In this document: positions 1-64,000 of the stretch, in pieces
Layout: each line of letters opens with the position of its first letter
How positions within the stretch are numbered: the first letter of the stretch is position 1
Source: Parietichytrium sp. I65-24A
Taxonomy: Eukaryota; Sar; Bigyra; Thraustochytrida; Thraustochytriidae
DNA: 64,000 bases
Direction of reading: 5' to 3'
Assembly (NCBI GenBank): GCA_012862575.1
Contig: BLSF01000042.1
Location: 62,001-126,000, forward strand
Translations under genes and position numbers: made by a program
The notes under the pieces: model-generated
The model's input: only the letters and a program-made list of their open reading frames with translations
The model's database searches: none
What the model was told of the DNA's origin: nothing

Positions 1-3000
1 ATGTCTGCCCAGACATGAAAGAGTGTTGATTTGAACGCTGTTGGCCCGACAAGAAGAACCGGCTCTCGATTTTGCGCAGCGATGAGCACTTCCGCCAAGC
101 ACCTCTTAAACGACTTAGGAATGGTGGGTTTGAGTGTCCCGTTTTCGAGATGGTCCATTAACAAGCTAGAACGGCTCAAGTTTGCATCTCCTATCTTGAC
201 TTCTGGCAGTGAGCAGTATTTGACAAATACGCAGCCACTTTCCTCTCGAATCTCGACTGTCGAAGAAATTTTCTCTGGAATTATACCCAGCGCCTTATCG
301 AGCTCGGATTGTGCCTTGGAGTCGCGAGCTCGGGAACTGAGTAAAGAGTACCCGACTTGGCGCCAAGCGTCTACATCGTTGTTCTGGCTTTTTTCGTACA
401 CCAAGAAAAAGCGCCTCCTCCATTTGATCAACTCACGAAAGGTAATTCGCAGGTCTTTTGAAGTTTTCAGAGACATGTATGCTTGGATCATGAGATCCCT
501 CACCCCTCTGGTGAGTGTCGGAAACGCGCCAGTCCCTTGATTAGCTCTGCTAGGCTTGTCCTTCCTCTTTTCTAAGATCTCATTCAGTTCCTCTCGATCG
601 TAGTCATCCACGATGATCGGGATCAGCCGTGACATTAGAGTTTCGGGTAGCTGGTGTCTTCCAGCAAATTCTCTGCCTGAGGGATTCTGTGTTGCAAAGA
701 AGCGAAAGTCTGGATGGACGTTGAGAACTTTGTCTGAATCGGGTACGGAGAAAGTCTGAGGTTCTTCCAGAAGAGGCGCGAGGTAGCACATAATACTCGG
801 CTCAGCTAGGTTCAACTCATCCGCAAGGAACCAATGACCTTTTTCTATAGCCACGGTCAGTGGTCCATCTTGGAACTTGAGGCCTTTCGTCGATGGTAAA
901 AACATTCCGAAGTAGTCTTGAGCGGTCGTCGTCTCAGTGTTGTTTACTCGATGGAGTGGCCGGTCACAGTATTTTGCCAGTTGAGATATAAGCGCTGTTT
1001 TGCCGACGGCTGGGGGGCCTTCAAGTAAGACCGCAAACCCACATATCTGTGCTAGGTTAGTTTTATTTGCCAATAGCTTGCGACTTCCAACGAGCACCAT
1101 ATCACTTTTACCCTCAAACTCAACATTTTTTGGCCATTTCGTTTCAATCGTACCTTGGTTTTGAGCTTCCAGGGTAAGTTTTGCAACAGCGAATGCGTCT
1201 TCTAGGGTTTTCATATCGAATCTCCAGTGCAGCTTGAATGCGGCGTCCAGGAGGCGTGTGATTTTTCGAAGCGAGGTGGTTGCGGCTTCCGTCATGAAAC
1301 GTTGGCAAGTTTCGAGGACAACACGCGAGTCGCTTGAGGCTGGGTCAAGGCACATGACACTATGTACGTAAGCTGGGAGCTCAGTGTTGCTGAAATCCGG
1401 GACGAAAATAGTCTCAAATCGATTGAAAAGTGCAGGGCTTAGCTCAGAAGTGGTGGACTCTTCAGTTCCGTGCATGGTGGCCACAACTCGAAAAGATGGC
1501 GGAACCTCGATCGGCCCAAAGGAGCCATCGCCCTCAGGCCCGCGCTCAAAAAGTCTCCAGTCAACCGTTTCCTCCAAAAGTGGATTAAGACGCTCCAAAA
1601 CACAGGGATCGGCGTCGTTGATGTTGTTGAGCAAAATCCAACAGCCCTTCTTCACTGCCTGCGTCACCAAACCGTCATGCCAAGTAACAGCTGGGGCATC
1701 TTTATCTTTATCTTTATCTGCAGCTGAAGATGGCCGCTGAGAGCCCACCAGAAGCTGCGCCTCGACCTCCGGCGTGAGATAGGCGCGAATGCACTCTTCT
1801 CCGTGTAGCTCAGCAAGCGCCAAGAGTATGGTAGTTTTCCCGCACCCAACGTCACCAACTAAGAGTAAAGGGACCTGGCGGTCAAGGGCAGAGCGAGCAC
1901 AGGCGAGGATGCGAGCCACTCGTGGAGTGATTGCGACTGGGGCCTTTGGAACGTTGTCTTGGTTCATCTGGGGCTCAATAGGCGAGAGCTGGTCTTCGTC
2001 TAGCACAGCGTTAAAGGCGGCATAAACGATGTCTACGAGCTTTTCCTGAAGTGCTTTGTGCCTCACGTGGTTGGCGTAGATTCTCGCTCCTTCTTTGACT
2101 GTGTCCTCTTTGTCACTTTCCACTGTTATTGTTTTGGCCCACGTCCGCCACAGTGTTCTCTGACCCAGATACAAACCATACGTTTTCACCACATCTCTAG
2201 AGTAAAGGAACCGAACCGCGGTGTTGTGAGCCTGGGCAATAGCTTTTAGCCAGTCAGAATCTGTCTCCATCACTTGTTGTGCTAAATTTTTATCCTTTAT
2301 CTCATTTGCGATGTCCTCCTCCGTTATTGCCTCGGTCAACACGTCTTCCCAGTCCGTTGAAACTGCGTCGAAGGCTGCTAAGGAGGTGTGTCTTAACTTC
2401 CAGCTTTCAGGAAAGCAATCGTTCCAAATGATTTCGCAGGCTTTCTGAGTTCGAAACCTCAGTGCGTAAACGCGCCAAGCGTGTCGTGAAATCACCTCCC
2501 CTGGGTTTTGGCAAAGCTTGTCTTTGTCAGCTCGAGAATGATTGACCACGCGTAAGAGCTCGCGAATCGAGAAAGTCGCGTACTCGCGACGTTCAGGAAA
2601 CTTCCCAGAGCGGACAGTATCTTGAACTTTCTCGTGAAATTCAACTAAAAGTTCAGCGTGGCGCTCAACTGTTTTTCGAGCGTCCCTGCTCGCGTCACTT
2701 GCAAGCTTATGCGAAATGATTTCCTTCATTTCCTCAGTTGGAAGAGGGGCAAACAGAACAGGCACAAAGCGAGAAAGCAGAGCATCTGACATTGTTTCTC
2801 GTTTTCCCTTGAAAAACCCGCTGTTTGGATTTTGAGTCGCAAATAAGCGGAAGTTCTCGTGCCGGTTGATGCTTTTGTGATGGTTATCGGAGCTTGAAGG
2901 ATCCTTATAATTCAGGACTCCGGAATCTAAAGCTTCTTGGATGCATTGTAAAACTTGCTCCTCAGCTAGATTTATCTCGTCCAACAAGAGCCAGTGCCCA

Positions 3001-5837
3001 TCGCGAAACGCAACTGTGAAAGGTTGTTCGCTACTGAGAATCGCGTTTTTCTTCCCCAAGTGAATTTGAAGCAGGAGATTGTCGGGGGTGACTGATCGGC
3101 TCATGTTGAACCGCAGGAGGGTTTTACCAGCCTGGTTAGCGGCCTCTTGGACCGTCGAGCTTTTGCCCACCCCTGTTCCCCCTTCCAGCAAAATCGCCGC
3201 TTTACTTTCAGAAAGGCGTATGACCTTGGCAATGTTCTCTTTCGTTGTTCGAGTTTGCACCATACCGGGAAACTGACCGGGAGCTTTGGAGTTCGACTCA
3301 AGCGCATCTTCCGTACCTTCGTAGTCCTCTGCAAATCCAGACGCATCCTGCTTGGCTGCTTTCTCCAGAACGGATACCATACTCAGAACATATTGACTTT
3401 GGTCGCCAGCAAAGGTGAGATCACCTCTACTTGGCTTGCGCGAGTCGGTCTTTTCCTGGCTTTCGAGCAAATAGCTCAAGCCTGCTGGAGATACTTGCGG
3501 CTGAACCGAGATTTCCTCCTCCGCGCCATATTCTGCCACGATTCCAAGCTCTTTACAAAACCTATTGTATTGCACAGGGTCAAGATTCACCGCAATCCTC
3601 ACCAAACGCGCGGCGCTTCGGCGCTGATCGGAGCTCTCGGAGCAAAGGGTCATCAGCAGCTCTTTCACCAACTTGGCAAGGCAGTTCCGGACAAATGCAC
3701 TTACTCGACTTTGACCGGAAATTTCATTTTCAAGGAAGGAGGCCAAGTGAGCGGCGCGTTTGGAAGAGGACGCCGCACAGTGGCGAAGGATTTTCCCGAC
3801 AAAGTCTTTCGCCAACTTTTCGTCTGCTTTGAGTGACCGAAGCTTGTCAATTATGGTGACGAGATGATGGGTTTCCCAGTTGCTTTCCATGAGGTGGCTC
3901 ATAATGAACTCTGCTTGGATTGCTCTATTCCACAGCGTCTTGGTGCACTCGACACACATCAGACGGAACGAAACCAAGATCAAGTTCTGGAGGACAGGGG
4001 CCTCATATTGATCTTCTCGATCGTACGAGAGCTGCAGGAGATCTTCTGGCAAGCTGCCTGGATTGAGATCCGGTTGTCTGTACTCAATGCAAGCGTGAAG
4101 GAACCGGGCAAGAGCAACTGCAGCGACTTCGGTACCTGTTTCTCTCTCCCTGATATATTGTAAAACTGCTGAAGCAGCGCTCAAACTCACTTCTGCAGCC
4201 AGGGCCATAGCCAAAGGTGCAAGAGATCCGTCGGAGAGACGCTCTGCAACGGTTAGCATCTCGGGAAACAGTTCCACATGGCCTGACAAATTGCTCTTGG
4301 CCATTGCAGCTAGCAAGATTCCCACGTTGCCGATGATCTCAGACTTTTCGTCGTATCCCTTTGCTTGAATGCTGAGATAATTCTCCCGAATAGCCGTCCG
4401 GAAATGCGTCCATCCTTCTTCGTGGTCGAGAGGGATGCAAGTAGAAGACAAGTCGAGGAGTACTGTGAGATCTGGCTTACTCTCAATCCGTCGCTTGGAA
4501 GCTAGCATGCAGTAGAGCACAAATCTTTGCAAATGGCTGTGCTCATCTTTTGAATCGTCTACCATTTCAAACAGATTCGACATGAGCATTGCCATACTCG
4601 GGTTGCCCAAGTGCTCGTAGGCAGATGTGGAGATTTCATTCAATGTCTGGCTGTTGTCCGATACACACAAGAGCTGAAGAACTAGTTGGACCCAGCGCTC
4701 CTCCAGAGCAATCCCGTAGTTACCGCCAAGCAGGTAATCAACTCTCTCGAACAAAGGCTTCAGCAAAACGGGCATTTCAGCCAGGGCTTCTTGCACCTCT
4801 CCAAGCACATTCAAGCTTGACGGGTAGCACTTCTTTTTATCGCGAAATGACTGGCAAAAGGCCTCCAGTTGCGTCTCCAAAGAGGGTGTTTTGGTTGCTG
4901 TGGGGGCCTGTAAAACCAGTAGAAGCATGCGCCCAAGCAAATTTCCAAGGGCCTTGGGAACTCTGTCTCGAGTCGAGAACGTTGCGTCACTCAATGGGAA
5001 CATCACTGTGGAATCGGTCCAGCGAAGCGCTTTAACACTTTCAGTAAGTGCTCTCTGCTTGAGCGGGGCTTTCTGGTCTCCGTGCGTGAGGGTAGCACCC
5101 TCCTTGGGAATGAGTATCTCGCAAAGCTCGGCCTTCTTCTCATTCGAGACTCCTGAGCTAAACTCACATTTTTTCACCAATGGAGGGTAGAGAAGTGCAT
5201 TCCAAAGAATTTTCAAGAATTTTCTTTCCTTGATATCTTCTTCGCGAGAAGCGCTCTCGATCCCAAAACCTAAGCTACTCAAAGGCTTCCCCTCATCCAG
5301 CATGAACGCGATTGTATCACAGGCAAATAGCCAACAGCAATCCATATCCTCGCTCGGGATCTCGATTTCGCCGAATCGTCTCTTGCCTTGCTGGACAAAG
5401 TGCAATGCGTTCAGCACTGGCTCAATGGCCAATTGGGTGAGTTTTTTCAAGAATTTATATTTCATCACGAACAACTTGCATCCCTTCTTTTCGTCCGGAG
5501 ACCATGTCTTTGCTTTCAGACCGTAGAGCCCTGCTGGGAACTCATGCGACATTGACATGCGCTCCAGAATGAATCCAACAAACGAGCCCGCGAGAACGCA
5601 CACTTGAGGATCGATCTTCCAGAAATCACTGCTCGAAAGTTTTTCTTCCAAAAACAATCTTGAATGCAGGACCTGAAGGTTGTCTTCCGTAAAAGACGAG
5701 TGCTTGCGCAACTCTGGAAGAATCTTGGACTTCAGCATGTTCAAGAAATCGACTTTGGATGTTTTTTTCTTCAACAATGAGCTGATCGCCTTTCCGAACT
5801 CGTCACAGATGTCCTGAAATTCTCGTTTGGGTCCCAT
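1..5837 (-). CDS. Giant multi-AAA+ ATPase, midasin/dynein-related (3' end outside window)
   Basis: One open frame runs from an ATG at 5837 to the window edge without a stop, giving at least 1945 residues and no visible intron. The first ~870 residues are probably helical and match no domain I recognise. AAA_5-type modules follow. Module 1 has Walker A GGTGVGKS at about residue 885, Walker B LLLDEIN, sensor ATQNP and LSRF. Module 2 has GDVGCGKTT near 1330, but its Walker B reads ILLNNIN. Module 3 has GPPAVGKT near 1605, with LADELN, ATQNP and MSRL. A degenerate P-loop, GPTAFKST, sits near 1930 at the edge. The ATQNP and DEIN style is that of midasin and dynein-like proteins. The long N-terminal region differs from midasin, so it may be a midasin-like paralogue or an RNF213-type giant protein. 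Family is confident; function is unknown. Confidence 0.85.
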   Translation of the reverse strand, partial: MGPKREFQDICDEFGKAISSLLKKKTSKVDFLNMLKSKILPELRKHSSFTEDNLQVLHSRLFLEEKLSSSDFWKIDPQVCVLAGSFVGFILERMSMSHEFPAGLYGLKAKTWSPDEKKGCKLFVMKYKFLKKLTQLAIEPVLNALHFVQQGKRRFGEIEIPSEDMDCCWLFACDTIAFMLDEGKPLSSLGFGIESASREEDIKERKFLKILWNALLYPPLVKKCEFSSGVSNEKKAELCEILIPKEGATLTHGDQKAPLKQRALTESVKALRWTDSTVMFPLSDATFSTRDRVPKALGNLLGRMLLLVLQAPTATKTPSLETQLEAFCQSFRDKKKCYPSSLNVLGEVQEALAEMPVLLKPLFERVDYLLGGNYGIALEERWVQLVLQLLCVSDNSQTLNEISTSAYEHLGNPSMAMLMSNLFEMVDDSKDEHSHLQRFVLYCMLASKRRIESKPDLTVLLDLSSTCIPLDHEEGWTHFRTAIRENYLSIQAKGYDEKSEIIGNVGILLAAMAKSNLSGHVELFPEMLTVAERLSDGSLAPLAMALAAEVSLSAASAVLQYIRERETGTEVAAVALARFLHACIEYRQPDLNPGSLPEDLLQLSYDREDQYEAPVLQNLILVSFRLMCVECTKTLWNRAIQAEFIMSHLMESNWETHHLVTIIDKLRSLKADEKLAKDFVGKILRHCAASSSKRAAHLASFLENEISGQSRVSAFVRNCLAKLVKELLMTLCSESSDQRRSAARLVRIAVNLDPVQYNRFCKELGIVAEYGAEEEISVQPQVSPAGLSYLLESQEKTDSRKPSRGDLTFAGDQSQYVLSMVSVLEKAAKQDASGFAEDYEGTEDALESNSKAPGQFPGMVQTRTTKENIAKVIRLSESKAAILLEGGTGVGKSSTVQEAANQAGKTLLRFNMSRSVTPDNLLLQIHLGKKNAILSSEQPFTVAFRDGHWLLLDEINLAEEQVLQCIQEALDSGVLNYKDPSSSDNHHKSINRHENFRLFATQNPNSGFFKGKRETMSDALLSRFVPVLFAPLPTEEMKEIISHKLASDASRDARKTVERHAELLVEFHEKVQDTVRSGKFPERREYATFSIRELLRVVNHSRADKDKLCQNPGEVISRHAWRVYALRFRTQKACEIIWNDCFPESWKLRHTSLAAFDAVSTDWEDVLTEAITEEDIANEIKDKNLAQQVMETDSDWLKAIAQAHNTAVRFLYSRDVVKTYGLYLGQRTLWRTWAKTITVESDKEDTVKEGARIYANHVRHKALQEKLVDIVYAAFNAVLDEDQLSPIEPQMNQDNVPKAPVAITPRVARILACARSALDRQVPLLLVGDVGCGKTTILLALAELHGEECIRAYLTPEVEAQLLVGSQRPSSAADKDKDKDAPAVTWHDGLVTQAVKKGCWILLNNINDADPCVLERLNPLLEETVDWRLFERGPEGDGSFGPIEVPPSFRVVATMHGTEESTTSELSPALFNRFETIFVPDFSNTELPAYVHSVMCLDPASSDSRVVLETCQRFMTEAATTSLRKITRLLDAAFKLHWRFDMKTLEDAFAVAKLTLEAQNQGTIETKWPKNVEFEGKSDMVLVGSRKLLANKTNLAQICGFAVLLEGPPAVGKTALISQLAKYCDRPLHRVNNTETTTAQDYFGMFLPSTKGLKFQDGPLTVAIEKGHWFLADELNLAEPSIMCYLAPLLEEPQTFSVPDSDKVLNVHPDFRFFATQNPSGREFAGRHQLPETLMSRLIPIIVDDYDREELNEILEKRKDKPSRANQGTGAFPTLTRGVRDLMIQAYMSLKTSKDLRITFRELIKWRRRFFLVYEKSQNNDVDAWRQVGYSLLSSRARDSKAQSELDKALGIIPEKISSTVEIREESGCVFVKYCSLPEVKIGDANLSRSSLLMDHLENGTLKPTIPKSFKRCLAEVLIAAQNREPVLLVGPTAFKSTLFHVWAD

Positions 5838-6426
5838 GATGCTAAGTGTCGCAATTGCTCGGCTTCGGTTCTTTTTTCCCTCGCTACTTTCTTTCTTCAC
5901 CAGCTCGATCCCTTTCAGGCACAGTCCTTGTCCTGCCCCTTTTCTCGCGCGCTCACCTCTCTCCAAAAGGTCTCCTCTGCCGGTCTTCTCGACCGCTCCC
6001 CCCACGTCTTTCGAAAATCCTCGTTTCACGCCGATGTCCTTTCGTCACAAAGGTCTCTTCCGCCTCGATTGCTTCCTTTCCAACTCCGACTCTTCGAACG
6101 AATTGGATTGGCAATAGATCTGCACGACTGTGGATCATCCGACGCGTCTAAACCACCGGTAGATGCTCAATACTCACTGCCCAGGATTGCCCAGGACTCA
6201 CAAAGATGTCCTTGGGGGGCTTAGGTCTCTTCACGAGGACATCCAGAATCATTATAACGGCGCCTTTTCGTCTCTCCTTGAAGATAGATGCGCTAAAATC
6301 ACTCCGTGCTCTGCCATGATAGTCCCCGAGCACGGACACGTACTACCATCTATGTCTGTCAAGGCACAAGAGCCTCCTGTTCTCAGTATTCTACACCCAT
6401 GTTGACCAATTTGACTTCGATTGTTG

Positions 6427-6790
6427 CTTACTCGCAGTCAGTACTGCGAGTGTACTCACAGTCAGTACACGTATCGACAGTTTGTTTACAACTTTGAAGC
6501 GCCGATACCGGCAGGGGAGAGGGGGAGGTGAAGGCCCGGAGTTGAAAAAGCGATATCTTCACGCAAGCATCCAGGAGGACCAACTGTGAGTGTGCTGCTA
6601 CTGTCCCACCACAACAGCGCCCCCCTCTCTCTGCCCCCTTCTCTCTCTTCTCTCTCTCTCAGGATCTTTCGACAGCATGACATCCTGGCTTACTCGGAAG
6701 ATAAGCTTTCAGGCACCGATACCAAGTATTATTAGCTTTCAGGCACCGACGCCAAGTACTGAGTACTGTGTACACGTACTGAGTACCAGC
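6427..6790. repeat. Cluster of GTAC inverted repeats
   Basis: Repeated pieces of the forms AGTACTGAGTAC and GTACTCACAGTCAGTAC occur here. The 17-mer at 6452-6468 recurs with one mismatch at 27869-27885 and exactly, inverted, at 55916-55932. Confidence 0.7.
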
Positions 6791-7441
6791 ACGCAAGGCA
6801 CAGACAGTTGAAGAACGTTGAAGACAAACAAAACAAACAAAAAGATCTCTTTCTTTCCTCTCAGATCCACTGCGACCGAGTGTCCTCCGGACGACGTCTG
6901 CCGTACCGGTACTCTGTGTGTCTCTTACGTTGAGCGCTACACGTCAGCTCTACCTCTTTCGGAGACCAACTTTCTGACATAAATTGGTTAGGCTTTTCTG
7001 TGATCAAGACAGTGAGCGCTGGGGACGGTTGATTCCATAGGAGATCCCAGGAGACAGACTAATCACTGCGGAAGCGACTCGGCTCGATTTCATAATGACC
7101 AGTAGTATCATGGAAGCACTTTGTTGAATTCTGAAAATCCTTCCTGTGTGGCATCGAATCCGATCATTTACCAATATTCTACCGAGCGCGAATCCTCAAA
7201 ATTCAGATACTGTCAAGAAGAACAAGATCCATTACCGGTACTTTCTTTTCTTTCTTTTTCACTGGGGCCAGCTAGAGGAAATTTCTCTTTTTAGGGTAAA
7301 GGATACTATTGTGGTATTAAGGTTTCGCTAAGCCACATGTTCATCTAGGAGACCCGGATTGGCACCATATTGGACCCCACTATGGCAGCTACAGCTGCTC
7401 GCTGTGTCATCGTACCATGTTTAGATGAAGAAGCAGAGCGA

Positions 7442-7464
7442 GTACTGAGTACCGTACTCAGTAC
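7442..7464. repeat. Perfect 11-bp inverted repeat with 1-nt spacer
   Basis: GTACTGAGTAC at 7442-7452 is followed by one C and then its exact reverse complement, GTACTCAGTAC, at 7454-7464. It could extrude as a hairpin or bind a dimeric factor. It lies in the divergent promoter region. Confidence 0.8.
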
Positions 7465-8122
7465 AGTACCGGTAACGAATACGGTACTGAGAATCAGAAG
7501 AAGTACGTAGTAAATCTGAGCTGTGAGAACTAGTACTTGCCAAGGTAGTTGGTGTACTACCCGTACTAATGCGGCGTTCACGGTAAGGCGCGGAAGAGAT
7601 GGAAGAGGAAGCAATAATTGATTTACAATTAGTTAAGCACCTCACTAAGCAGGGGTTACAGCTGCTCACTGTCGTTCGCTTCCGCTAGAAATTGTCACGG
7701 TTGCAAGCCAATGAAACTTTGTTTTGGTTTTTCGGTCATCGCATTCGCTGTGAAGGCGATCTTTCGTTGGATCGCGAGAAGAAACCGCAACCAAGCTTGG
7801 CGAAACGGCCTGACAATCGGTAACTACTGTTGAAGTTTGGTGACATGGGAAGCGTGCTCCAGGTTCGGCCAGGATAGACGTTAGTGTTCCATTCCGCGCT
7901 GTCAAGCTTCTCGTCGCCAGACGTTGAACAGGTTGATCAGCGCCAACAGGCAAAGTCCAGACAAGGTGGTTCATCGTCTTGAAAGCAGGGAGGAGCGTTC
8001 TGGCTGTGAAGTCATCAATCAACACAGTGCCGCCAGACCTCCTAGGACCAAGAGATCTTGGCCCCGGAAGCGTTGCAAGGCATTTGTTGCAGAAGCAGAG
8101 GCGGCGGTCAAGCGGAGAGAAG

Positions 8123-11100
8123 ATGAAGTTCGTAAAGAGCGCGAGCGAATTGGTGCGCCGCATTGAAGACAACGACGAGGAGGTGTCCTGGACCGAAACT
8201 ATCCCTAAGAGGGTGGATGCAAGCGACTGGCAAGGAATACTTCGCGCGCTAGAGAGGAGCGGGACGCTGAGGGTGCTAAAGCTGGTAAATATTCAAATCC
8301 TCGACAAGGGGTGCGCAGAGTTGTTGTGCAGCTTACCGCCCTCTCTCCACACGCTCGCCATTTGCGCCAGCGGCATCACCAACGAAAGCTGTCGCAACAT
8401 CCAAGAGTTCCTGCAGAAGAAATGGACTCTACAGAAGCTTAGGTAAGTCAGTTTGTCATCTCGCAAATCTTGACAGATATCGGCTAATCTTTTTCTGCAG
8501 CGTTGAGCAAAACAGCATCGATGGTGCGGGCATCCAGAGCATCTTAGAAGGAGCGAAGAAATACAGAACCCTTCAGACTCTCCGATATGATAAAGCAATA
8601 CTCTCCTCGGCTCAAAGAGAGGAGGTTGCGAGAATCTTGAAAGCGTTCCAAGAAAGCCCAACAATTCAAAACACCTCGCCAAGGCCAGTTCAACTAACTT
8701 ATCGCGAGAGGGACGGAGGGGCTTCTTCAGGCCTGAGCTTGAGAGAAATTGAGCGTGTTCTGAAGAACCTAGCGCAATACTCCACCAGTGAAAAGGTTAC
8801 TGTGAGTGACCTCTTTGGCAACGAGTCGTTCATAAAAGCTGCAAGGCGTTTCCTCTCCAAAGGGGCTTTGCCATCAGGCACCAGTGCTAACGCACACGCT
8901 ACGATCAAGGGGCTGGGAATCTCTTGTTCCCTCTTCGCCTTCGTCGCACCGAAGCTTAGCTTGGCTGGCCTGGCCACCCTGCTTCAACACGGGCTACTGT
9001 TGGAGGATGACGCAGTGAGGTTCTCAGCGGCTCAGGTGCTTACTCCTTTGGCAGTAGCTGTGCATGCTGGTAACGTAGGCATCGTGAGAGAACTCCTTCT
9101 TCTCGGAGCAAACCCAAATACGGCGATAAGTTGTGAGGATGCCCCTGTTTCTCTTGCTGAGTTCGCGAGGTTTCTCGGTGAGGATAAAATTGCGGAAATG
9201 CTGAGTGTTGACGTGAGAATCGCCGCTATGTCCCTTTTGCGGGCCACAAAAGCAGGAGACCTCGAAGAAGTGAAGAGAAGTGTTGCAGCTTTTAAAATTC
9301 TTTCCGTTTCGCTGGAAGATGCCGAAAGTCTAACAACGTCAAGGACTATAGATGACAAAATGAGTCTGCTGCATCATGCTACCAACCGGGGCTTTCATGA
9401 AGTCTTGAAGGAGCTGCTTAAGCTATCCCACAAAGGAAGCAAGTTCATAGACTGCAAAAATAACAGCGGGCGGACGCCGCTTCACCTTGCCGCGCTGCGT
9501 GGAGATTTGCTGTCAGCATACGCCCTTCTTGAGATGGGGGCTGCCATTGATGAGCAGGATAATGACCTGCAAACCAGTGCAACTCTTGCCTGTGAGTATG
9601 GCAAGTATGAAATGGCCAAATTTCTTGCACAGAAAGGGGCGAGCTTTTCCGTCTTAGACAAGAACAAAAACACAGCGTTCAAAGTGCTTCTTGATCAAAA
9701 TCAAAGATCTGTTGCCGAGGAGATTATATACATTTTGAAGAGCGTTGATCCTGGAAGGGTTGCTGAACTCCGCTGGAACCAGTGGAGTTGTCACCACCCC
9801 AGGAAGATCCGCGCTTCAGTTCCAGTTATGAAAGGTTCGAGCGTCGAAAAGCTTGTCGAAAGGATCAGATGCGGCGGAGCTGGCGAAGCCTCAAGCGGGC
9901 CGTCTCTGCAAGACTTGACGTCCCTGCTGGGGGAAGAGAGCGTCAATTTTCCGGACCAAGTCATCCTACGAGCCCTCGCATATTTATCCCTTCCACATAT
10001 TGTAGAGGTGAGCGATATTGCAGCCGAGCTACGAGCCTACGATGCACAGTCTGGACCAATGTCCCCTCTTGTCTTGCTTGCTCATGCTCGCTACCAAGAG
10101 CGTGTGGGGGACCAAGAAGCCCAAGTCATGCTTTTACAAAAGTTTCGAGAATTTGAGAAGGATTCAGACTCGTGGCTCTCCCCCACCGAGACAAATTTGC
10201 TCTCCAGAGTTACCAACAGAAACAGAGGGTCGAGGGAAGCCGAGACCGTGCTTTCAAAAGCAGAGGAGCTCAGTGCGACCTGGAAGGAATACGAAGAGTT
10301 GAAAAGTAGACTCACAATCCCGCAGCAGGAGCCGCTAGATGAGCTGATGAAGATGGTCGGTATGGAGGACGTGAAGCAGCTTGCTCTTCGATTCTACACG
10401 GACAGTCTCGCTGACAAGTATATGATCGACAAGGGATTTCCAGAGTCGGTGTCGCCTCGAGTCCTCAATTTTTTGTTTTTAGGGAATCCAGGCACTGGCA
10501 AAACTGTCACAGCAGAGCTGTTTGGTAGGCTTCTCGATCAATCCGGGGCAAGGGCGGGCCACAAATTCATAAAGGTAACTGCTGCCGAGGCATTGAGAAA
10601 GGGGGCCAAGCAATTCGCAGCAGAGGTCGCTAGCCTGACGGGCGGCCGGCCGGGGATCGGACCTCCGGCTGAGAAAGTACTTCGAAGAGGGATGGCTGTG
10701 GAAGTCAAGGATAATTTCGGAAAGCACTTTCCTGGTAAAGTTTCGTTTGTGGACTACGATAAAGAGTTGTACAGCATTGACTACGCTGATGGTACCGTAG
10801 AGGAGAGAGTTGAGCGCAGAAGAATCACGGCCATCAGTGAAAAGAAAAGTGTCGGCGGAGTCCTGTTCGTGGACGAAGCGTACGACCTAGACCCTTTGAA
10901 CAATTCGGAAGGCAGAGCTATCATGAACGAGATCATGTCTGTTGCAGAAGAATTTCGCGATACTGTGACGATCATTTTGGCCGGCTACAAAGAAGACATC
11001 GAGTCCAAATTGGTTCGATTCAATCCGGGAATCGCCTCTCGTTTCCAGCCAGTTCATTTCAGTGACTTTACTGAGCCACAGCTTGGAGAAATTTGGCGCA

Positions 11101-13490
11101 AGAATTGCTCGGAGAAACGCTACTCCTGTGACGAGTTTGTAGTGAAGGTTGCTTCGAGAAGACTTGCGCGTGGCCTTGGACGCAAGGGCTTTGGTAACGC
11201 CCGCGAAACTCGGAAACTCTTTGAATCATCGACCAGCTTCGCAAAAGAGAGATTCTTCCGGGGAGAGGATCGGCAGCCAACCATCAAGGTGGAGGATGTG
11301 ATTGGGAAAAAACCGTCTCGGCAGGTCAACGCCGATGTTGACATTGCGCTAAGAGAATTGGAGAGGCTGACCGGATTGCAATCCGTCAAAGACTCCGTGA
11401 CTCAGCTTCTAATTATGGCGGAGGCCAACTACGAGAAGGAACTGCGCGGGGAACCGATTGACCTAATCAAACTGAACAGTTTGTTTGTCGGCAACCCAGG
11501 GACAGGTAAGACCACAGTTGCGAAGATTTATGGGAAAATTCTGAAAGCCCTCAGGTACCTCTCCGACGGCGAACTGATGCTCAAAGTGGCCTCTGATTTT
11601 ATTGGGGACAAAGTCGGTGAGACGCAATCAAAAACGCGGGCTATATTGGAAGCTGCCGAGGGAAAGGTGCTCTTCATAGACGAAGCCTACGTTCTTGATG
11701 ATCAAATTTATGGGAAACAAGCCCTTGATACGATCGTAGAAAAGGTCCAGGCTACACCTGGTGCAGACTTGGCGGTCATCATGGCGGGCTATAAACAACC
11801 CATGCTCAAAATGCTGAGGGATCAGAACCCGGGACTTTCCTCGCGCTTTGATCCCAAATTTGCCGTTGAATTCGAGGACTTTACCGACTCCGAGCTATTG
11901 GAAATTGTGTCATCGATTGTATCGAATGGTCCGGTGGAGATGCCTATAAGGGTGAAACTTCACATGGTGAGAGAGTTAGCCAAACGCCGCGCTTTGCCAA
12001 ATTTTGGGAATGCTAGAGCTATTGACACTGTACTTGCAAACGCCAAGGGCCGAAGAGAGAAACGGCTTACAGAAGACCCGTCTGGCCCACAAACTTTCAT
12101 TGAGCATGACGTCGACCCGGATCTTGCGGACCAAGATCCTCAAAGCGCACTTCAAGAACTTCAAAAATTTGGCGTTGTCGCAGACGAACTTCGTGAGCTT
12201 GGACTTATCGTTCAGCAAGCTCGTCGAGAGGGGGGGTCGCTTGACGGCTTGATCGGCCACTATGTGTTTCTTGGTCCGCCAGGGACGGGGAAGACAACCG
12301 TTGCCAGACTCCTTGCCCGCATTCTCTTCTCGTATGGTATTCTCGCGACCAAGACTGTGGTAGAAACCTCTGGAACAGATCTAGTTGCTGGGTACGTCGG
12401 CCAGTCACGCGAAAAGATGCAAAAGAAAATGGAGGAAGCCCGTGGCGGGGTTCTTTTTATAGATGAGGCATACTATCTCACAGGAAACGGGTACTCGAGT
12501 GAGATTCTTGGAACGCTTTTAAATAACTTGACCTTGCCAGAATACATGGACGGGAAAACGGTGGTTGTTCTTGCAGGGTATCAAGATGAATTGCACAAGA
12601 TGCTTGGTGAGAACCCCGGGCTCAAGTCGCGCTTCACGTCGTACATCGCATTTCACAATTTGACACCCCTAGAGTGTTTTGAAGTTGTTGAGCAGCATTT
12701 GGAACAGCGGCAACCTTTCGGATTAAAATTTGGCGACTTGAGAGCTTCCAAAGATTTGCTCCTCGATGCCTTTGGCAAGTTACAAGAGATGCCTGGGTGG
12801 GCAAACGGTCGCGATGCTGTGGAGATGGCGAAGAAGATTTACCTCAGACGAACATGTCGGCTTGGGAATTCTCCCCAAGACAACTCTACCGAGATTGTAA
12901 CTCCAGAGGACATTCAGCAGGCTTGCGACGTATTCCTCCAGAGTAGGCATGCAAGTGCCGACTCTGAAAATGGGCCTTGTTGCCACGTGGCCGTACAACC
13001 ACTTCAATACGCTGAACAAAACTCTCACATAGAGATTCTCGCTCAAAGAGAAAACAAGGCCAGACGCAGAAGTTCTCCACCACCACCGCCACCGCCTGAC
13101 TCTCAATCACAGGCCATGGAGCTTGAAGCTAGTGAGCAACAAGACAAAGATCGTCAGCGCACATACGAAGACGAACTACAGGAAAGGCTCGAGATGGACG
13201 ATTTGGAAGAGTCTTATCGCCGTGCACTGGAGGAGGAGCTCAGGCGCCTGAAAGAGCTTGAAGAGCGAGCTCGCAGACTGAGAGTAGAAGAACGACAGCG
13301 CCTTTTGGCTCAGGAGCGGAGGCGTCAAGCAATCATTCGAAAGCTTGCGAGAATAGGCCGATGCCCAGTTGGTTTCGCGTGGCTTCGGCATGGCAATGGC
13401 TTCGTTTGCGCTGGAGGCTCGCACTATGCATCCGCATCAAGTTTGGGTCTTCAAAGCGGCGAGCTTGACGAGCTATTTCCGACCGCTTGA
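8123..13490 (+). CDS. LRR-like/ankyrin protein with three CbxX/SpoVK-type AAA domains
   Basis: Exons are 8123-8442 and 8501-13490. The 58-nt intron has GTAAGT and a pyrimidine tract ending in CAG, and the split codon gives AGC. The protein is 1769 residues. The N-terminus (about 30-150) resembles ribonuclease-inhibitor leucine-rich repeats. Ankyrin repeats lie at about 290-505. Three AAA modules follow, with Walker A at 768 (GNPGTGKT), 1104 (GNPGTGKT) and 1365 (GPPGTGKT), each followed by a DEAY Walker B and an NPG-SRF finger, so all three look active. Module 1 carries an extra ~67 residues with a Tudor-like look (about 837-884). The tail has a proline run, an E/R-rich coiled coil (about 1650-1720) and a small Cys/Gly motif (CPVGF to CAGGS). 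An in-frame ATG at 7979 would add 48 poorer residues, so 8123 was chosen. The cellular role is unknown; the family remodels protein complexes. Confidence 0.9.
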
Positions 13491-13983
13491 ACTGCAAGCG
13501 GCTGACGTATATATCAACCCCAAATAAGAATCACCGTATACTTTAAGCATGAATGAAGAAACTCGCTACACAAAATCCCGTAAAGTGACCGCCAGCACAA
13601 ACTATTGGTTTGAAAGGATGGCAGAGAGCTCTGAACACGTTTTTGAAAGCGGTGCAACAAATTTGCCATGTATTTGTGTTTAGCATCCCTCGGCGAAACT
13701 TTTGAAGGAGCACAATTTGCAGCATTCTCTCATGAGCAGTTGCAAGCTATGCAAAAGCTATTCAATACACTTCAAGTATGCAAGGCTGGCTAGCTATTGA
13801 AGCCACGAAACATCGGAAACTCTGAGACAGGCGGCCAGCATTATTCAACTCAGCAAGCAGCCGAAAATTTTCGCATGGCCAGAGAGAAGACTGGTAACAA
13901 ATGACGGCAGTGGATTCGATGAACAAAAAGCAAAGAGGACAGAGAAGTGTTCTTATTGAGTCACTGGGCTCTGTGCCGCCGAC
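13491..13983. other. Convergent 3' intergenic region
   Basis: This 493-nt tail-to-tail gap is AT-richer than the genes, and I see no gene in it. It presumably holds both 3' UTRs and poly(A) signals. Confidence 0.5.
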
Positions 13984-16017
13984 TTATCTTTTCACCTCCC
14001 CAAGGCGCGCGTAGCGAATTGTTGGTAACAGGACAAAGGTGCCAAGGAAGCACACCGAGCAGATGTATATAAAGCTATCCAAAGCCGTGAAGTCAGTGTA
14101 CGTGATGCCCAAATAAGACGTGATGGCGGCGCTCAGAAATCCACTTGCTGAGCCGCCAATGTCAAAGCACGTCAGATATATGGAATACAGAATTCCTGGC
14201 GAGAAGAAGGACGAGCGAGACTTTGGTGCAGGCTCGAGCGGCGGGGTGGAATTTGGGTGTGCAGTGCTACGGTTCAACGTGGCCTCGTCCTCTCCTTCCA
14301 ACACGTGAGCGGTCTTTTGCAAAGTGAAGCTAAAGTGTGTTGCGAGCGTCTCCTTAGCTAACAAAAACATTGCGGAGAACTGAGAGGACACAAAGTCCGT
14401 AGTTGCCCAGACCGTGAAGGCGCTAAAAGACAAGTCGTCGCGAGTTTTCAGAATATCCAGCAGCCCAAAGCTTGAGCTCAGCAAGGTGGTCACGAGGAGG
14501 CACATTTCCACCGGAACCCCTACAAACAGTACCCCGAAAAAGAACATGCCTAACATCTGCGAGCACACCGAGAGGATGGAAAGCCCCTGGAGCTGGCACT
14601 GTTCCGTGAACACATGGTACTTGTAGGAGGACACCCCTTCCATTGACGTTGGGACTGCGTCCACGAGAAAGAGGTATATGCAAGGGATCGAAACATGCAC
14701 AAGCATTCGCACAGCAGGAGAATCACCCATCCTCCTCATCACAACAACACAGCCTAGCACGTATGCAATGAGAAGAGCAGCTGAAGACGCCACAAGAATT
14801 CGCCAAACGTCCATTTTTCCGAGCGCAGATAGGTTCCCTCTGACTCCGATGCAGATCGCAAGCACCTCAAACAAGATGATGGTCGGTACGAACATGTATA
14901 GTGCCTTGCGCTCGAGGGAAGAGCGACTTTGCCGCAACGATGCGCCACTGAGAGAGTCGTCGCTGACGCCGATATCCCTGTTCTCACGGGTTTCTTCTGT
15001 GTGGGGCACACAGAGCCCAAACAGTGCTGCAACGAGAGGTACCCCGGCAGAGATGAGAAGTGCAGTCCTATTGTTCCACTTGTAGTTGAAGCAGCCGCTC
15101 ACGGGCAGCGCGAGGATTAGCGCACTAAAAGTGCCCATATAGCGGGCTATAGTCTGCTCTGCTTGCAGCTTTGGAATTTTGTCTGTGTCTTGAGACGCGA
15201 TATCAATCACAACGAGCCCGACAACCATTCCTGCAGCCGCTTCGAAGATGTTCTGAACGAAACCAATAAGGAACACTTGCCAGACTTCCTTCGCGGAAGT
15301 GGCCATCAAAAACATGGCGGCAGAAATAAAGACGTTGCACACGATAATGAAGCCGCCCCGACCAGAGCCACACAGCGAGAAGCGCTCGAAGACATAAGCG
15401 TAGATTGGCTTGAATGAGAAAGGAAGAAATGTTAGCGCATAATACTGCTGAAACTGCGCAGGTGTCATGCCAATCTCTTGGGTAATAAATTTGCCGAAAA
15501 AGTTGATTGGGAAGCTCTGCACGAACGAGTTCAAAAAGCTAATGACAAGGATGGAGATCGGCATCCGAATTTCCCCGAGCACGCCGTGAGAGATGCATCT
15601 CGCTCTGCACACCGAACTCCGCCACCAGTGCTTGAGGCCCCTCGCCCGAGGAGCTTGATGGTCAAGCCCGACTTCATCTTCAGTCGCGACAGAGTCGTAT
15701 TCCACCCGCCCCGAGAGACCTGGTGTCCGAGGCGAACTAGCCGTCCCAAGCCGAGCCGCCTCTTGCGCATAAAACTCCCCAAGCGACACCTCCTCGGCGT
15801 CATTCATCAGATCATCGTCAAAATGAAGAGCCCGCCTGTCCGCGCCATCCAGTTGCTGTTGACCGGTCCGAAGCTGGCCGTACAGTGGCTTTTCCGCGTC
15901 GCTCCTGACCCTGGCATTCAGGCACTTGAGCACCGCCAAATACACAAGCGCCAACGCAAAGAGCACAACATACACTATCTGGAAAGACTGGTTCAACATC
16001 GCCGTATCGGCCGCCAT
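13984..16017 (-). CDS. BT1-family (folate/biopterin transporter type) membrane protein
   Basis: The 677-residue multi-pass transporter starts at an ATG (16017) in the context AAGATGGCGG. The open frame extends a little further upstream but only from TTG. One N-terminal membrane segment (about 10-30) precedes a ~130-residue acidic cytosolic stretch, and then the transporter core begins. The core opens with the BT1 pattern GEIRMP...SFPINFFGKF...QQYYALTFLPFSFKPIYA, followed by about 11 more hydrophobic segments. BT1 proteins of kinetoplastids, plants, apicomplexans and oomycetes carry folates, pterins or S-adenosylmethionine; the substrate here cannot be read. It is intronless. The gene is convergent with the AAA gene and divergent from the small membrane protein at 17403. 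Confidence 0.88.
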   Translation of the reverse strand: MAADTAMLNQSFQIVYVVLFALALVYLAVLKCLNARVRSDAEKPLYGQLRTGQQQLDGADRRALHFDDDLMNDAEEVSLGEFYAQEAARLGTASSPRTPGLSGRVEYDSVATEDEVGLDHQAPRARGLKHWWRSSVCRARCISHGVLGEIRMPISILVISFLNSFVQSFPINFFGKFITQEIGMTPAQFQQYYALTFLPFSFKPIYAYVFERFSLCGSGRGGFIIVCNVFISAAMFLMATSAKEVWQVFLIGFVQNIFEAAAGMVVGLVVIDIASQDTDKIPKLQAEQTIARYMGTFSALILALPVSGCFNYKWNNRTALLISAGVPLVAALFGLCVPHTEETRENRDIGVSDDSLSGASLRQSRSSLERKALYMFVPTIILFEVLAICIGVRGNLSALGKMDVWRILVASSAALLIAYVLGCVVVMRRMGDSPAVRMLVHVSIPCIYLFLVDAVPTSMEGVSSYKYHVFTEQCQLQGLSILSVCSQMLGMFFFGVLFVGVPVEMCLLVTTLLSSSFGLLDILKTRDDLSFSAFTVWATTDFVSSQFSAMFLLAKETLATHFSFTLQKTAHVLEGEDEATLNRSTAHPNSTPPLEPAPKSRSSFFSPGILYSIYLTCFDIGGSASGFLSAAITSYLGITYTDFTALDSFIYICSVCFLGTFVLLPTIRYARLGEVKR

Positions 16018-16292
16018 CTTCTCACAAAAGGCGACAATCTCCAACCCTTCAATCTCCTTCCACCTATTCCGAAGGAATCTCTGCCAATCTCCGTGCCAAA
16101 AGTGCGCCTCAAATTCCTACAGCGTCCCCAAACCAGCACAAGACAAACGCACACAAACGTGTAAACTAACCCGCGAACAGAGGTCAATAGTCAGAGCCGC
16201 ATGAACTAATTCTCCTATTGGATGACGGGCTCCGTCTGTGAGAGCGCACTATGAGCGCCACGTCCGCTGTCTTCCCCAACCAATTCACAAGC

Positions 16293-16339
16293 CACAATAC
16301 ACAATACACTATTGAATACACAATACACAATACACAATC
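16293..16339. repeat. (CAATACA)n heptamer repeat
   Basis: Six imperfect copies of a 7-bp unit, interrupted by CTATTGAA. Confidence 0.8.
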
Positions 16340-16406
16340 TACTACTCGAGTACCAAACAGCAGACGCAAAGCCTCCAATCGCCACAAGGATCTCGCAACG
16401 TCTCAC

Positions 16407-16450
16407 GATAGATAGTGAAGATAGTGAAGATAGTGTAGATAGTAGAGATT
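16407..16450. repeat. GATAGTGAA 9-bp repeat
   Basis: Four to five degenerate copies of GATAGTGAA/GATAGTGTA/GATAGTAGA. Confidence 0.75.
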
Positions 16451-16773
16451 GTATAGATGGTATGGGTAGTGCGTGCCTTAGGTCCGCGGACGACGAGCGT
16501 ACTCAGCACTGTCCTCGAGGACTCTCTCACTGAACACACGACTCCCTTAGCTCCGAATAGTCCTCCTTGGTCAATCGATTGGTCCGATATCGTTCTATAG
16601 AAGTTTGTGTGGAAGTCTCATAGACTCTTGTCGGACTATTAACACGGATAAGGGAGTCGTAGATTTGTGAATTATAGTATTCACCAGATTGATAGATATC
16701 TATAGAGAGAGGGAGGCGCCGTAGGTGTTGCGAACCCATCCAAGGTCTTGGTTCCCGCTTCCGTCTTTGGTTC

Positions 16774-16858
16774 TTCAACATTCAACATTCAACATTCAAC
16801 ATTCAACATTCAACATTCAACATTCAACATTCAACATTCAACATTCAACATTCAACAT
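16774..16858. repeat. (TTCAACA)12 heptamer array
   Basis: About 12 perfect tandem copies of TTCAACA over 85 nt. It lies inside a divergent intergenic region. Confidence 0.95.
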
Positions 16859-17053
16859 CCACTGACGCTCGCTCGCTTTCCCGTCGCAGCACTTCACAGG
16901 AAACTAACACTCGAAAGACTTCCCTAACCCCGTAGCCTTTAATAACGGCACTCAAGGATGCGGCTCCGTTTCTGAAACCTTGAATCATAGCATTATCTAA
17001 CAATTTTATAGCACTCAAATTTGATCCAACTCGATGCAGTCAAACGGCAGTCG

Positions 17054-17296
17054 ATGCAAGCTGCGGGTGGTCGTGCATACCGGACCAAGGACAACGTTCT
17101 GGAATACAAGACCACGTGTGATGTTTGGCTTTGTAACGAAACTTTAGTGTTTCTAAGCGCACGAGGACGCAAAGTGTACGCGTGGGTGTCCTCGCAGTCG
17201 ATGGCCGATCAGAGGATACACAAATTCCTTTTTTCCAACTTGAAAAGTCTTTTTGCAGAGCAGAAGGAGCTGCCTGCGTTGACACTCGACACGTGA
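17054..17296 (+). CDS. Doubtful 80-residue ORF upstream of a membrane-protein gene
   Basis: The ATG at 17054 opens 80 codons ending in TGA at 17294-17296. The middle (residues about 15-65) has protein-like composition with mixed hydrophobic and basic residues, including DVWLCNETLVFLSARGRKVY. I recognise no family. It could be an upstream ORF, a separate small gene or chance. No clear splice link to the following gene is visible. Confidence 0.2.
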   Translation: MQAAGGRAYRTKDNVLEYKTTCDVWLCNETLVFLSARGRKVYAWVSSQSMADQRIHKFLFSNLKSLFAEQKELPALTLDT

Positions 17297-17402
17297 TAGG
17301 TGGAGAGGTTTTGTGTGCCGACAGGAGGCTTGCTTCATCGCTTGGCTGCGGAGAGTTTGAGAGAGGACACGAGGTTCGAATTGAGGATTGTTTTGACCAG
17401 AA

Positions 17403-17993
17403 ATGGATGACCACCGATGCGAGTGCTGGGACACAGAAAGCCGCTCGTTATGGTGCGAGCTGGAGTCTGTTCTGACATATAATTGTGAGGCGCCCGACTC
17501 TATCTTGAACTATGCGGTGGTGCTTCTGAGCACAGGATTGCTCTTTGGCATGTTGTTTAACCTGTCAAGGACCACCAGTCCTGCAAAATTAAAGACTTAT
17601 AGTAGGCGTTTTGCGGTGGTCTCCACTTTGCTGCTCTGGACATTACAGATCGGGCTCTGCATAGGTATGATGGAGCTCAGCTCAGGTGAAGACGAGTGTG
17701 TTGGCATTTCGATCGTTTGGAGCGGTCATGCTGGCATCATATGGTATCTTCTATACTTTGAGCCGTTCAGGTCAATATGCCGCCTCAATAATCTCTCTGA
17801 CCACGTCAAATTCTTCACGTTGATTATTCTGGTGGTGTTTCTGTACTACTCATTCACCGAGCCTGTGATTGTCCCGATAGCGCATCTCCTTGCTTCGGCT
17901 CTTGGCTGGCTGATGGCGTTTTGCTACACCCGGTGCTCATGGCCCAGCGCAATTTTGCCCGAAGAGCACACTCCAATTATTTCGCCCAAGTGA
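17403..17993 (+). CDS. Small multi-pass membrane protein, unrecognised
   Basis: The ATG at 17403 opens 196 residues. A short Cys-rich N-terminus (CECW, WCE, YNCE) is followed by about five hydrophobic segments at roughly 36-56, 68-92, 100-122, 130-150 and 155-178, with a short polar tail. The length and the Cys/Trp-rich start suggest an ER or plasma-membrane protein, but I match no family. It is intronless. Its 3' end lies 125 nt from the YqaJ-type gene on the other strand. The continuous hydrophobic pattern argues that the frame is real. Confidence 0.65.
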   Translation: MDDHRCECWDTESRSLWCELESVLTYNCEAPDSILNYAVVLLSTGLLFGMLFNLSRTTSPAKLKTYSRRFAVVSTLLLWTLQIGLCIGMMELSSGEDECVGISIVWSGHAGIIWYLLYFEPFRSICRLNNLSDHVKFFTLIILVVFLYYSFTEPVIVPIAHLLASALGWLMAFCYTRCSWPSAILPEEHTPIISPK

Positions 17994-18118
17994 ATTGCGC
18001 TTCCGTGCGTCCTCCAATTTATAAAAATATGGTTTTGTATGATCCACACTATCTATAGCTTTTATTTACATGTTAGACTTTGTTGTGTCTTGATTACACA
18101 CATCCTCCTCTTTCTCGC

Positions 18119-18937
18119 TCAGCGTACCTGCTTCACTTGGCAAAGCGATCGGAGATATTGCGCGCGCTCGCTGCGGCTGTGAGTTTGTGCAGGGGGCTCC
18201 TCGTCAAGCTCCAAATAAAAGTAAAACTGTTCCAGCCAGGGCTCCACGACTTTCCAATAAGAATCACTCTTCCAGACTCTGAGCAGCGCCAGGTCATCTT
18301 GAGATCGGAAGCTTAGAAAATCGCACCAAGAGCGACCTGTAATATGCAGCTGACCCTGGATTTGCGCTAGGTATTGTGGAGGGATGTCAGTGTGCGTCTT
18401 GAAAACAGGGCACTTGATTTCTAAAAGTCCATCCTCGCCTACAAGTGCGTCCGGCGAAGCCCCAAGAAAGGGTTTGGTCGTAGATACGAAAAGCCCGCAC
18501 TCTCGAACCTCGTCAGCCTGAGAGCACTGCTCAGCGTACCAGCTTCTGGCAACCGGCTCAAGGGCAGATCCATGCAAAGTGTGGGCATTCCCATCGAATT
18601 CCACCCTGCCAGAAAGCAACAGCCAAGTGTGACGGGCATCGGCATAATCGCTGACACCACAAATCGCGCCAAAATGCGAGGCTGTCACTCTGCCTTTGCG
18701 GGCTGCATGCCAACCGCGGGAGCCCTGCATGGATGCGCTCAGAACCAACCCAGATCCGCTCATCCATTGAAAAATCCGATCTTCCATGGCGAGGGAATGC
18801 GTCACCAGGAGCCGGGCCTCTCGCAAAGCCTCTTTTAGCGATGTGCCAGCCACCCCATCGTCGGCCTCAGCCCCACGTTCAGCCTCTTTGGCTTCTTCCA
18901 GGTCCTGAGAAGCCTCCAAAGTCGCATGTCCTTGCAT
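18119..18937 (-). CDS. YqaJ-type (viral recombinase/exonuclease family) nuclease
   Basis: The 272-residue protein starts at the ATG at 18937. The open frame continues upstream but only from non-ATG codons. It matches the YqaJ fold of PD-(D/E)XK nucleases: a KGRVTASHFGAI entry motif, HGSALEPVAR with E127, GASPDAL with D163, LEIKCP with E173 and K175, and the downstream QIQGQLHITG helix with Q194/Q196. All expected catalytic positions are present, so it should be an active DNA exonuclease, by family inference. YqaJ domains occur in phages, large DNA viruses and many eukaryotic genomes. There are no other viral genes beside it. The first ~60 residues are acidic and low-complexity. Confidence 0.85.
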   Translation of the reverse strand: MQGHATLEASQDLEEAKEAERGAEADDGVAGTSLKEALREARLLVTHSLAMEDRIFQWMSGSGLVLSASMQGSRGWHAARKGRVTASHFGAICGVSDYADARHTWLLLSGRVEFDGNAHTLHGSALEPVARSWYAEQCSQADEVRECGLFVSTTKPFLGASPDALVGEDGLLEIKCPVFKTHTDIPPQYLAQIQGQLHITGRSWCDFLSFRSQDDLALLRVWKSDSYWKVVEPWLEQFYFYLELDEEPPAQTHSRSERAQYLRSLCQVKQVR

Positions 18938-19197
18938 TCTTCTCGATCTCCGATCGAAACAAATGCCAAAGCAAGTGTTCTCCCACGCCACGACCTTGTC
19001 CCTGCACCAAGCTCCCTTATGTCCATCCAAACACCTTTCTGAGCTGGACGAAGCCGGTTGAGACTTCAAGATTCGACGTCACTCAGTGCCGTGCCCGCCG
19101 ACCAGGCGCCAAGTGCATTCACTCGAAGGCAGCATGCACGCATTCGAACCAATCCAATCAATCCAACCAAACCAACCAATCCATCTGCGCTCGTCTA

Positions 19198-19206
<9 letters not shown>

Positions 19207-19232
<26 letters not shown>
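19207..19232. repeat. (CT)13 microsatellite
   Basis: Uninterrupted CT dinucleotides. Confidence 0.95.
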
Positions 19233-20000
19233 GACACATTTGTTATCTCACTCGTATCATTTGTTTATTGCACAGTTAGTTTCTTTTTCCAACACTTTGC
19301 CAACACAGGAAAGATCATCATGGTCGTTCATCAAAGTCATGAGTTTTGATAGTTTTGAAAGAAAGCCAGAAAGCAAGGAAGACAAGCCATAAAAAGTATT
19401 AATCGACAACAAAGCTTCTGGATTATTGATTACGTTAAACTATAGTACACTCTACCACTTCCAGGTTGTTCCTTTAAGGCTCCTTTTGATCGCCATTCGT
19501 GATGCGTTCCTCCATTTTCACACGAGAGTCTTCCCCTTCTTTCGTCTTTCCGCAACTTTCGTCTGCTGGACCACCACTTGGAGCTTGGAGCTGTTGTTTT
19601 GTTGTTGTAGTCCTGCCACCCGCTCTCCAAAAAACTTCACTCACGTGGTCCCAAGCTCAGCTCGAGCTCGAGTGTTCAAATTGCGTTCTGCGGCTGTGTG
19701 TGAATGCGCTTGGCTGCTCAGTCTGCTCCATCAAACGCATCATTCAGCACGTAAAGTTTAACTTTGAGTAAGAATACTGTATTCATATTAAATGCATGAC
19801 AATGCAATTGATTTGCATGGAGAATTGTTCGGAAGTAAAGACTAAGTCGTTTAAGAGACATTTTTACCACCTTAAAGACATTTTGGCTGCAGATTAAGGT
19901 GGAAAAAGTGAAAGCCACCGAAAACTACTGTGAGGAAAAAATCAAAAAACAACAAAGAGCTCTTCTTTAAGGCGCCCTCCCGACCAAAACTGACAATTTT

Positions 20001-20020
20001 CCCCGGCCCGGAGGCCGGGG
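20001..20020. repeat. GC-rich hairpin, 8-bp arms
   Basis: CCCCGGCC and GGCCGGGG flank a CGGA loop, within AT-rich sequence about 590 nt upstream of the PIG-Q start. Function unknown. Confidence 0.8.
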
Positions 20021-20609
20021 GAACGCTGATTTGTTCTGGAGAATCCTCCCCCCTTACAATTTTTTATGCCTTCCCGCCAGGGTATGAAATGTGAGCCCAA
20101 AGCAAAGTGCTTGGGAGCTATTCGTTTGCTCGCGAACAGCTCGTGAACTCGTGAACAAGCTCGTCGGCGCGAGGAGTGTGAGTATGTGTGAGTGCAACTG
20201 GGTCCGCGTGAGGGTGCTCGTGTATGCGGATGAAAGCAAGTGATAGGACTAATGGGACTCGGAGGCAGATAGAACAGCTCACGCTTTGTGCTTTGTGCTT
20301 GATGCTTGGTGAAGAAGCGAAAGATTAAAGGAAACGATAACGTGATACTGTTATGTGAGCGGAGGCACGGCGTTGGAAGAAGAAAGTTGACGAGAGAAAA
20401 GAGAAGAGAGAGGAGATTGACAGCTCTCTTTCACTCTGAAAAGACAGCTGTTTTGTGATTCGGCTGATTGGGCATTCTTTTGTACTCGCAAAATTCACCT
20501 CTGGCAAAGGAGAGAAAGAAAGGAAGCCTCCTGAAAACGGCCGCAAAGGGAAAAACTCGCGCCTTAGGACTTGTTGCAAAAGATCATCAAGTAATTCAGA
20601 GAAGGGAAA

Positions 20610-22088
20610 ATGGTGGCTGTCGCCGTGGAAGGTCCGGGGCCCTTCAGGCTCGTGGAACAAGATGTCGACGATTTGGTGGATACTGTCTGGCAGCGTGAAA
20701 AATTGTCCAGTCCAACATCGAGAAGCAAATTCTCCGATGAGGAAATGCTCGCCGCCTATGGTATGGCTTCATCAGCAGACGCAACGCGGCGGCGGCATGC
20801 GATGGAGGATATGGAAAAGCAACTGAATGACTCAATGAACGCTCGCGTGCCTCAGGAGGTAGCATTTCGCGAGCCCAAAGGGAATATTGCCTCCAGGTTG
20901 TTGAAATGTATCGCGAACGCGAGCATACCGGCGGTGGTCGTGCGAGCTGCACTAGTCGCAGTTTTCGGCAGCGATGGGGAAAAGAAGGCACTGCTAAAGG
21001 TGAAGCACGTCTCTGCTTTAGGAAGATTGATGGAGCTTCGCGCAATTCAACTTGCGTCTGCCTGGGAGGTATGGCGCAGTCAGCGCGAGGGGAAGAGTAT
21101 CGCCGAATCTTGTGCCCTCAGGACGCGACAGCTCGCGGCTGCATTTGCGCTGGATATGTTCCTTGGGGCGTGCGTGGGACTCGTCGTGGCCTGGTATCGG
21201 AGGGAGTTTGGCGACGCGCTTTACGAGACATTAGGGTTCGTACTGCAATCGGAAAATATGGAAAGTTTTGTGCTGTGGGTAATGGGCCATCACGCCCCTC
21301 TCGGGTTCAAGCTTAATCGCGACTTGGACGCTGTCCTTGGAGAGACAGTCTTACTCATCATTCGAGCCTGGCATCTCGTCACAGCTCAGTTTGCGCCGTT
21401 TGCGCCAATGCTCCTTGGCGTCGCCGGGTTTTTGGCTATGTTTGGTGGAGGCTTTACATTTTTACTTGCGCTCTGGTGCGACGCGACACTCCTTGTCACA
21501 CTCCACGTGCACATTTGTTACAATTTTTTTGCAGGACTCCATAGATTTCAAATGTCCACACTTTCCACGTGCTGGCTTCTTATTCGAGGAAAGAAGAGGA
21601 ACGTGTTGCGCCAGCGCGTAGACACGGGCCATTTCGACACTAGCGAGCTAATGCTTGGCTCGGTGGCGTTCATCATGGCAGCATTTATTTTGCAGACAAC
21701 GCTTGCATACTATGCGATGTTTGCCATTTTATGGTCAGCTGTACTTATTTTCTACTCGTGCCTATATGTGTTGCTCAAGTGGATTCCTTGTTTTCCAGTG
21801 GTTTTATTGTATGAAATTTACGAGAATCCCAGAAGGTACCCTGATGGAGTCAAACTAAAAACGCTGACCACATCGAACTCCGCGACACCGAGTGAAAAGG
21901 TGGTCCTTGTTGCCCAGTACCTCACTTTCCAGCGAGTCTTGCTCAGCTGGGTGGGGCTCGTCAGCAAGCTGTTTCATGGGCGCTTTTCCAATCTCGATGA
22001 GCCGCTGATAAAACTGATCGTGTTTGGAAAACCGGTGCGCTTCATTCGTTTGCGGGCTGAAGAAAGCCCAAGCCACCCCAAAGACTAA
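20610..22088 (+). CDS. PIGQ: PIG-Q/GPI1 subunit of GPI-GlcNAc transferase
   Basis: This 492-residue intronless gene starts at the ATG at 20610. The N-terminal ~165 residues are soluble and basic; five or six membrane segments follow. The family signature is visible. HAPLGFKLNRDLDAVLGE (about 231-248) corresponds to the WPAGLKLN...LG motif of Gpi1/PIG-Q. FDTSELMLGSVAF...TLAYYAMF (about 337-370) corresponds to the conserved LLLGT...T...YY segment. By family knowledge it is part of the ER-membrane complex with PIG-A that adds GlcNAc to phosphatidylinositol, the first step of GPI-anchor synthesis. The other complex subunits are not nearby. It is convergent with the bZIP gene, 383 nt apart. Confidence 0.85.
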   Translation: MVAVAVEGPGPFRLVEQDVDDLVDTVWQREKLSSPTSRSKFSDEEMLAAYGMASSADATRRRHAMEDMEKQLNDSMNARVPQEVAFREPKGNIASRLLKCIANASIPAVVVRAALVAVFGSDGEKKALLKVKHVSALGRLMELRAIQLASAWEVWRSQREGKSIAESCALRTRQLAAAFALDMFLGACVGLVVAWYRREFGDALYETLGFVLQSENMESFVLWVMGHHAPLGFKLNRDLDAVLGETVLLIIRAWHLVTAQFAPFAPMLLGVAGFLAMFGGGFTFLLALWCDATLLVTLHVHICYNFFAGLHRFQMSTLSTCWLLIRGKKRNVLRQRVDTGHFDTSELMLGSVAFIMAAFILQTTLAYYAMFAILWSAVLIFYSCLYVLLKWIPCFPVVLLYEIYENPRRYPDGVKLKTLTTSNSATPSEKVVLVAQYLTFQRVLLSWVGLVSKLFHGRFSNLDEPLIKLIVFGKPVRFIRLRAEESPSHPKD

Positions 22089-22471
22089 AAAGGCTTTCTA
22101 CTCGCCAACGTTCTTGTACATAACCTGTCCGGTCAGAGAAGAACCGTAACTTTGGGTACACGTGCTTAGTGGAAACCTGATCCGCGCAGAGTATCCACAA
22201 GTTGAGCCAAAAGTGTTGAATTTGAGTCTTGCAAAAACCTGGTCTGTGGCTACGGCGGCGAAAGGTTGAGTGAGAGGGTTGCGAATTATTACCTTCGTCT
22301 GCAATGCAATGAGATGTCTATAGTTGACAGTGAATGAATGACCCAAAGTCAGAAAAGAACACAATTTTAAGTATATCTCTTTATATCATTTCCAAATTCA
22401 AAATATGTATATATGCTGTGCCGCCACACTCGCCACTCGAGTAGTGGTACGGCCCTCTTCGTCAGCGGAAC
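22089..22471. other. Convergent 3' intergenic region
   Basis: A 383-nt tail-to-tail gap, AT-rich towards 22370-22410 (possible poly(A) region). No gene seen. Confidence 0.5.
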
Positions 22472-24447
22472 TTAACTTTTCACTGTCACTGCACGCCTTG
22501 CCACGACCCTCGGAAGAATCTGCTTGCGAAAGTGAAGATCCAACACGCCAACAAATGGCTCCGCGAGAGTTCCATCCGCCGAGACATTTGGAAGCCGGTC
22601 CTTACTTAAATTTTTAAAGATTGGGTCTCCGATCGGGAATGATCCGATCATAGCTGCGTCGCAACATGATTTATCCTGAATGTCGCTCCACGCAACATGC
22701 CCTATAAGCAAGGGGGATGAAAGGGTATCCTTGCCCGCTTGGTCCCAAACTTGCTGGTTCTCAGAATTACTAAAACCTGAGGTCTGAACGTTAACAAAAC
22801 TGGTCGTGCAATAATCCTCCTTGTACTTGACCGAGTCGCCGATTGCCATGATCTGGTGCGGGAAAATGTCCATCTTTTTGGAGCCAGCCACGTAAACAGC
22901 TTCTTTACCTTCTGATTGCTTACAATCAGTCACACGAAATGCTTTAAGCCGCTCCAGCGAGGTGTCCCCCCCCTCCGTCCCAAAGCCAAGCTGCTCAAAC
23001 ATGTCCTCCAAGGAAATGTCCGTGGATTTCTGCCCATACAGCTCTCCGGCGACATAGTCCATGTATTTACCATCAACAAAAATTTGCTTTCCAGCAGCAT
23101 CTAGCTCCTCAGCAGTAAGGTCCACGCTCGTGCAGAGCAGGCTGATGTTTAGTCGGTGGGCTTCACTCGGGTGCACGCCTTCTGGAAGATACTGGTACCG
23201 AAAGTCCATGATCCGATTACCCACAAACACCTGTTTGCCCCTTGACCAGGTCGCCGCGGTGTACGCCAGGCTCACCATCTCGTTGAGAGCGCTGTCAGCT
23301 TTAACCGAAATAGCTCGGTATCTCTCCTCTACCGAGGGCCCATCGTTCCCAAGCCGGATGATATCCGTGACGAGATTCCGATGCCTTTCTACCTCCCTAC
23401 GCAGTAAACTGTTCTCGAGGGCCAGCTCTCCATCGCTCTTGGAGCGAAGAACCTGAAGCTCGTGCTGAAGTTCAGCCATGCGCGAGAGGAGCAAAGCACG
23501 CTCGGTCTCAAGAGCCATGGTCTTTGAAGACAGATCCTCCTTTTCTCGTTTGCGCTTCTGGCGGTATCTTCTGCACTTGGCCGCATTGCCGGTGTCAGTT
23601 TCGTTGGTGTCCGCATCGCTGCTGCTCTCCACTTTGAGCTGCCTTGGCACCAGACTTTCCGCCGACTTACTGCGAGCATGCATGGCCTTCACCGGTGGAC
23701 TGTAGACCATCGAATTTGATGGCAAGCTTCCAACCAACCCGCCATTGCTTGCAGGTACTGCAACAGGATGGGTTGTCCGTCTGGCGCCGAGAGGCTGTAC
23801 AGATTGTCTCGTACTCTTTTGATGCGAAGCAGGTGCCACAGGCTGATGCACGGGCTGGTGCTGGTGCTGATGTTGGTGCGATCCGGGTGAGTCGACCTCG
23901 TCATCGTCGTCATCAGCATCGTGGGCATCATTTTCCTCCATCATGCTTGCAAACTCGGGGCCTTGCCGTGCTCGAAATTGTTGCTGTACCTGCTCAAGAG
24001 ACGCTCCTGACGGGGGCGGCGCATTATTTGCCATGTTTACTGCATAAGGCTGGTTGGCAATCTGACCTGGGTAAAGCATTTGCCCATACCCGTACTGCGG
24101 CGCGATCTGACCAGTGTTCCAATGATACAAGAGCACCCTTTGGTCCTGTTGCTGGTGCATGATCAATTGCTGTTGCTGCTGCTGTTGCTGTTGCTGAATT
24201 TGTATCTGTTGTTCATGTTGGTGGAGAGTGAACGCTTGTTTGCTAACGCTCCGCTCCTGGAGCGCCTGAATGGCTTCATTCTGTGCCTGGTTTTCCTCCG
24301 AGTGTTCACCTATTGTATTTGCCGGTCCTTGCATTGTATAGCTCAGACGCTGTGTGTTACTAACCAGTGACTGGCCCTGCCGCAAAGGGGGGCCACCACT
24401 ATTTTTTACTTCACTAACAGAATCTCTTGTGCTACACGGCTCATTGT
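22472..24447 (-). CDS. Q/H-rich bZIP transcription factor (5' end uncertain)
   Basis: The body of the gene is one open frame. The bZIP is canonical: N-x7-R-x9-L-x6-L-x6-L-x6-L, with basic region NAAKCRRYRQKRK and Leu heptads that continue into a long coiled coil. The N-terminal part holds a glutamine run coded by CAG/CAA (about 24170-24215), an acidic Asp run and a Gln-His-Pro stretch, typical of an activation region. About 280 residues follow the zipper and match no domain I know. The start is unsettled. The frame itself has ATGs at 24535 and 24532, but a good acceptor (TTTCCCGCAG before 24447) pairs in phase with a GTAAGT donor at 24637, implying an upstream exon. It should bind DNA as a dimer in the nucleus; targets are unknown. 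Confidence 0.82.
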
Positions 24448-24583
24448 CTGCGGGAAAGCGTTGCACACGTTGTTTTTTCACATCAGTCAGCCGCCCGTCT
24501 TTTCCTCTCCACACCATTCGCGTCCCACCCATCATCTCCCCTCCCCGCACTCCTCATTCACCCACCCAAACAACCAACCAATC

Positions 24584-24630
24584 CAAAATGCAAAATGCGA
24601 AATGCAAAATGCGAAATGCGAAATGCACAA
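24584..24630. repeat. AAATGC(A/G) heptad-like repeat
   Basis: Six degenerate copies of AAATGCAA/AAATGCG. Related copies recur at 25180-25207. It lies within the putative bZIP intron. Confidence 0.8.
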
Positions 24631-24637
24631 AACTTAC

Positions 24638-24956
24638 CCCGGCAACCTTCCGCGGGAGGGCAGAACGCCGGCGGCCTCCACGACGAGGTGGGCCGCGTGC
24701 CCGGCGTGTCGCTGGGCGCTTTGGGGTCCACCACTTTGCAGACCGGGAGCTTCGCGCCCCTGCGTATGACCCTCCTCCTCTTGAACCCGAGCTCTCCGAA
24801 AGTACCGCGCAAGTCGCAGAGCACCTCCGTCTTCCCGGCGCCTCCTCCGGCGAGCCTTGCTCTCTTCTCTCTTCTCTCCTCCGCGTACACCGCGTACGTC
24901 CCCGCGTACGTTCTTCGCCACGCGCGGCTGGTTCCGGATGGTTCCTGAATGACCCG
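24638..24956 (-). CDS. Possible 5' exon of the bZIP gene (or chance GC-rich ORF)
   Basis: A GC-rich block is open on the minus strand. It ends at a GTAAGT donor (first intron base 24637) with one leftover nucleotide, which matches the phase needed by the acceptor before 24447 (intron 190 nt). The frame reads GGGAGKT, then a basic stretch and a Pro/Cys-rich end. It contains no Met, so a further upstream exon would be needed. Base composition differs from both flanks. Transcript data would decide; I hold it as tentative. Confidence 0.3.
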
Positions 24957-25017
24957 CAAATTGGGTGCGATTCCAGAGCCACGGCGTGCTTCTAATTTTG
25001 GACCCTACAACCTGACC

Positions 25018-25051
25018 TTTTGTTTGTCTGTTTGTTTGTTTGTTTGTTTGG
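25018..25051. repeat. (TTTG)n microsatellite
   Basis: TTTGTTTG units with one TCTG interruption. Confidence 0.9.
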
Positions 25052-27868
25052 CTGGCTCCGTTTTTAGCCCTCTCAAAAACAATAAAAACAATGTGGTGGT
25101 TCCTGAATCACACAAGTCCTGAATCGTGAATCCTGACTCCTGACTCCTGAATGCTCCTCTCTCCTGACAAACCCGGAAACGCAAATGCAAAAGGCGAAAT
25201 GCAAATGCACGCGCCCTCTTACCGCAGCGCTACCGCCTCCGACACTAGGACTCCCCCAAATGACTGAGAGAGAGTTCGAGTTTCTAGTTTCGAGTGTGAG
25301 TGAGCGAGTTAGTGAGAGAGTGTGAGAGAGAGACGCACACCTGGTACTGAGAGCGCTAGCGAATGAATGGGTGCTACGTAGCCCTAGGAGCTAGCTCTAT
25401 AGAAGCTGGTAGCTGGAGTTGCTGGGTGTTGTTTGAAGTGGTTGAGTTGGTGGTTTTTTCTTGCAAAAGTTGGCGGGAATTGCGGCCAAGATGGCGGTCG
25501 AGATATCGAGATGTAGAGCCGCGCGAAGAGGACCGAGATGGGCCGCCCGATGCTGGCTGCTGCCGCGCGAAGAGATGTGCTCTCGCGGCGAGTGACGGCA
25601 GAAGATGGCCGCCTTGGCTGATCGCTGGCTTGCAAACTGGCTTGTTGTTGCGTGGATGGAAGGACGCACGGACGGGCTCTCGCGTGAGAGAATGGTCCGC
25701 GTGGCGTCTGCGGTTGGCGAATGCCGGTCAAGTGCCTCGCACCACGTTGTGTCGCTGTCGCTGTCGCAGTCGCAGTCGAGGTGCGAGGTTGGCGTCGCGA
25801 TGGGAATGGGCGTCGTCGATGAAGGCTTTATGATGCCTGCCTGAGCACTTCTTTTGAAGGTCTGGAAAGTGTCTGGATCAAGAGATTCGCCGGCCACTGT
25901 TCACTTGCGCTCGCGAAAGACTCCAGTACGAGTCTCCAGCGCTCTCTAGGGGGATGCAAACTTTGCAAAGCTGGCAATCGCTTCGATGAAAGACAGCGTT
26001 GCTGCAAGTGTGGCACTCCCACCTGAAGCTATTCCACAAGCGAAAGTTGAGGCTGGAAGGGCAACCCAACGTTGCTTCGGGATTTACACTTGCGGCACCG
26101 CCGCACTCTCCTTCCTTACACACTCGCCACTACGCTCGCCTCGGAAAACCCTACGGTCCGAGATGGGTGTTCGTAGAGCAGCGAGATGTCACAAGTGACT
26201 CACACAAAAGGCACACGTGCGTGACCGCGTAATGCCTTGCGTGACCTCGACCTTTCGATGGACAAACACAACAAACACGATACTCGCACTGCCTCAGCTC
26301 TGTCTCACTGTCTCGCCTTCTCACGAGGAGCGGGTGCTGAAAATGGGACGAGGAATCCTGCACTCGAAAGGTGGGAAGTCTCCACGCGATTACCTGACGG
26401 ATAGATAGGCCAGGTACTGCTTACTGAGTACGAGTACGTGAAAGCGGTAGGAGACAGACACTCTTGCGATGGTGTCGATCGACGCTGGGGTTGTACCGGC
26501 AAGTGTGCAAATCCTGGACCTCTGCAAATGGCCAATGGCGAAGAATGGACGAGCAAAGAACTCGAGCAAGTCTGCAAGATCTGAATCCCGCAAATGCTGC
26601 AAATGCTGCAAATGTTGCTAGTGCTAAAGTGAAGGCGAGCGAAAAAAAGGGAAACAAGAAAAAAGAGTGTCGCGCGCGGACTTGTCTCTGCTTCTTTCTC
26701 TCTCTCCTGCCTGTCTGCCGATTTCTTCCGGAAGAAATTTCCCACTAATCGACTGCTGGCAACCGCTGATGGTCAAAAAGTCGCGAACAAACAAACAAAC
26801 TTTTCTCTCCCCACCGACGTCGTCTGCCCCCACACAGCCACCGGGAGAAAGCAGGACTCGAGTTTGAATACTATCGCGTGCCTTAGCCGATACTAGCTGC
26901 TGTTGATGAATAGATTTCGTTCACACGCGCAGCTCTCCCTCACTACAATGTGACGAGCTTTCTTCTCACGGGTCGATTATCAGCTGGTAGATAAGTCTAC
27001 TGCGAGTGATTCAGCACTAACTTTCGCACTAGTGAAGTCGGTATAGTTATCGCTAGTGATAGGCACGTGAGAGATGCAGTGCTTCGCACTGGTGGGAAAA
27101 CCAAGTGCAAATTCCGATAGTCGTATCTACCAGATTGTTAATCCGCGGAAATGTATTCAGTGACAACCACTCACAAAGGATGTACAATCAAGCAGCCCTC
27201 CTCCCAGCCTTACCAGTACAGTAACTACCAACAAAATGTAGGGCCTTGAGAACTCCCACGCCTCGAACAGCCCTCCTCACAAAAGAAAAGTCTCACAAAC
27301 GTGCGCTGCTTGAAGGGCCTATCAGGTCCTACGCAACGTTTCCGAGCTGAACCACTTTCCACCTCCGTTAGTAGTCAGCTTTTCTCGATAGTAGTTCGGG
27401 GTGCCTCTTACCGATATTGCCCGCTACTAGCGGAACTTGTAAAGCCCGAAGGGAGTCTGAACCGCCCCTGTGTCACAAGACCGGAGGGAAAACCACCAAC
27501 TTTGAACTTCCGAACGTGTGCGTAAGTTCCGGTACACTTGCAAGCTTACAGGAAGGAAGCCGAGTCCTATTGTCTAAACGCAGAAGGTATGTGGCGGTTA
27601 CAAGCCGAAGGTTGGAAGCAATCGTCCCACGAGATGGAGAATGGAGGGAGTTGGTAAGGTCACGCAACCGATTAAATTTGAAGATTGCGTATGCCAACGG
27701 ATGAGGCGGTTGGGTGCTTGGGGCACGGCAACTCAGAAGAAAAGTCCCAACTCGATTGGAGCTTCACAACTCGCTTTTGGGTTGTACTTAACGACAATCT
27801 CAGTGTCTTCACCAGGAGGCTGTCAACGAGTTGGTTCAATCCGATGGTTGGCGTTGGCAGACCGCAGC

Positions 27869-27885
27869 GTACTCACGGTCAGTAC
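27869..27885. repeat. Dispersed GTAC inverted-repeat motif
   Basis: GTACTCACGGTCAGTAC, one mismatch from the copies at 6452-6468 and (inverted) 55916-55932. Confidence 0.75.
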
Positions 27886-29599
27886 GGAAATGCTAACGAT
27901 GCAGGTATCTTGGGCCCACCGGACTGAATATCTTCGGTAAGGCGAGTGCAAAGCCCTGGTTGGCGAACTCAGTGGCCTCCACGCAAATCAGTATCCGTAA
28001 CGCCACGAGCAACCTTGGCTGTCTGACGCGTCGTCCTTTTGCACTTGTCGCAAACCTGCTTCTCTTAGTTGCCGCAGATCCGATTCGTTGGGCAACGCAG
28101 TGCAAAGAAGTTTTTGAAAGACTGCGCAGAGTGGCACTTGGATGAAATGTACCACGGTGCAAAGTGAACCAAGCTTTCTTCAAAGCTAGATCCCGCCGCA
28201 GCACAGTGATGGGCGGAATGAGAAGGGTTTTTTGACACGTTCCGCGCAGAGCAGCTTGATGAAGGCACGAAGATTCTGAATTCTGAAACGATGAAAGACC
28301 AAGTGTCCGGATCAGAGAAGATTAGTTGGAAGACGAGCCCGTGAGCAGCAATGCCCAACCCCAAACGATATGTTCAAACACCAAGGTGATGAACAGGGAT
28401 GCCGACGCAGGCACGCGCCAGGCCAGAGAACCTTTGGTCGTTGCGGCGAGGCCCGCGCAAATCAGCACGACTGCCGTTGTTCGGTGACTGTCCGTCCAGT
28501 TGGCGCATGGAGTACACTCCCCAACTCTGGCTGTCCTTTTTCGCCCCTCTCCCCTGCAAGATTTTCGATGGATCCAGCGAGAGTTTCCTAGCAAGACCTA
28601 CCAGCTGAAATGGAGCTTGGAAACATGGACGAGTGGACGGGGAACCATGTTCGTGATGGTTTTTGTTCTCTTTGCAATCCTTTTTCCAGCAGTGAATGGA
28701 CAAAGACAGTGATTGAATACCTCGGCTTGGATAACTGCTGCTTACCACGGAGCAATTGGACGATTTCACAATCATTGGCCTGCAAAAGACACTATGTTTT
28801 TCCACATTCACGCGGCGAAATACATTTTCAACTCGCTATCACTGTTCGCCAGTAGATGGTAGCGTTTTGTGCGACATGTTCCCAGAGGCCACTGTACTGT
28901 AACTGGTACCCGGCGTCCTAGTATGCTTCTGCATGTGAATCGTTCTACCCCGGCATGGTCAAGTCCTACCAGTCCAGTTCTCGACAGCCTCCAGTATACA
29001 GCGACGAGCATACAAATTTAGTCGTGTTGTGATTCCAACCTGCCGAGATCTTGACCTCATCAATGAACGCATTGAAAGAGTTGCGCATTTCGTTATACTG
29101 CTCAGATGTTTTTATCCAACGTGCAGTGACTTGAACATTTTGGGTGTAAAGTTGTACAATTCGAAACGCAGCACAGTGGATATAGACAGGGTAAATCCTC
29201 AGAGTTCAGAAAGTGATAAGAAAAAATTAACAGCAAATTAAATTTTCTGTGCTGGTCTATACATTTGCTGCTCTGGGTCTCCCTAATATCGCGCAACAGC
29301 ACGCAGAAGATTGCAGCAGAAGCCCTGAATCAGGCGAGCGAGTTTGAGAACCATTGCAGGCCAGTCTCTCTCTCTGTTGACTAGTGCGACCCGAAACTCC
29401 TGAATTCTGTTCAGTGAAATCAGAACGAGAAATCCTTTCAAACTATTTCTCAGCAACTCGACGGTGAACTCTTAGAAGGCAAGTCAACTTGAGCTGTTAA
29501 CCCACCAATGCCGTGGATCGTGAAGCGCTATTCACAAGTCAGACAAAGCAGCTTCATTTCGAAGGTCCCACTGCATCGCGAGTAGACTCTGTGAGTCTC

Positions 29600-29785
29600 G
29601 CATCGCTCATTGTCTATAGTGCAAACTGTGAGTCCATCGTCTTACAAAATCGCAAGTCTTTCCTTCTCATAAGGCTATAACATCATGCTGGGGCAAATCG
29701 TCCATCTCTGATTGGCTTGCATCGCTCATTTGACCTCATTTGACTGTGGTGTAAACTGTGAGTCCATCGTCTGACAAATCCCAAC
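29600..29785. repeat. Diverged direct duplication, ~119 bp apart
   Basis: GCATCGCTCAT followed by CAAACTGTGAGTCCATCGTC at 29600-29655 recurs at 29719-29780 with small changes and an insertion. Confidence 0.75.
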
Positions 29786-32266
29786 TCGTTCGATTCTGTA
29801 CAATCCACATTTTTTTGGACACACAGATGTTACCGAGTACCATAGTCCAATAGTAGCTGTCCCACTGCAATCCACTAAAAGTGGAGAGATTGACTACGCT
29901 TAGGCCTTGACTAGTTACTTCTATCTCGTGCACATACGCAGAAATGATCTAGCGTGAACGTTGGGACCGCCTAGGGGGCGAAACATTTACGGTTTAGTGT
30001 AGGAATTAGTATAAGACAATGGGTGTGAATTGGCGCGGAGTGCTGTGAACTTGTGTGTGAACGATTATAATTATGACTAAAAGAGTACTATTGCACTTTG
30101 ATGCTGCGGGGAAGTTGAGTGAACATGTGAGTTCCACAATGTCTTTTGATTGATTGATTGTTGATAGAGTCCTTCCCGCTCGGTTGATAATATAGAATCT
30201 TCATTTCACGTTCACGTTCATTGTATTCGAATAAAACGCCAAACAAGATGACCGCTTTCATTCAAGGCCCAGTGCAGGACCTGTCCTGAAGAATGGTGTG
30301 TGTGTATGTGTGAACTCACTCGAAGGATACTCATGTTTGGAAAGTGCGCGTTTCGAGATCAGTACTGACTCAGAACATGCGGACGGGAACATCGAATATT
30401 TGGAGCCATTCGTTGCCAGAGTCCCAGCAACTCGCAGAGATTTCATAGCCCGGTCCTGTCATTTCGTTGTGCTATATCGACTAATCTGTTCACACGCGTG
30501 TCTCGTTGTGCAACCAAATTTGCCAAATCATACCAGGCTGGCCCAAATGCTGGCAGACATGATTTTCTAACTTTCGAATCGCGAAAATGGCAGCTGAGTA
30601 GTACAGGAAAATTTTGCGAAACACAAACGTACGATTGGCCAGGCGACATTTTGTTGCGGCGATCCATCGATTTTTCCATGCACATGCTGTGCCGTGAACT
30701 CGAGTTGTGCAGCTTTTGTTGTACCGGTGGTGTACCTATTGCGGGAGTATTAAGTGAGGGGTACGAAGTGCACGATTCACGGTTCGAAAATGCATGGAAT
30801 AAGCTTTTAAAATAGTTTACAAGAAAGCTCGTGTGTGAAGAAGACCCTCCCTTACTTCATTGCATCAAGACGGAGTTGCACATAAAGATGCAGCGCCGTG
30901 AACTTGGCTTAGACAGATGCCAGCTTGCAGCATGATGAGCACAGATTGCGGAGCGGGTGAGGGGCACATGGTGCACCGTTCACGGCTTGCACGGCGCTAA
31001 TGAGGAGTTTACCACCGCTGTTCCGCGTCTGGTGCTTTGTGCTTTGTACATTGATGTTCAAGCCGGGTGCTTGGTGAGACTTATGTCCACCACGCTTTTT
31101 TCGCACATTGAAAGTTCCAAAGGCGTCCAGGGTTCTCCTTCAAGTCCACAGAGAAGATGATGCGAAGCCTCTCCGAGACTGATCGCTCGCCTCCTCACTG
31201 CTTAACATTCCTTTGAACGCTTGCGCAAGTTCTCGACAACTGAAAGTAAATTGCATTGACTTTTAGTTCTTCAGTTCTGATTGTTCTGAAAGGATGCACA
31301 ACGAGCCTTCGTATCGTGACCATCATGATCTCATGCAATACAAGGGGTGGCAAAAGTTATACTGGCAAGTATGAAAGTATGTAGGAGATCCCTCTGTCAT
31401 CCTCTGAGGAGCAAACATGAGCAAACTGAAGCTCCTCGCTACTCTCGCTAACTCGCTACAACTCGCTACTCTCGCTACCCTAACCCAAGTTTCGTTTCTC
31501 GTCACACTAGGCCCTTCGTGACGCGCTTTGAGCATCCCGTAAAAACTCCTAGAGCAATGAATAACATTAAGTTTGCATATAGGAATATTAAGACAGGCTG
31601 GCAATCTGTGCTGTTCTAGTCCACTACTATAGTAATTCTTACGCTTGAGCTGTTCGAACCTTATAACAAGATGATAGGTACATCCGGGGATCGTCTTTTA
31701 GCGTAAAATATAATACCTTGCATAGTGACTTGGAGGTTATTCTTACCTAAAGAGTGTACCTATAGTATTCATAGAACCTAACTGTACCCGCTCCGGTAGA
31801 CAGACTAATAAGACCTCAGTCTCAATCTTAAAGGTATCTATTCAGAAGAAGTAGTCCTACGGCACAATGTATACACCTTGCCAGCCACAACTCTAGTCCA
31901 ATCTGCGGTTAGCAGCGAGAGCAGGTCCTACCTATCACATTAAACGTCCCTCTAACGCCCGCCAACTACCACCTCCTTACTACCCCACAACCTACCCCAC
32001 CCACTACCACCCCTCTACCCTCCTCTCCTAACGCTTGAGTAGCACTCCTTACGATGACTTGGAAGTATTGGAATTACTGGAATCAGTCGAGAGCAGCGCC
32101 TAACCATGCCTACCCGCCCACTACCCTCAGCGGTAAGAGTAAACACCGCGGATGTGTGAGCGATAGACAGATACATAGATAGCAGATAGATAAACAGAAT
32201 AAACAGAATAGAAAGAAAGCGCTGTCTCACTAGCGAGGACCGTACCGGAGTGCACTAAGAGCAGTG

Positions 32267-32293
32267 ATTGAGAGAGAGAGAGAGAGAGAGAGA
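32267..32293. repeat. (GA)n microsatellite upstream of Sec61 gamma
   Basis: About 12 GA units. Further purine-rich sequence runs to the ATG at 32401, so it may be 5' UTR or core promoter. Confidence 0.9.
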
Positions 32294-32400
32294 AAGGAGA
32301 AGAAAGCGAGACAGTTTGTTGCGCGTACCACGAGAGAAGGGCGCGGACAGAGCGAAGAAAGAGAGATTTAGAGAGAGAGATTGAGAGAGGGAAAGGCAAG

Positions 32401-32880
32401 ATGTCGAGCGCTTTGAATGAGAATGTGATCGAGCCTCTGCGCAAGTTCGCGAAGGACAGCATACAGCTGGTGAACAAATGGTGAGTGGCTTTTTGCTTTG
32501 TTTACTTTGTTGGCTTTGTTTGTGGGCGGAGGTCAGGTGATGATGTGACGTGCGGCTCTTGTTGTTGATTGTTGTTGGTGTTGTTGATTGTTATTATGGT
32601 GGAAGGAGGTGTTGAAAATGCGGGATCAATGGGTTGCTGACGCGGATTTGGTTTGTTGTTTGTTGTTTTGCGCTCGGTGGCGAATGATTTGGCGGGGTCT
32701 GCTGCTCTGGGCGTAAATGACTGCGATGTTTGATGGGGGGTCGGCAGCACCAAGCCAGACAAGAAGGATTTCCTGGCGGTTGCTCGCGCAACCTCGGCTG
32801 GGTTTCTGATTATGGGATTTATTGGATTCTTCGTCAAGCTCATCCACATCCCAATCAACAACATCATCATCGGTGGGTAA
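32401..32880 (+). CDS. SEC61G: Sec61 gamma, ER translocon subunit
   Basis: Exons are 32401-32480 and 32748-32880, with a 267-nt GT-AG intron. The split codon gives Cys. The protein has 70 residues, the normal family length. The cytosolic N-terminal helix ends in [12 protein letters not shown], the hallmark of Sec61 gamma/SecE. A single C-terminal membrane helix follows ([20 protein letters not shown]), with the typical INNIIIG end. It clamps the Sec61 channel in the ER membrane. The intron holds TTGTTG-rich sequence. It is convergent with the SDR gene, 188 nt away. Confidence 0.95.
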
Positions 32881-33068
32881 ATGGATAGGTGCCGGCGATA
32901 GGTGCGAACGTGTAAGCCATACTAAATGCAAACAAACCAGAAAAAAACGCTCAAGCAAAACTAGTTTTCCTCTGTTCAACTCTTTTTCTCTCTTGAAAGA
33001 AAAAAGAAAAAAACCGGTCGTGTAATTCCGTTATGTTATCGATGTGCGGTTGTTCTTGTCGGCTCACT

Positions 33069-33981
33069 CTAGTTGATCCAGCGACTATGATGCTCATCTT
33101 CGCGGATGTCCCACTCTTTGGCTTTGAACTCGTCATTCGAGGTGTCCATGAGCAGAAATTTCACAAAGTGCGCGACATTCTCTGGTGTATCCAGCCCGTT
33201 GCTTGGTGGCTTGTGAGCCTTGGACTTCTCCCCAGAGTACTCGTTGGCCTTCATGTCCTTGAAGCTTTGCACAGCGGGCATGTCAGTGTCGGCGCTCTCC
33301 CTGATGATCTCCTGCATCGCGGACTCTACCACACCGGGCCTCACGCTGCCCACGTGAATGCCGCGCGGTCCGAGTTCTTCCCGCAAGCACTGGTACAGCA
33401 TGTGGAACGCAGCCTTGGAAACACAATACTCTGTCCAACCGCCGATAGCTCGATGCGCAGCGCCGCTTCCGATGTGGAGCACGCGAGAGTCCTTTGGAAG
33501 ATCCTCATGAATTTTGGTGAGGAGGAAAAGAGGTCCGTACAGGTTCACGTCCATGGTATTTTGAAAGGTCTGCGGCGTCAGTTTCATTACATTCGAGATT
33601 GCGCCGATTGAACCTGCATTCTGGACGACGTATTTCAAGTTGCCAGGGCAGTACTCCTTCACTGCTTTTGCGACTTCGTCCCTACCGTCCTCGGTGGAGA
33701 GATCGGCAGAAACCAGCCGAAAGTTATCGCTCTCGCCAAGACTCTGCGTCTCCTTCAGCTTCTCCATTCGCCGAGCCACCGCCAAGACTCCCATGCCTAG
33801 TTTGGACATGTGCACGGCGATCGCACGGCCCAGGCCGCTTGATGCGCCCTGCAATCCATTCGTCCACGCGCGCACATGTCAGCGCCCCGGCTCTTCATAC
33901 ACGAGCAACCCAAACGAATCTCCTGCCCAAACCCAAACCACCACAGCGAGAACTCACGGTCACCAGGCAAAACTCCTTCAT
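33069..33981 (-). CDS. Short-chain dehydrogenase/reductase (sepiapterin/benzil reductase-like)
   Basis: Exons are 33958-33981 (ATG plus seven codons) and 33069-33848, with a 109-nt intron (GTGAGT...TTGCAG). Splicing joins CLVT to GASSGLG and restores the Rossmann glycine motif TGASSGLG, which strongly supports the short first exon. The protein has 267 residues. Other SDR marks are a VQNAGSIG segment (NAG), the catalytic Ser in IGSGAAH, YCVSK with the catalytic Tyr and Lys, and RPGVVESAM after it. The NADP-type reductase fold is certain. The closest groups I recall are sepiapterin or benzil reductases; the substrate is not known. It lies 569 nt downstream of the next minus-strand gene, the only same-strand neighbour pair in the window. 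Confidence 0.9.
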
Positions 33982-34550
33982 CCTGCTGCCGCCTGTGTAT
34001 CGAAGAGTGCCCAAAATGCCGGCACTGACTGTACTTTGAGAAGACGATTCCTTTCCTATCACTGATGCGCGCGCATGTGCTCTGCGACTACACAGTAAGC
34101 AGACAGTGAGCCTCAGAAGTGAACACTTGGATTGCTTGGATACAATCTTTGTGCAAAGCATTAGTTTTGATGACTGGTATTCGAGCACTCGAGTGCCGAG
34201 TATTAGAATTGTCAGTATTGTTACTGTCAGCGAGGTCAACGTTTCAAGTTTCTCAATCAATTGAAAGTTTGCTTTGAAGTGAAAATGAACTGTGAAAGCT
34301 ATTGCATTACATTTACAAGAAGAAACAAAGCAAGAAGAAGCTGTCGGATTCCAAGAGCCTTGCCCGCTTTGATTCGAAGGCATGTGAATTGCGTTGCGCC
34401 TGAAGGCTACTCCTGTGCGGGAGGGAAGGGCTTGTTTCGCTGCGAACAGCAGCACAAAAATTTGGCAGGAAATTTCCAGCTTTCGTGTCGATGCTTTCCC
34501 CGTGTTTACAGCCCTGCGTGACGGGCGAAGGCACGGACAGAATTTATTAT
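33982..34550. other. Intergenic region between two minus-strand genes
   Basis: A 569-nt AT-rich gap with a GCACTCGAGTGC palindrome near 34182-34193. It should contain the SDR promoter. No gene seen. Confidence 0.45.
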
Positions 34551-37286
34551 TTAAGGGGGCACCTGAAGAAGGCGAGGGTCGAAGAGCTCTCCGCGGAAAG
34601 GATTCTCTTCATGGTTCGGTAACATTGCGTTTTTAAAGCTGACCGTGCACTTGTCGCTTGCCCAAGGCTCAGGATTGGGCGGCTTTTGCTCGTATTGGGT
34701 CGGTCGCGATGCGCCATACCCGGCCGGCTTGCAGTACGGCTTCAACGTGGCATGAATGAGATCGAATTTGTGCTTCGCGAGGAGGCAGTCCTCCAAAGCC
34801 TCGAACACAGGGGCCGTGTCAATCTCCAATCTATTGTGAAAAAACTGCTTGAAGCGCTCGCGCAACTCGTCAACGGAGACAGTTCCCTTGGTTTTTTGCT
34901 CATCAGCGTGAATGGAATTGATGATTGCTGCCCTCAGCGAGTGGGGGAATTTGCTTGTCTCCAGAGAAAGGCCAACTATTCCGAGAGCATCAGCAATCTC
35001 AATCCGGGTGAAGCGCTTTTTGCATGCCTGGTGAGCCAAAAGCGCATTCATTGCGCGGTCACCTGTTTGGTCCGGTGGCAAAAGTCTCGGATCTTGAATA
35101 GCACGGCCTCCTTCCCTGCGACCTGCAGAAGAATCTTTCGCGTCTCCTGCCGATTTGAGGCTATTTAGCATTTCTCTCTGACCTTGTTTCGTCTGGTGTA
35201 AGCCGCCGCGACGTCCAACTGTCGCGTCCTTGCCTAGCGAAGGCGTTGGAGCAACTGTCAGCGAGAGCCCGCTGTCGTGCGCGATGGTCTCGCGATGAAT
35301 ACGACGGCCTGCGACCTTTTGCACTAAAGACGCCGTCTCGCTTCCAAGGCTCTCCACCATGGACGGATCCATCGAATCCTCCAAGCGCAGACTGCTTGCC
35401 GCGACGGGTAGCGTGCTCCACGATTTATTGACGACGGCATCATTTCTTTGTAGAATACAGTTGCTGCTCCGCTTCGCGTAAAATTGCGCACTTGTCGTAA
35501 AAGTGTTGTCCTTCTCAGACGATCCTGTGCTGAGCTGTGAAACGGCGTTTAGCACGCCGAGACGAACCGCATGACTGGGCTGCGCCAGTACAGAGGCAGT
35601 CCACGGGCGTGTAAGCACTGCCTTAGACATCACACTACCCTCACTCTTCAGTTTCGCGGTGTCCACGCGGTCCCCAAGCCGAGGTTCTTCACTTTGTTCC
35701 CCGCCGTTGTAGTTCGCTTTAAGCAAACTTTGTGCAGTAGATATGCGACGGCTTTGTAACTTTTGCGTTTCCTTTTTCTTCTTGCGCGCCTTGTCTTGCT
35801 CAGAAGCACGTATTCTGACCTCGGGTCCAACCAAGTACTCGACAAGTGTCAATTTTCTCTCGGAGGGCTTCAAGCGCTGTCTTTCCTTATCCACCCGAGC
35901 TCGATAAGCAGAGGTGTACTGGAGCTGCGCTTGTCTCACAAACTCTGAAATTGGTCGCATTGCCTTGTCTGAGCTTTCCTCGCCATGACTTTTCAAGTCT
36001 GAATACTCCAATCCCTGATGCGCCAGCTTGACGGTGCGGCTCTTCAACTTTGCTTCGTCGCGGGCACACTTGGCTAAGAGGTTCTCCTGCAAAAGACCTT
36101 GTGCTTGTTTTCCCCAATCCTCGACCTGCAAGTCTCCTAATATTTGTGTTGCGCTTCTTCCTATTGCCATACGAGATCCTGGGGCTGGGTCCTGAATATG
36201 CTTGGACCAAATCGTCCGAAACTCGTCCAACTTGCGGCACCGATTGGCCATTTTCCAGTTCCGCAAAAGCTTGAAGCACTCTGTGCTTTTCTCAGCGACA
36301 CAATCTTCCGGTCTGCGGCCCCATTTGTCTTTAATGTCCAGTAATTCATCGTACCCGCGTTGTAAAAGCAGAAAACAGATCTTCTCCGCACCGAGCCTGG
36401 CTGCTACATGCAAGCAGGTCTCTTGATACGCATTTTCCATGGCTAAATCCACATCATAGTCAATCAGGTGGTTTAAGATCGTCTCCATGTTTCGAAGCAT
36501 CAAAATACTGTCAATATCCTCGTTATTCAAGGCTTCCACGTACGGGTCCCAAATGGCGTGGAGCGTTCCACGGCCAAGCAGGTCTTTTTGTGTCGGGTCC
36601 GCTCCGTACTCGAGGAGCAGGTGAACCAATGTCACCCTGACATGCTCGCAAGCTTCCATCAAAGCGGTTTTCCCGCTGTTGAATTCTGCGACTTGATTAG
36701 GCTCCACGATTCGAACTTGAAGCAAGGAGGTCACTTGCTCTATATCTCCGTCACGTATGCACGCGAAAAACTTTTCCAGTGTCTTATTTGGACCGCTGTT
36801 GAACGCCGACCTCTCTTGTTCGAATCGTCGTTTGATGTGCTCCGAGGTCGTTTCACGGTCGTCAATGGTGGTGTGAATATCTTCGTGTAAATATTTATGG
36901 TTGCTATTGGAAAGCTTGACCAACTTCGCTTCCATAGCGACTCTGCCATCCAGCTCCAATTTTTTCTCGAAAATTTCCCGCGCGGCCTTTTCGGCACTTG
37001 TCACTGCCAGCTCCTTTTCAGCTGCGGCCTTCCCGCGCATTACCTCGACGGTGATGTTGGACCCCGCGATCGGAAACTGGTTCCGTATTCTCTTGAGGTG
37101 GTATTGCCCACCAAAATCTTTCGCCCTCCATTTTGTCCTTCCCTTCCGTTCCTCGTCACGCTCCTTCTCGATCGCGAGCAGGCTGCTCTTTAGCTCTCTC
37201 TTCCATTGTCTGCTATCGTCCAATTCAGCTTCCACTTGGACCAGCTCATCCGCATTCTCCCTGGCCACCTGCACCACGTGCTGCAT
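34551..37286 (-). CDS. Ankyrin-repeat and coiled-coil protein, unrecognised
   Basis: The ATG at 37286 opens 911 residues with no intron visible. The N-terminal ~160 residues are charged and coiled-coil-like. Ankyrin repeats follow (about 168-340), with recognisable GKTALMEACEHVRVTLVHLLLEYGAD and TCLHVAARLGAEKICFLLLQRG units. A basic, partly disordered middle (about 380-720) and a helical C-terminal ~130 residues have no known domain. A CCTGAAAG directly before the ATG could be an acceptor for an upstream exon, so the start is not final. Ankyrin plus coiled coil suggests a scaffold, possibly cytoskeletal or ciliary; that is a guess. Confidence 0.75.
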   Translation of the reverse strand: MQHVVQVARENADELVQVEAELDDSRQWKRELKSSLLAIEKERDEERKGRTKWRAKDFGGQYHLKRIRNQFPIAGSNITVEVMRGKAAAEKELAVTSAEKAAREIFEKKLELDGRVAMEAKLVKLSNSNHKYLHEDIHTTIDDRETTSEHIKRRFEQERSAFNSGPNKTLEKFFACIRDGDIEQVTSLLQVRIVEPNQVAEFNSGKTALMEACEHVRVTLVHLLLEYGADPTQKDLLGRGTLHAIWDPYVEALNNEDIDSILMLRNMETILNHLIDYDVDLAMENAYQETCLHVAARLGAEKICFLLLQRGYDELLDIKDKWGRRPEDCVAEKSTECFKLLRNWKMANRCRKLDEFRTIWSKHIQDPAPGSRMAIGRSATQILGDLQVEDWGKQAQGLLQENLLAKCARDEAKLKSRTVKLAHQGLEYSDLKSHGEESSDKAMRPISEFVRQAQLQYTSAYRARVDKERQRLKPSERKLTLVEYLVGPEVRIRASEQDKARKKKKETQKLQSRRISTAQSLLKANYNGGEQSEEPRLGDRVDTAKLKSEGSVMSKAVLTRPWTASVLAQPSHAVRLGVLNAVSQLSTGSSEKDNTFTTSAQFYAKRSSNCILQRNDAVVNKSWSTLPVAASSLRLEDSMDPSMVESLGSETASLVQKVAGRRIHRETIAHDSGLSLTVAPTPSLGKDATVGRRGGLHQTKQGQREMLNSLKSAGDAKDSSAGRREGGRAIQDPRLLPPDQTGDRAMNALLAHQACKKRFTRIEIADALGIVGLSLETSKFPHSLRAAIINSIHADEQKTKGTVSVDELRERFKQFFHNRLEIDTAPVFEALEDCLLAKHKFDLIHATLKPYCKPAGYGASRPTQYEQKPPNPEPWASDKCTVSFKNAMLPNHEENPFRGELFDPRLLQVPP

Positions 37287-38359
37287 CTTTCAGGCCTCGT
37301 TGGGCATGCTCGTCGCGCTCTGTCTTTCGTTCACTGCTGACTCCTCGTGCCCCAACGCCAAAACGCCAACAACGCCAACGCCAAAGACCTTTTGACGCCA
37401 ACGCCAAAGACCTTTTGATTCAATGCCACAGACCTTTTGATTCAATGCCACAGACCTTTTGGTTCAACGCAGCTCTTCCAGTGCCTACCAAACATCCAGT
37501 GCCACGGACGTCGTACATTCGCTTTCGTTCATTCACTGTGCTCCATTTCATTGAACAAAGACAGAAATTATACGTAGTCAATTCGCAGCGACGTGTGCGC
37601 CCATCGACTGTGAATCGACTTCCGACCGTCGGAACTACCCCTAAAGTTGGCGGTGGGTACAGAGTAAGACTTGGCGAACGGATCTATTCGCGATTAGCAT
37701 TATTTTTGCTTGGTTTGGCTGTGTCAGAATGCGAGTATGGCTCGCGTGGCTCGCCGCTCTGGCGTCGTCGATGAAGCGCGTTTATCTTTTTGCGAGATAG
37801 GAGATGAAGGATGTGACCTCTCTGTCCGTGCCAAAGGTCGATTCTAGGCAATGGCTCCTGCTCCTTAAGTGATTGTGGGAAAGGGAGGGAAAATCATATT
37901 CCTGTTTGGGTGTGTGGTGGGGTGTGTTCTTTGTTTCTTTCCCCGTTTCAAACCAAACGTGAACACTGCTCTTCAAATCGCACATCGCGTGGAGTATTGT
38001 TGCAGTCGAAGCTCAAACTTGAGCGCCACAGCCTGCACGAGCTTCACTCTCATGTTTTCCTCTCCCTCCAAAGGCATTGCGGAACGCTTCGACACACCAG
38101 ACCCTGCAGCGAACAACGAACACTTCCAGACAAAATTTCAAAACATCCCCACTCCACCGCCTCGACGCCCCTCCGCGCAAGAGACCACTAGCAATAATTA
38201 TTCTGCAAAAAACCGTCCCAAAGAACCATCAATCAAATCAATCAAATCAAAAAAAGAACGAGAAGAAAAGAAAAGAAGAAAGAGCGAAACTTGCGGGGCT
38301 CTCTACCCCACAAGGAGTCATACGCGGAGGTGTGGGATACAGCTGTGGGGAGAGGAGAG
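37287..38359. other. Divergent intergenic region
   Basis: This 1.1 kb head-to-head gap has a GCCAAC-rich stretch and a 22-23 bp tandem repeat (37380-37470), then mixed sequence up to the DNA2 start. Long open frames here (37133-37774, 37869-38642) overlap repeats and the known exon and are not supported. Confidence 0.5.
37380..37470. repeat. 22-23 bp tandem repeat, four copies
   Basis: Units containing GACCTTTTGATTCAATGCCA start at about 37386, 37409, 37431 and 37453. They lie about 95 nt upstream of the ankyrin gene start. Confidence 0.85.
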
Positions 38360-41300
38360 ATGTCCGGGTCGCCCGGGAGGAAGAAGAAGAAGGGCGTGGT
38401 GGCGTGGCGCACGCAGTCGTTGTCAAGGTGAGTGTCAAACAAGAGAGATTTGGAGAGAGAGAGAGATGTGTGAAAGAAAGTTCCTGCGTGTATGGACATG
38501 TATGGACATGTATGCGCATGTATGCGCATGTATGGGCATGGCGTTTGCTTTTGCTTTTGCTTTTGCAAGAAGTGGGGCGAAGAGTGGGAAGAGGGGACGG
38601 AATCGCGAGATTTTGTGTTTGTGTGCAGGTTTGCTAACTTGAGAGATGGTGGGTGATTTTTCTTTGATGAATGTGATTGGATTTGCATGGAAATGCTGCT
38701 GTCGCGGGGCGAAATTGAATTGTATTGAATGGACTATGAATCTGGGAGCCGGTCTTGTTGTGTAAAGACGGAAAGCTGCGAGAGAAGCTGCACCCGAGTA
38801 TGAGTTGTGCGCGCTGGAAGGTATACTGGCAAACGTGAATGCCCAGGCGGGCAGACGGAGAGAAGTCAACGCAGATCCCAGCGAAACAGAAACGAGGCCG
38901 TCGCTTGCAGAAGTAGGGCCTCAAGACTCTGGCGAGAACCAGGAAGAGGGGAAGCGTTTGTTGCAATCCTGGCTGACCTTGTCGGAAAACCGAAAAAAAC
39001 GGCGCAAAGACATGGGCTCTTCCGAAAAGGAGAAAATGGGCCCAACAAAAGAGGTTGTCAAAAATTTAGCCGACGAATTTGACAACCTGGAAACTGGCCA
39101 ACAGACCGACAAGATGTTACAAATAATTGAGGAGTTAGAATCAAGCATGAGCGGGCCGCCCGACCCAATCTCTGCGAGCCACGATACATTTGAAGGTAAA
39201 CCGATTGCGAGAGCTCAGTCCTTCGAACCGCAGACGACGAAGGAGTCCCTTGTTTCGAACGCTGTCAGGCAAATGCAAGAGGTAGGAAATGCTCAATGTC
39301 TCCGAAAAAGACCGGCGTCAAAAGAGGAGATTGAGGCTAAGAGGAAAGCGGCGTTCAAGCGCAGGCAGCTCAATATGCAACAAAAAGGCTCTCGAAAAGC
39401 TGCGGATCCACTTCAACATAACCTAATGCCAACGTCTCTCAAGCGCATTTCCGTTGACCCACCACCGATGCGCAAATCAGCTTCTGCTCCAACGTTGCAA
39501 TCGTTTGACAGAAGCCAACCGGCAAAACCACCTACCACCATCTCACACACGACCACCCAAAACCCCCTTCAGAATCTGTCACAAGGCCGTCACTTGAGTG
39601 TGGAGGACGATGATGATGACGACGATCTCTTTGACATGCTAGCGTCCAAGATTGCTGACAAGTATGACAAGTCGCTAAAGACACAAGTCGCAAGTACTAC
39701 CATTGCGCCGAATACGAGTTCTCCAGTGGGCGGCAAAGATCTGCACGTTTCCGCAGTAGACGACCTATCTACGCCCCTCGCGAGCTCTCAAACAGACTAT
39801 GCGGCCCTCTCGCGCACCTTGCCTCCCAGAAGCTCGTCCATGGTGAAAGACGAGAGCAAGTCTTTCAACCGATTCAAAGTTCTCTCTTGCACAAATGGTC
39901 CAGAGGGATCGCTTCTGTGCGACCTAACGAGTCGGCCGGGAAGCCAAGCTGCACGTTTAGAGCTCAGGGGCTGGTGGACGGAAGTGGCTCCGAAGACTGG
40001 AGACTACCTAAACATTATTTGGACCACTTTGGCAAGACCTGAATGGAAAAGTGGAGAACCGATCATTGTCGATGACCAGCAAAATTTCGTTGTTTTGTGT
40101 CCTGATCTGCTGATCTCTCCGACCCGCATTGCCGGAGCGCTTGCGTGCAAACGGAGAGCTATCCTCTCCGATCACGTGGTAAGTTAGCTCGCACTTTGAG
40201 CAGCACTAGTCAAAGTACGTTGGAGTTCATGTTCTGATTATTTCTGTTCATTTTTTCCAAATGTGGCGCCAGCAATCCTTTCAAGCAACAAAGCACACTG
40301 CGCTAGGGAACGCCAAGCATAGCCTCGTAGAGTCGGCGCTCTCTCCAACTGACGAGGCATACTTAGGGAAACCATGCTTTGAATCAAATTATCTTGTGAG
40401 TTGGCCCAAGTGAAAAACAAATCAACTCGGAAAAAAGTCGCTAACGAACCTGTTTCCACAATCTGCATTTATAGACTGGTGTCATTAGTTGTATTGTGAA
40501 TACCCCGGGGATGCGTGAGCAGCTTTTCAGCGTCAATATGACGGAAGAGGAAGCAGCGGAAGGTCTTCATGAGCTTATTCCTGCCCTGCAAATGATGAAC
40601 TCAACATTTTTCGAAACGCTGGGAGACGGAGGGGTAATAGATCTCAGCGAAGGCCGTTCTGGAGCTTTGTGTGTAGAAAGCGTAGTGGCAACCGAAGAAA
40701 AGATCATTTCACCAAAGTGGGGGATCCGCGGACAACCCGATATCCTAGCCAGGGGCAATCTCACTTTCATGCCAGGTCCTGGAACCCAAGCGCAGACGTT
40801 CAGGAACGTAATGTTTCCAATCGAGCTTAAAACTGGGAGTGCACAGCACATGGCGCACATGGCTCAGATCCAGCTGTATTCGCTGCTCCTTGACGATAGG
40901 TACGACGGCGACCACATTTTTGGCCGGGACGACCTCCTAGCTCATCTGTCTGGTATTTTGTTGCACATTACTAAGCAAAAGGCCGGAGAGTTGGCCGGCT
41001 CTCAAGTTGCAACTCTGCGCGGAGTACCTCTGAAACATGTGCTGTTGTCAAGTCTTATCAATATTAGAAACGCTGTCGCGGCAAACTCTGCTCCACCATA
41101 TTTACGAGGGTCCACAGATCGGACGACGGCCAACGGAGACTCCGCAAAGGAGAAGCATGAGAGCCAGGCACCTGTAAAGGACGTGGTCTCCAAAGAGAGC
41201 AGCGCTCGGACAAAAGACTTTGATATTGAAGACCTGTTGCCTCCTCCATTGCCGGCTGTACTTGGCAATGCGAGCAACATCTGCGAAAATTGCTTTGAAA

Positions 41301-43603
41301 AGAGCTCGTGCATGACCTTTCATCGTGCGACCGAGAATGGAACAGCTGAATCAAGCGGTCTGAGCAAGGACACATTCGACGAGCTTGTTGGACATCTTTC
41401 TGACTCCGACATGCAGTATTTTCGAGACTGGAGTAAGATGATCGATCTTGAAAATGCCTCGAGCATGGGGTACATGCGAGAGATTTGGACTCTCAGTGGG
41501 GTCGATCGCGAGTCCAAAGGTAGATGCATTTCTTCCATGAGGTTGGTTCGGACAACACTCGAATCCACCTCCGCCGCACAGCAAGAGTACATCTCAGAAT
41601 TTGAGCGTGTGGCTTCTCGCGTTCGTTTGCACGAGTTGGAATCCATATCAGAGCTCCCGTTCGAGTGCGGAGATTTTGTGACGATCAGTATTGAGGCAGT
41701 ACACCACGGTGTTGGGGGCGGATTTTTGTCTGAGATCACCCCAACTAAAGTATTTGTGCGATCTCATCACCCGCTCAAGGTGCCAATGGAAGGAGATGTT
41801 AGCAAATTTATATGGCGAATCGACAAGGACGATTTGTTTTTCGGAATGAGGGCGGTGAAGAACAATTTGGTGTCTCTTTTGGACATTGACAATACTCAGC
41901 TTCGGAGGATAATCGTTAGTCTGGTGCCGCCTAGATTTGTTGACGACGAGCAGGGCATTGAAGCTTCGAAGGGAAGGCCAAATCCAGCAACGACTGGTTG
42001 GTTGCGGAAAATAGAAAAGCTTCCCGCTTGCTTATGGAGTGGCCGCTACAAGTTAAGGGACGTCCGCGATCACCAGAAAATGACTGCACTGGTCAATCTC
42101 GAGAGAAGGCAGCAGGAGAAGAACAATGTGATCACATCTCGAAGTGAAAAGCAACTTCGTCTGATGGATCAATACGACCGTTTAAACCCGGATCAGCGCA
42201 AAACAATCCATACTATCCTCTCTGCCAAAGACTACGTGTGTGTTCATGGGATGCCCGGAACGGGGAAAACAACCACTATTGCGTTTTTAGTTCAAGCCTT
42301 GCAAGTTATGAAGTGCTCGGTGCTCGTTTGCGCCTACACTCATACTGCACTGGATAACCTTCTGGTGAAGTTGCAAGCGGAGGGGCTGGAATTTTACCGC
42401 ATAGGCAATGCATCCACGGCGCATCCTCAGGTCCACCCAAACTTGCTGCAGGCGCAAGAGCGTTCGGTCCGAGACTTGCAAAAGATTGCCAACGACCCGC
42501 AGCTAGTACTAGGCGCAACTTGCCTCTCTGCAGTTCGACATCCCCTCATACAAAAACGCAAATTTGACTTTTGCATCGTGGATGAGGCAGGCCAGCTCAC
42601 ACAACCGGTTTGTTTTGGGCCGCTGTCATTCGCGAACACCTTTGTTTTAGTTGGCGACGACCGGCAGCTCCCCCCGTTGGTGAAGAGCACGCACGCGAAA
42701 AAACTCGGAATGGACGTGTCCCTACTCCAGCGTCTCTCAAGTGCACAGCCTCAAAGCGTTTCCGCGCTAACCTTGCAGTTCCGAATGAACCAGGACATCA
42801 TGGATTTGGCAAATCATCTAATTTACAACGGGGCACTCACGTGTGGTGACAGCTCCGTGGCAACCCAGCAACTCCAACTTACCCGAGACATAAACGAAGT
42901 GACTGCGCAGTACAAGGATTCTCCGAGCGCTTGGGTTCGCGAAGCGCTAGATCCTAATCGTGGAGTCGTGTTTCTGAACACGGACAATCTCATCACCGGC
43001 GGTGCAGTAGAGCGCAGGTCTGCTGTGCGCCAGCGCCGATCATACTTGGAAAAGGGTTCCACGGGTCAAAATGTGATCGTCGTCGAGGAAGGTGACCTGT
43101 GCTCACAATCACAATCTCAAGCCCAGCCGGAAGGTGCCGTGCAGAGCCCCTCGAAGGACAAGCGCGTCAAAGGAAAGCTGGAAAACGATGCTGAAGCGGT
43201 GGTGACGAAAGGCCTTATAGACACGCTGGTAGCGTGCGGAGTGAAACTTTCGCAAATAGGTGTGATATCCCCTTACCGGTCCCAGCTTCGCCTTTTAAAT
43301 GCGTACCTAGCAAAGTACATCCCGCAGCTTGAGGTTCAGACCGTTGATCGGTACCAGGGGAGGGATAAGGACTGCATTGTCATCTCTTTGGTGAGGTCTA
43401 ACGCGCAGAAGGAGATCGGTTTCCTCTTGCGAGATTGGCGAAGAATAAATGTTGCTTTCACACGTGCCAAGTGCAAGCTATTGGTCATCGGTTCGCGCAA
43501 GACTTTAGAAGACAGCCCACTTTTTGAGTCCTTTCTAACGCTCGTTGAGGAGAAGGGTTGGTATACTTCGCTTCCTGAGAACGGTCATTTGGGCTTTGCT
43601 TAG
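38360..43603 (+). CDS. DNA2: DNA2 nuclease-helicase
   Basis: Proposed exons are 38360-38427, 38768-40178, 40273-40395 and 40475-43603, giving 1576 residues. Exons 2-4 join in phase at clear GT-AG sites. The first (22 codons, Lys-rich) and its 340-nt intron are less certain. Dna2 marks: the first Fe-S Cys in CKRRAIL (about 483), nuclease GIRGQPDI (about 616) and IELKTG (about 650), and the CENCFEKSSC cluster (about 804-813) that completes the 4Fe-4S site. The superfamily-1 helicase has GMPGTGKTTT (about 1126), DEAGQL, GDDRQLPP, QFRMN, VDRYQGRD and VAFTRAK. It should trim Okazaki flaps and resect double-strand breaks in the nucleus. The N-terminal ~400 residues are disordered, with an acidic DDDDDDD run. 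The length is close to the yeast protein. Confidence 0.93.
38491..38570. repeat. TATGNNCATG 10-bp repeat plus (CTTTTG)n in DNA2 intron 1
   Basis: Five tandem 10-mers (TATGGACATG twice, TATGCGCATG twice, TATGGGCATG once) are followed by about four CTTTTG units. Confidence 0.9.
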
Positions 43604-43723
43604 TTGTAGATATGTCGAGATGAAGTGGAAAGATGATGGCGTTTTCTTGTTTTTTTTTTTTTTTTTTTTTTCCTTCGCCTTGCGTTTGCAGCGTTTGAGA
43701 TGTGAACGTACCTTTTTATTTAT
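43604..43723. terminator. Convergent 3' region with a T22 tract
   Basis: The 120 nt between the DNA2 and ceramidase stops contain an uninterrupted T tract at 43650-43671. Seen from the ceramidase strand this is poly(A)-like. TAAATAAATAAAAAG just after the ceramidase stop resembles a polyadenylation signal. Confidence 0.4.
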
Positions 43724-44774
43724 TTATTGCTTGATTTTCATTTTGGCAGGGTAGTGCAGTCCGATCATGCTGGTGCGAATGAGTGGCAATGGCAAGGCCT
43801 TGACTTCATCCGGGCCTTGCTCCAGAGCTTGCTGGAAGGAATACAGCGTGGCAGCGAGGACGAAGGCTTCGTAGAGCGCAATGCCGCAGAGAATGTGCCA
43901 CCTGAATCAAATCAACGTACACCGTATACCGCACACCGCACACCGTATATGGACAACCCGAAGGTCAGCAACCAATATGACTGAGAATCCGCATCTTTTT
44001 CGCATACCAGGAAGAGATCAAGCGAGGCGAACGAGAGCAGAGGCACAGAAAGCAATATGAAGCGGAAACGAAATTGAGACAAAAAAAAGAAACTTACCAA
44101 GCATGCAGCTGCGGATTGAACGCCAGCCTCACCATCTGCGCGCACGCGACTCTGTCTACAACCCAGCACACTGCCCCTAGCAAAGCGCTGCCAGCCGCCA
44201 GCGCCACGGCCCTGGCCACGCCGGCTTTCCCATTCGTGGCCAACTGCGCTGCTTTGGCCCAGCTTCCCACCTTCGCCAGCGTGCAGAGAATGATCGCAAT
44301 GAGATGCAGCTCGCAGAACAGAAACGCCGAAATGGTGAAGATCCCCAGCGCCGCCAGCGCCGCATGCACGACAGCCAGCGCCTGCGACGTTCTGTCCACA
44401 TGAAAGATGGCCACCAGCGACAGCGTCTCGAATGTTTCGTCCAGCTTCTGGTTCACCCACAGCAGCGTGGCATGAAACGCTCCGCTCGTCACGCCCAGCA
44501 AGATGAGCGACCATCCCAGCGCATAAAACCGCATCGGCAGTCGCATTTCCCGCGCCAGTCGCAGTCCGGCCACGCCGGCACCCACGAACGCCACGTTGGA
44601 CACTGTATTCCACAGCTCCGCCACATATGCGCTGTGCACGTAGTCCTCTTCGCACCAGTTGATACCGGCCGCACCGTAAGCTGACCAGAACCCATTCGCG
44701 CCCGACGACTCGTACTTCTTTCCCGAAACGAACGCCTCGTACAGACCCACGTCCTCCTCTGCTCGCGCGCCCAT
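43724..44774 (-). CDS. Alkaline ceramidase (ACER/YPC1 type)
   Basis: Exons are 44098-44774 and 43724-43901, with a 196-nt GT-AG intron. The protein has 284 residues. The start is the ATG at 44774; the frame upstream has only a TTG. The family opening is clear: GFWSAYGAAGINWCEEDY...YVAELWNTVSN. SGAFHATLL carries the first metal His. Splicing creates HAWWHIL, which supplies the other two zinc His residues, so exon 2 is needed for activity and is well supported. About seven membrane helices. The family is ER/Golgi membrane ceramidases that hydrolyse ceramide to sphingosine and fatty acid. The gene ends KMKIKQ, a basic tail. Confidence 0.93.
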
Positions 44775-44968
44775 ACTTTGGACTTTACACTTTACACTTT
44801 CCCTCTCTTCCAACACTTCCAACCCAGACTGACCTAACCTAAAGCGTTCACGCCTTCGCAACTTGCGCCTAGGTTAGACTGACCGTTTCTGCGAGGACGC
44901 TGTGTCTCTGTACTCTGTACTCTGTACTCTATGCGTATGTGAGCGTGTCCTCGCGTGTATGTCTCTGG

Positions 44969-44969
44969 C

Positions 44970-45001
<32 letters not shown>
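44969..45001. repeat. (CA)16 microsatellite
   Basis: Uninterrupted CA dinucleotides. Confidence 0.95.
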
Positions 45002-45004
<3 letters not shown>

Positions 45005-45046
45005 AAACACTTACACACACTTTGTGTCGTGCAGACTATGGAGTGG

Positions 45047-45060
45047 GGTACTCGAGTACC
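45047..45060. repeat. Perfect 14-bp palindrome GGTACTCGAGTACC
   Basis: Self-complementary; the same TACTCGAGTA core occurs at 16344-16353. Confidence 0.85.
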
Positions 45061-45086
45061 GCGAGGACGCTTGGGTGTACGCGCTT

Positions 45087-45163
45087 GAGTGACTGAGTGA
45101 CTGAGTGACTGAGTGACTGAGTGACTGAGTGACTGAGTGACTGAGTGACTGAGTGACTGAGTG
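45087..45163. repeat. (GAGTGACT)9 octamer array
   Basis: About nine perfect copies, followed by degenerate GTGAGTGATT and, at 45259-45283, GATT tetramers. Confidence 0.95.
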
Positions 45164-45479
45164 TGTATGGAAGAGTGTGAGTGATTGTTTGTGATTGATT
45201 GAGTGAGTGTCGATGGAAGTATGTGAGTGATTGTGAGTGAGTGAGTGATTGTGTGAGTGATTGATTGATTGATTGATTGATTGTGTGAGTGAGTGTGTGT
45301 GTGAGTGAGTGAGTGTGTGAATGTTTGCGGGAGGATTGGAGTAAGGCTCTTGGAGTGCCCAGCGCCCAAGATCAGTCTGCGATGGTGGTCGACTACTGAT
45401 GGGTGATTGTTTGTTTTTGTCGCTCCGTTCACTGGCAGGCTGGTACGTTGCGAGCGCTGGGTTCAAGTTCTGGAGCAAT

Positions 45480-45690
45480 CTCTCGCAAGCTGTTTGCATT
45501 CAGCATTTACTGTTAGTAAGCAACAAATGCGCAAGTTTCTTGCATTTTACAAGCGACAATTGCGAAAGCTGTTCAGCACTCAGTATTTAGCAAGCAACAA
45601 TTGCGAAAGCTGTTTGCATTCAGCACTCAGTATTTAGCAAGCAACAATTGCGCAAGTTGCTTGCATTTAACATGCAACAATTGCCGCGAG
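45480..45690. repeat. Imperfect 35-47 bp tandem repeat
   Basis: About five units built from GCAACAATTGCG, AA(A/G)(C/T)TG and TTGCATT, with an extra CAGCACTCAGTATTTAGCAA in two of them. They lie 470-680 nt upstream of Dad4. Confidence 0.8.
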
Positions 45691-46081
45691 TGGCACGCCA
45701 ACTTCTCGTTCGAATTGAATCTGACCAACTTTTTTATCCTCAAGTCCGGTCGGTTCCGTCAAAGTTCGCGAGTAAAAAGTTGAACTTCGTCCTTCCGTTT
45801 TCCTTTCTCCGCTCTTTGACGACACCACTTCCGTCCTCGACTTGGGCCGCGCATGTCCTCGCCGTTTGTTTGCCCATGTCCTTCGGTTCGGTTCCATCCA
45901 TCGCATTTGCTACCAGCAGGAACCCAAGAACCGGGAGAACAACCCTGTGTTCTCTTTGCTCCCTGGAGTCCGGAACCCTTTGAGGAACCCGCCCGAGAAC
46001 CGGGGGAACAACCTGCGTTCTGTGTGTTCCCTGGGTTCTGCATTCAAATTCTCGTGTATCTCGTTGTGCGAGTGGGACACA

Positions 46082-46085
<4 letters not shown>

Positions 46086-46112
<27 letters not shown>
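46086..46112. repeat. (GA)n microsatellite
   Basis: About 12 GA units ending about 50 nt before the Dad4 ATG. Probably 5' UTR or core promoter. Confidence 0.9.
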
Positions 46113-46115
<3 letters not shown>

Positions 46116-46162
46116 AAGAGAGAAAGAGAGAACGAGTGAGTTAGCAGAAGGGACGAGGGAAG

Positions 46163-46483
46163 ATGGAAAGTAAGTGTCAAGTGTTGTTTTCATGATCCGA
46201 TTGGATGAATTGTTTAGAATCGTGTGTGCTTATTAAACTGGATTGAACTGAAACTGAACTGGTTTGGACGTTGGGTATGTTTGAAGATCCATATGAGCAG
46301 CAGCAGAAAGCCATCCTGAAGAGGATATGCAATTCGGCAGAGAGATTGGCGGAGCTAGTGGAGGAGATTGGCGAAGAGCTGGAGAAGAGCGAGATGCATC
46401 ACGAAAAGATTCACCAGGCCTACGGCGTGTTTAAAAATCTGGAAAAGAAAATGCAGCTGGTGGTGGAAACTGACAAAGCTTGA
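46163..46483 (+). CDS. DAD4: Dad4-like subunit of the DASH/Dam1 kinetochore complex
   Basis: Exon 1 is only seven nucleotides (46163-46169, ATGGAAA), followed by a 117-nt intron (GTAAGT...TTGAAG) and exon 2, 46287-46483. Splicing gives MENPYEQQQKAILKRI, the conserved Dad4 start. Read without splicing, the frame starts with an unrelated MGMFED. The protein has 67 residues, against about 72 in yeast, and is one helical coiled coil. Dad4 is part of the DASH ring that couples kinetochores to microtubule ends in the nucleus. DASH is best known from fungi but occurs in scattered protists. The match rests on the N-terminal block, size and helical pattern. Confidence 0.8.
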
Positions 46484-46791
46484 GCGAGTCTGGGTGTGGG
46501 CTTTGTCCAGATGTCAAGCTGTGAAGGCGTAGTGTACAGATCCAAAGAGCGGCTGCAAGGGTTTGCTAGCAGGCGCGAGGGGGTGCCGGCAAAGAGAGCG
46601 GGAAGGCGAGATGGAGAGCTAGGCAACTTGATTTTCCAACAATTCCAAGAGAGCGAAAGTAGAGTTTTCTTCGTCAATCATATTTTACATACTAGTGTGA
46701 GAGTGTGTTTTGGTTTCAGTCGTGTCCATTGTTTCTGTTGCGGCCCCAAAGCGTTTTGCCATCTTGCCATGGCCGCTAATTTCGTACGAGC
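46484..46791. other. Convergent 3' intergenic region
   Basis: A 308-nt tail-to-tail gap with no gene seen. Confidence 0.5.
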
Positions 46792-48216
46792 TCATGCCCT
46801 GTCTTCCAACGTAAAGTCACTGCTACTACTGCTCTCCCGCTGCCCGATAGGGATACTATCGTACTTGGAAAGTGACGGCAACGCAGCCGGGTTGGCGACG
46901 TTGCGGCCACACGCGCACAAAAGTAGCATGAGAGCCAATGTGCTGAGTACGCCTACGGCGCCATAAAACGCGATAACGTCTTCTTTACTCTGTTTCTTGG
47001 AAGGCGACAGATGGGAATCGCTGTCCGCATCATCCACCATCCGACACTCGGCCGCATAGTCTGTAGGAATCAGCTCGGAAAGGTCCGCCACGAAATGGTC
47101 AAAGTCACACATCAAGGATCCGTCCGAGCAGATCACCTGCGGAGTAGCGAACATATGGTCAATGCCTTTGTTGTAAAAGGTTCTTACTTTGCGTCTACCA
47201 TTGACGTTCACCAACTCAAAAACTACTGTGGACGCATATGGCGGATTCTCACCATCGAATATCCCGAGCGCACCTAGAAGACATGCGAGTGTGGAGTCGT
47301 GTGCGCTGAAATGAGATATTTTAGCCGTCTTTGAGTATGTTCCGTCACCGAGCAGCAAATTCGCTTTGGTGGGGATTACCGGCACAGTTACATTCACGCC
47401 AGAAGCCACCTGGAAACGACTGACGACTTGCGCCAACATGTTTCCACCCAACAGCCGCTGCATCTCGGCATTTTCAGCGTACTTTGGCCTGAGCGTGTAG
47501 TCTTCTAAAGCAACAAGCTCGGCGAAGAGAGTCGGGTCATCACGAAAACCTTGTATGAACTCCATTCCATGCTCGTGTTCGCAAAAGAGAGGGTCTGCAA
47601 TTACACTAACGTTCCCCAATGTGATTGTGGATGGGTCGTATCCAGCTATGTCCGCAGCTCGCCTCAAAAGGCTCGCCGTCTCTGCCTCTTTTGCTCTCCA
47701 GGAAGGTCGGCTCTTCGCTTCCCTCAAAAGCTCTCCGTACCTCGGACAAAGCTCCGCGCTGTATGGAAGCAAGAGTGAGTCTACACCCTTTGGCATGGTA
47801 TGAATCGCCACGGGCTGCACTCTACTTGGGAGTGTATCGGGTCCAGACCCGGGGGGGTACAGCCCTGAAATGAAGCTCTGAGCTGACTCGATCGTCCTGT
47901 CCATGTCCGTGGACCGTACAAAGTATTCGCCACGCTTGTATGTTTCGCTTGCCACTTTGTACGGCGACCCCAGTAGATAACGCTCTCTGAATGCGGTGCC
48001 GACTGTGTACAATTGCTTCATCCCCTTGGTGGTCAGCATTCCCGCGTCGATGCCCCACCGTTTGTTATTCTCAGCATCATTCGGCATTTCAAAGTACGGG
48101 GACCGGTCGCCATGTCTATGGAAGAATACCACGGCTTCAACTTGATCTTCCACTTGTCCATTTCCTCCAGCAAGTCCTGTCACCAGCAGCGAGATCGCCA
48201 GCGCCTTGAGTCGCAT
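46792..48216 (-). CDS. Histidine acid phosphatase, membrane-anchored
   Basis: The 474-residue protein starts at the ATG at 48216; the longer open frame begins at a TTG and would bury the signal peptide. Residues 1-20 are a signal peptide. The catalytic RHGDRSP lies at about 33-39 and the proton-donor SAHDSTL at about 304-310, the two hallmarks of the histidine phosphatase superfamily, branch 2. Spaced Cys residues and N-glycosylation sequons (NVS, NVT) fit a secretory domain. One membrane helix (about 416-436) is followed by a ~38-residue cytosolic tail with serines and YDSIPI. This resembles lysosomal acid phosphatase, a type I membrane protein. It should hydrolyse phosphomonoesters in lysosomes/vacuoles or at the cell surface. 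Confidence 0.92.
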   Translation of the reverse strand: MRLKALAISLLVTGLAGGNGQVEDQVEAVVFFHRHGDRSPYFEMPNDAENNKRWGIDAGMLTTKGMKQLYTVGTAFRERYLLGSPYKVASETYKRGEYFVRSTDMDRTIESAQSFISGLYPPGSGPDTLPSRVQPVAIHTMPKGVDSLLLPYSAELCPRYGELLREAKSRPSWRAKEAETASLLRRAADIAGYDPSTITLGNVSVIADPLFCEHEHGMEFIQGFRDDPTLFAELVALEDYTLRPKYAENAEMQRLLGGNMLAQVVSRFQVASGVNVTVPVIPTKANLLLGDGTYSKTAKISHFSAHDSTLACLLGALGIFDGENPPYASTVVFELVNVNGRRKVRTFYNKGIDHMFATPQVICSDGSLMCDFDHFVADLSELIPTDYAAECRMVDDADSDSHLSPSKKQSKEDVIAFYGAVGVLSTLALMLLLCACGRNVANPAALPSLSKYDSIPIGQRESSSSSDFTLEDRA

Positions 48217-50002
48217 TCTGCGCCTGCTGCGTGACAAAAGCACGCGACCACAACTCGCCAAGGTCCGTGCGTCGCAAAACTTTGCGTGCCAAGTTCTTTC
48301 TGAACTAACTGTAATTGATGATCTACTCGCCCAAGTTCAGAACACAGCAAAGTCGACTTCCAAGCTCCTTCACCCAGCGCCAAAAGCTGCGATGGTCTGT
48401 AAATGCCGCGAATACTCACCAATTTCCACTCTTCGCCGAACTGTTTCCTCTGCTTGTTCAAACTGAGTCTGAGTCAGACCTGCTCAGCCAAACTGACAAA
48501 CAAAACAACAAAAACTAACGCTCTTTCTTCTCTTCTTCTGTTTTTCTGAAGTTCTCAAGTTCTGAAACTCTGCAAACGACTCAAGAGTGAAACGAGAGCG
48601 CAAGTACACACCCAACAAAAAGCATCCCAGCTTCCTTCCTTCTTCCCTCCTTTCGTACCGCTCGGCAATTTTCTGCTAAGACTGTGCAGTAAAAAGTATG
48701 TATCAGTATGACGGGAGAGTCCCCGCCGCGAACCTATAGGCAGGAATTAGACTAAAGGGTAAGAGTGGTGTGGAGGCAGATGATAGGAGGAACTTATGGT
48801 TAATGGTAGAGCGCCGGGAGAGAAATTCAGCTCGATGTTAGGGTTTACACTGGCGAGGAGGTAGCGGTTTCACTGAAAATGTGCGGAAAAAGGCGACAAA
48901 ATTGGTGCTACTGTTTAATCATGAAAAGGTGTAAGATTCGAGCGCGGACAGTAAAATTCAGCTAGTCCAGGTGCACTCCTATTCTTTTCCTACGCGAGGT
49001 TTTAATAGTAGCGGGTCTTCTAAGACTGGCACAACCACGGAGATTCCTGTGCCAGTCAAACACAGAACTCGGTGGAAAGAACAGTGAATAGCACATGATC
49101 AAAACGAATAATCTTATTTTTCTACCAATACTCGTATGATCTGTTAGCGCTGGAGGGGTAGCCGCAATAGTGTCGGACTAGACGCCCTGTCCGACCATTT
49201 TCTTTCTGTCCTTGTTGATTTTGATTGCCTGTGAGAGAAAGTTATTTTCGTCTTTGTGCAAACAATTACATTGTACTAAAAAGCAAACTTGCAATCGCTT
49301 CAACTCGTAAACTTCTGCCTCGATTCATTCATCCATCCACTCTTTCATTCCATTCGTTCACTCATTCTTTCTTTCAAGTCTCTTTGGATGAATCATTTTG
49401 ATTGATAACTCGCCCAAGTTATTTGATCGCGATTCTCGCGATGAAGAGACTGTAGATGAGCGTGCTCATGAGCGTGAGCACTAAACTTTTCACACACTGT
49501 CATTCACATGTCAGTGTAGTGTATACTCTGTTACTATTCCCCATCGCACTGCTTTCAAACCAACCAACAAACAAACAAATAAACAACAAAGAGTGTGAGA
49601 GTGTTGGGAATTCCAATTTACAGCGACGCCTTGCCTGCAAACATCTGCAAACTTTCGCTTTTACTTTCGCTTTTTTAGCCTTTCTCTTTCTCTTTGTCTT
49701 TGTCTTCGCCTTTGCATTTGCTTTCGGCTCACTGAGAGAGCTCTGACTTGTATTCATTGCATTCATTGCATTCATTGCATTCATTGCATTCATTGCATTC
49801 ATTGTATCTTTCCTTCTCTCTATCTCTCTGGTCGCTCACGAGTGAACTTTACTTTGGAAAGCGAGGTCTAATCGAGTTGCAGTCGTTGCAGTCGTTGCAG
49901 TTCCCCATCCTCGAGCGCGGTCAAAGGAAGGCAGAAAGTGCAGAAAGGTCGATCGAAACGTGAAGGACAAGCAAGGCGAGAGAAGAGACAGATAGAGCGA
50001 AG
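48217..50002. other. Divergent intergenic region
   Basis: A 1.8 kb head-to-head gap with no supported gene. It contains AT-rich and CTTTCTTC-rich stretches, a CTTTCGCTTTTA-type tract (49650-49730) and a 9-bp tandem repeat (49752-49806). Confidence 0.5.
49752..49806. repeat. (TTCATTGCA)6 9-bp tandem repeat
   Basis: Six near-perfect copies about 200 nt upstream of the ILVBL-type start. Confidence 0.95.
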
Positions 50003-52196
50003 ATGCGTCGCGTGGAACGCGTGCTGGCGCACCTGGAGCAGGGCGGCAACAGCGCCGAGAGAAATGAAAATGATAATGAAATTGGAAATGGAAGCGGGAA
50101 GGCGAGCTTGGAACGGTGCGAGACTCGGTCGGTGTCGGAGTGGGTCGGAGACCTGGCGGCCATGGCGACGAAGAATGTGGTGATGACCGAGCGCCACGGA
50201 GGCGACCTGGTGGCGGAAGTGCTGGTCGCCCACGGCGTCAAACACCTCTTCTGCTTGAGCGGAGGCCACATCAGCCCCTTCCTGGTCGCGTCCAAGGAGC
50301 GCGGCATCAAGATTGTGGATGTGAGGCACGAAGTGAATGCTGTCTTTGCCGCGGACGCGGTGGGGAGACTGACAGGGATTCCTGGCGTCGCGGCGGTGAC
50401 TGCTGGTCCTGGCGTCACAAACACGGTTACTGCCATCAAGAACGCCGCGATGGCGCAAAGCCCAATGGTGCTCCTGGGTGGTGCAGCCGCCACGGTGATG
50501 CAGGGCCGCGGCGCGCTCCAGGACATTGACCAGATGGCGTTTCTCACTCCCATTGTAAAGTGGGCGTACTCGTGCCGGACAGCTCGCGACATTGTCCCGA
50601 CGCTGCGCAAAGCATTTCAGATTGCTAAGAGCGGCACCCCTGGGCCAGTGTTTGTGGAGCTCCCGCTTGACGTTCTGTACAGCGTGATGGAGCTCTTACC
50701 CCAAAGTGGAGCACACGAGCGGTTGCGGGCGAAAGAACTTCAAGGCGGCAAGGCTTCAGCGGACCAGCTCGCTCGAGTTGTCATCACGCGCGAGGCCGCC
50801 AAGAAGAAGATGTCAGCAAAAGAGTTTGTGGACAGCAAACCTCCTGATTCCCCGGTGTTCTTGGAGCTCCCAGCGGACAAGAAGGGGCCGCTACTTGTTC
50901 GCACAGCGTTTGGGGCTCTTCAGGCCAGACTCCATGCCGGGGCGCACGATGTTGACTACGACTTTTCACCTCTTCCAGTAGACTACCCAAAGCCAAATGC
51001 TGGCGACTTGAAGACTGCGGCCGAGTATTTGAAGAAGGCCAAGCGTCCTGTGTTTATTCTCGGGTCCCAGTCCATGCTGCACGGACAAGACGGCGCGAAA
51101 AAACTCGTTTCAGCCCTCGAGAAGCTTGGAGCGCCCTGCTTCTTGGGCGGAATGAGCAGAGGTCTTTTGGGCCGCAACCATCCTCTCCATATCCGCCAGA
51201 ATCGCGGAAAGGCTCTGAATAGCGCCGATGTAATCATCATGCTCGGAGTAGTTGCTGACTTTCGCCTTGATTATGGGCGTGGACTTCCTGGCAAAGTTCC
51301 GATCGTCGCGGTCAACCGGTCGAAAGACGATTTGAAGCTAAACTCTGGAATTTTCTGGAAACCTACGTGTGCAGCGAACAGCGATCCGTGCGACTTTGCG
51401 GTGGAGCTTGCGAAGTTGGTGGGCTCCAAAGCAGCGTCATGGAGTTCCTGGGCTGCTCAACTGAAGAAAGGCGATGAGGCCAAGGAGCTAGCGAATGCCA
51501 AGCTTGCTGCGCTTCCAGCATTGGGAAGGAACGGTTATGCTGGCAAGCCTTTGGTCAACCCTCTGGAGCTCTGCCAGCGATTTGACAATGTGCTAGAAGA
51601 CAACAGCATTCTGGTGGCGGATGGAGGGGACTTTGTTGCAACTGCATCCTACATCGTCCGACCTCGCGGACCGCTCTCGTGGCTTGACCCTGGCGCTTTT
51701 GGCACACTTGGAGTCGGTGGTGGATTCGCACTGGGTGCCGCCCTGGTGCACCCTGAAAAGCAGGTTTACATTCTCTGGGGCGATGGCAGCGCCGGTTACA
51801 GCATCATGGAATTTGACACCTTTCGCCGTCACGGCCTAAATGTCATCGCACTCGTTGGTAATGACGCCTGGTAAGTTGCGTTTGCCTTTTATTGGAACAA
51901 CATATTCTTCTTCTCTCTGACAAGATTTGGCCCTTCTCTACTCCCGCAGCTGGACTCAAATTGAACGGGAGCAGGTTCCCATGTTTGGTGATGACGCTGC
52001 GTGCGTTCTTGACTACTCGGCGTACGACGTCTGCGCAGAGGGTCTTGGAGGACGATCAGTCCGTCTCGAGTCGCCGGACGATGACCTTGAGTCCAAATTC
52101 CGAGAGGCACAGTCGGTTGCCAGAGAAGGAAACCCAGTCCTCATCAATGCACTCATCGGCCGCACCAGTTTCCGCGAAGGTTCCCTTTCGGTGTAG
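50003..52196 (+). CDS. ILVBL: ThDP-dependent enzyme of the ILVBL/2-hydroxyacyl-CoA lyase type
   Basis: Exons are 50003-51870 and 51950-52196, with a 79-nt intron; the split codon gives Cys in GNDACWTQ. The protein has 704 residues. The first ATG is 50003; an ATG at 50162 would remove ~53 low-complexity residues. The ThDP family order is clear. The pyrimidine-binding domain has the cofactor-activating Glu in VRHEVNAVFAADA (about E109) and the AGPGVTNT and GQGRGALQD segments. A central domain follows. The pyrophosphate domain has GDGS...ND (about 593-623). WTQIEREQVPMFG after the splice is typical of ILVBL (acetolactate synthase-like, 2-hydroxyacyl-CoA lyase 2). In animals that enzyme is an ER protein of fatty-acid alpha-oxidation. 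A ~50-residue insert near 245-295 makes it longer than usual. Confidence 0.88.
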
Positions 52197-52531
52197 AATA
52201 TTTGCTCTGGAGCGTTCTTTGGCTCTGCTTCCTCCTACATCACATGGATTTGTTGTATGTTAATGTAGATGGGACTTTGTGACAGGTCTCCAATTCTATT
52301 TTATTTCGTCCCGCTCTTGAGGACAATCATCTTTTCTCTGTTTCGCACACAAATCATAGTCGGATAGACGTTTAATCCGAATACAGATTTAAACATGTGA
52401 TATCTTTTCTTCATTCGAAAGTGTAAGAAAGTTCGGACACCTGGAAAAAGACTAGGGATTATATTACTCTGTACAGCAACCGGTACTCGATTCGCTGTCC
52501 AAGACTTTACAATTTGGAGTTCCTCTCACCA
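52197..52531. other. Convergent 3' intergenic region
   Basis: A 335-nt AT-rich tail-to-tail gap. No gene seen. Confidence 0.5.
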
Positions 52532-54301
52532 TTAGTGCCGATGTCCATGGCCGTGGCTTCGCTGCTCTTCTGCCCGCCTGACTCGCTCCTCGATCGCCGA
52601 CTTGTCATAGCCTTGATCGTAAAGTTTGCGCGTGAAAGCGTTGCCGAGTATTTCAAGCGCTTCTCCAAGTAGTTTGAAGTGCTCCTCGGACTGTTTCCTT
52701 TCCTCGACTGTTGCCTGTGGACCCAATTTGTCTGGATGGCAGGCAAGGGCGCGCTGCTTATACGCTGCTTTAATTTCCAGCTCGCTGGATACTGAGCTGA
52801 GTTGATGGCCATCGGGTTGGCTCAGAATCTTGTAATAGTCCGGCCGTTTCGCTTTGCGGGCCTCGAACTCCACCATGTCGTAAGCGCCACGAATCACATT
52901 GTTATTCTGCCCCCATTCCGTCATCAGTCTATTGGCATCTTGTTGTGCCTCGGTAAATCGTTGCAGCGCAACAAGGACATAAAGGCGAGTGAGCCAAGCG
53001 CGTTGATTATCCTCCTGTAAATAAATTGCGCTCGCACAATCCTTGAGCGCAAGATCGTACTCCTTGAGCCGAAAGTGTACGTTTCCAAGCTCTGACAGAA
53101 TGATTGCGCGTACGATGGCCTTGGACGGAATGGCATTCGAGTCGCAGTCCTTGATTAGTTCAGAGAGGACTTGTGCGGCCTTTGTGTAATCTTGTTTTGA
53201 GGTGAGGTCTCGCGACTCGTTCAACTGATTACGAATCAGCTTGATCTTCTTGAAGCACTTCATCGCCTCCTTATCATCCGGCGCCAATCGCAAGGCTTCT
53301 TTGACATACTTTACAGCTTCCTCCACTTCGCCAGAGTAAAGCATGGCTAGCGAGCGGACCACATATGCTGCCGGGTCACTTCCGCCATTCGCGCGAAGGA
53401 CTTGCAGAGTCAGCTTCAATGCTCGTTCGCAGCTGCCCACCTCGGCCTCGGCTCGGGCTGCCACGAGCAAAACGCGAGGGGCTGTAGTTGTCGTTAGAAG
53501 CTGAGTACACGAGGCTCGCGCAGATACATAATCCCCTTTTCTGACAGCTTCCTGCGCCGCACCAAAGCTTTGCGCGAGCGCCTTGACCTGACGAGTAGCT
53601 GCAAGCAGGTTGTGGTCTGTCTGGTCCGAGCATTCTGCGAGATACGCAGCGGCATCCTCAAAGCGCCCTAGTGACACCAACGCTTTCGCGCCTCGGACAA
53701 AGGCTTTACAAAAGCTTGGATCTAAACTGGTGGCCTTTCTGCAATCCTGCACAGCAGCTTCCTGATTGCCTAGTGCGATGAAAGCTGCAGCGCGATTCGA
53801 ATAGATACTAGGGACATCTTCGCAGAGCGAGATCGCTTTGTTGTACAGAGTAATCGCGTCCTTAAAATTTCTCGACTCGTATTTTTCATTGGCCTGCTCC
53901 TTAAGCACGAGCGCCATGTCCTTCGCGCTTTTTGAGCCAGCCTCTTGATGCTCCGTCGCGGACACCAAGTGCGACTGAAGATCGGCATAGTCACCTTCCC
54001 ATCTGCACTTGGCCGCATCTTGCAGCGGGCATCTGACCCTGATCCTCCCCAACACCCGCCATGCCAGTGGGCTCCCGTACTTTAGATACGGCATTTGCCC
54101 TGAAAGCACTGTCCCAAGGTCATTTTGGCATGTCGGGCAGGTCATTTTCCTCTGAAGCCAATTCCTCAAGCAGGAAAGGCAATACACATGCGAGCAGCTC
54201 GTCAAGATGGACTCGTCCAGGTCCACCAGCTGCACACATATCGCGCAAACAAACTCCTCATAGTGTCCCTTCGCAGACAATATCTCGCCGCCGAAACCCA
54301 T
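52532..54301 (-). CDS. RING finger-TPR-DnaJ fusion protein
   Basis: The ATG at 54301 opens 589 residues without introns. A C3HC4 RING finger (about 17-59) starts CAIC, continues CSHVYCLSC and ends CPTC. It is followed by a TRAF/SIAH-like Cys-His segment (CPLQDAAKC...H...H, about 88-117). TPR repeats fill about 125-470, with NRAAAFIALGN and SELGNVHFRLKEYDLALKDC among them. The C-terminus is a J domain (about 488-565) with an intact HPD (522-524), then a basic and His-rich tail. TPR-J alone is DNAJC7/DNAJC3-like: TPR holds Hsp70/Hsp90 tails and J stimulates Hsp70. Adding a RING suggests a chaperone-linked E3 ubiquitin ligase, comparable in logic to CHIP. That function is inferred. Confidence 0.9.
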   Translation of the reverse strand: MGFGGEILSAKGHYEEFVCAICVQLVDLDESILTSCSHVYCLSCLRNWLQRKMTCPTCQNDLGTVLSGQMPYLKYGSPLAWRVLGRIRVRCPLQDAAKCRWEGDYADLQSHLVSATEHQEAGSKSAKDMALVLKEQANEKYESRNFKDAITLYNKAISLCEDVPSIYSNRAAAFIALGNQEAAVQDCRKATSLDPSFCKAFVRGAKALVSLGRFEDAAAYLAECSDQTDHNLLAATRQVKALAQSFGAAQEAVRKGDYVSARASCTQLLTTTTAPRVLLVAARAEAEVGSCERALKLTLQVLRANGGSDPAAYVVRSLAMLYSGEVEEAVKYVKEALRLAPDDKEAMKCFKKIKLIRNQLNESRDLTSKQDYTKAAQVLSELIKDCDSNAIPSKAIVRAIILSELGNVHFRLKEYDLALKDCASAIYLQEDNQRAWLTRLYVLVALQRFTEAQQDANRLMTEWGQNNNVIRGAYDMVEFEARKAKRPDYYKILSQPDGHQLSSVSSELEIKAAYKQRALACHPDKLGPQATVEERKQSEEHFKLLGEALEILGNAFTRKLYDQGYDKSAIEERVRRAEEQRSHGHGHRH

Positions 54302-55915
54302 GGCAGCGCAGCCCCCACAACCTCACGCAAGCTCACACAAACTCACGCAAACTCACGCAAGCTTACGCAAGCACACAGCCACTCCAGCCGCACTCACTAC
54401 GCGTATGCGCACGTCCCCGATAGCTGCTTCTGATTCGCTTCTGCTTCAAGAGAGAGAACAATTTCACTAACAACTCCAGTGGGTTGCTCGAGAGATCTCG
54501 AGAAGCGTGAACCAAGAGTCACGTGTCAACGAAGCACTTCTTTCCGACAATCTGTTCCAACCAACTTCCTTCGGGCTGTTTGTTGTTTGCTGTTTGCTAT
54601 TTGATGCTTGCTGTGGGCAAAAGGGTACTCGCAGCGTACTCGCTTTCGGTGTCAAGAGACTTCCAAGAAGTATGTGTGCAGGGAATGAATTGACATGAAT
54701 GTGAATGTGAATGTGAAAGTGAACGCCTGTCAGGGCAGTAAGAGCTGGCTGGGCGGACGTGCCGCTAATCATCTTTAGATGTCCCTTCTTCTTTCGCGTC
54801 TCTATAGTTTACTTTATTATAGTTTATATCTGTACTAACCAAAGTGCGACGTCTTTCGGTGGGCATGGGCGCTATCTTCTGGAATTGTCTAGTAATGAGA
54901 AGGGATGATATGTTGCTCCGCTTCTCGATTCTGAACTTCTGTAATCACTTGTCTATGCAATTGTCTGTGCATTGATTGAAACCCAATGATCGGTATGCAT
55001 TAGCCATCGTCTTATTCGAAGCTGGCGGTTCTCACGCAACGTACTCGAGTGCTCAGCACTTAGCACTCGGTCCCTTGTAGCAGTCTTCACAGTGAAACGG
55101 AGGCACTCCAGTATTCCCCCGGGACTGTAGGAACCCCATTCAAGTTCTCCAGGACCCGGCATACGGATTGGAATATGCGAATACAATATTGGTATTTATG
55201 GATATGATTTGCGGAACCCGACCTTGGGACGGCGTGGGAGAGATTGGAGAGCAATGGAGAGCACTGCAAGACATTTTTTGTGCTGGGATGATCGTTTCTT
55301 TGATCTCTACTTTAGTTAGTAGTAGAGAGGATAGGGGGGCAGGCCCAATACCACTCACCTATGGATTTGGGCAAGCCTCCCTTGCCCCTCGTACAGTATC
55401 GTACTATTCTCAGGCTTTTCAAAACTCTACCCTCTTACATTGGATTGACCTTTCAAGACTAACTTAGAATAAATTATAAGCTTCACATAAGAAGCTGGAA
55501 ATGAAGCATTTGAAGGATTTGGATCGTTTAGGGTGTGGTGTACATTCACGGCATAAGCTTTTACTAATGCACTGTTCACTGTTCTGTTTCGCAAACTTTG
55601 AAGAAGTTTGATGTGGTTCAGCTCTCACAGATGATCACAGATGACAACGAACACGTACTTGAAGCACAAACACTGGAGACACTGGAGAGAGCCATGCAAA
55701 TACACAAACACACAGTTCTTGAATAATTTATTCTGCAGTGCAAGTGTAGAATAGCGAAGGTACAACTTACTGAGGCGAGCTCTGCGCTCCGTCGTTCCGT
55801 TCCGTTCCGAGTCCGTTCCGTTCCATGGCTGTTGCTAACTCCTGTCCTCAGCAAAGACTCTCGTACCGACACAGCGTTTACTGTGAGTTCCCGGAGTTTC
55901 GTGACTCGTACTCGC

Positions 55916-55932
55916 GTACTGACTGTGAGTAC
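55916..55932. repeat. Dispersed GTAC inverted-repeat motif (inverse copy)
   Basis: GTACTGACTGTGAGTAC, the exact reverse complement of 6452-6468. Confidence 0.8.
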
Positions 55933-58799
55933 ACCAGTACAGATATGCTGATAGGGAGTACTCGCAGCCTGTTGGAAATTCGCCCGGACCTTTGAGACCT
56001 TTGGGATCCGTCGTGGCTCCATGACATGTATAGATGGGCACTGGACAGGTCCTGCTGGCCTCAAGATCGTGATGAGACCAAATGTGACGGTTGATCAGGC
56101 GCCGAGCTTGAAGTTTCAACTTTTGTAAAGTCACTTTGGAAGCAAGAGACTCAAATGCTCTAATGCCCTTCCGTTGTTTTCGTCACTGCAAAGATTAGTG
56201 TGGCACAGACACTCTTTTTTTGGGTTCCAGATCGCCTGGAATCAGTGCAAAAGTTGGGTATGTTTTCAAAAGATCCTTCGGGTACTTCTTGAGGCGTGGA
56301 TTCAAGCAAAACCATCACATCCAAGCATCATCTTGTTGGAATCAGGCCGCAGGGGTCTTCGAGGGGGGGGGAGAGCGAAGACTTTCTTATCGAGTACGAA
56401 AGCTATAATTTTTTTTATCTCTGTCACTGACACTGGCAATGGCACTTATGGCAATGGCACTAATGGCACTGGCACTTACAAAAACACACACTTGCAAGAG
56501 ATCCATCGACTTCCAAGTACCGGTACTTGGGAGCTAGCCACAGCCAGTCACGGTTGTTCAATTGCAAGCTGCCAACTACTGAATCCAGTGCAACGAAGCG
56601 ATCTGACTGCAATCGCAATCGCACTCGCCATCCATCGCGTTCTTGACCCGCCACTCCGCACTCTTCCTATCTCTGGCCATCATGCCCGGCTGGCCACCTG
56701 TCCCTCTGAGACCTTTGAGTTAGCCGTGCTCACCGCCATTCCTATTAAAAGTAGTATCTGGAGGCTAGTGTCGCGTGGATTTGGGTGGATGGAACCAAGA
56801 GTTGGCTCACGCCCTGAACGTGCAGTGTGAAACCTGTGTATTAGCGCATTGCTATGAAGCAATTACTGGCTAAGTCAAGGAGGATGAGAGAAAGTGAGTG
56901 AGAGAGAGAGAGAAGACAATCAATGGCAAAGCCAGGCGAAGCGCAAGCCCCTTCTTGCATTTTAACTTACCCAAATATTCCTTTCGGGTCTCTCGAGCTT
57001 CGCTGTTTCACTGTTTGGACTCTAGTCTAGATTAATAAATTGCTCGAGATAGACACGAGGCATGGACAGACGGACGAGAGGAGACAAGGGACAGGAGACA
57101 GACAGGCAGACAGGCAGGCAAAGAGTGCGAAGGCGCTCATGTCCCAAGATCGATTGGCGCTGCGTAAAGTGTAGTACTCTGGAGAAAAAGGCGCCAGCTT
57201 TTGTAAGTCTGGAGGATGAGAATTAGATTTGTCGCGGTTTGTTAGATCAGAGCTCAGAAATCCATCCGCCCAGCAACTTGCATACTAGTATGACTGTGAC
57301 TCTTCCACCCGGTCTACATACCAGTAAGCTGACAGCACAAAATCTCGCCTCATCTTGCATTCCTTGCAAGCTGCGAATGTGCTTCAATCAACAAGCTAAG
57401 CTTATTGAACGAAGACGTGAGCGATGCCGCCGTTTGCCAAGCCGACCTTCGGCAAAAGCGAAATCGCCGCATTTTCGTGAGCATCCGCATACATCGCGGC
57501 TCGTCATAGCGTTTGAAAGCATAACTTGCCCTTCGCGACACCTCGGTGCCGTCTCGCAGTCAGTTACTCACTAGCTCGCTCGCTTCACAGCCATGTACAC
57601 TTTGGCGATAGCTCGCTCTACTCGTTCACAACCCCGCTGAGGGAGTGGACGGACGCTCTTGTCGAGGTGTCGAGGGCCTCGTGATCAAACACGACACAAC
57701 GAAACGAGGAAAGGCCTCGTGATTCTCCAAATTTCGTGATAAGTTACTGCAGTCGCAATTCGAGTTGGCTGCAAGTGCTGAGGCGATGAAACTCTTCGAC
57801 GAACGCGAAGTGACTGCGAGTGTGATCTGTGATTCATGCATTCACTCATTCATCGCCCATCCCAGAGAGTTTGTAGAGTTTTCGGCAATGAGCTTACATG
57901 GCGATCACGACAGTGAAGACTGCCAAAATTTACAAAGTAAACAAAGACACTTTTTCAGGCTCGCACTCACTTCGCACTCCCTCGCTCCTGCTTCTCTTTC
58001 GCTCCCATTGCCCTCTATTGTTACGCCGATCTTCACGGCTGCTTTTGCCAGAGGACCTGCATAACCCCACCCCGAGTCCTAGCTCTCACATCAAACCGTC
58101 CTAAGCTTGGATACGCCAGTACACACCTTCTCATCTTAATGGAGCTGATAATGAACGTTACAGGAGACCCGGAAGGAAAAAAGGTTGTGTTCCCTGCTCG
58201 CGGAACGCATTTTGTTTTAGGTTTTGTGCTGGTTTGGAGTATTATGAGAGGAGACAAGGCAGATTGGTGCAAGGTGGTACTATGCTTTACTGGTAGTATA
58301 CTTGGAGAAAAGCAGTTCTTGCCAAAAACTGTCCGTAAATAAATACCGGAAACCGGCAATTCATTCGTCAGCAGCGCGAGCACAAAAGGTTCGCTCCCTC
58401 TCAAAGCCGTCTTCCCGGTCCCCTCCTACAGACACTTTTTCTTCACTCACGCTTGGCATGACGGGGTGTGTGCCATCTTGTGAGGCACCGAGCAAGCTCC
58501 TTCCTCCTCCCGCTCCACCTAACTACCACTCTACTACCCATCTCGCTACCCCCGCCTCCATATCACCTTCCCTACCTTAATCTCTAATCCAGCTCTGAAT
58601 GTGGCGCAGCACAGAGAGAGCGAGAGAAATCAAACCTCCTCCCACTCCATCTACCTCAAACCCTATCCCTCCTTCTCCCCTCCTCCCGCTACCTACCGCC
58701 CAAGCATACCAACCCCGTAGGACCCAGACCCCTAGCCCAGCCCACTAACCACCCTTCTGATCCGCCTAGGCCAGCTCCGGGAGAAGGAAGAACGAGGGG

Positions 58800-59100
58800 C
58801 GGGAAGGGCGGGAGGAGGCAAGGGCAGAGAGAGAGAGAGACAGAGAGAGAGAGAGAAGCCAACAACAAGTAAGTCGAAGCAAGAACAAGAGCGCAATAAC
58901 GACAGCAACGAGAGAGAGACAGACAGAGACACAGAGACAAAAAAAGAAAGAAAGACAGAGAGAGACCAGTGCGAAAGGACTTGTTGGGTCAGCTTTGCCG
59001 AGACAAAGTGACAAAGTGACAAAGTGAAAAAGAGACAAAGAGAGAAACAGAGAGAGTTGTGTGTTGGTGGATCTCTCTCTCTCTCTCTCTGTGTGTGTGC
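58800..59100. repeat. Purine-rich low-complexity tract
   Basis: GAGAGA, AGACAGA, AAGTGACA and finally CTCTCT/GTGTGT runs. Probably promoter or 5' leader of the TIR gene. Confidence 0.7.
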
Positions 59101-59465
59101 GTGAGGTGGCGGTGCTCGCAAAGGAGAAGGGGCGGTGCAAGTGGCATGGTGGGAGCATTGTGAGCATTGTGAGCAGGAAAGCAGGAAAGCTTGAAAGTGG
59201 GAAAGCGAGAAAGCGGGACATCGCATTGGTTGAGTGAATGAATGATCGGCGCAGTGGGTTCTGGTGGCAGATTTAAGTGGGCTCTTCCTTTTGTTGAACG
59301 TGGGAGAGTTTGGGAGATCGACCTTGTGGATCAGTGGGCTTGCCAGGCTGCGAACGGCGGAGAAGGCGAGTTTGCTGTTGGGGAATAACTAGAATTTTGA
59401 ATTTAGGACTTGTTGGTCACGAATTAGAGGTTGCAGCTCACAAAAGTCACAGAACACACAGAATC

Positions 59466-62400
59466 ATGGCGCAGCGGCGGAATCTCAGGGCGGAGATCCT
59501 CGCGTGCGAAGAGGCTGGCCACGTCAATCAGCGCACAAGGGCGCTCTCGAAACTGACCAAGGCGCGAATGGCGAGCAGCAACATGCGAGACGCCGTGCGC
59601 AAGCCGCAAAGGGCCTCGTTGAACGACTGGATCGCCTCCAACTTGGTCGACTTTTACAACTCGATGGTGCGTTTCTTCAAGCTCTGCGTGGATGACGCCA
59701 ACAAATACACTTCTCCCGGCGATGGGTTCCCGCCGCGTTTCGAGTACCGTTGGCCTAACCCTTCTGGCAGACCCACGCAGTGCACTTCCACGGATTATGC
59801 GCTGAATGTCGTACGATGGATAGCGTCCAAGCTGGGTTCCGGCATGTTTCCCGCGGATGCGGATCAAGAGTTCAGCCGCGAGTTTGATAATTTCGCCTCA
59901 AAGGCATTCACCAGGATCTTCAGGGTCTTTGCGATCATATATCACGGGCACTTTGCAGTTATCGAGGCGCAGAACGCCGCTATTGAGCTGAACAGTGTCT
60001 TTAAGCACTTCTTTTTCTTCACACTGGAGCACGGTCTCGTCGAATCAAGGGAGTATATGGCTCTCGGGGAACTCTGCGAAAAACTCGAAGAGATGTACAA
60101 TATGGATATTCCAGAGTCTAAAGCCCGCGATCAAGACCGCGCCAACCAGCGCGGCGCGCGCACCCCAAAAGGTGCGTTCCTTCAAAAGCAGCCTGGCAAG
60201 GGCTCTGCCAAGAGTTTTGGTTCCGCCAAGAGCTTCCACTCTGCCAAGAGCTTCTCTAGTGTACCAAGCATGCCTATCTCACCGCGCCACCCAATGAGTC
60301 GCGAGTCTGGCGCGAGCCGCACTTCCACAGCCTCCAGTATCTCGCACCTCTCCTCCAGGTCGTCTCGCCCACAAACTCCAAGAGGCAGCAAGAACAAGTC
60401 CAGGGCAGAGTTTGCGCGAGTCGTCAAGCGACGCTCAGAATACCTAGACTCCATGGAGACCCTTGTAAAACGAGCAGACGTATTTGAGAAGCTAATGCAG
60501 ATTCAAGAGGAAACGGATACAATAGGGCGTGCTTGCATTGACGCTGTTCAGGAAATTTTGCATTCCGAAATGGAATTCGGAGACATGGTTTGGTCGATCC
60601 ACGACGAATACATGGTCGCCGCAAGACACTGTGGTGTATCCCCTCGAACGATATCTCGGTGCTTCGTCAATGTTGGCGAGATCTTGAGGTTTTCAGAGCT
60701 CCTCAACGTGGAGATGCACCTTGGCTTGGTAGACCGGATCACTAGCTCTTCTCACTATTCCGTGCCTGCCGTCATCAAGATCATTTCAAGCGCCATCACT
60801 CCTCAGCTCTTCTCCCTGCGCATCTACGCCAGATTCCTTGCGAATTTCGACCAAGCTGTGGAAGAGCTTGACGGTCTAATGGGAAGCAACCAGCGCTTCG
60901 CTGATATGATCAATAAGAAGAGAGACAGTATGGGGAGGACCCTCATCGAAATGCTCGATGAGATTCGTGGCCGTCCGATCCGTTTCCAATCGTCTCTCGA
61001 GGCTCTCGAGATTTCCTACAATGCTTATGTTGCTATGCAGCAAAGGGACGACCCCATTAACGAGCTCCTGGGCGGCGCGAGCAAAAGCAACTTTGTCAAA
61101 TCTGCGCACAAGCAATGGGGCGACTCTGGCGGTCAACAAATCCAGCCTCGCAACGCAGCGGGTGCGACGACCGTGCAATCCGCCCAACGAGCGCTTCAAC
61201 TTACCCGCCAAGAGTACGCCAATCAGCTCAAGATTCTGGAGAAGCGCTCGAGGGAGATGTATATTCAAGCTCTCGTTTTCACTTCAGTTTACGGCAAGGA
61301 GAACGGAAGGGTCATGCTTAAGGACCATTTGATCGGATTTGGCCCCATCGAGTATCGTGAAAGCGGGGCCGATTCCTGGACCATCGGTGATGCAATTGTT
61401 TTTCGAGACAACATCGTCATTGCCGAGAGCTCCAAAGTTCTCGCCCCAAATGCAGAGAGCCAAAGCTCGACAAAGTCCATTCTGTCTCGTGTGTCGGCTA
61501 CGGTGACCAGTCTCGCAAACGGCCGTAGACGTTCGTCTACAAATACAAATAATAGCGTGAGACAAGGTGGCAGGACTAGCGGGATCCGCCAGATGCTGGC
61601 ATCGTCTCTTGGGTCTTCCAGCAGCGGCCCATCTCCTCCTGAGCCACAGAGAATTTCCTTCACGCGGCCAGAGGCTTCAGCGGCGAAGAAGAAGGCCCCC
61701 AAGGTTGTTATCAAAGCACAGTTCAACGTCGACGCATGCTCGATATCTACTGAGCAACTTCGCCATGCGAGGTATCGTGCATCGGAGGGCAAGTACGCCG
61801 TGCGGATGACACACGTCGTAAAGAAAGGAACGGCCCAAGTGGCGCAATTCCGTACCACAAGCGCCGACCTTGCCACCTCTCTGTTTCAGTTTGTCAACAC
61901 CCCTGTTCCGCAGCGTCTATTCTCTCACCTGGTGGCATTTGAGGACCTCACAAGCGATCGAAGCGAGTCGCGAGTGGAGGCCGAGGAAGTGGAGGGTAGC
62001 AGAAGTAACAACAACAATGACTCGCGACTGGCGTTGCTGAGAAGGCCAGCCAAGAAAGGCGAAGTGGCGCCGCAAAGCCCTGGCGAAAAGAAACCAGAGG
62101 TGCTGGGAGCCCGGCCAGATGATCACTATGATTTTTTTATTTCATACCACTCGAGCACTGCAATTGACGAAGCTCTCTCGCTTTACCTTGACTTGAAGAA
62201 CCAGGGTTTCCGCGTCTGGCTTGACAAAACGGTCGAAAACGACCTTCCGAATGCACAAGCGATGCATGATGGCATTCGGAAATCCAAAGTATTTCTTCTT
62301 TTGTTGAAGAGCGGAGCTCTCCTGCGCCAGTGGGTGCAGTCTGAGGTCCGAGAAGCAAGACGTTTGCAAAAGCATGTGGCGGTTATCTACGAGGGTGACT

Positions 62401-62660
62401 ACAGCACAGAGCCTCGCGGCAGTGGGAAAGGTAGCGGACAAGGTTCTTCCATACAGTCCTCCTCCTTAGGCAAGGGCGAGTTACCCGAATACACTGCTGA
62501 CAGGTCTCTGATCCCGCAAGACATCGCCCAGCTCTTTGACGAGATATCTGCCGTCCCGCTCCAAACTCTCGGGAAACGGAGGACAGCCATGTGGGAAATG
62601 GTGTTGCGCCAGCTGCACCTGGACCCTCCCCGGCAAAAGTCTGGTATTTTGTTCCTTTGA
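59466..62660 (+). CDS. Mob1-RhoGEF/PH-like-TIR multidomain protein
   Basis: The ATG at 59466 opens 1064 residues without introns; upstream codons of the frame start only at a TTG. A Mob1/phocein domain covers about 52-215 (LNDWIASNLVDFYN...FEYRW...IFRVFAIIYHGHF...VFKHFFFF). Two of the four usual zinc ligands look replaced. A Ser-rich linker (about 239-318) repeats SAKSF. A helical domain (about 319-512) resembles a DBL-homology RhoGEF, with RYARFLANFDQA-type and RPIRFQSSLEAL segments. A PH-like region follows (about 599-808). The TIR domain is at about 885-980: YDFFISYHSS, then SGALLRQWVQSE with Glu960 at the place of the SARM1 catalytic Glu. Mob1 proteins activate NDR/LATS kinases. TIR domains signal or cleave NAD. 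The combination is not one I know. Confidence 0.85.
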   Translation: MAQRRNLRAEILACEEAGHVNQRTRALSKLTKARMASSNMRDAVRKPQRASLNDWIASNLVDFYNSMVRFFKLCVDDANKYTSPGDGFPPRFEYRWPNPSGRPTQCTSTDYALNVVRWIASKLGSGMFPADADQEFSREFDNFASKAFTRIFRVFAIIYHGHFAVIEAQNAAIELNSVFKHFFFFTLEHGLVESREYMALGELCEKLEEMYNMDIPESKARDQDRANQRGARTPKGAFLQKQPGKGSAKSFGSAKSFHSAKSFSSVPSMPISPRHPMSRESGASRTSTASSISHLSSRSSRPQTPRGSKNKSRAEFARVVKRRSEYLDSMETLVKRADVFEKLMQIQEETDTIGRACIDAVQEILHSEMEFGDMVWSIHDEYMVAARHCGVSPRTISRCFVNVGEILRFSELLNVEMHLGLVDRITSSSHYSVPAVIKIISSAITPQLFSLRIYARFLANFDQAVEELDGLMGSNQRFADMINKKRDSMGRTLIEMLDEIRGRPIRFQSSLEALEISYNAYVAMQQRDDPINELLGGASKSNFVKSAHKQWGDSGGQQIQPRNAAGATTVQSAQRALQLTRQEYANQLKILEKRSREMYIQALVFTSVYGKENGRVMLKDHLIGFGPIEYRESGADSWTIGDAIVFRDNIVIAESSKVLAPNAESQSSTKSILSRVSATVTSLANGRRRSSTNTNNSVRQGGRTSGIRQMLASSLGSSSSGPSPPEPQRISFTRPEASAAKKKAPKVVIKAQFNVDACSISTEQLRHARYRASEGKYAVRMTHVVKKGTAQVAQFRTTSADLATSLFQFVNTPVPQRLFSHLVAFEDLTSDRSESRVEAEEVEGSRSNNNNDSRLALLRRPAKKGEVAPQSPGEKKPEVLGARPDDHYDFFISYHSSTAIDEALSLYLDLKNQGFRVWLDKTVENDLPNAQAMHDGIRKSKVFLLLLKSGALLRQWVQSEVREARRLQKHVAVIYEGDYSTEPRGSGKGSGQGSSIQSSSLGKGELPEYTADRSLIPQDIAQLFDEISAVPLQTLGKRRTAMWEMVLRQLHLDPPRQKSGILFL

Positions 62661-62955
62661 GCGCTTTGTGCATCGCGTTTGCTCAATCCCCTCTTCTATT
62701 TTTCTGTTTTTCTGTCTCTTATCAATTACGTAACAGTACCGTGTGTTTGCCCCCTCTCGATAAAAGCGCGATTCGATTGCCAGGTGGAGAGATGTCACCC
62801 AGGCAAGAAAACCGCGCGCGTTGAAGGGACCGTAAAATATTACTTTGTCCATGAATAATGTGGATCTATTCTTTCTGTTTTCACAACGTTTTGTTTGCCA
62901 CCGTGAGGCACGGCGGCATACTATCAGGTGCAAGGACTCCCATTTTTCTCCTTTT
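62661..62955. other. Convergent 3' intergenic region
   Basis: A 295-nt tail-to-tail gap. No gene seen. Confidence 0.5.
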
Positions 62956-64000
62956 TCAAGCCCAGCTGTAGGCAGCTTTTCCCGCTGAAAATGGATGAGG
63001 CCCAGCAAGATCAAGGCGCATGTCAAAGCAGTTCTCGACTTGCTCTTCGGTTCCCACAACAAATAACTGTGTCGTTGTGGAGTGCAACGTGAGTAGTGGA
63101 GTCGGGACCTTTGAAGTTGCTGATCGCGGAATTGCCAGGAGGTGTGTCGGTGGTCGAACGTGCAACGTAATAACATCGCCCAAGAATATGGGCAGGTGCG
63201 AAAGGTCTACCTCATAGTTGGCGAGACTGAAATCGTCATCTTTTGTGTTCACACGGTCGTTATCGTGCGAGCCTTGCATCACCATGACCGAGGAGCCCGA
63301 TATGGAAATCTTCCAATCTACACCGGCGACTCTGTGATGAAACTTGGACTTATCTAAAACAACCCGCCCGTCTAGGGTTTTGATGCACGCGTTCCACCGA
63401 AGCTTCAATTTTCCCCATCTCGTTCCGCTGTGCACGTATATCTCATGCATCCGAGTGTAGATGTTGGCAGTGTGCTGATTGCTCACGCAGAGGAGCAGAT
63501 CATTTTCCCAATCTCTTGAGTGAAGCAAAGTGTGATGAGCCTCTATTTTTGCTGGCCCTGGCTGGAGAAAGTTACCAGCACTCCCCGTTTGGGCGTTGCT
63601 GAGAAGTCGGTTCTCCGAAAGTTCTGCAGCAGCACGCGAGCTCATCTCTGCTGATATGGTAATATTTTGCGCGAATGCGCCTTGAACTCGTTTGGGCACG
63701 GGAACCGAATGCTGAAGCTCAAACATACCCAGCTCCACAAGGATTTGATCTCCGGGGAGCCAGCCTTTTGTTCGAACGCGATAGTGCTGCCAAACTCGTA
63801 TTCGGTCCGCCTGGACCATCGAATTTACAACCGATACATTCTCTGTTGCATCACCAGCAGCAACGACTTCGAATTCGGGGGCATCGAATGGGCTCTCCTG
63901 TCGTTTGCGCAGCACCCTCCAGTCATACGCCGGATTGATTTCCCACTCCGTCACTATTGTTGAACCCTTTTCTTTATCTTCACCCTGCTCCAGTGCACTT
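62956..64000 (-). CDS. Unrecognised protein, 5' end outside window
   Basis: An open minus-strand frame runs from the window edge to a stop at 62956, giving at least 348 residues. No plausible ATG lies in its first ~45 codons, so the start is to the right or across an intron. It looks beta-rich and soluble (alternating hydrophobic pattern, few long helices), with no membrane segment or repeat. Segments such as YRVRTKGWLPGDQILVELG and VDWKISISGSSVMVMQG suggest a beta-sandwich, but I cannot name a family. Confidence 0.65.
   Translation of the reverse strand, partial: SALEQGEDKEKGSTIVTEWEINPAYDWRVLRKRQESPFDAPEFEVVAAGDATENVSVVNSMVQADRIRVWQHYRVRTKGWLPGDQILVELGMFELQHSVPVPKRVQGAFAQNITISAEMSSRAAAELSENRLLSNAQTGSAGNFLQPGPAKIEAHHTLLHSRDWENDLLLCVSNQHTANIYTRMHEIYVHSGTRWGKLKLRWNACIKTLDGRVVLDKSKFHHRVAGVDWKISISGSSVMVMQGSHDNDRVNTKDDDFSLANYEVDLSHLPIFLGDVITLHVRPPTHLLAIPRSATSKVPTPLLTLHSTTTQLFVVGTEEQVENCFDMRLDLAGPHPFSAGKAAYSWA

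What the first reader, a model, noticed from the sequence alone, without database searches (positions are those of the whole stretch)
59466..62660. Mob1 + RhoGEF/PH-like + TIR in one protein
Mob1 is normally a stand-alone ~210-residue adaptor of NDR/LATS kinases. Here it is the N-terminus of a 1064-residue chain ending in a TIR domain whose SGAL...WVQSE segment resembles SARM1, with Glu at the catalytic position. A fusion of this kind could tie Hippo/NDR or Rho signalling to NAD cleavage or TIR assembly. The domain matches are read from the sequence; the functional link is inference. The frame is continuous, so the fusion is not a gene-model artefact.
Basis: partly seen in the sequence, partly recalled or inferred. 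Interest (0 to 1): 0.85.

Follow-up and report, generated by a model that had tools for sequence, protein, structure and literature searches.

The report
Mob1, DH-like and TIR domains fused
One open gene of an unidentified eukaryote joins a Mob1 adaptor, a divergent Rho-activator-like domain and a TIR domain that keeps the residue other TIR enzymes use to cut NAD, a combination that could tie cell-shape signalling to NAD destruction but is untested.

Summary
One open frame (59466-62660, +, 1064 codons, TGA stop) encodes Mob1_phocein (residues 33-198, Pfam E 5e-37), RhoGEF/DH (361-513, E 3e-7) and TIR_2 (890-976, E 2e-11), all above Pfam's cut-offs. An AlphaFold model of the TIR part with 45 bacterial homologues has a confident TIR core; its best PDB matches are C. 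elegans TIR-1 and human SARM1. E960 of W956-xxx-E960 aligns with the catalytic glutamate position and is Glu in 45 of 46 aligned TIRs. The Mob1-DH linker is stop-free, and its repeat units differ mostly at third codon positions, so it looks translated.

Corrections: the Mob1 part has lost three of four zinc ligands. The DH match is weak and the CR3 motif was not found. No search supports a PH domain. By sequence, SARM1 is no closer than bacterial or plant TIRs. No NDR consensus site was found.

Most likely this is a TIR effector or assembly module under a degenerate Mob1 adaptor and DH-like module. The architecture is solid; the mechanism is inference. No genome, transcripts or orthologues were available. 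A new combination of known domains.

The parts
59466..62660 (+). open reading frame, 1064 aa plus TGA stop: Mob1 - Ser-rich linker - DH-like - region with a Ser-rich insert - TIR
59562..60059 (+). Mob1/phocein domain, residues 33-198; zinc ligands C79, C84, H161 of human MOB1A replaced by A78, S83, I157; H166 kept as H162
   Evidence: E 5.1e-37; MOB1A E 3.1e-30; residue map
60099..60419 (+). Ser/Arg-rich linker, residues 212-318; disorder is inferred from composition
   Evidence: composition, repeats; coding signal negative at 269-308, positive again from 309
60201..60254 (+). three in-frame 18-nt units encoding (G/H)SAKSF; units 1 and 2 differ at four sites, all third codon positions; unit 3 differs from each at four sites, two of them third positions
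60172..60358 (+). best of three weak donor/acceptor pairs in the linker (one GTGCGT donor; acceptor after CTCTCCTCCAG; 187 nt); if spliced, a 264-aa Mob1-only product
   Evidence: no transcript evidence
60546..61004 (+). divergent RhoGEF/DH domain, residues 361-513 (profile 2-150 of 180); CR3 motif not found
   Evidence: (E 3e-7)
61260..61973 (+). region after DH proposed as PH (residues about 599-836), with a Ser-rich insert at about 655-752; PH not confirmed
   Evidence: no PH match; model unusable
62133..62618 (+). TIR domain: Pfam residues 890-976; model continues to a helix ending near residue 1051, there at low confidence
   Evidence: (E 2e-11)
62331..62345 (+). W956-xxx-E960 in predicted helix C, the position of the catalytic glutamate of NAD-cleaving TIRs

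Best explanation
A real multidomain signalling protein of a eukaryote. SHOWN by computation: Mob1, a divergent DH-type domain and a TIR domain lie in one frame that looks translated throughout, and the TIR part keeps the predicted fold core and the WxxxE glutamate. INFERRED: the Mob1 part, having lost most of its zinc site, works as a docking platform for an NDR-type kinase or another phosphoprotein. The DH-like part and the region after it place the protein at a membrane or on a Rho-type GTPase, perhaps without exchange activity. Clustering through these parts brings TIR domains together, so that the TIR part assembles and cleaves NAD(+) or makes an ADP-ribose signal, as in SARM1 and in bacterial and plant TIR proteins. 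It is then an effector switched by polarity or cell-cycle type signals rather than a classical Hippo adaptor or RhoGEF.
For: Domains. Mob1 identity to solved MOB1A; 63 of 181 aligned residues identical. TIR fold: of nine 10-residue blocks over segment residues 11-100, eight at pLDDT 85-93 and one at 70; 41 PDB chains at E <= 0.001, best TIR-1 1.9e-6. E960: six of six TIRs in A1, 45 of 46 in A3. Dependence of most bacterial TIR NADases on the WxxxE glutamate: PMC11374754 (passages). Divergence of the other parts: three zinc ligands lost, although H161 and H166 are kept in all 81 MOBs compared in PMC7761452 (section 19 and table passage); CR3 not found. Continuity.
Against: No biochemical, expression or orthologue evidence. 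NAD cleavage cannot be told from sequence: WxxxE is also described in TLR2 (PMC4203976, passages). The Arg after FISYx found in 40 of 46 aligned TIRs is Ser here (only one other row has His before it or none), and the BB-loop region aligns only with gaps. W956 itself is Trp in only 3 of 46 rows (Tyr in 39), so the full WxxxE is not a feature of this set. The last third of the TIR model is low in confidence. No HxRxx[S/T] NDR/LATS site in the chain (0 found, 0.31 expected in shuffles). The DH-PH model was unusable (pLDDT 36.9). A small DH profile of my own scored 9.8 bits, and one of 500 shuffles of a slightly shorter segment scored higher, 11.1.
Confidence: 0.45

Rival explanations
1. The TIR part is a non-enzymatic TIR-TIR assembly module, and the protein is purely a scaffold that concentrates a Mob1-bound kinase and a GTPase.
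For: Animal TLR-type TIRs are thought to act mainly as scaffolds (PMC13142454, passages). Mob1 and DH-like parts are binding modules; the Arg after FISYx is missing here.
Against: The glutamate is kept, and the best fold matches are the NAD hydrolases TIR-1 and SARM1.
Confidence: 0.3
2. The protein is a working Rho guanine exchange factor, with Mob1 and TIR as regulatory or targeting parts.
For: Pfam RhoGEF above the cut-off; regions like CR1 and CR2 align with intersectin and P-Rex1 in a MAFFT alignment.
Against: The Pfam match stops at profile position 150 of 180; the CR3 motif as printed for intersectin and P-Rex1 was not found by alignment or by pattern; no PH match; no PDB sequence match for this part at E <= 10.
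Confidence: 0.15
3. Two genes or isoforms, a Mob1-only product and a separate DH-TIR product, joined only in the genomic frame; or an assembly join.
For: The genome has introns (79-nt GTAAGT...CAG intron at 51871-51949, read). A weak pair at 60172/60358 would end Mob1 at 264 aa; my loose scan lists 21 weak pairs in the frame, 12 of which would shift it. Coding signal dips at residues 269-308.
Against: No GTAAGT donor inside the frame. Repeat units in the very stretch that would be spliced out differ mostly at third codon positions (4 of 4 between units 1 and 2). No stop for 106 linker codons. No raw reads to test assembly. Coding signal also dips inside the Mob1 and DH parts, so the dip is weak evidence.
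Confidence: 0.08

Closest known systems
MOB1 (human MOB1A/B), adaptor of NDR/LATS kinases
   Same: Mob fold region aligns at E 3.1e-30, above yeast Mob2 and Mob1 chains; D63, R154 and R157 kept, E55 as Asp, K105 as Arg
   Different: Three zinc ligands, E51, K153 and T35 not kept, K104 falls in a gap; fused to about 850 further residues
SARM1 / C. elegans TIR-1, NAD(+) hydrolases
   Same: C-terminal TIR with WxxxE glutamate; best structural matches
   Different: No SAM or ARM domain among the Pfam matches; by sequence no closer than bacterial and plant TIRs
Dbl-family RhoGEFs (intersectin, P-Rex1)
   Same: Pfam RhoGEF above cut-off; CR1- and CR2-like stretches
   Different: CR3 not found; PH not detected
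Eukaryotic TIR proteins of the TIR atlas, with Dictyostelium TirBCD (PMC13142454)
   Same: TIR domains found across eukaryotes, with six eukaryote-only clades that the authors call uncharacterised (section 5)
   Different: The main text does not hold the words Mob1 or RhoGEF; supplements could not be read here
Arabidopsis At.43365, listed as NBS-LRR with Mob1 (PMC3532234, table passage)
   Same: An immune-type protein paired with Mob1 in one predicted product
   Different: NBS-LRR, not TIR plus DH; may be a gene-model join (my suspicion, not tested)

Membership tests
Mob1/phocein family | Mob1_phocein profile match over the whole domain | tested here: met
   127.9 bits, profile 2-168 of 170; MOB1A E 3.1e-30
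Mob1/phocein family | Cys2-His2 zinc site (C79, C84, H161, H166 of MOB1A) | tested here: not met
   A78, S83, I157, H162. Yeast Mob2 lacks both Cys and one Naegleria gruberi sequence lacks C84 (PMC7761452), so this does not exclude family membership
MOB1-type NDR/LATS adaptor | Kinase and phosphopeptide surface residues E51, D63, K153, R154 | tested here: inconclusive
   A50, D62, T149, R150 (two of four kept); roles of these residues from PMC5612953 passages
MOB1-type NDR/LATS adaptor | Binds and activates an NDR-type kinase | not testable with these tools
   needs binding or kinase assays
Dbl-family RhoGEF | RhoGEF/DH profile above the curated cut-off | tested here: met
   31.2 bits against 27.6, profile 2-150 of 180; but my own small profile scored only 9.8 bits, with one of 500 shuffles higher
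Dbl-family RhoGEF | CR3 motif in the last third of the DH domain | tested here: not met
   MAFFT with intersectin, P-Rex1 and a recalled consensus; the alignment is uncertain there; PxQR, QRxxxY and related patterns: no match; one looser pattern matches only at 313 and 323, before the DH region
Dbl-family RhoGEF | PH domain after DH | tested here: inconclusive
   no Pfam match; single-sequence AlphaFold model unusable
TIR domain | TIR profile and TIR fold | tested here: met
   (predicted fold)
NAD-cleaving TIR | Glutamate of WxxxE in helix C | tested here: met
   W956, E960, predicted helix 955-966
NAD-cleaving TIR | Measured NAD(+) cleavage | not testable with these tools
   needs an enzyme assay
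SARM1 | ARM and tandem SAM domains before the TIR (recalled) | tested here: not met
   neither is among the eight families listed at E <= 10

The most novel reading that the evidence does not exclude
A eukaryotic signalling protein in which a zinc-less Mob1 adaptor and a Rho-linked module directly gate a TIR NAD hydrolase, so that polarity or division signals, or their disturbance, trigger NAD loss or an ADP-ribose signal: a SARM1-like executioner wired to Mob/Rho inputs.
Probability: 0.2. Interest if true: 0.85.

Novelty: new variant of a known kind. Interest (0 to 1): 0.6.

Why it matters
Mob1 proteins are usually described as small stand-alone adaptors (recalled), and enzymatic TIR domains are known mainly from immunity and axon death. 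A natural fusion of the two would show one way in which a eukaryote couples cell-shape or division signalling to NAD metabolism or TIR assembly, and it gives a concrete protein to test. A Mob fold that has lost three zinc ligands is also informative about what the zinc site is needed for.

Tried and rejected
PH domain: searched in the whole chain, in two pieces, and with the Ser-rich insert left out; nothing. Weak Methyltransf_25 matches there (E 0.007-0.19, 17.4 bits at best against a cut-off of 27) were rejected as below threshold.

DH-PH structure: AlphaFold on the single sequence failed (pLDDT 36.9); its helices-then-strands pattern is not used as evidence. No fold search was run on it.

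Relatives: the full protein, the Mob1 part and the TIR part were searched in viral contigs; no relative was found, but single-protein queries find close relatives only. The TIR part was searched in plasmids: 38 records, best E 0.04; four were fetched. A six-frame search of the window gave, beside the gene itself, only three weak matches (E 0.27-0.49), so no second copy was seen. No orthologue of the fusion was sought in eukaryotic genomes, which the genome collection does not cover. A Mob1 search of one bacterial genome rang nowhere, controls included, and shows nothing.

SARM1 by sequence: 14.5 bits at best, E 0.93 with the TIR core alone, where unrelated chains score as well. A profile of six TIRs, five of them bacterial, hits SARM1 at 4.4e-13, behind seven other chains; this says TIR, not SARM1.

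NDR site: HxRxx[S/T] (consensus from the abstract of PMC4320110 in the listing) occurs 0 times; basophilic sites are at chance level.

Defence-system models: matches to Thoeris TIR proteins, far below NCBIfam's cut-off (24.9 against 220 bits), and PADLOC matches at 1.9e-5 or weaker for the whole chain; taken as generic TIR similarity.

Bacterial promoter/terminator scan: not relevant to a eukaryote. Rfam and tRNA scans of the window: nothing.

Papers: all ten searches are. Mob1 + TIR domain + RhoGEF: 0 papers. Mob1 + TIR domain: 7 papers, of which I opened one (PMC3532234). RhoGEF + TIR domain: 17 papers, of which I opened two (PMC4203976, PMC4102429, passages). The rest were seen as listings only. 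TIR domain with thraustochytrid or Labyrinthulomycetes: 0 papers each; these group names were my guess at the organism, untested. PMC2705460 (oomycete domain fusions) has none of the four terms in its main text. PMC2684140 (Mob evolution) has none of five fusion-type terms. I opened nine papers, none in full.
Full report
WHAT IS THERE. The frame 59466-62660 on the + strand is open for 1064 codons from an ATG with a favourable context (A at -3, G at +4) to a TGA. With codon use learned from twelve other ORFs of the window, 23 of 27 forty-codon blocks from residue -11 to the end score as coding rather than non-coding; the four that do not start at residues 69, 269, 389 and 669. The block just upstream (-51 to -12) scores as non-coding. 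No whole genome is held for the window. The window holds eukaryotic genes such as a Gpi1 homologue and a Dna2-type helicase, and at least one 79-nt GTAAGT...CAG intron (51871-51949, read). The organism is not identified.

DOMAINS. Pfam finds Mob1_phocein at residues 33-198 (E 5.1e-37), RhoGEF at 361-513 (E 3e-7) and TIR_2 at 890-976 (E 2e-11), each above its curated cut-off. Seven shuffled or reversed segments gave no such match. Among solved structures the N-terminus matches human MOB1A at E 3.1e-30, a putative MOB1 (9uo7) at 1.5e-25, Mob2 of yeast at 7.6e-19 and Mob1 of yeast at 9.5e-16 (species names recalled). The DH-PH region matches no solved sequence at E <= 10.

CONTINUITY. The riskiest joint is the Ser-rich linker at residues 212-318. 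Its codons are stop-free (chance about 1.4% for 106 codons). Its three 18-nt repeat units are in frame; units 1 and 2 differ at four sites, all third codon positions, and unit 3 differs from each of them at four sites, two of them third positions. That is the pattern of translated sequence. No GTAAGT donor lies in the frame. A loose scan lists 21 weak donor/acceptor pairs in it, three of them in the linker (one GTGCGT donor with three acceptors). The best, 60172/60358, would give a 264-residue Mob1-only product; another (60172/60330) would only shorten the linker in frame. The joint before the TIR is only about 50 residues long, too short for a gene boundary (inference).

MOB1 PART. Mapped on MOB1A (63 of 181 identical), zinc ligands C79, C84, H161 and H166 become A, S, I and H. 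In the 81 MOBs compared in PMC7761452 (section 19 and a table passage) H161 and H166 are always kept; both Cys are missing in yeast Mob2 and C84 in one Naegleria sequence. That study left out sequences with under 50% identity at conserved positions, so divergent MOBs are under-represented. Residues for kinase and phosphopeptide binding are partly kept: E51 to A, E55 to D, D63 kept, K153 to T, R154 kept (roles of E51, D63, K153, R154: PMC5612953 passages). Of twelve conserved positions listed in a table passage of PMC7761452, seven are identical here (W97, F140, F144, N180, H185, E192, L207); one of the twelve, printed as A59, is V in the solved chain, so that position is unsure. This is a Mob domain closest to MOB1 with an altered zinc corner.

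DH PART. The RhoGEF match covers profile 2-150 of 180. Against intersectin and P-Rex1 sequences printed, the first helix and the F-x-N-x-x-E-I-L stretch align, but the CR3 motif does not, and patterns made from it match nowhere in the chain, save one loose pattern at 313 and 323, before the DH region. A profile of those two plus a recalled consensus scored only 9.8 bits on residues 309-640, and one of 500 shuffles of residues 309-600 scored 11.1. So the DH call rests on Pfam's richer profile. No PH was found, and the structure job failed.

TIR PART. The closest solved sequences are a bacterial TIR (E 0.0017), a plant TIR (0.0089; plant origin recalled) and AbTIR chains (0.013, 0.022); SARM1 comes at 0.23 and above, among unrelated chains. 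With 45 bacterial homologues (identity to the window TIR 21-31%), AlphaFold gives a core near pLDDT 90, but blocks of 40-72 after segment residue 100; mean 72.1, pTM 0.67. Foldseek then lists C. elegans TIR-1 (1.9e-6) and human SARM1 (1.4e-5) first, followed by plant TIRs; TM-scores are moderate (0.58 of the query and 0.70 of the target for the TIR-1 domain chain 8p2l_I). SARM1 is heavily represented in the PDB, so first place is not proof of kinship. W956-V-Q-S-E960 lies in the predicted helix 955-966. The glutamate is present in six of six TIRs and in 45 of 46. In most bacterial TIRs the NADase function depends on this glutamate (PMC11374754, passages); WxxxE is reported in SARM and in most bacterial TIRs (PMC4203976, passages), although in my set the Trp is present in only 3 of 46. 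Against activity: the Arg after FISYx, present in 40 of 46, is Ser here, and the BB-loop region aligns only with gaps.

MECHANISM. What is shown stops at architecture and residue conservation. The best reading is a TIR effector or assembly module under Mob1 and DH-like control. The Mob1 and DH parts have diverged at their metal-binding and motif positions, while the TIR glutamate is kept, which suggests that the N-terminal parts serve as binding modules. A direct NDR link is not supported by substrate motifs (0 HxRxx[S/T]).

NOVELTY. Ten paper searches (listed in Tried and rejected) turned up no Mob1-RhoGEF-TIR protein in what I saw, mostly listings. The library holds only open-licence papers, protein databases were not searchable, and supplements were closed, so unannotated orthologues may well be on deposit. 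Each domain is known; the combination looks new.

Noticed in passing
50003-52196 (+): Thiamine-pyrophosphate enzyme gene (three TPP Pfam domains) with a 79-nt GTAAGT...CAG intron at 51871-51949 (read); shows that this genome uses spliceosomal introns.
   Followed up: partly
52532-54301 (-): RING finger, TPR repeats and DnaJ domain in one 589-residue frame, an unusual E3-cochaperone-like combination.
   Followed up: no
8637-13490 (+): 1617-residue frame with ankyrin repeats and AAA ATPase modules (AAA with three stretches; CbxX/SpoVK likeness is from recall).
   Followed up: no
38805-40187 and 40496-43603 (+): The second frame is a Dna2-type nuclease-helicase; the first may be its N-terminal part across an intron or an adjacent gene (not tested).
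   Followed up: no
62956-63999 (-): Frame of 347 residues, open at the window end, convergent with the fusion gene, no Pfam match at E <= 1e-4.
   Followed up: no
45085-45320: Tandem repeats of TGAGTGAC-like units, among 42 tandem-repeat rows in the window.
   Followed up: no
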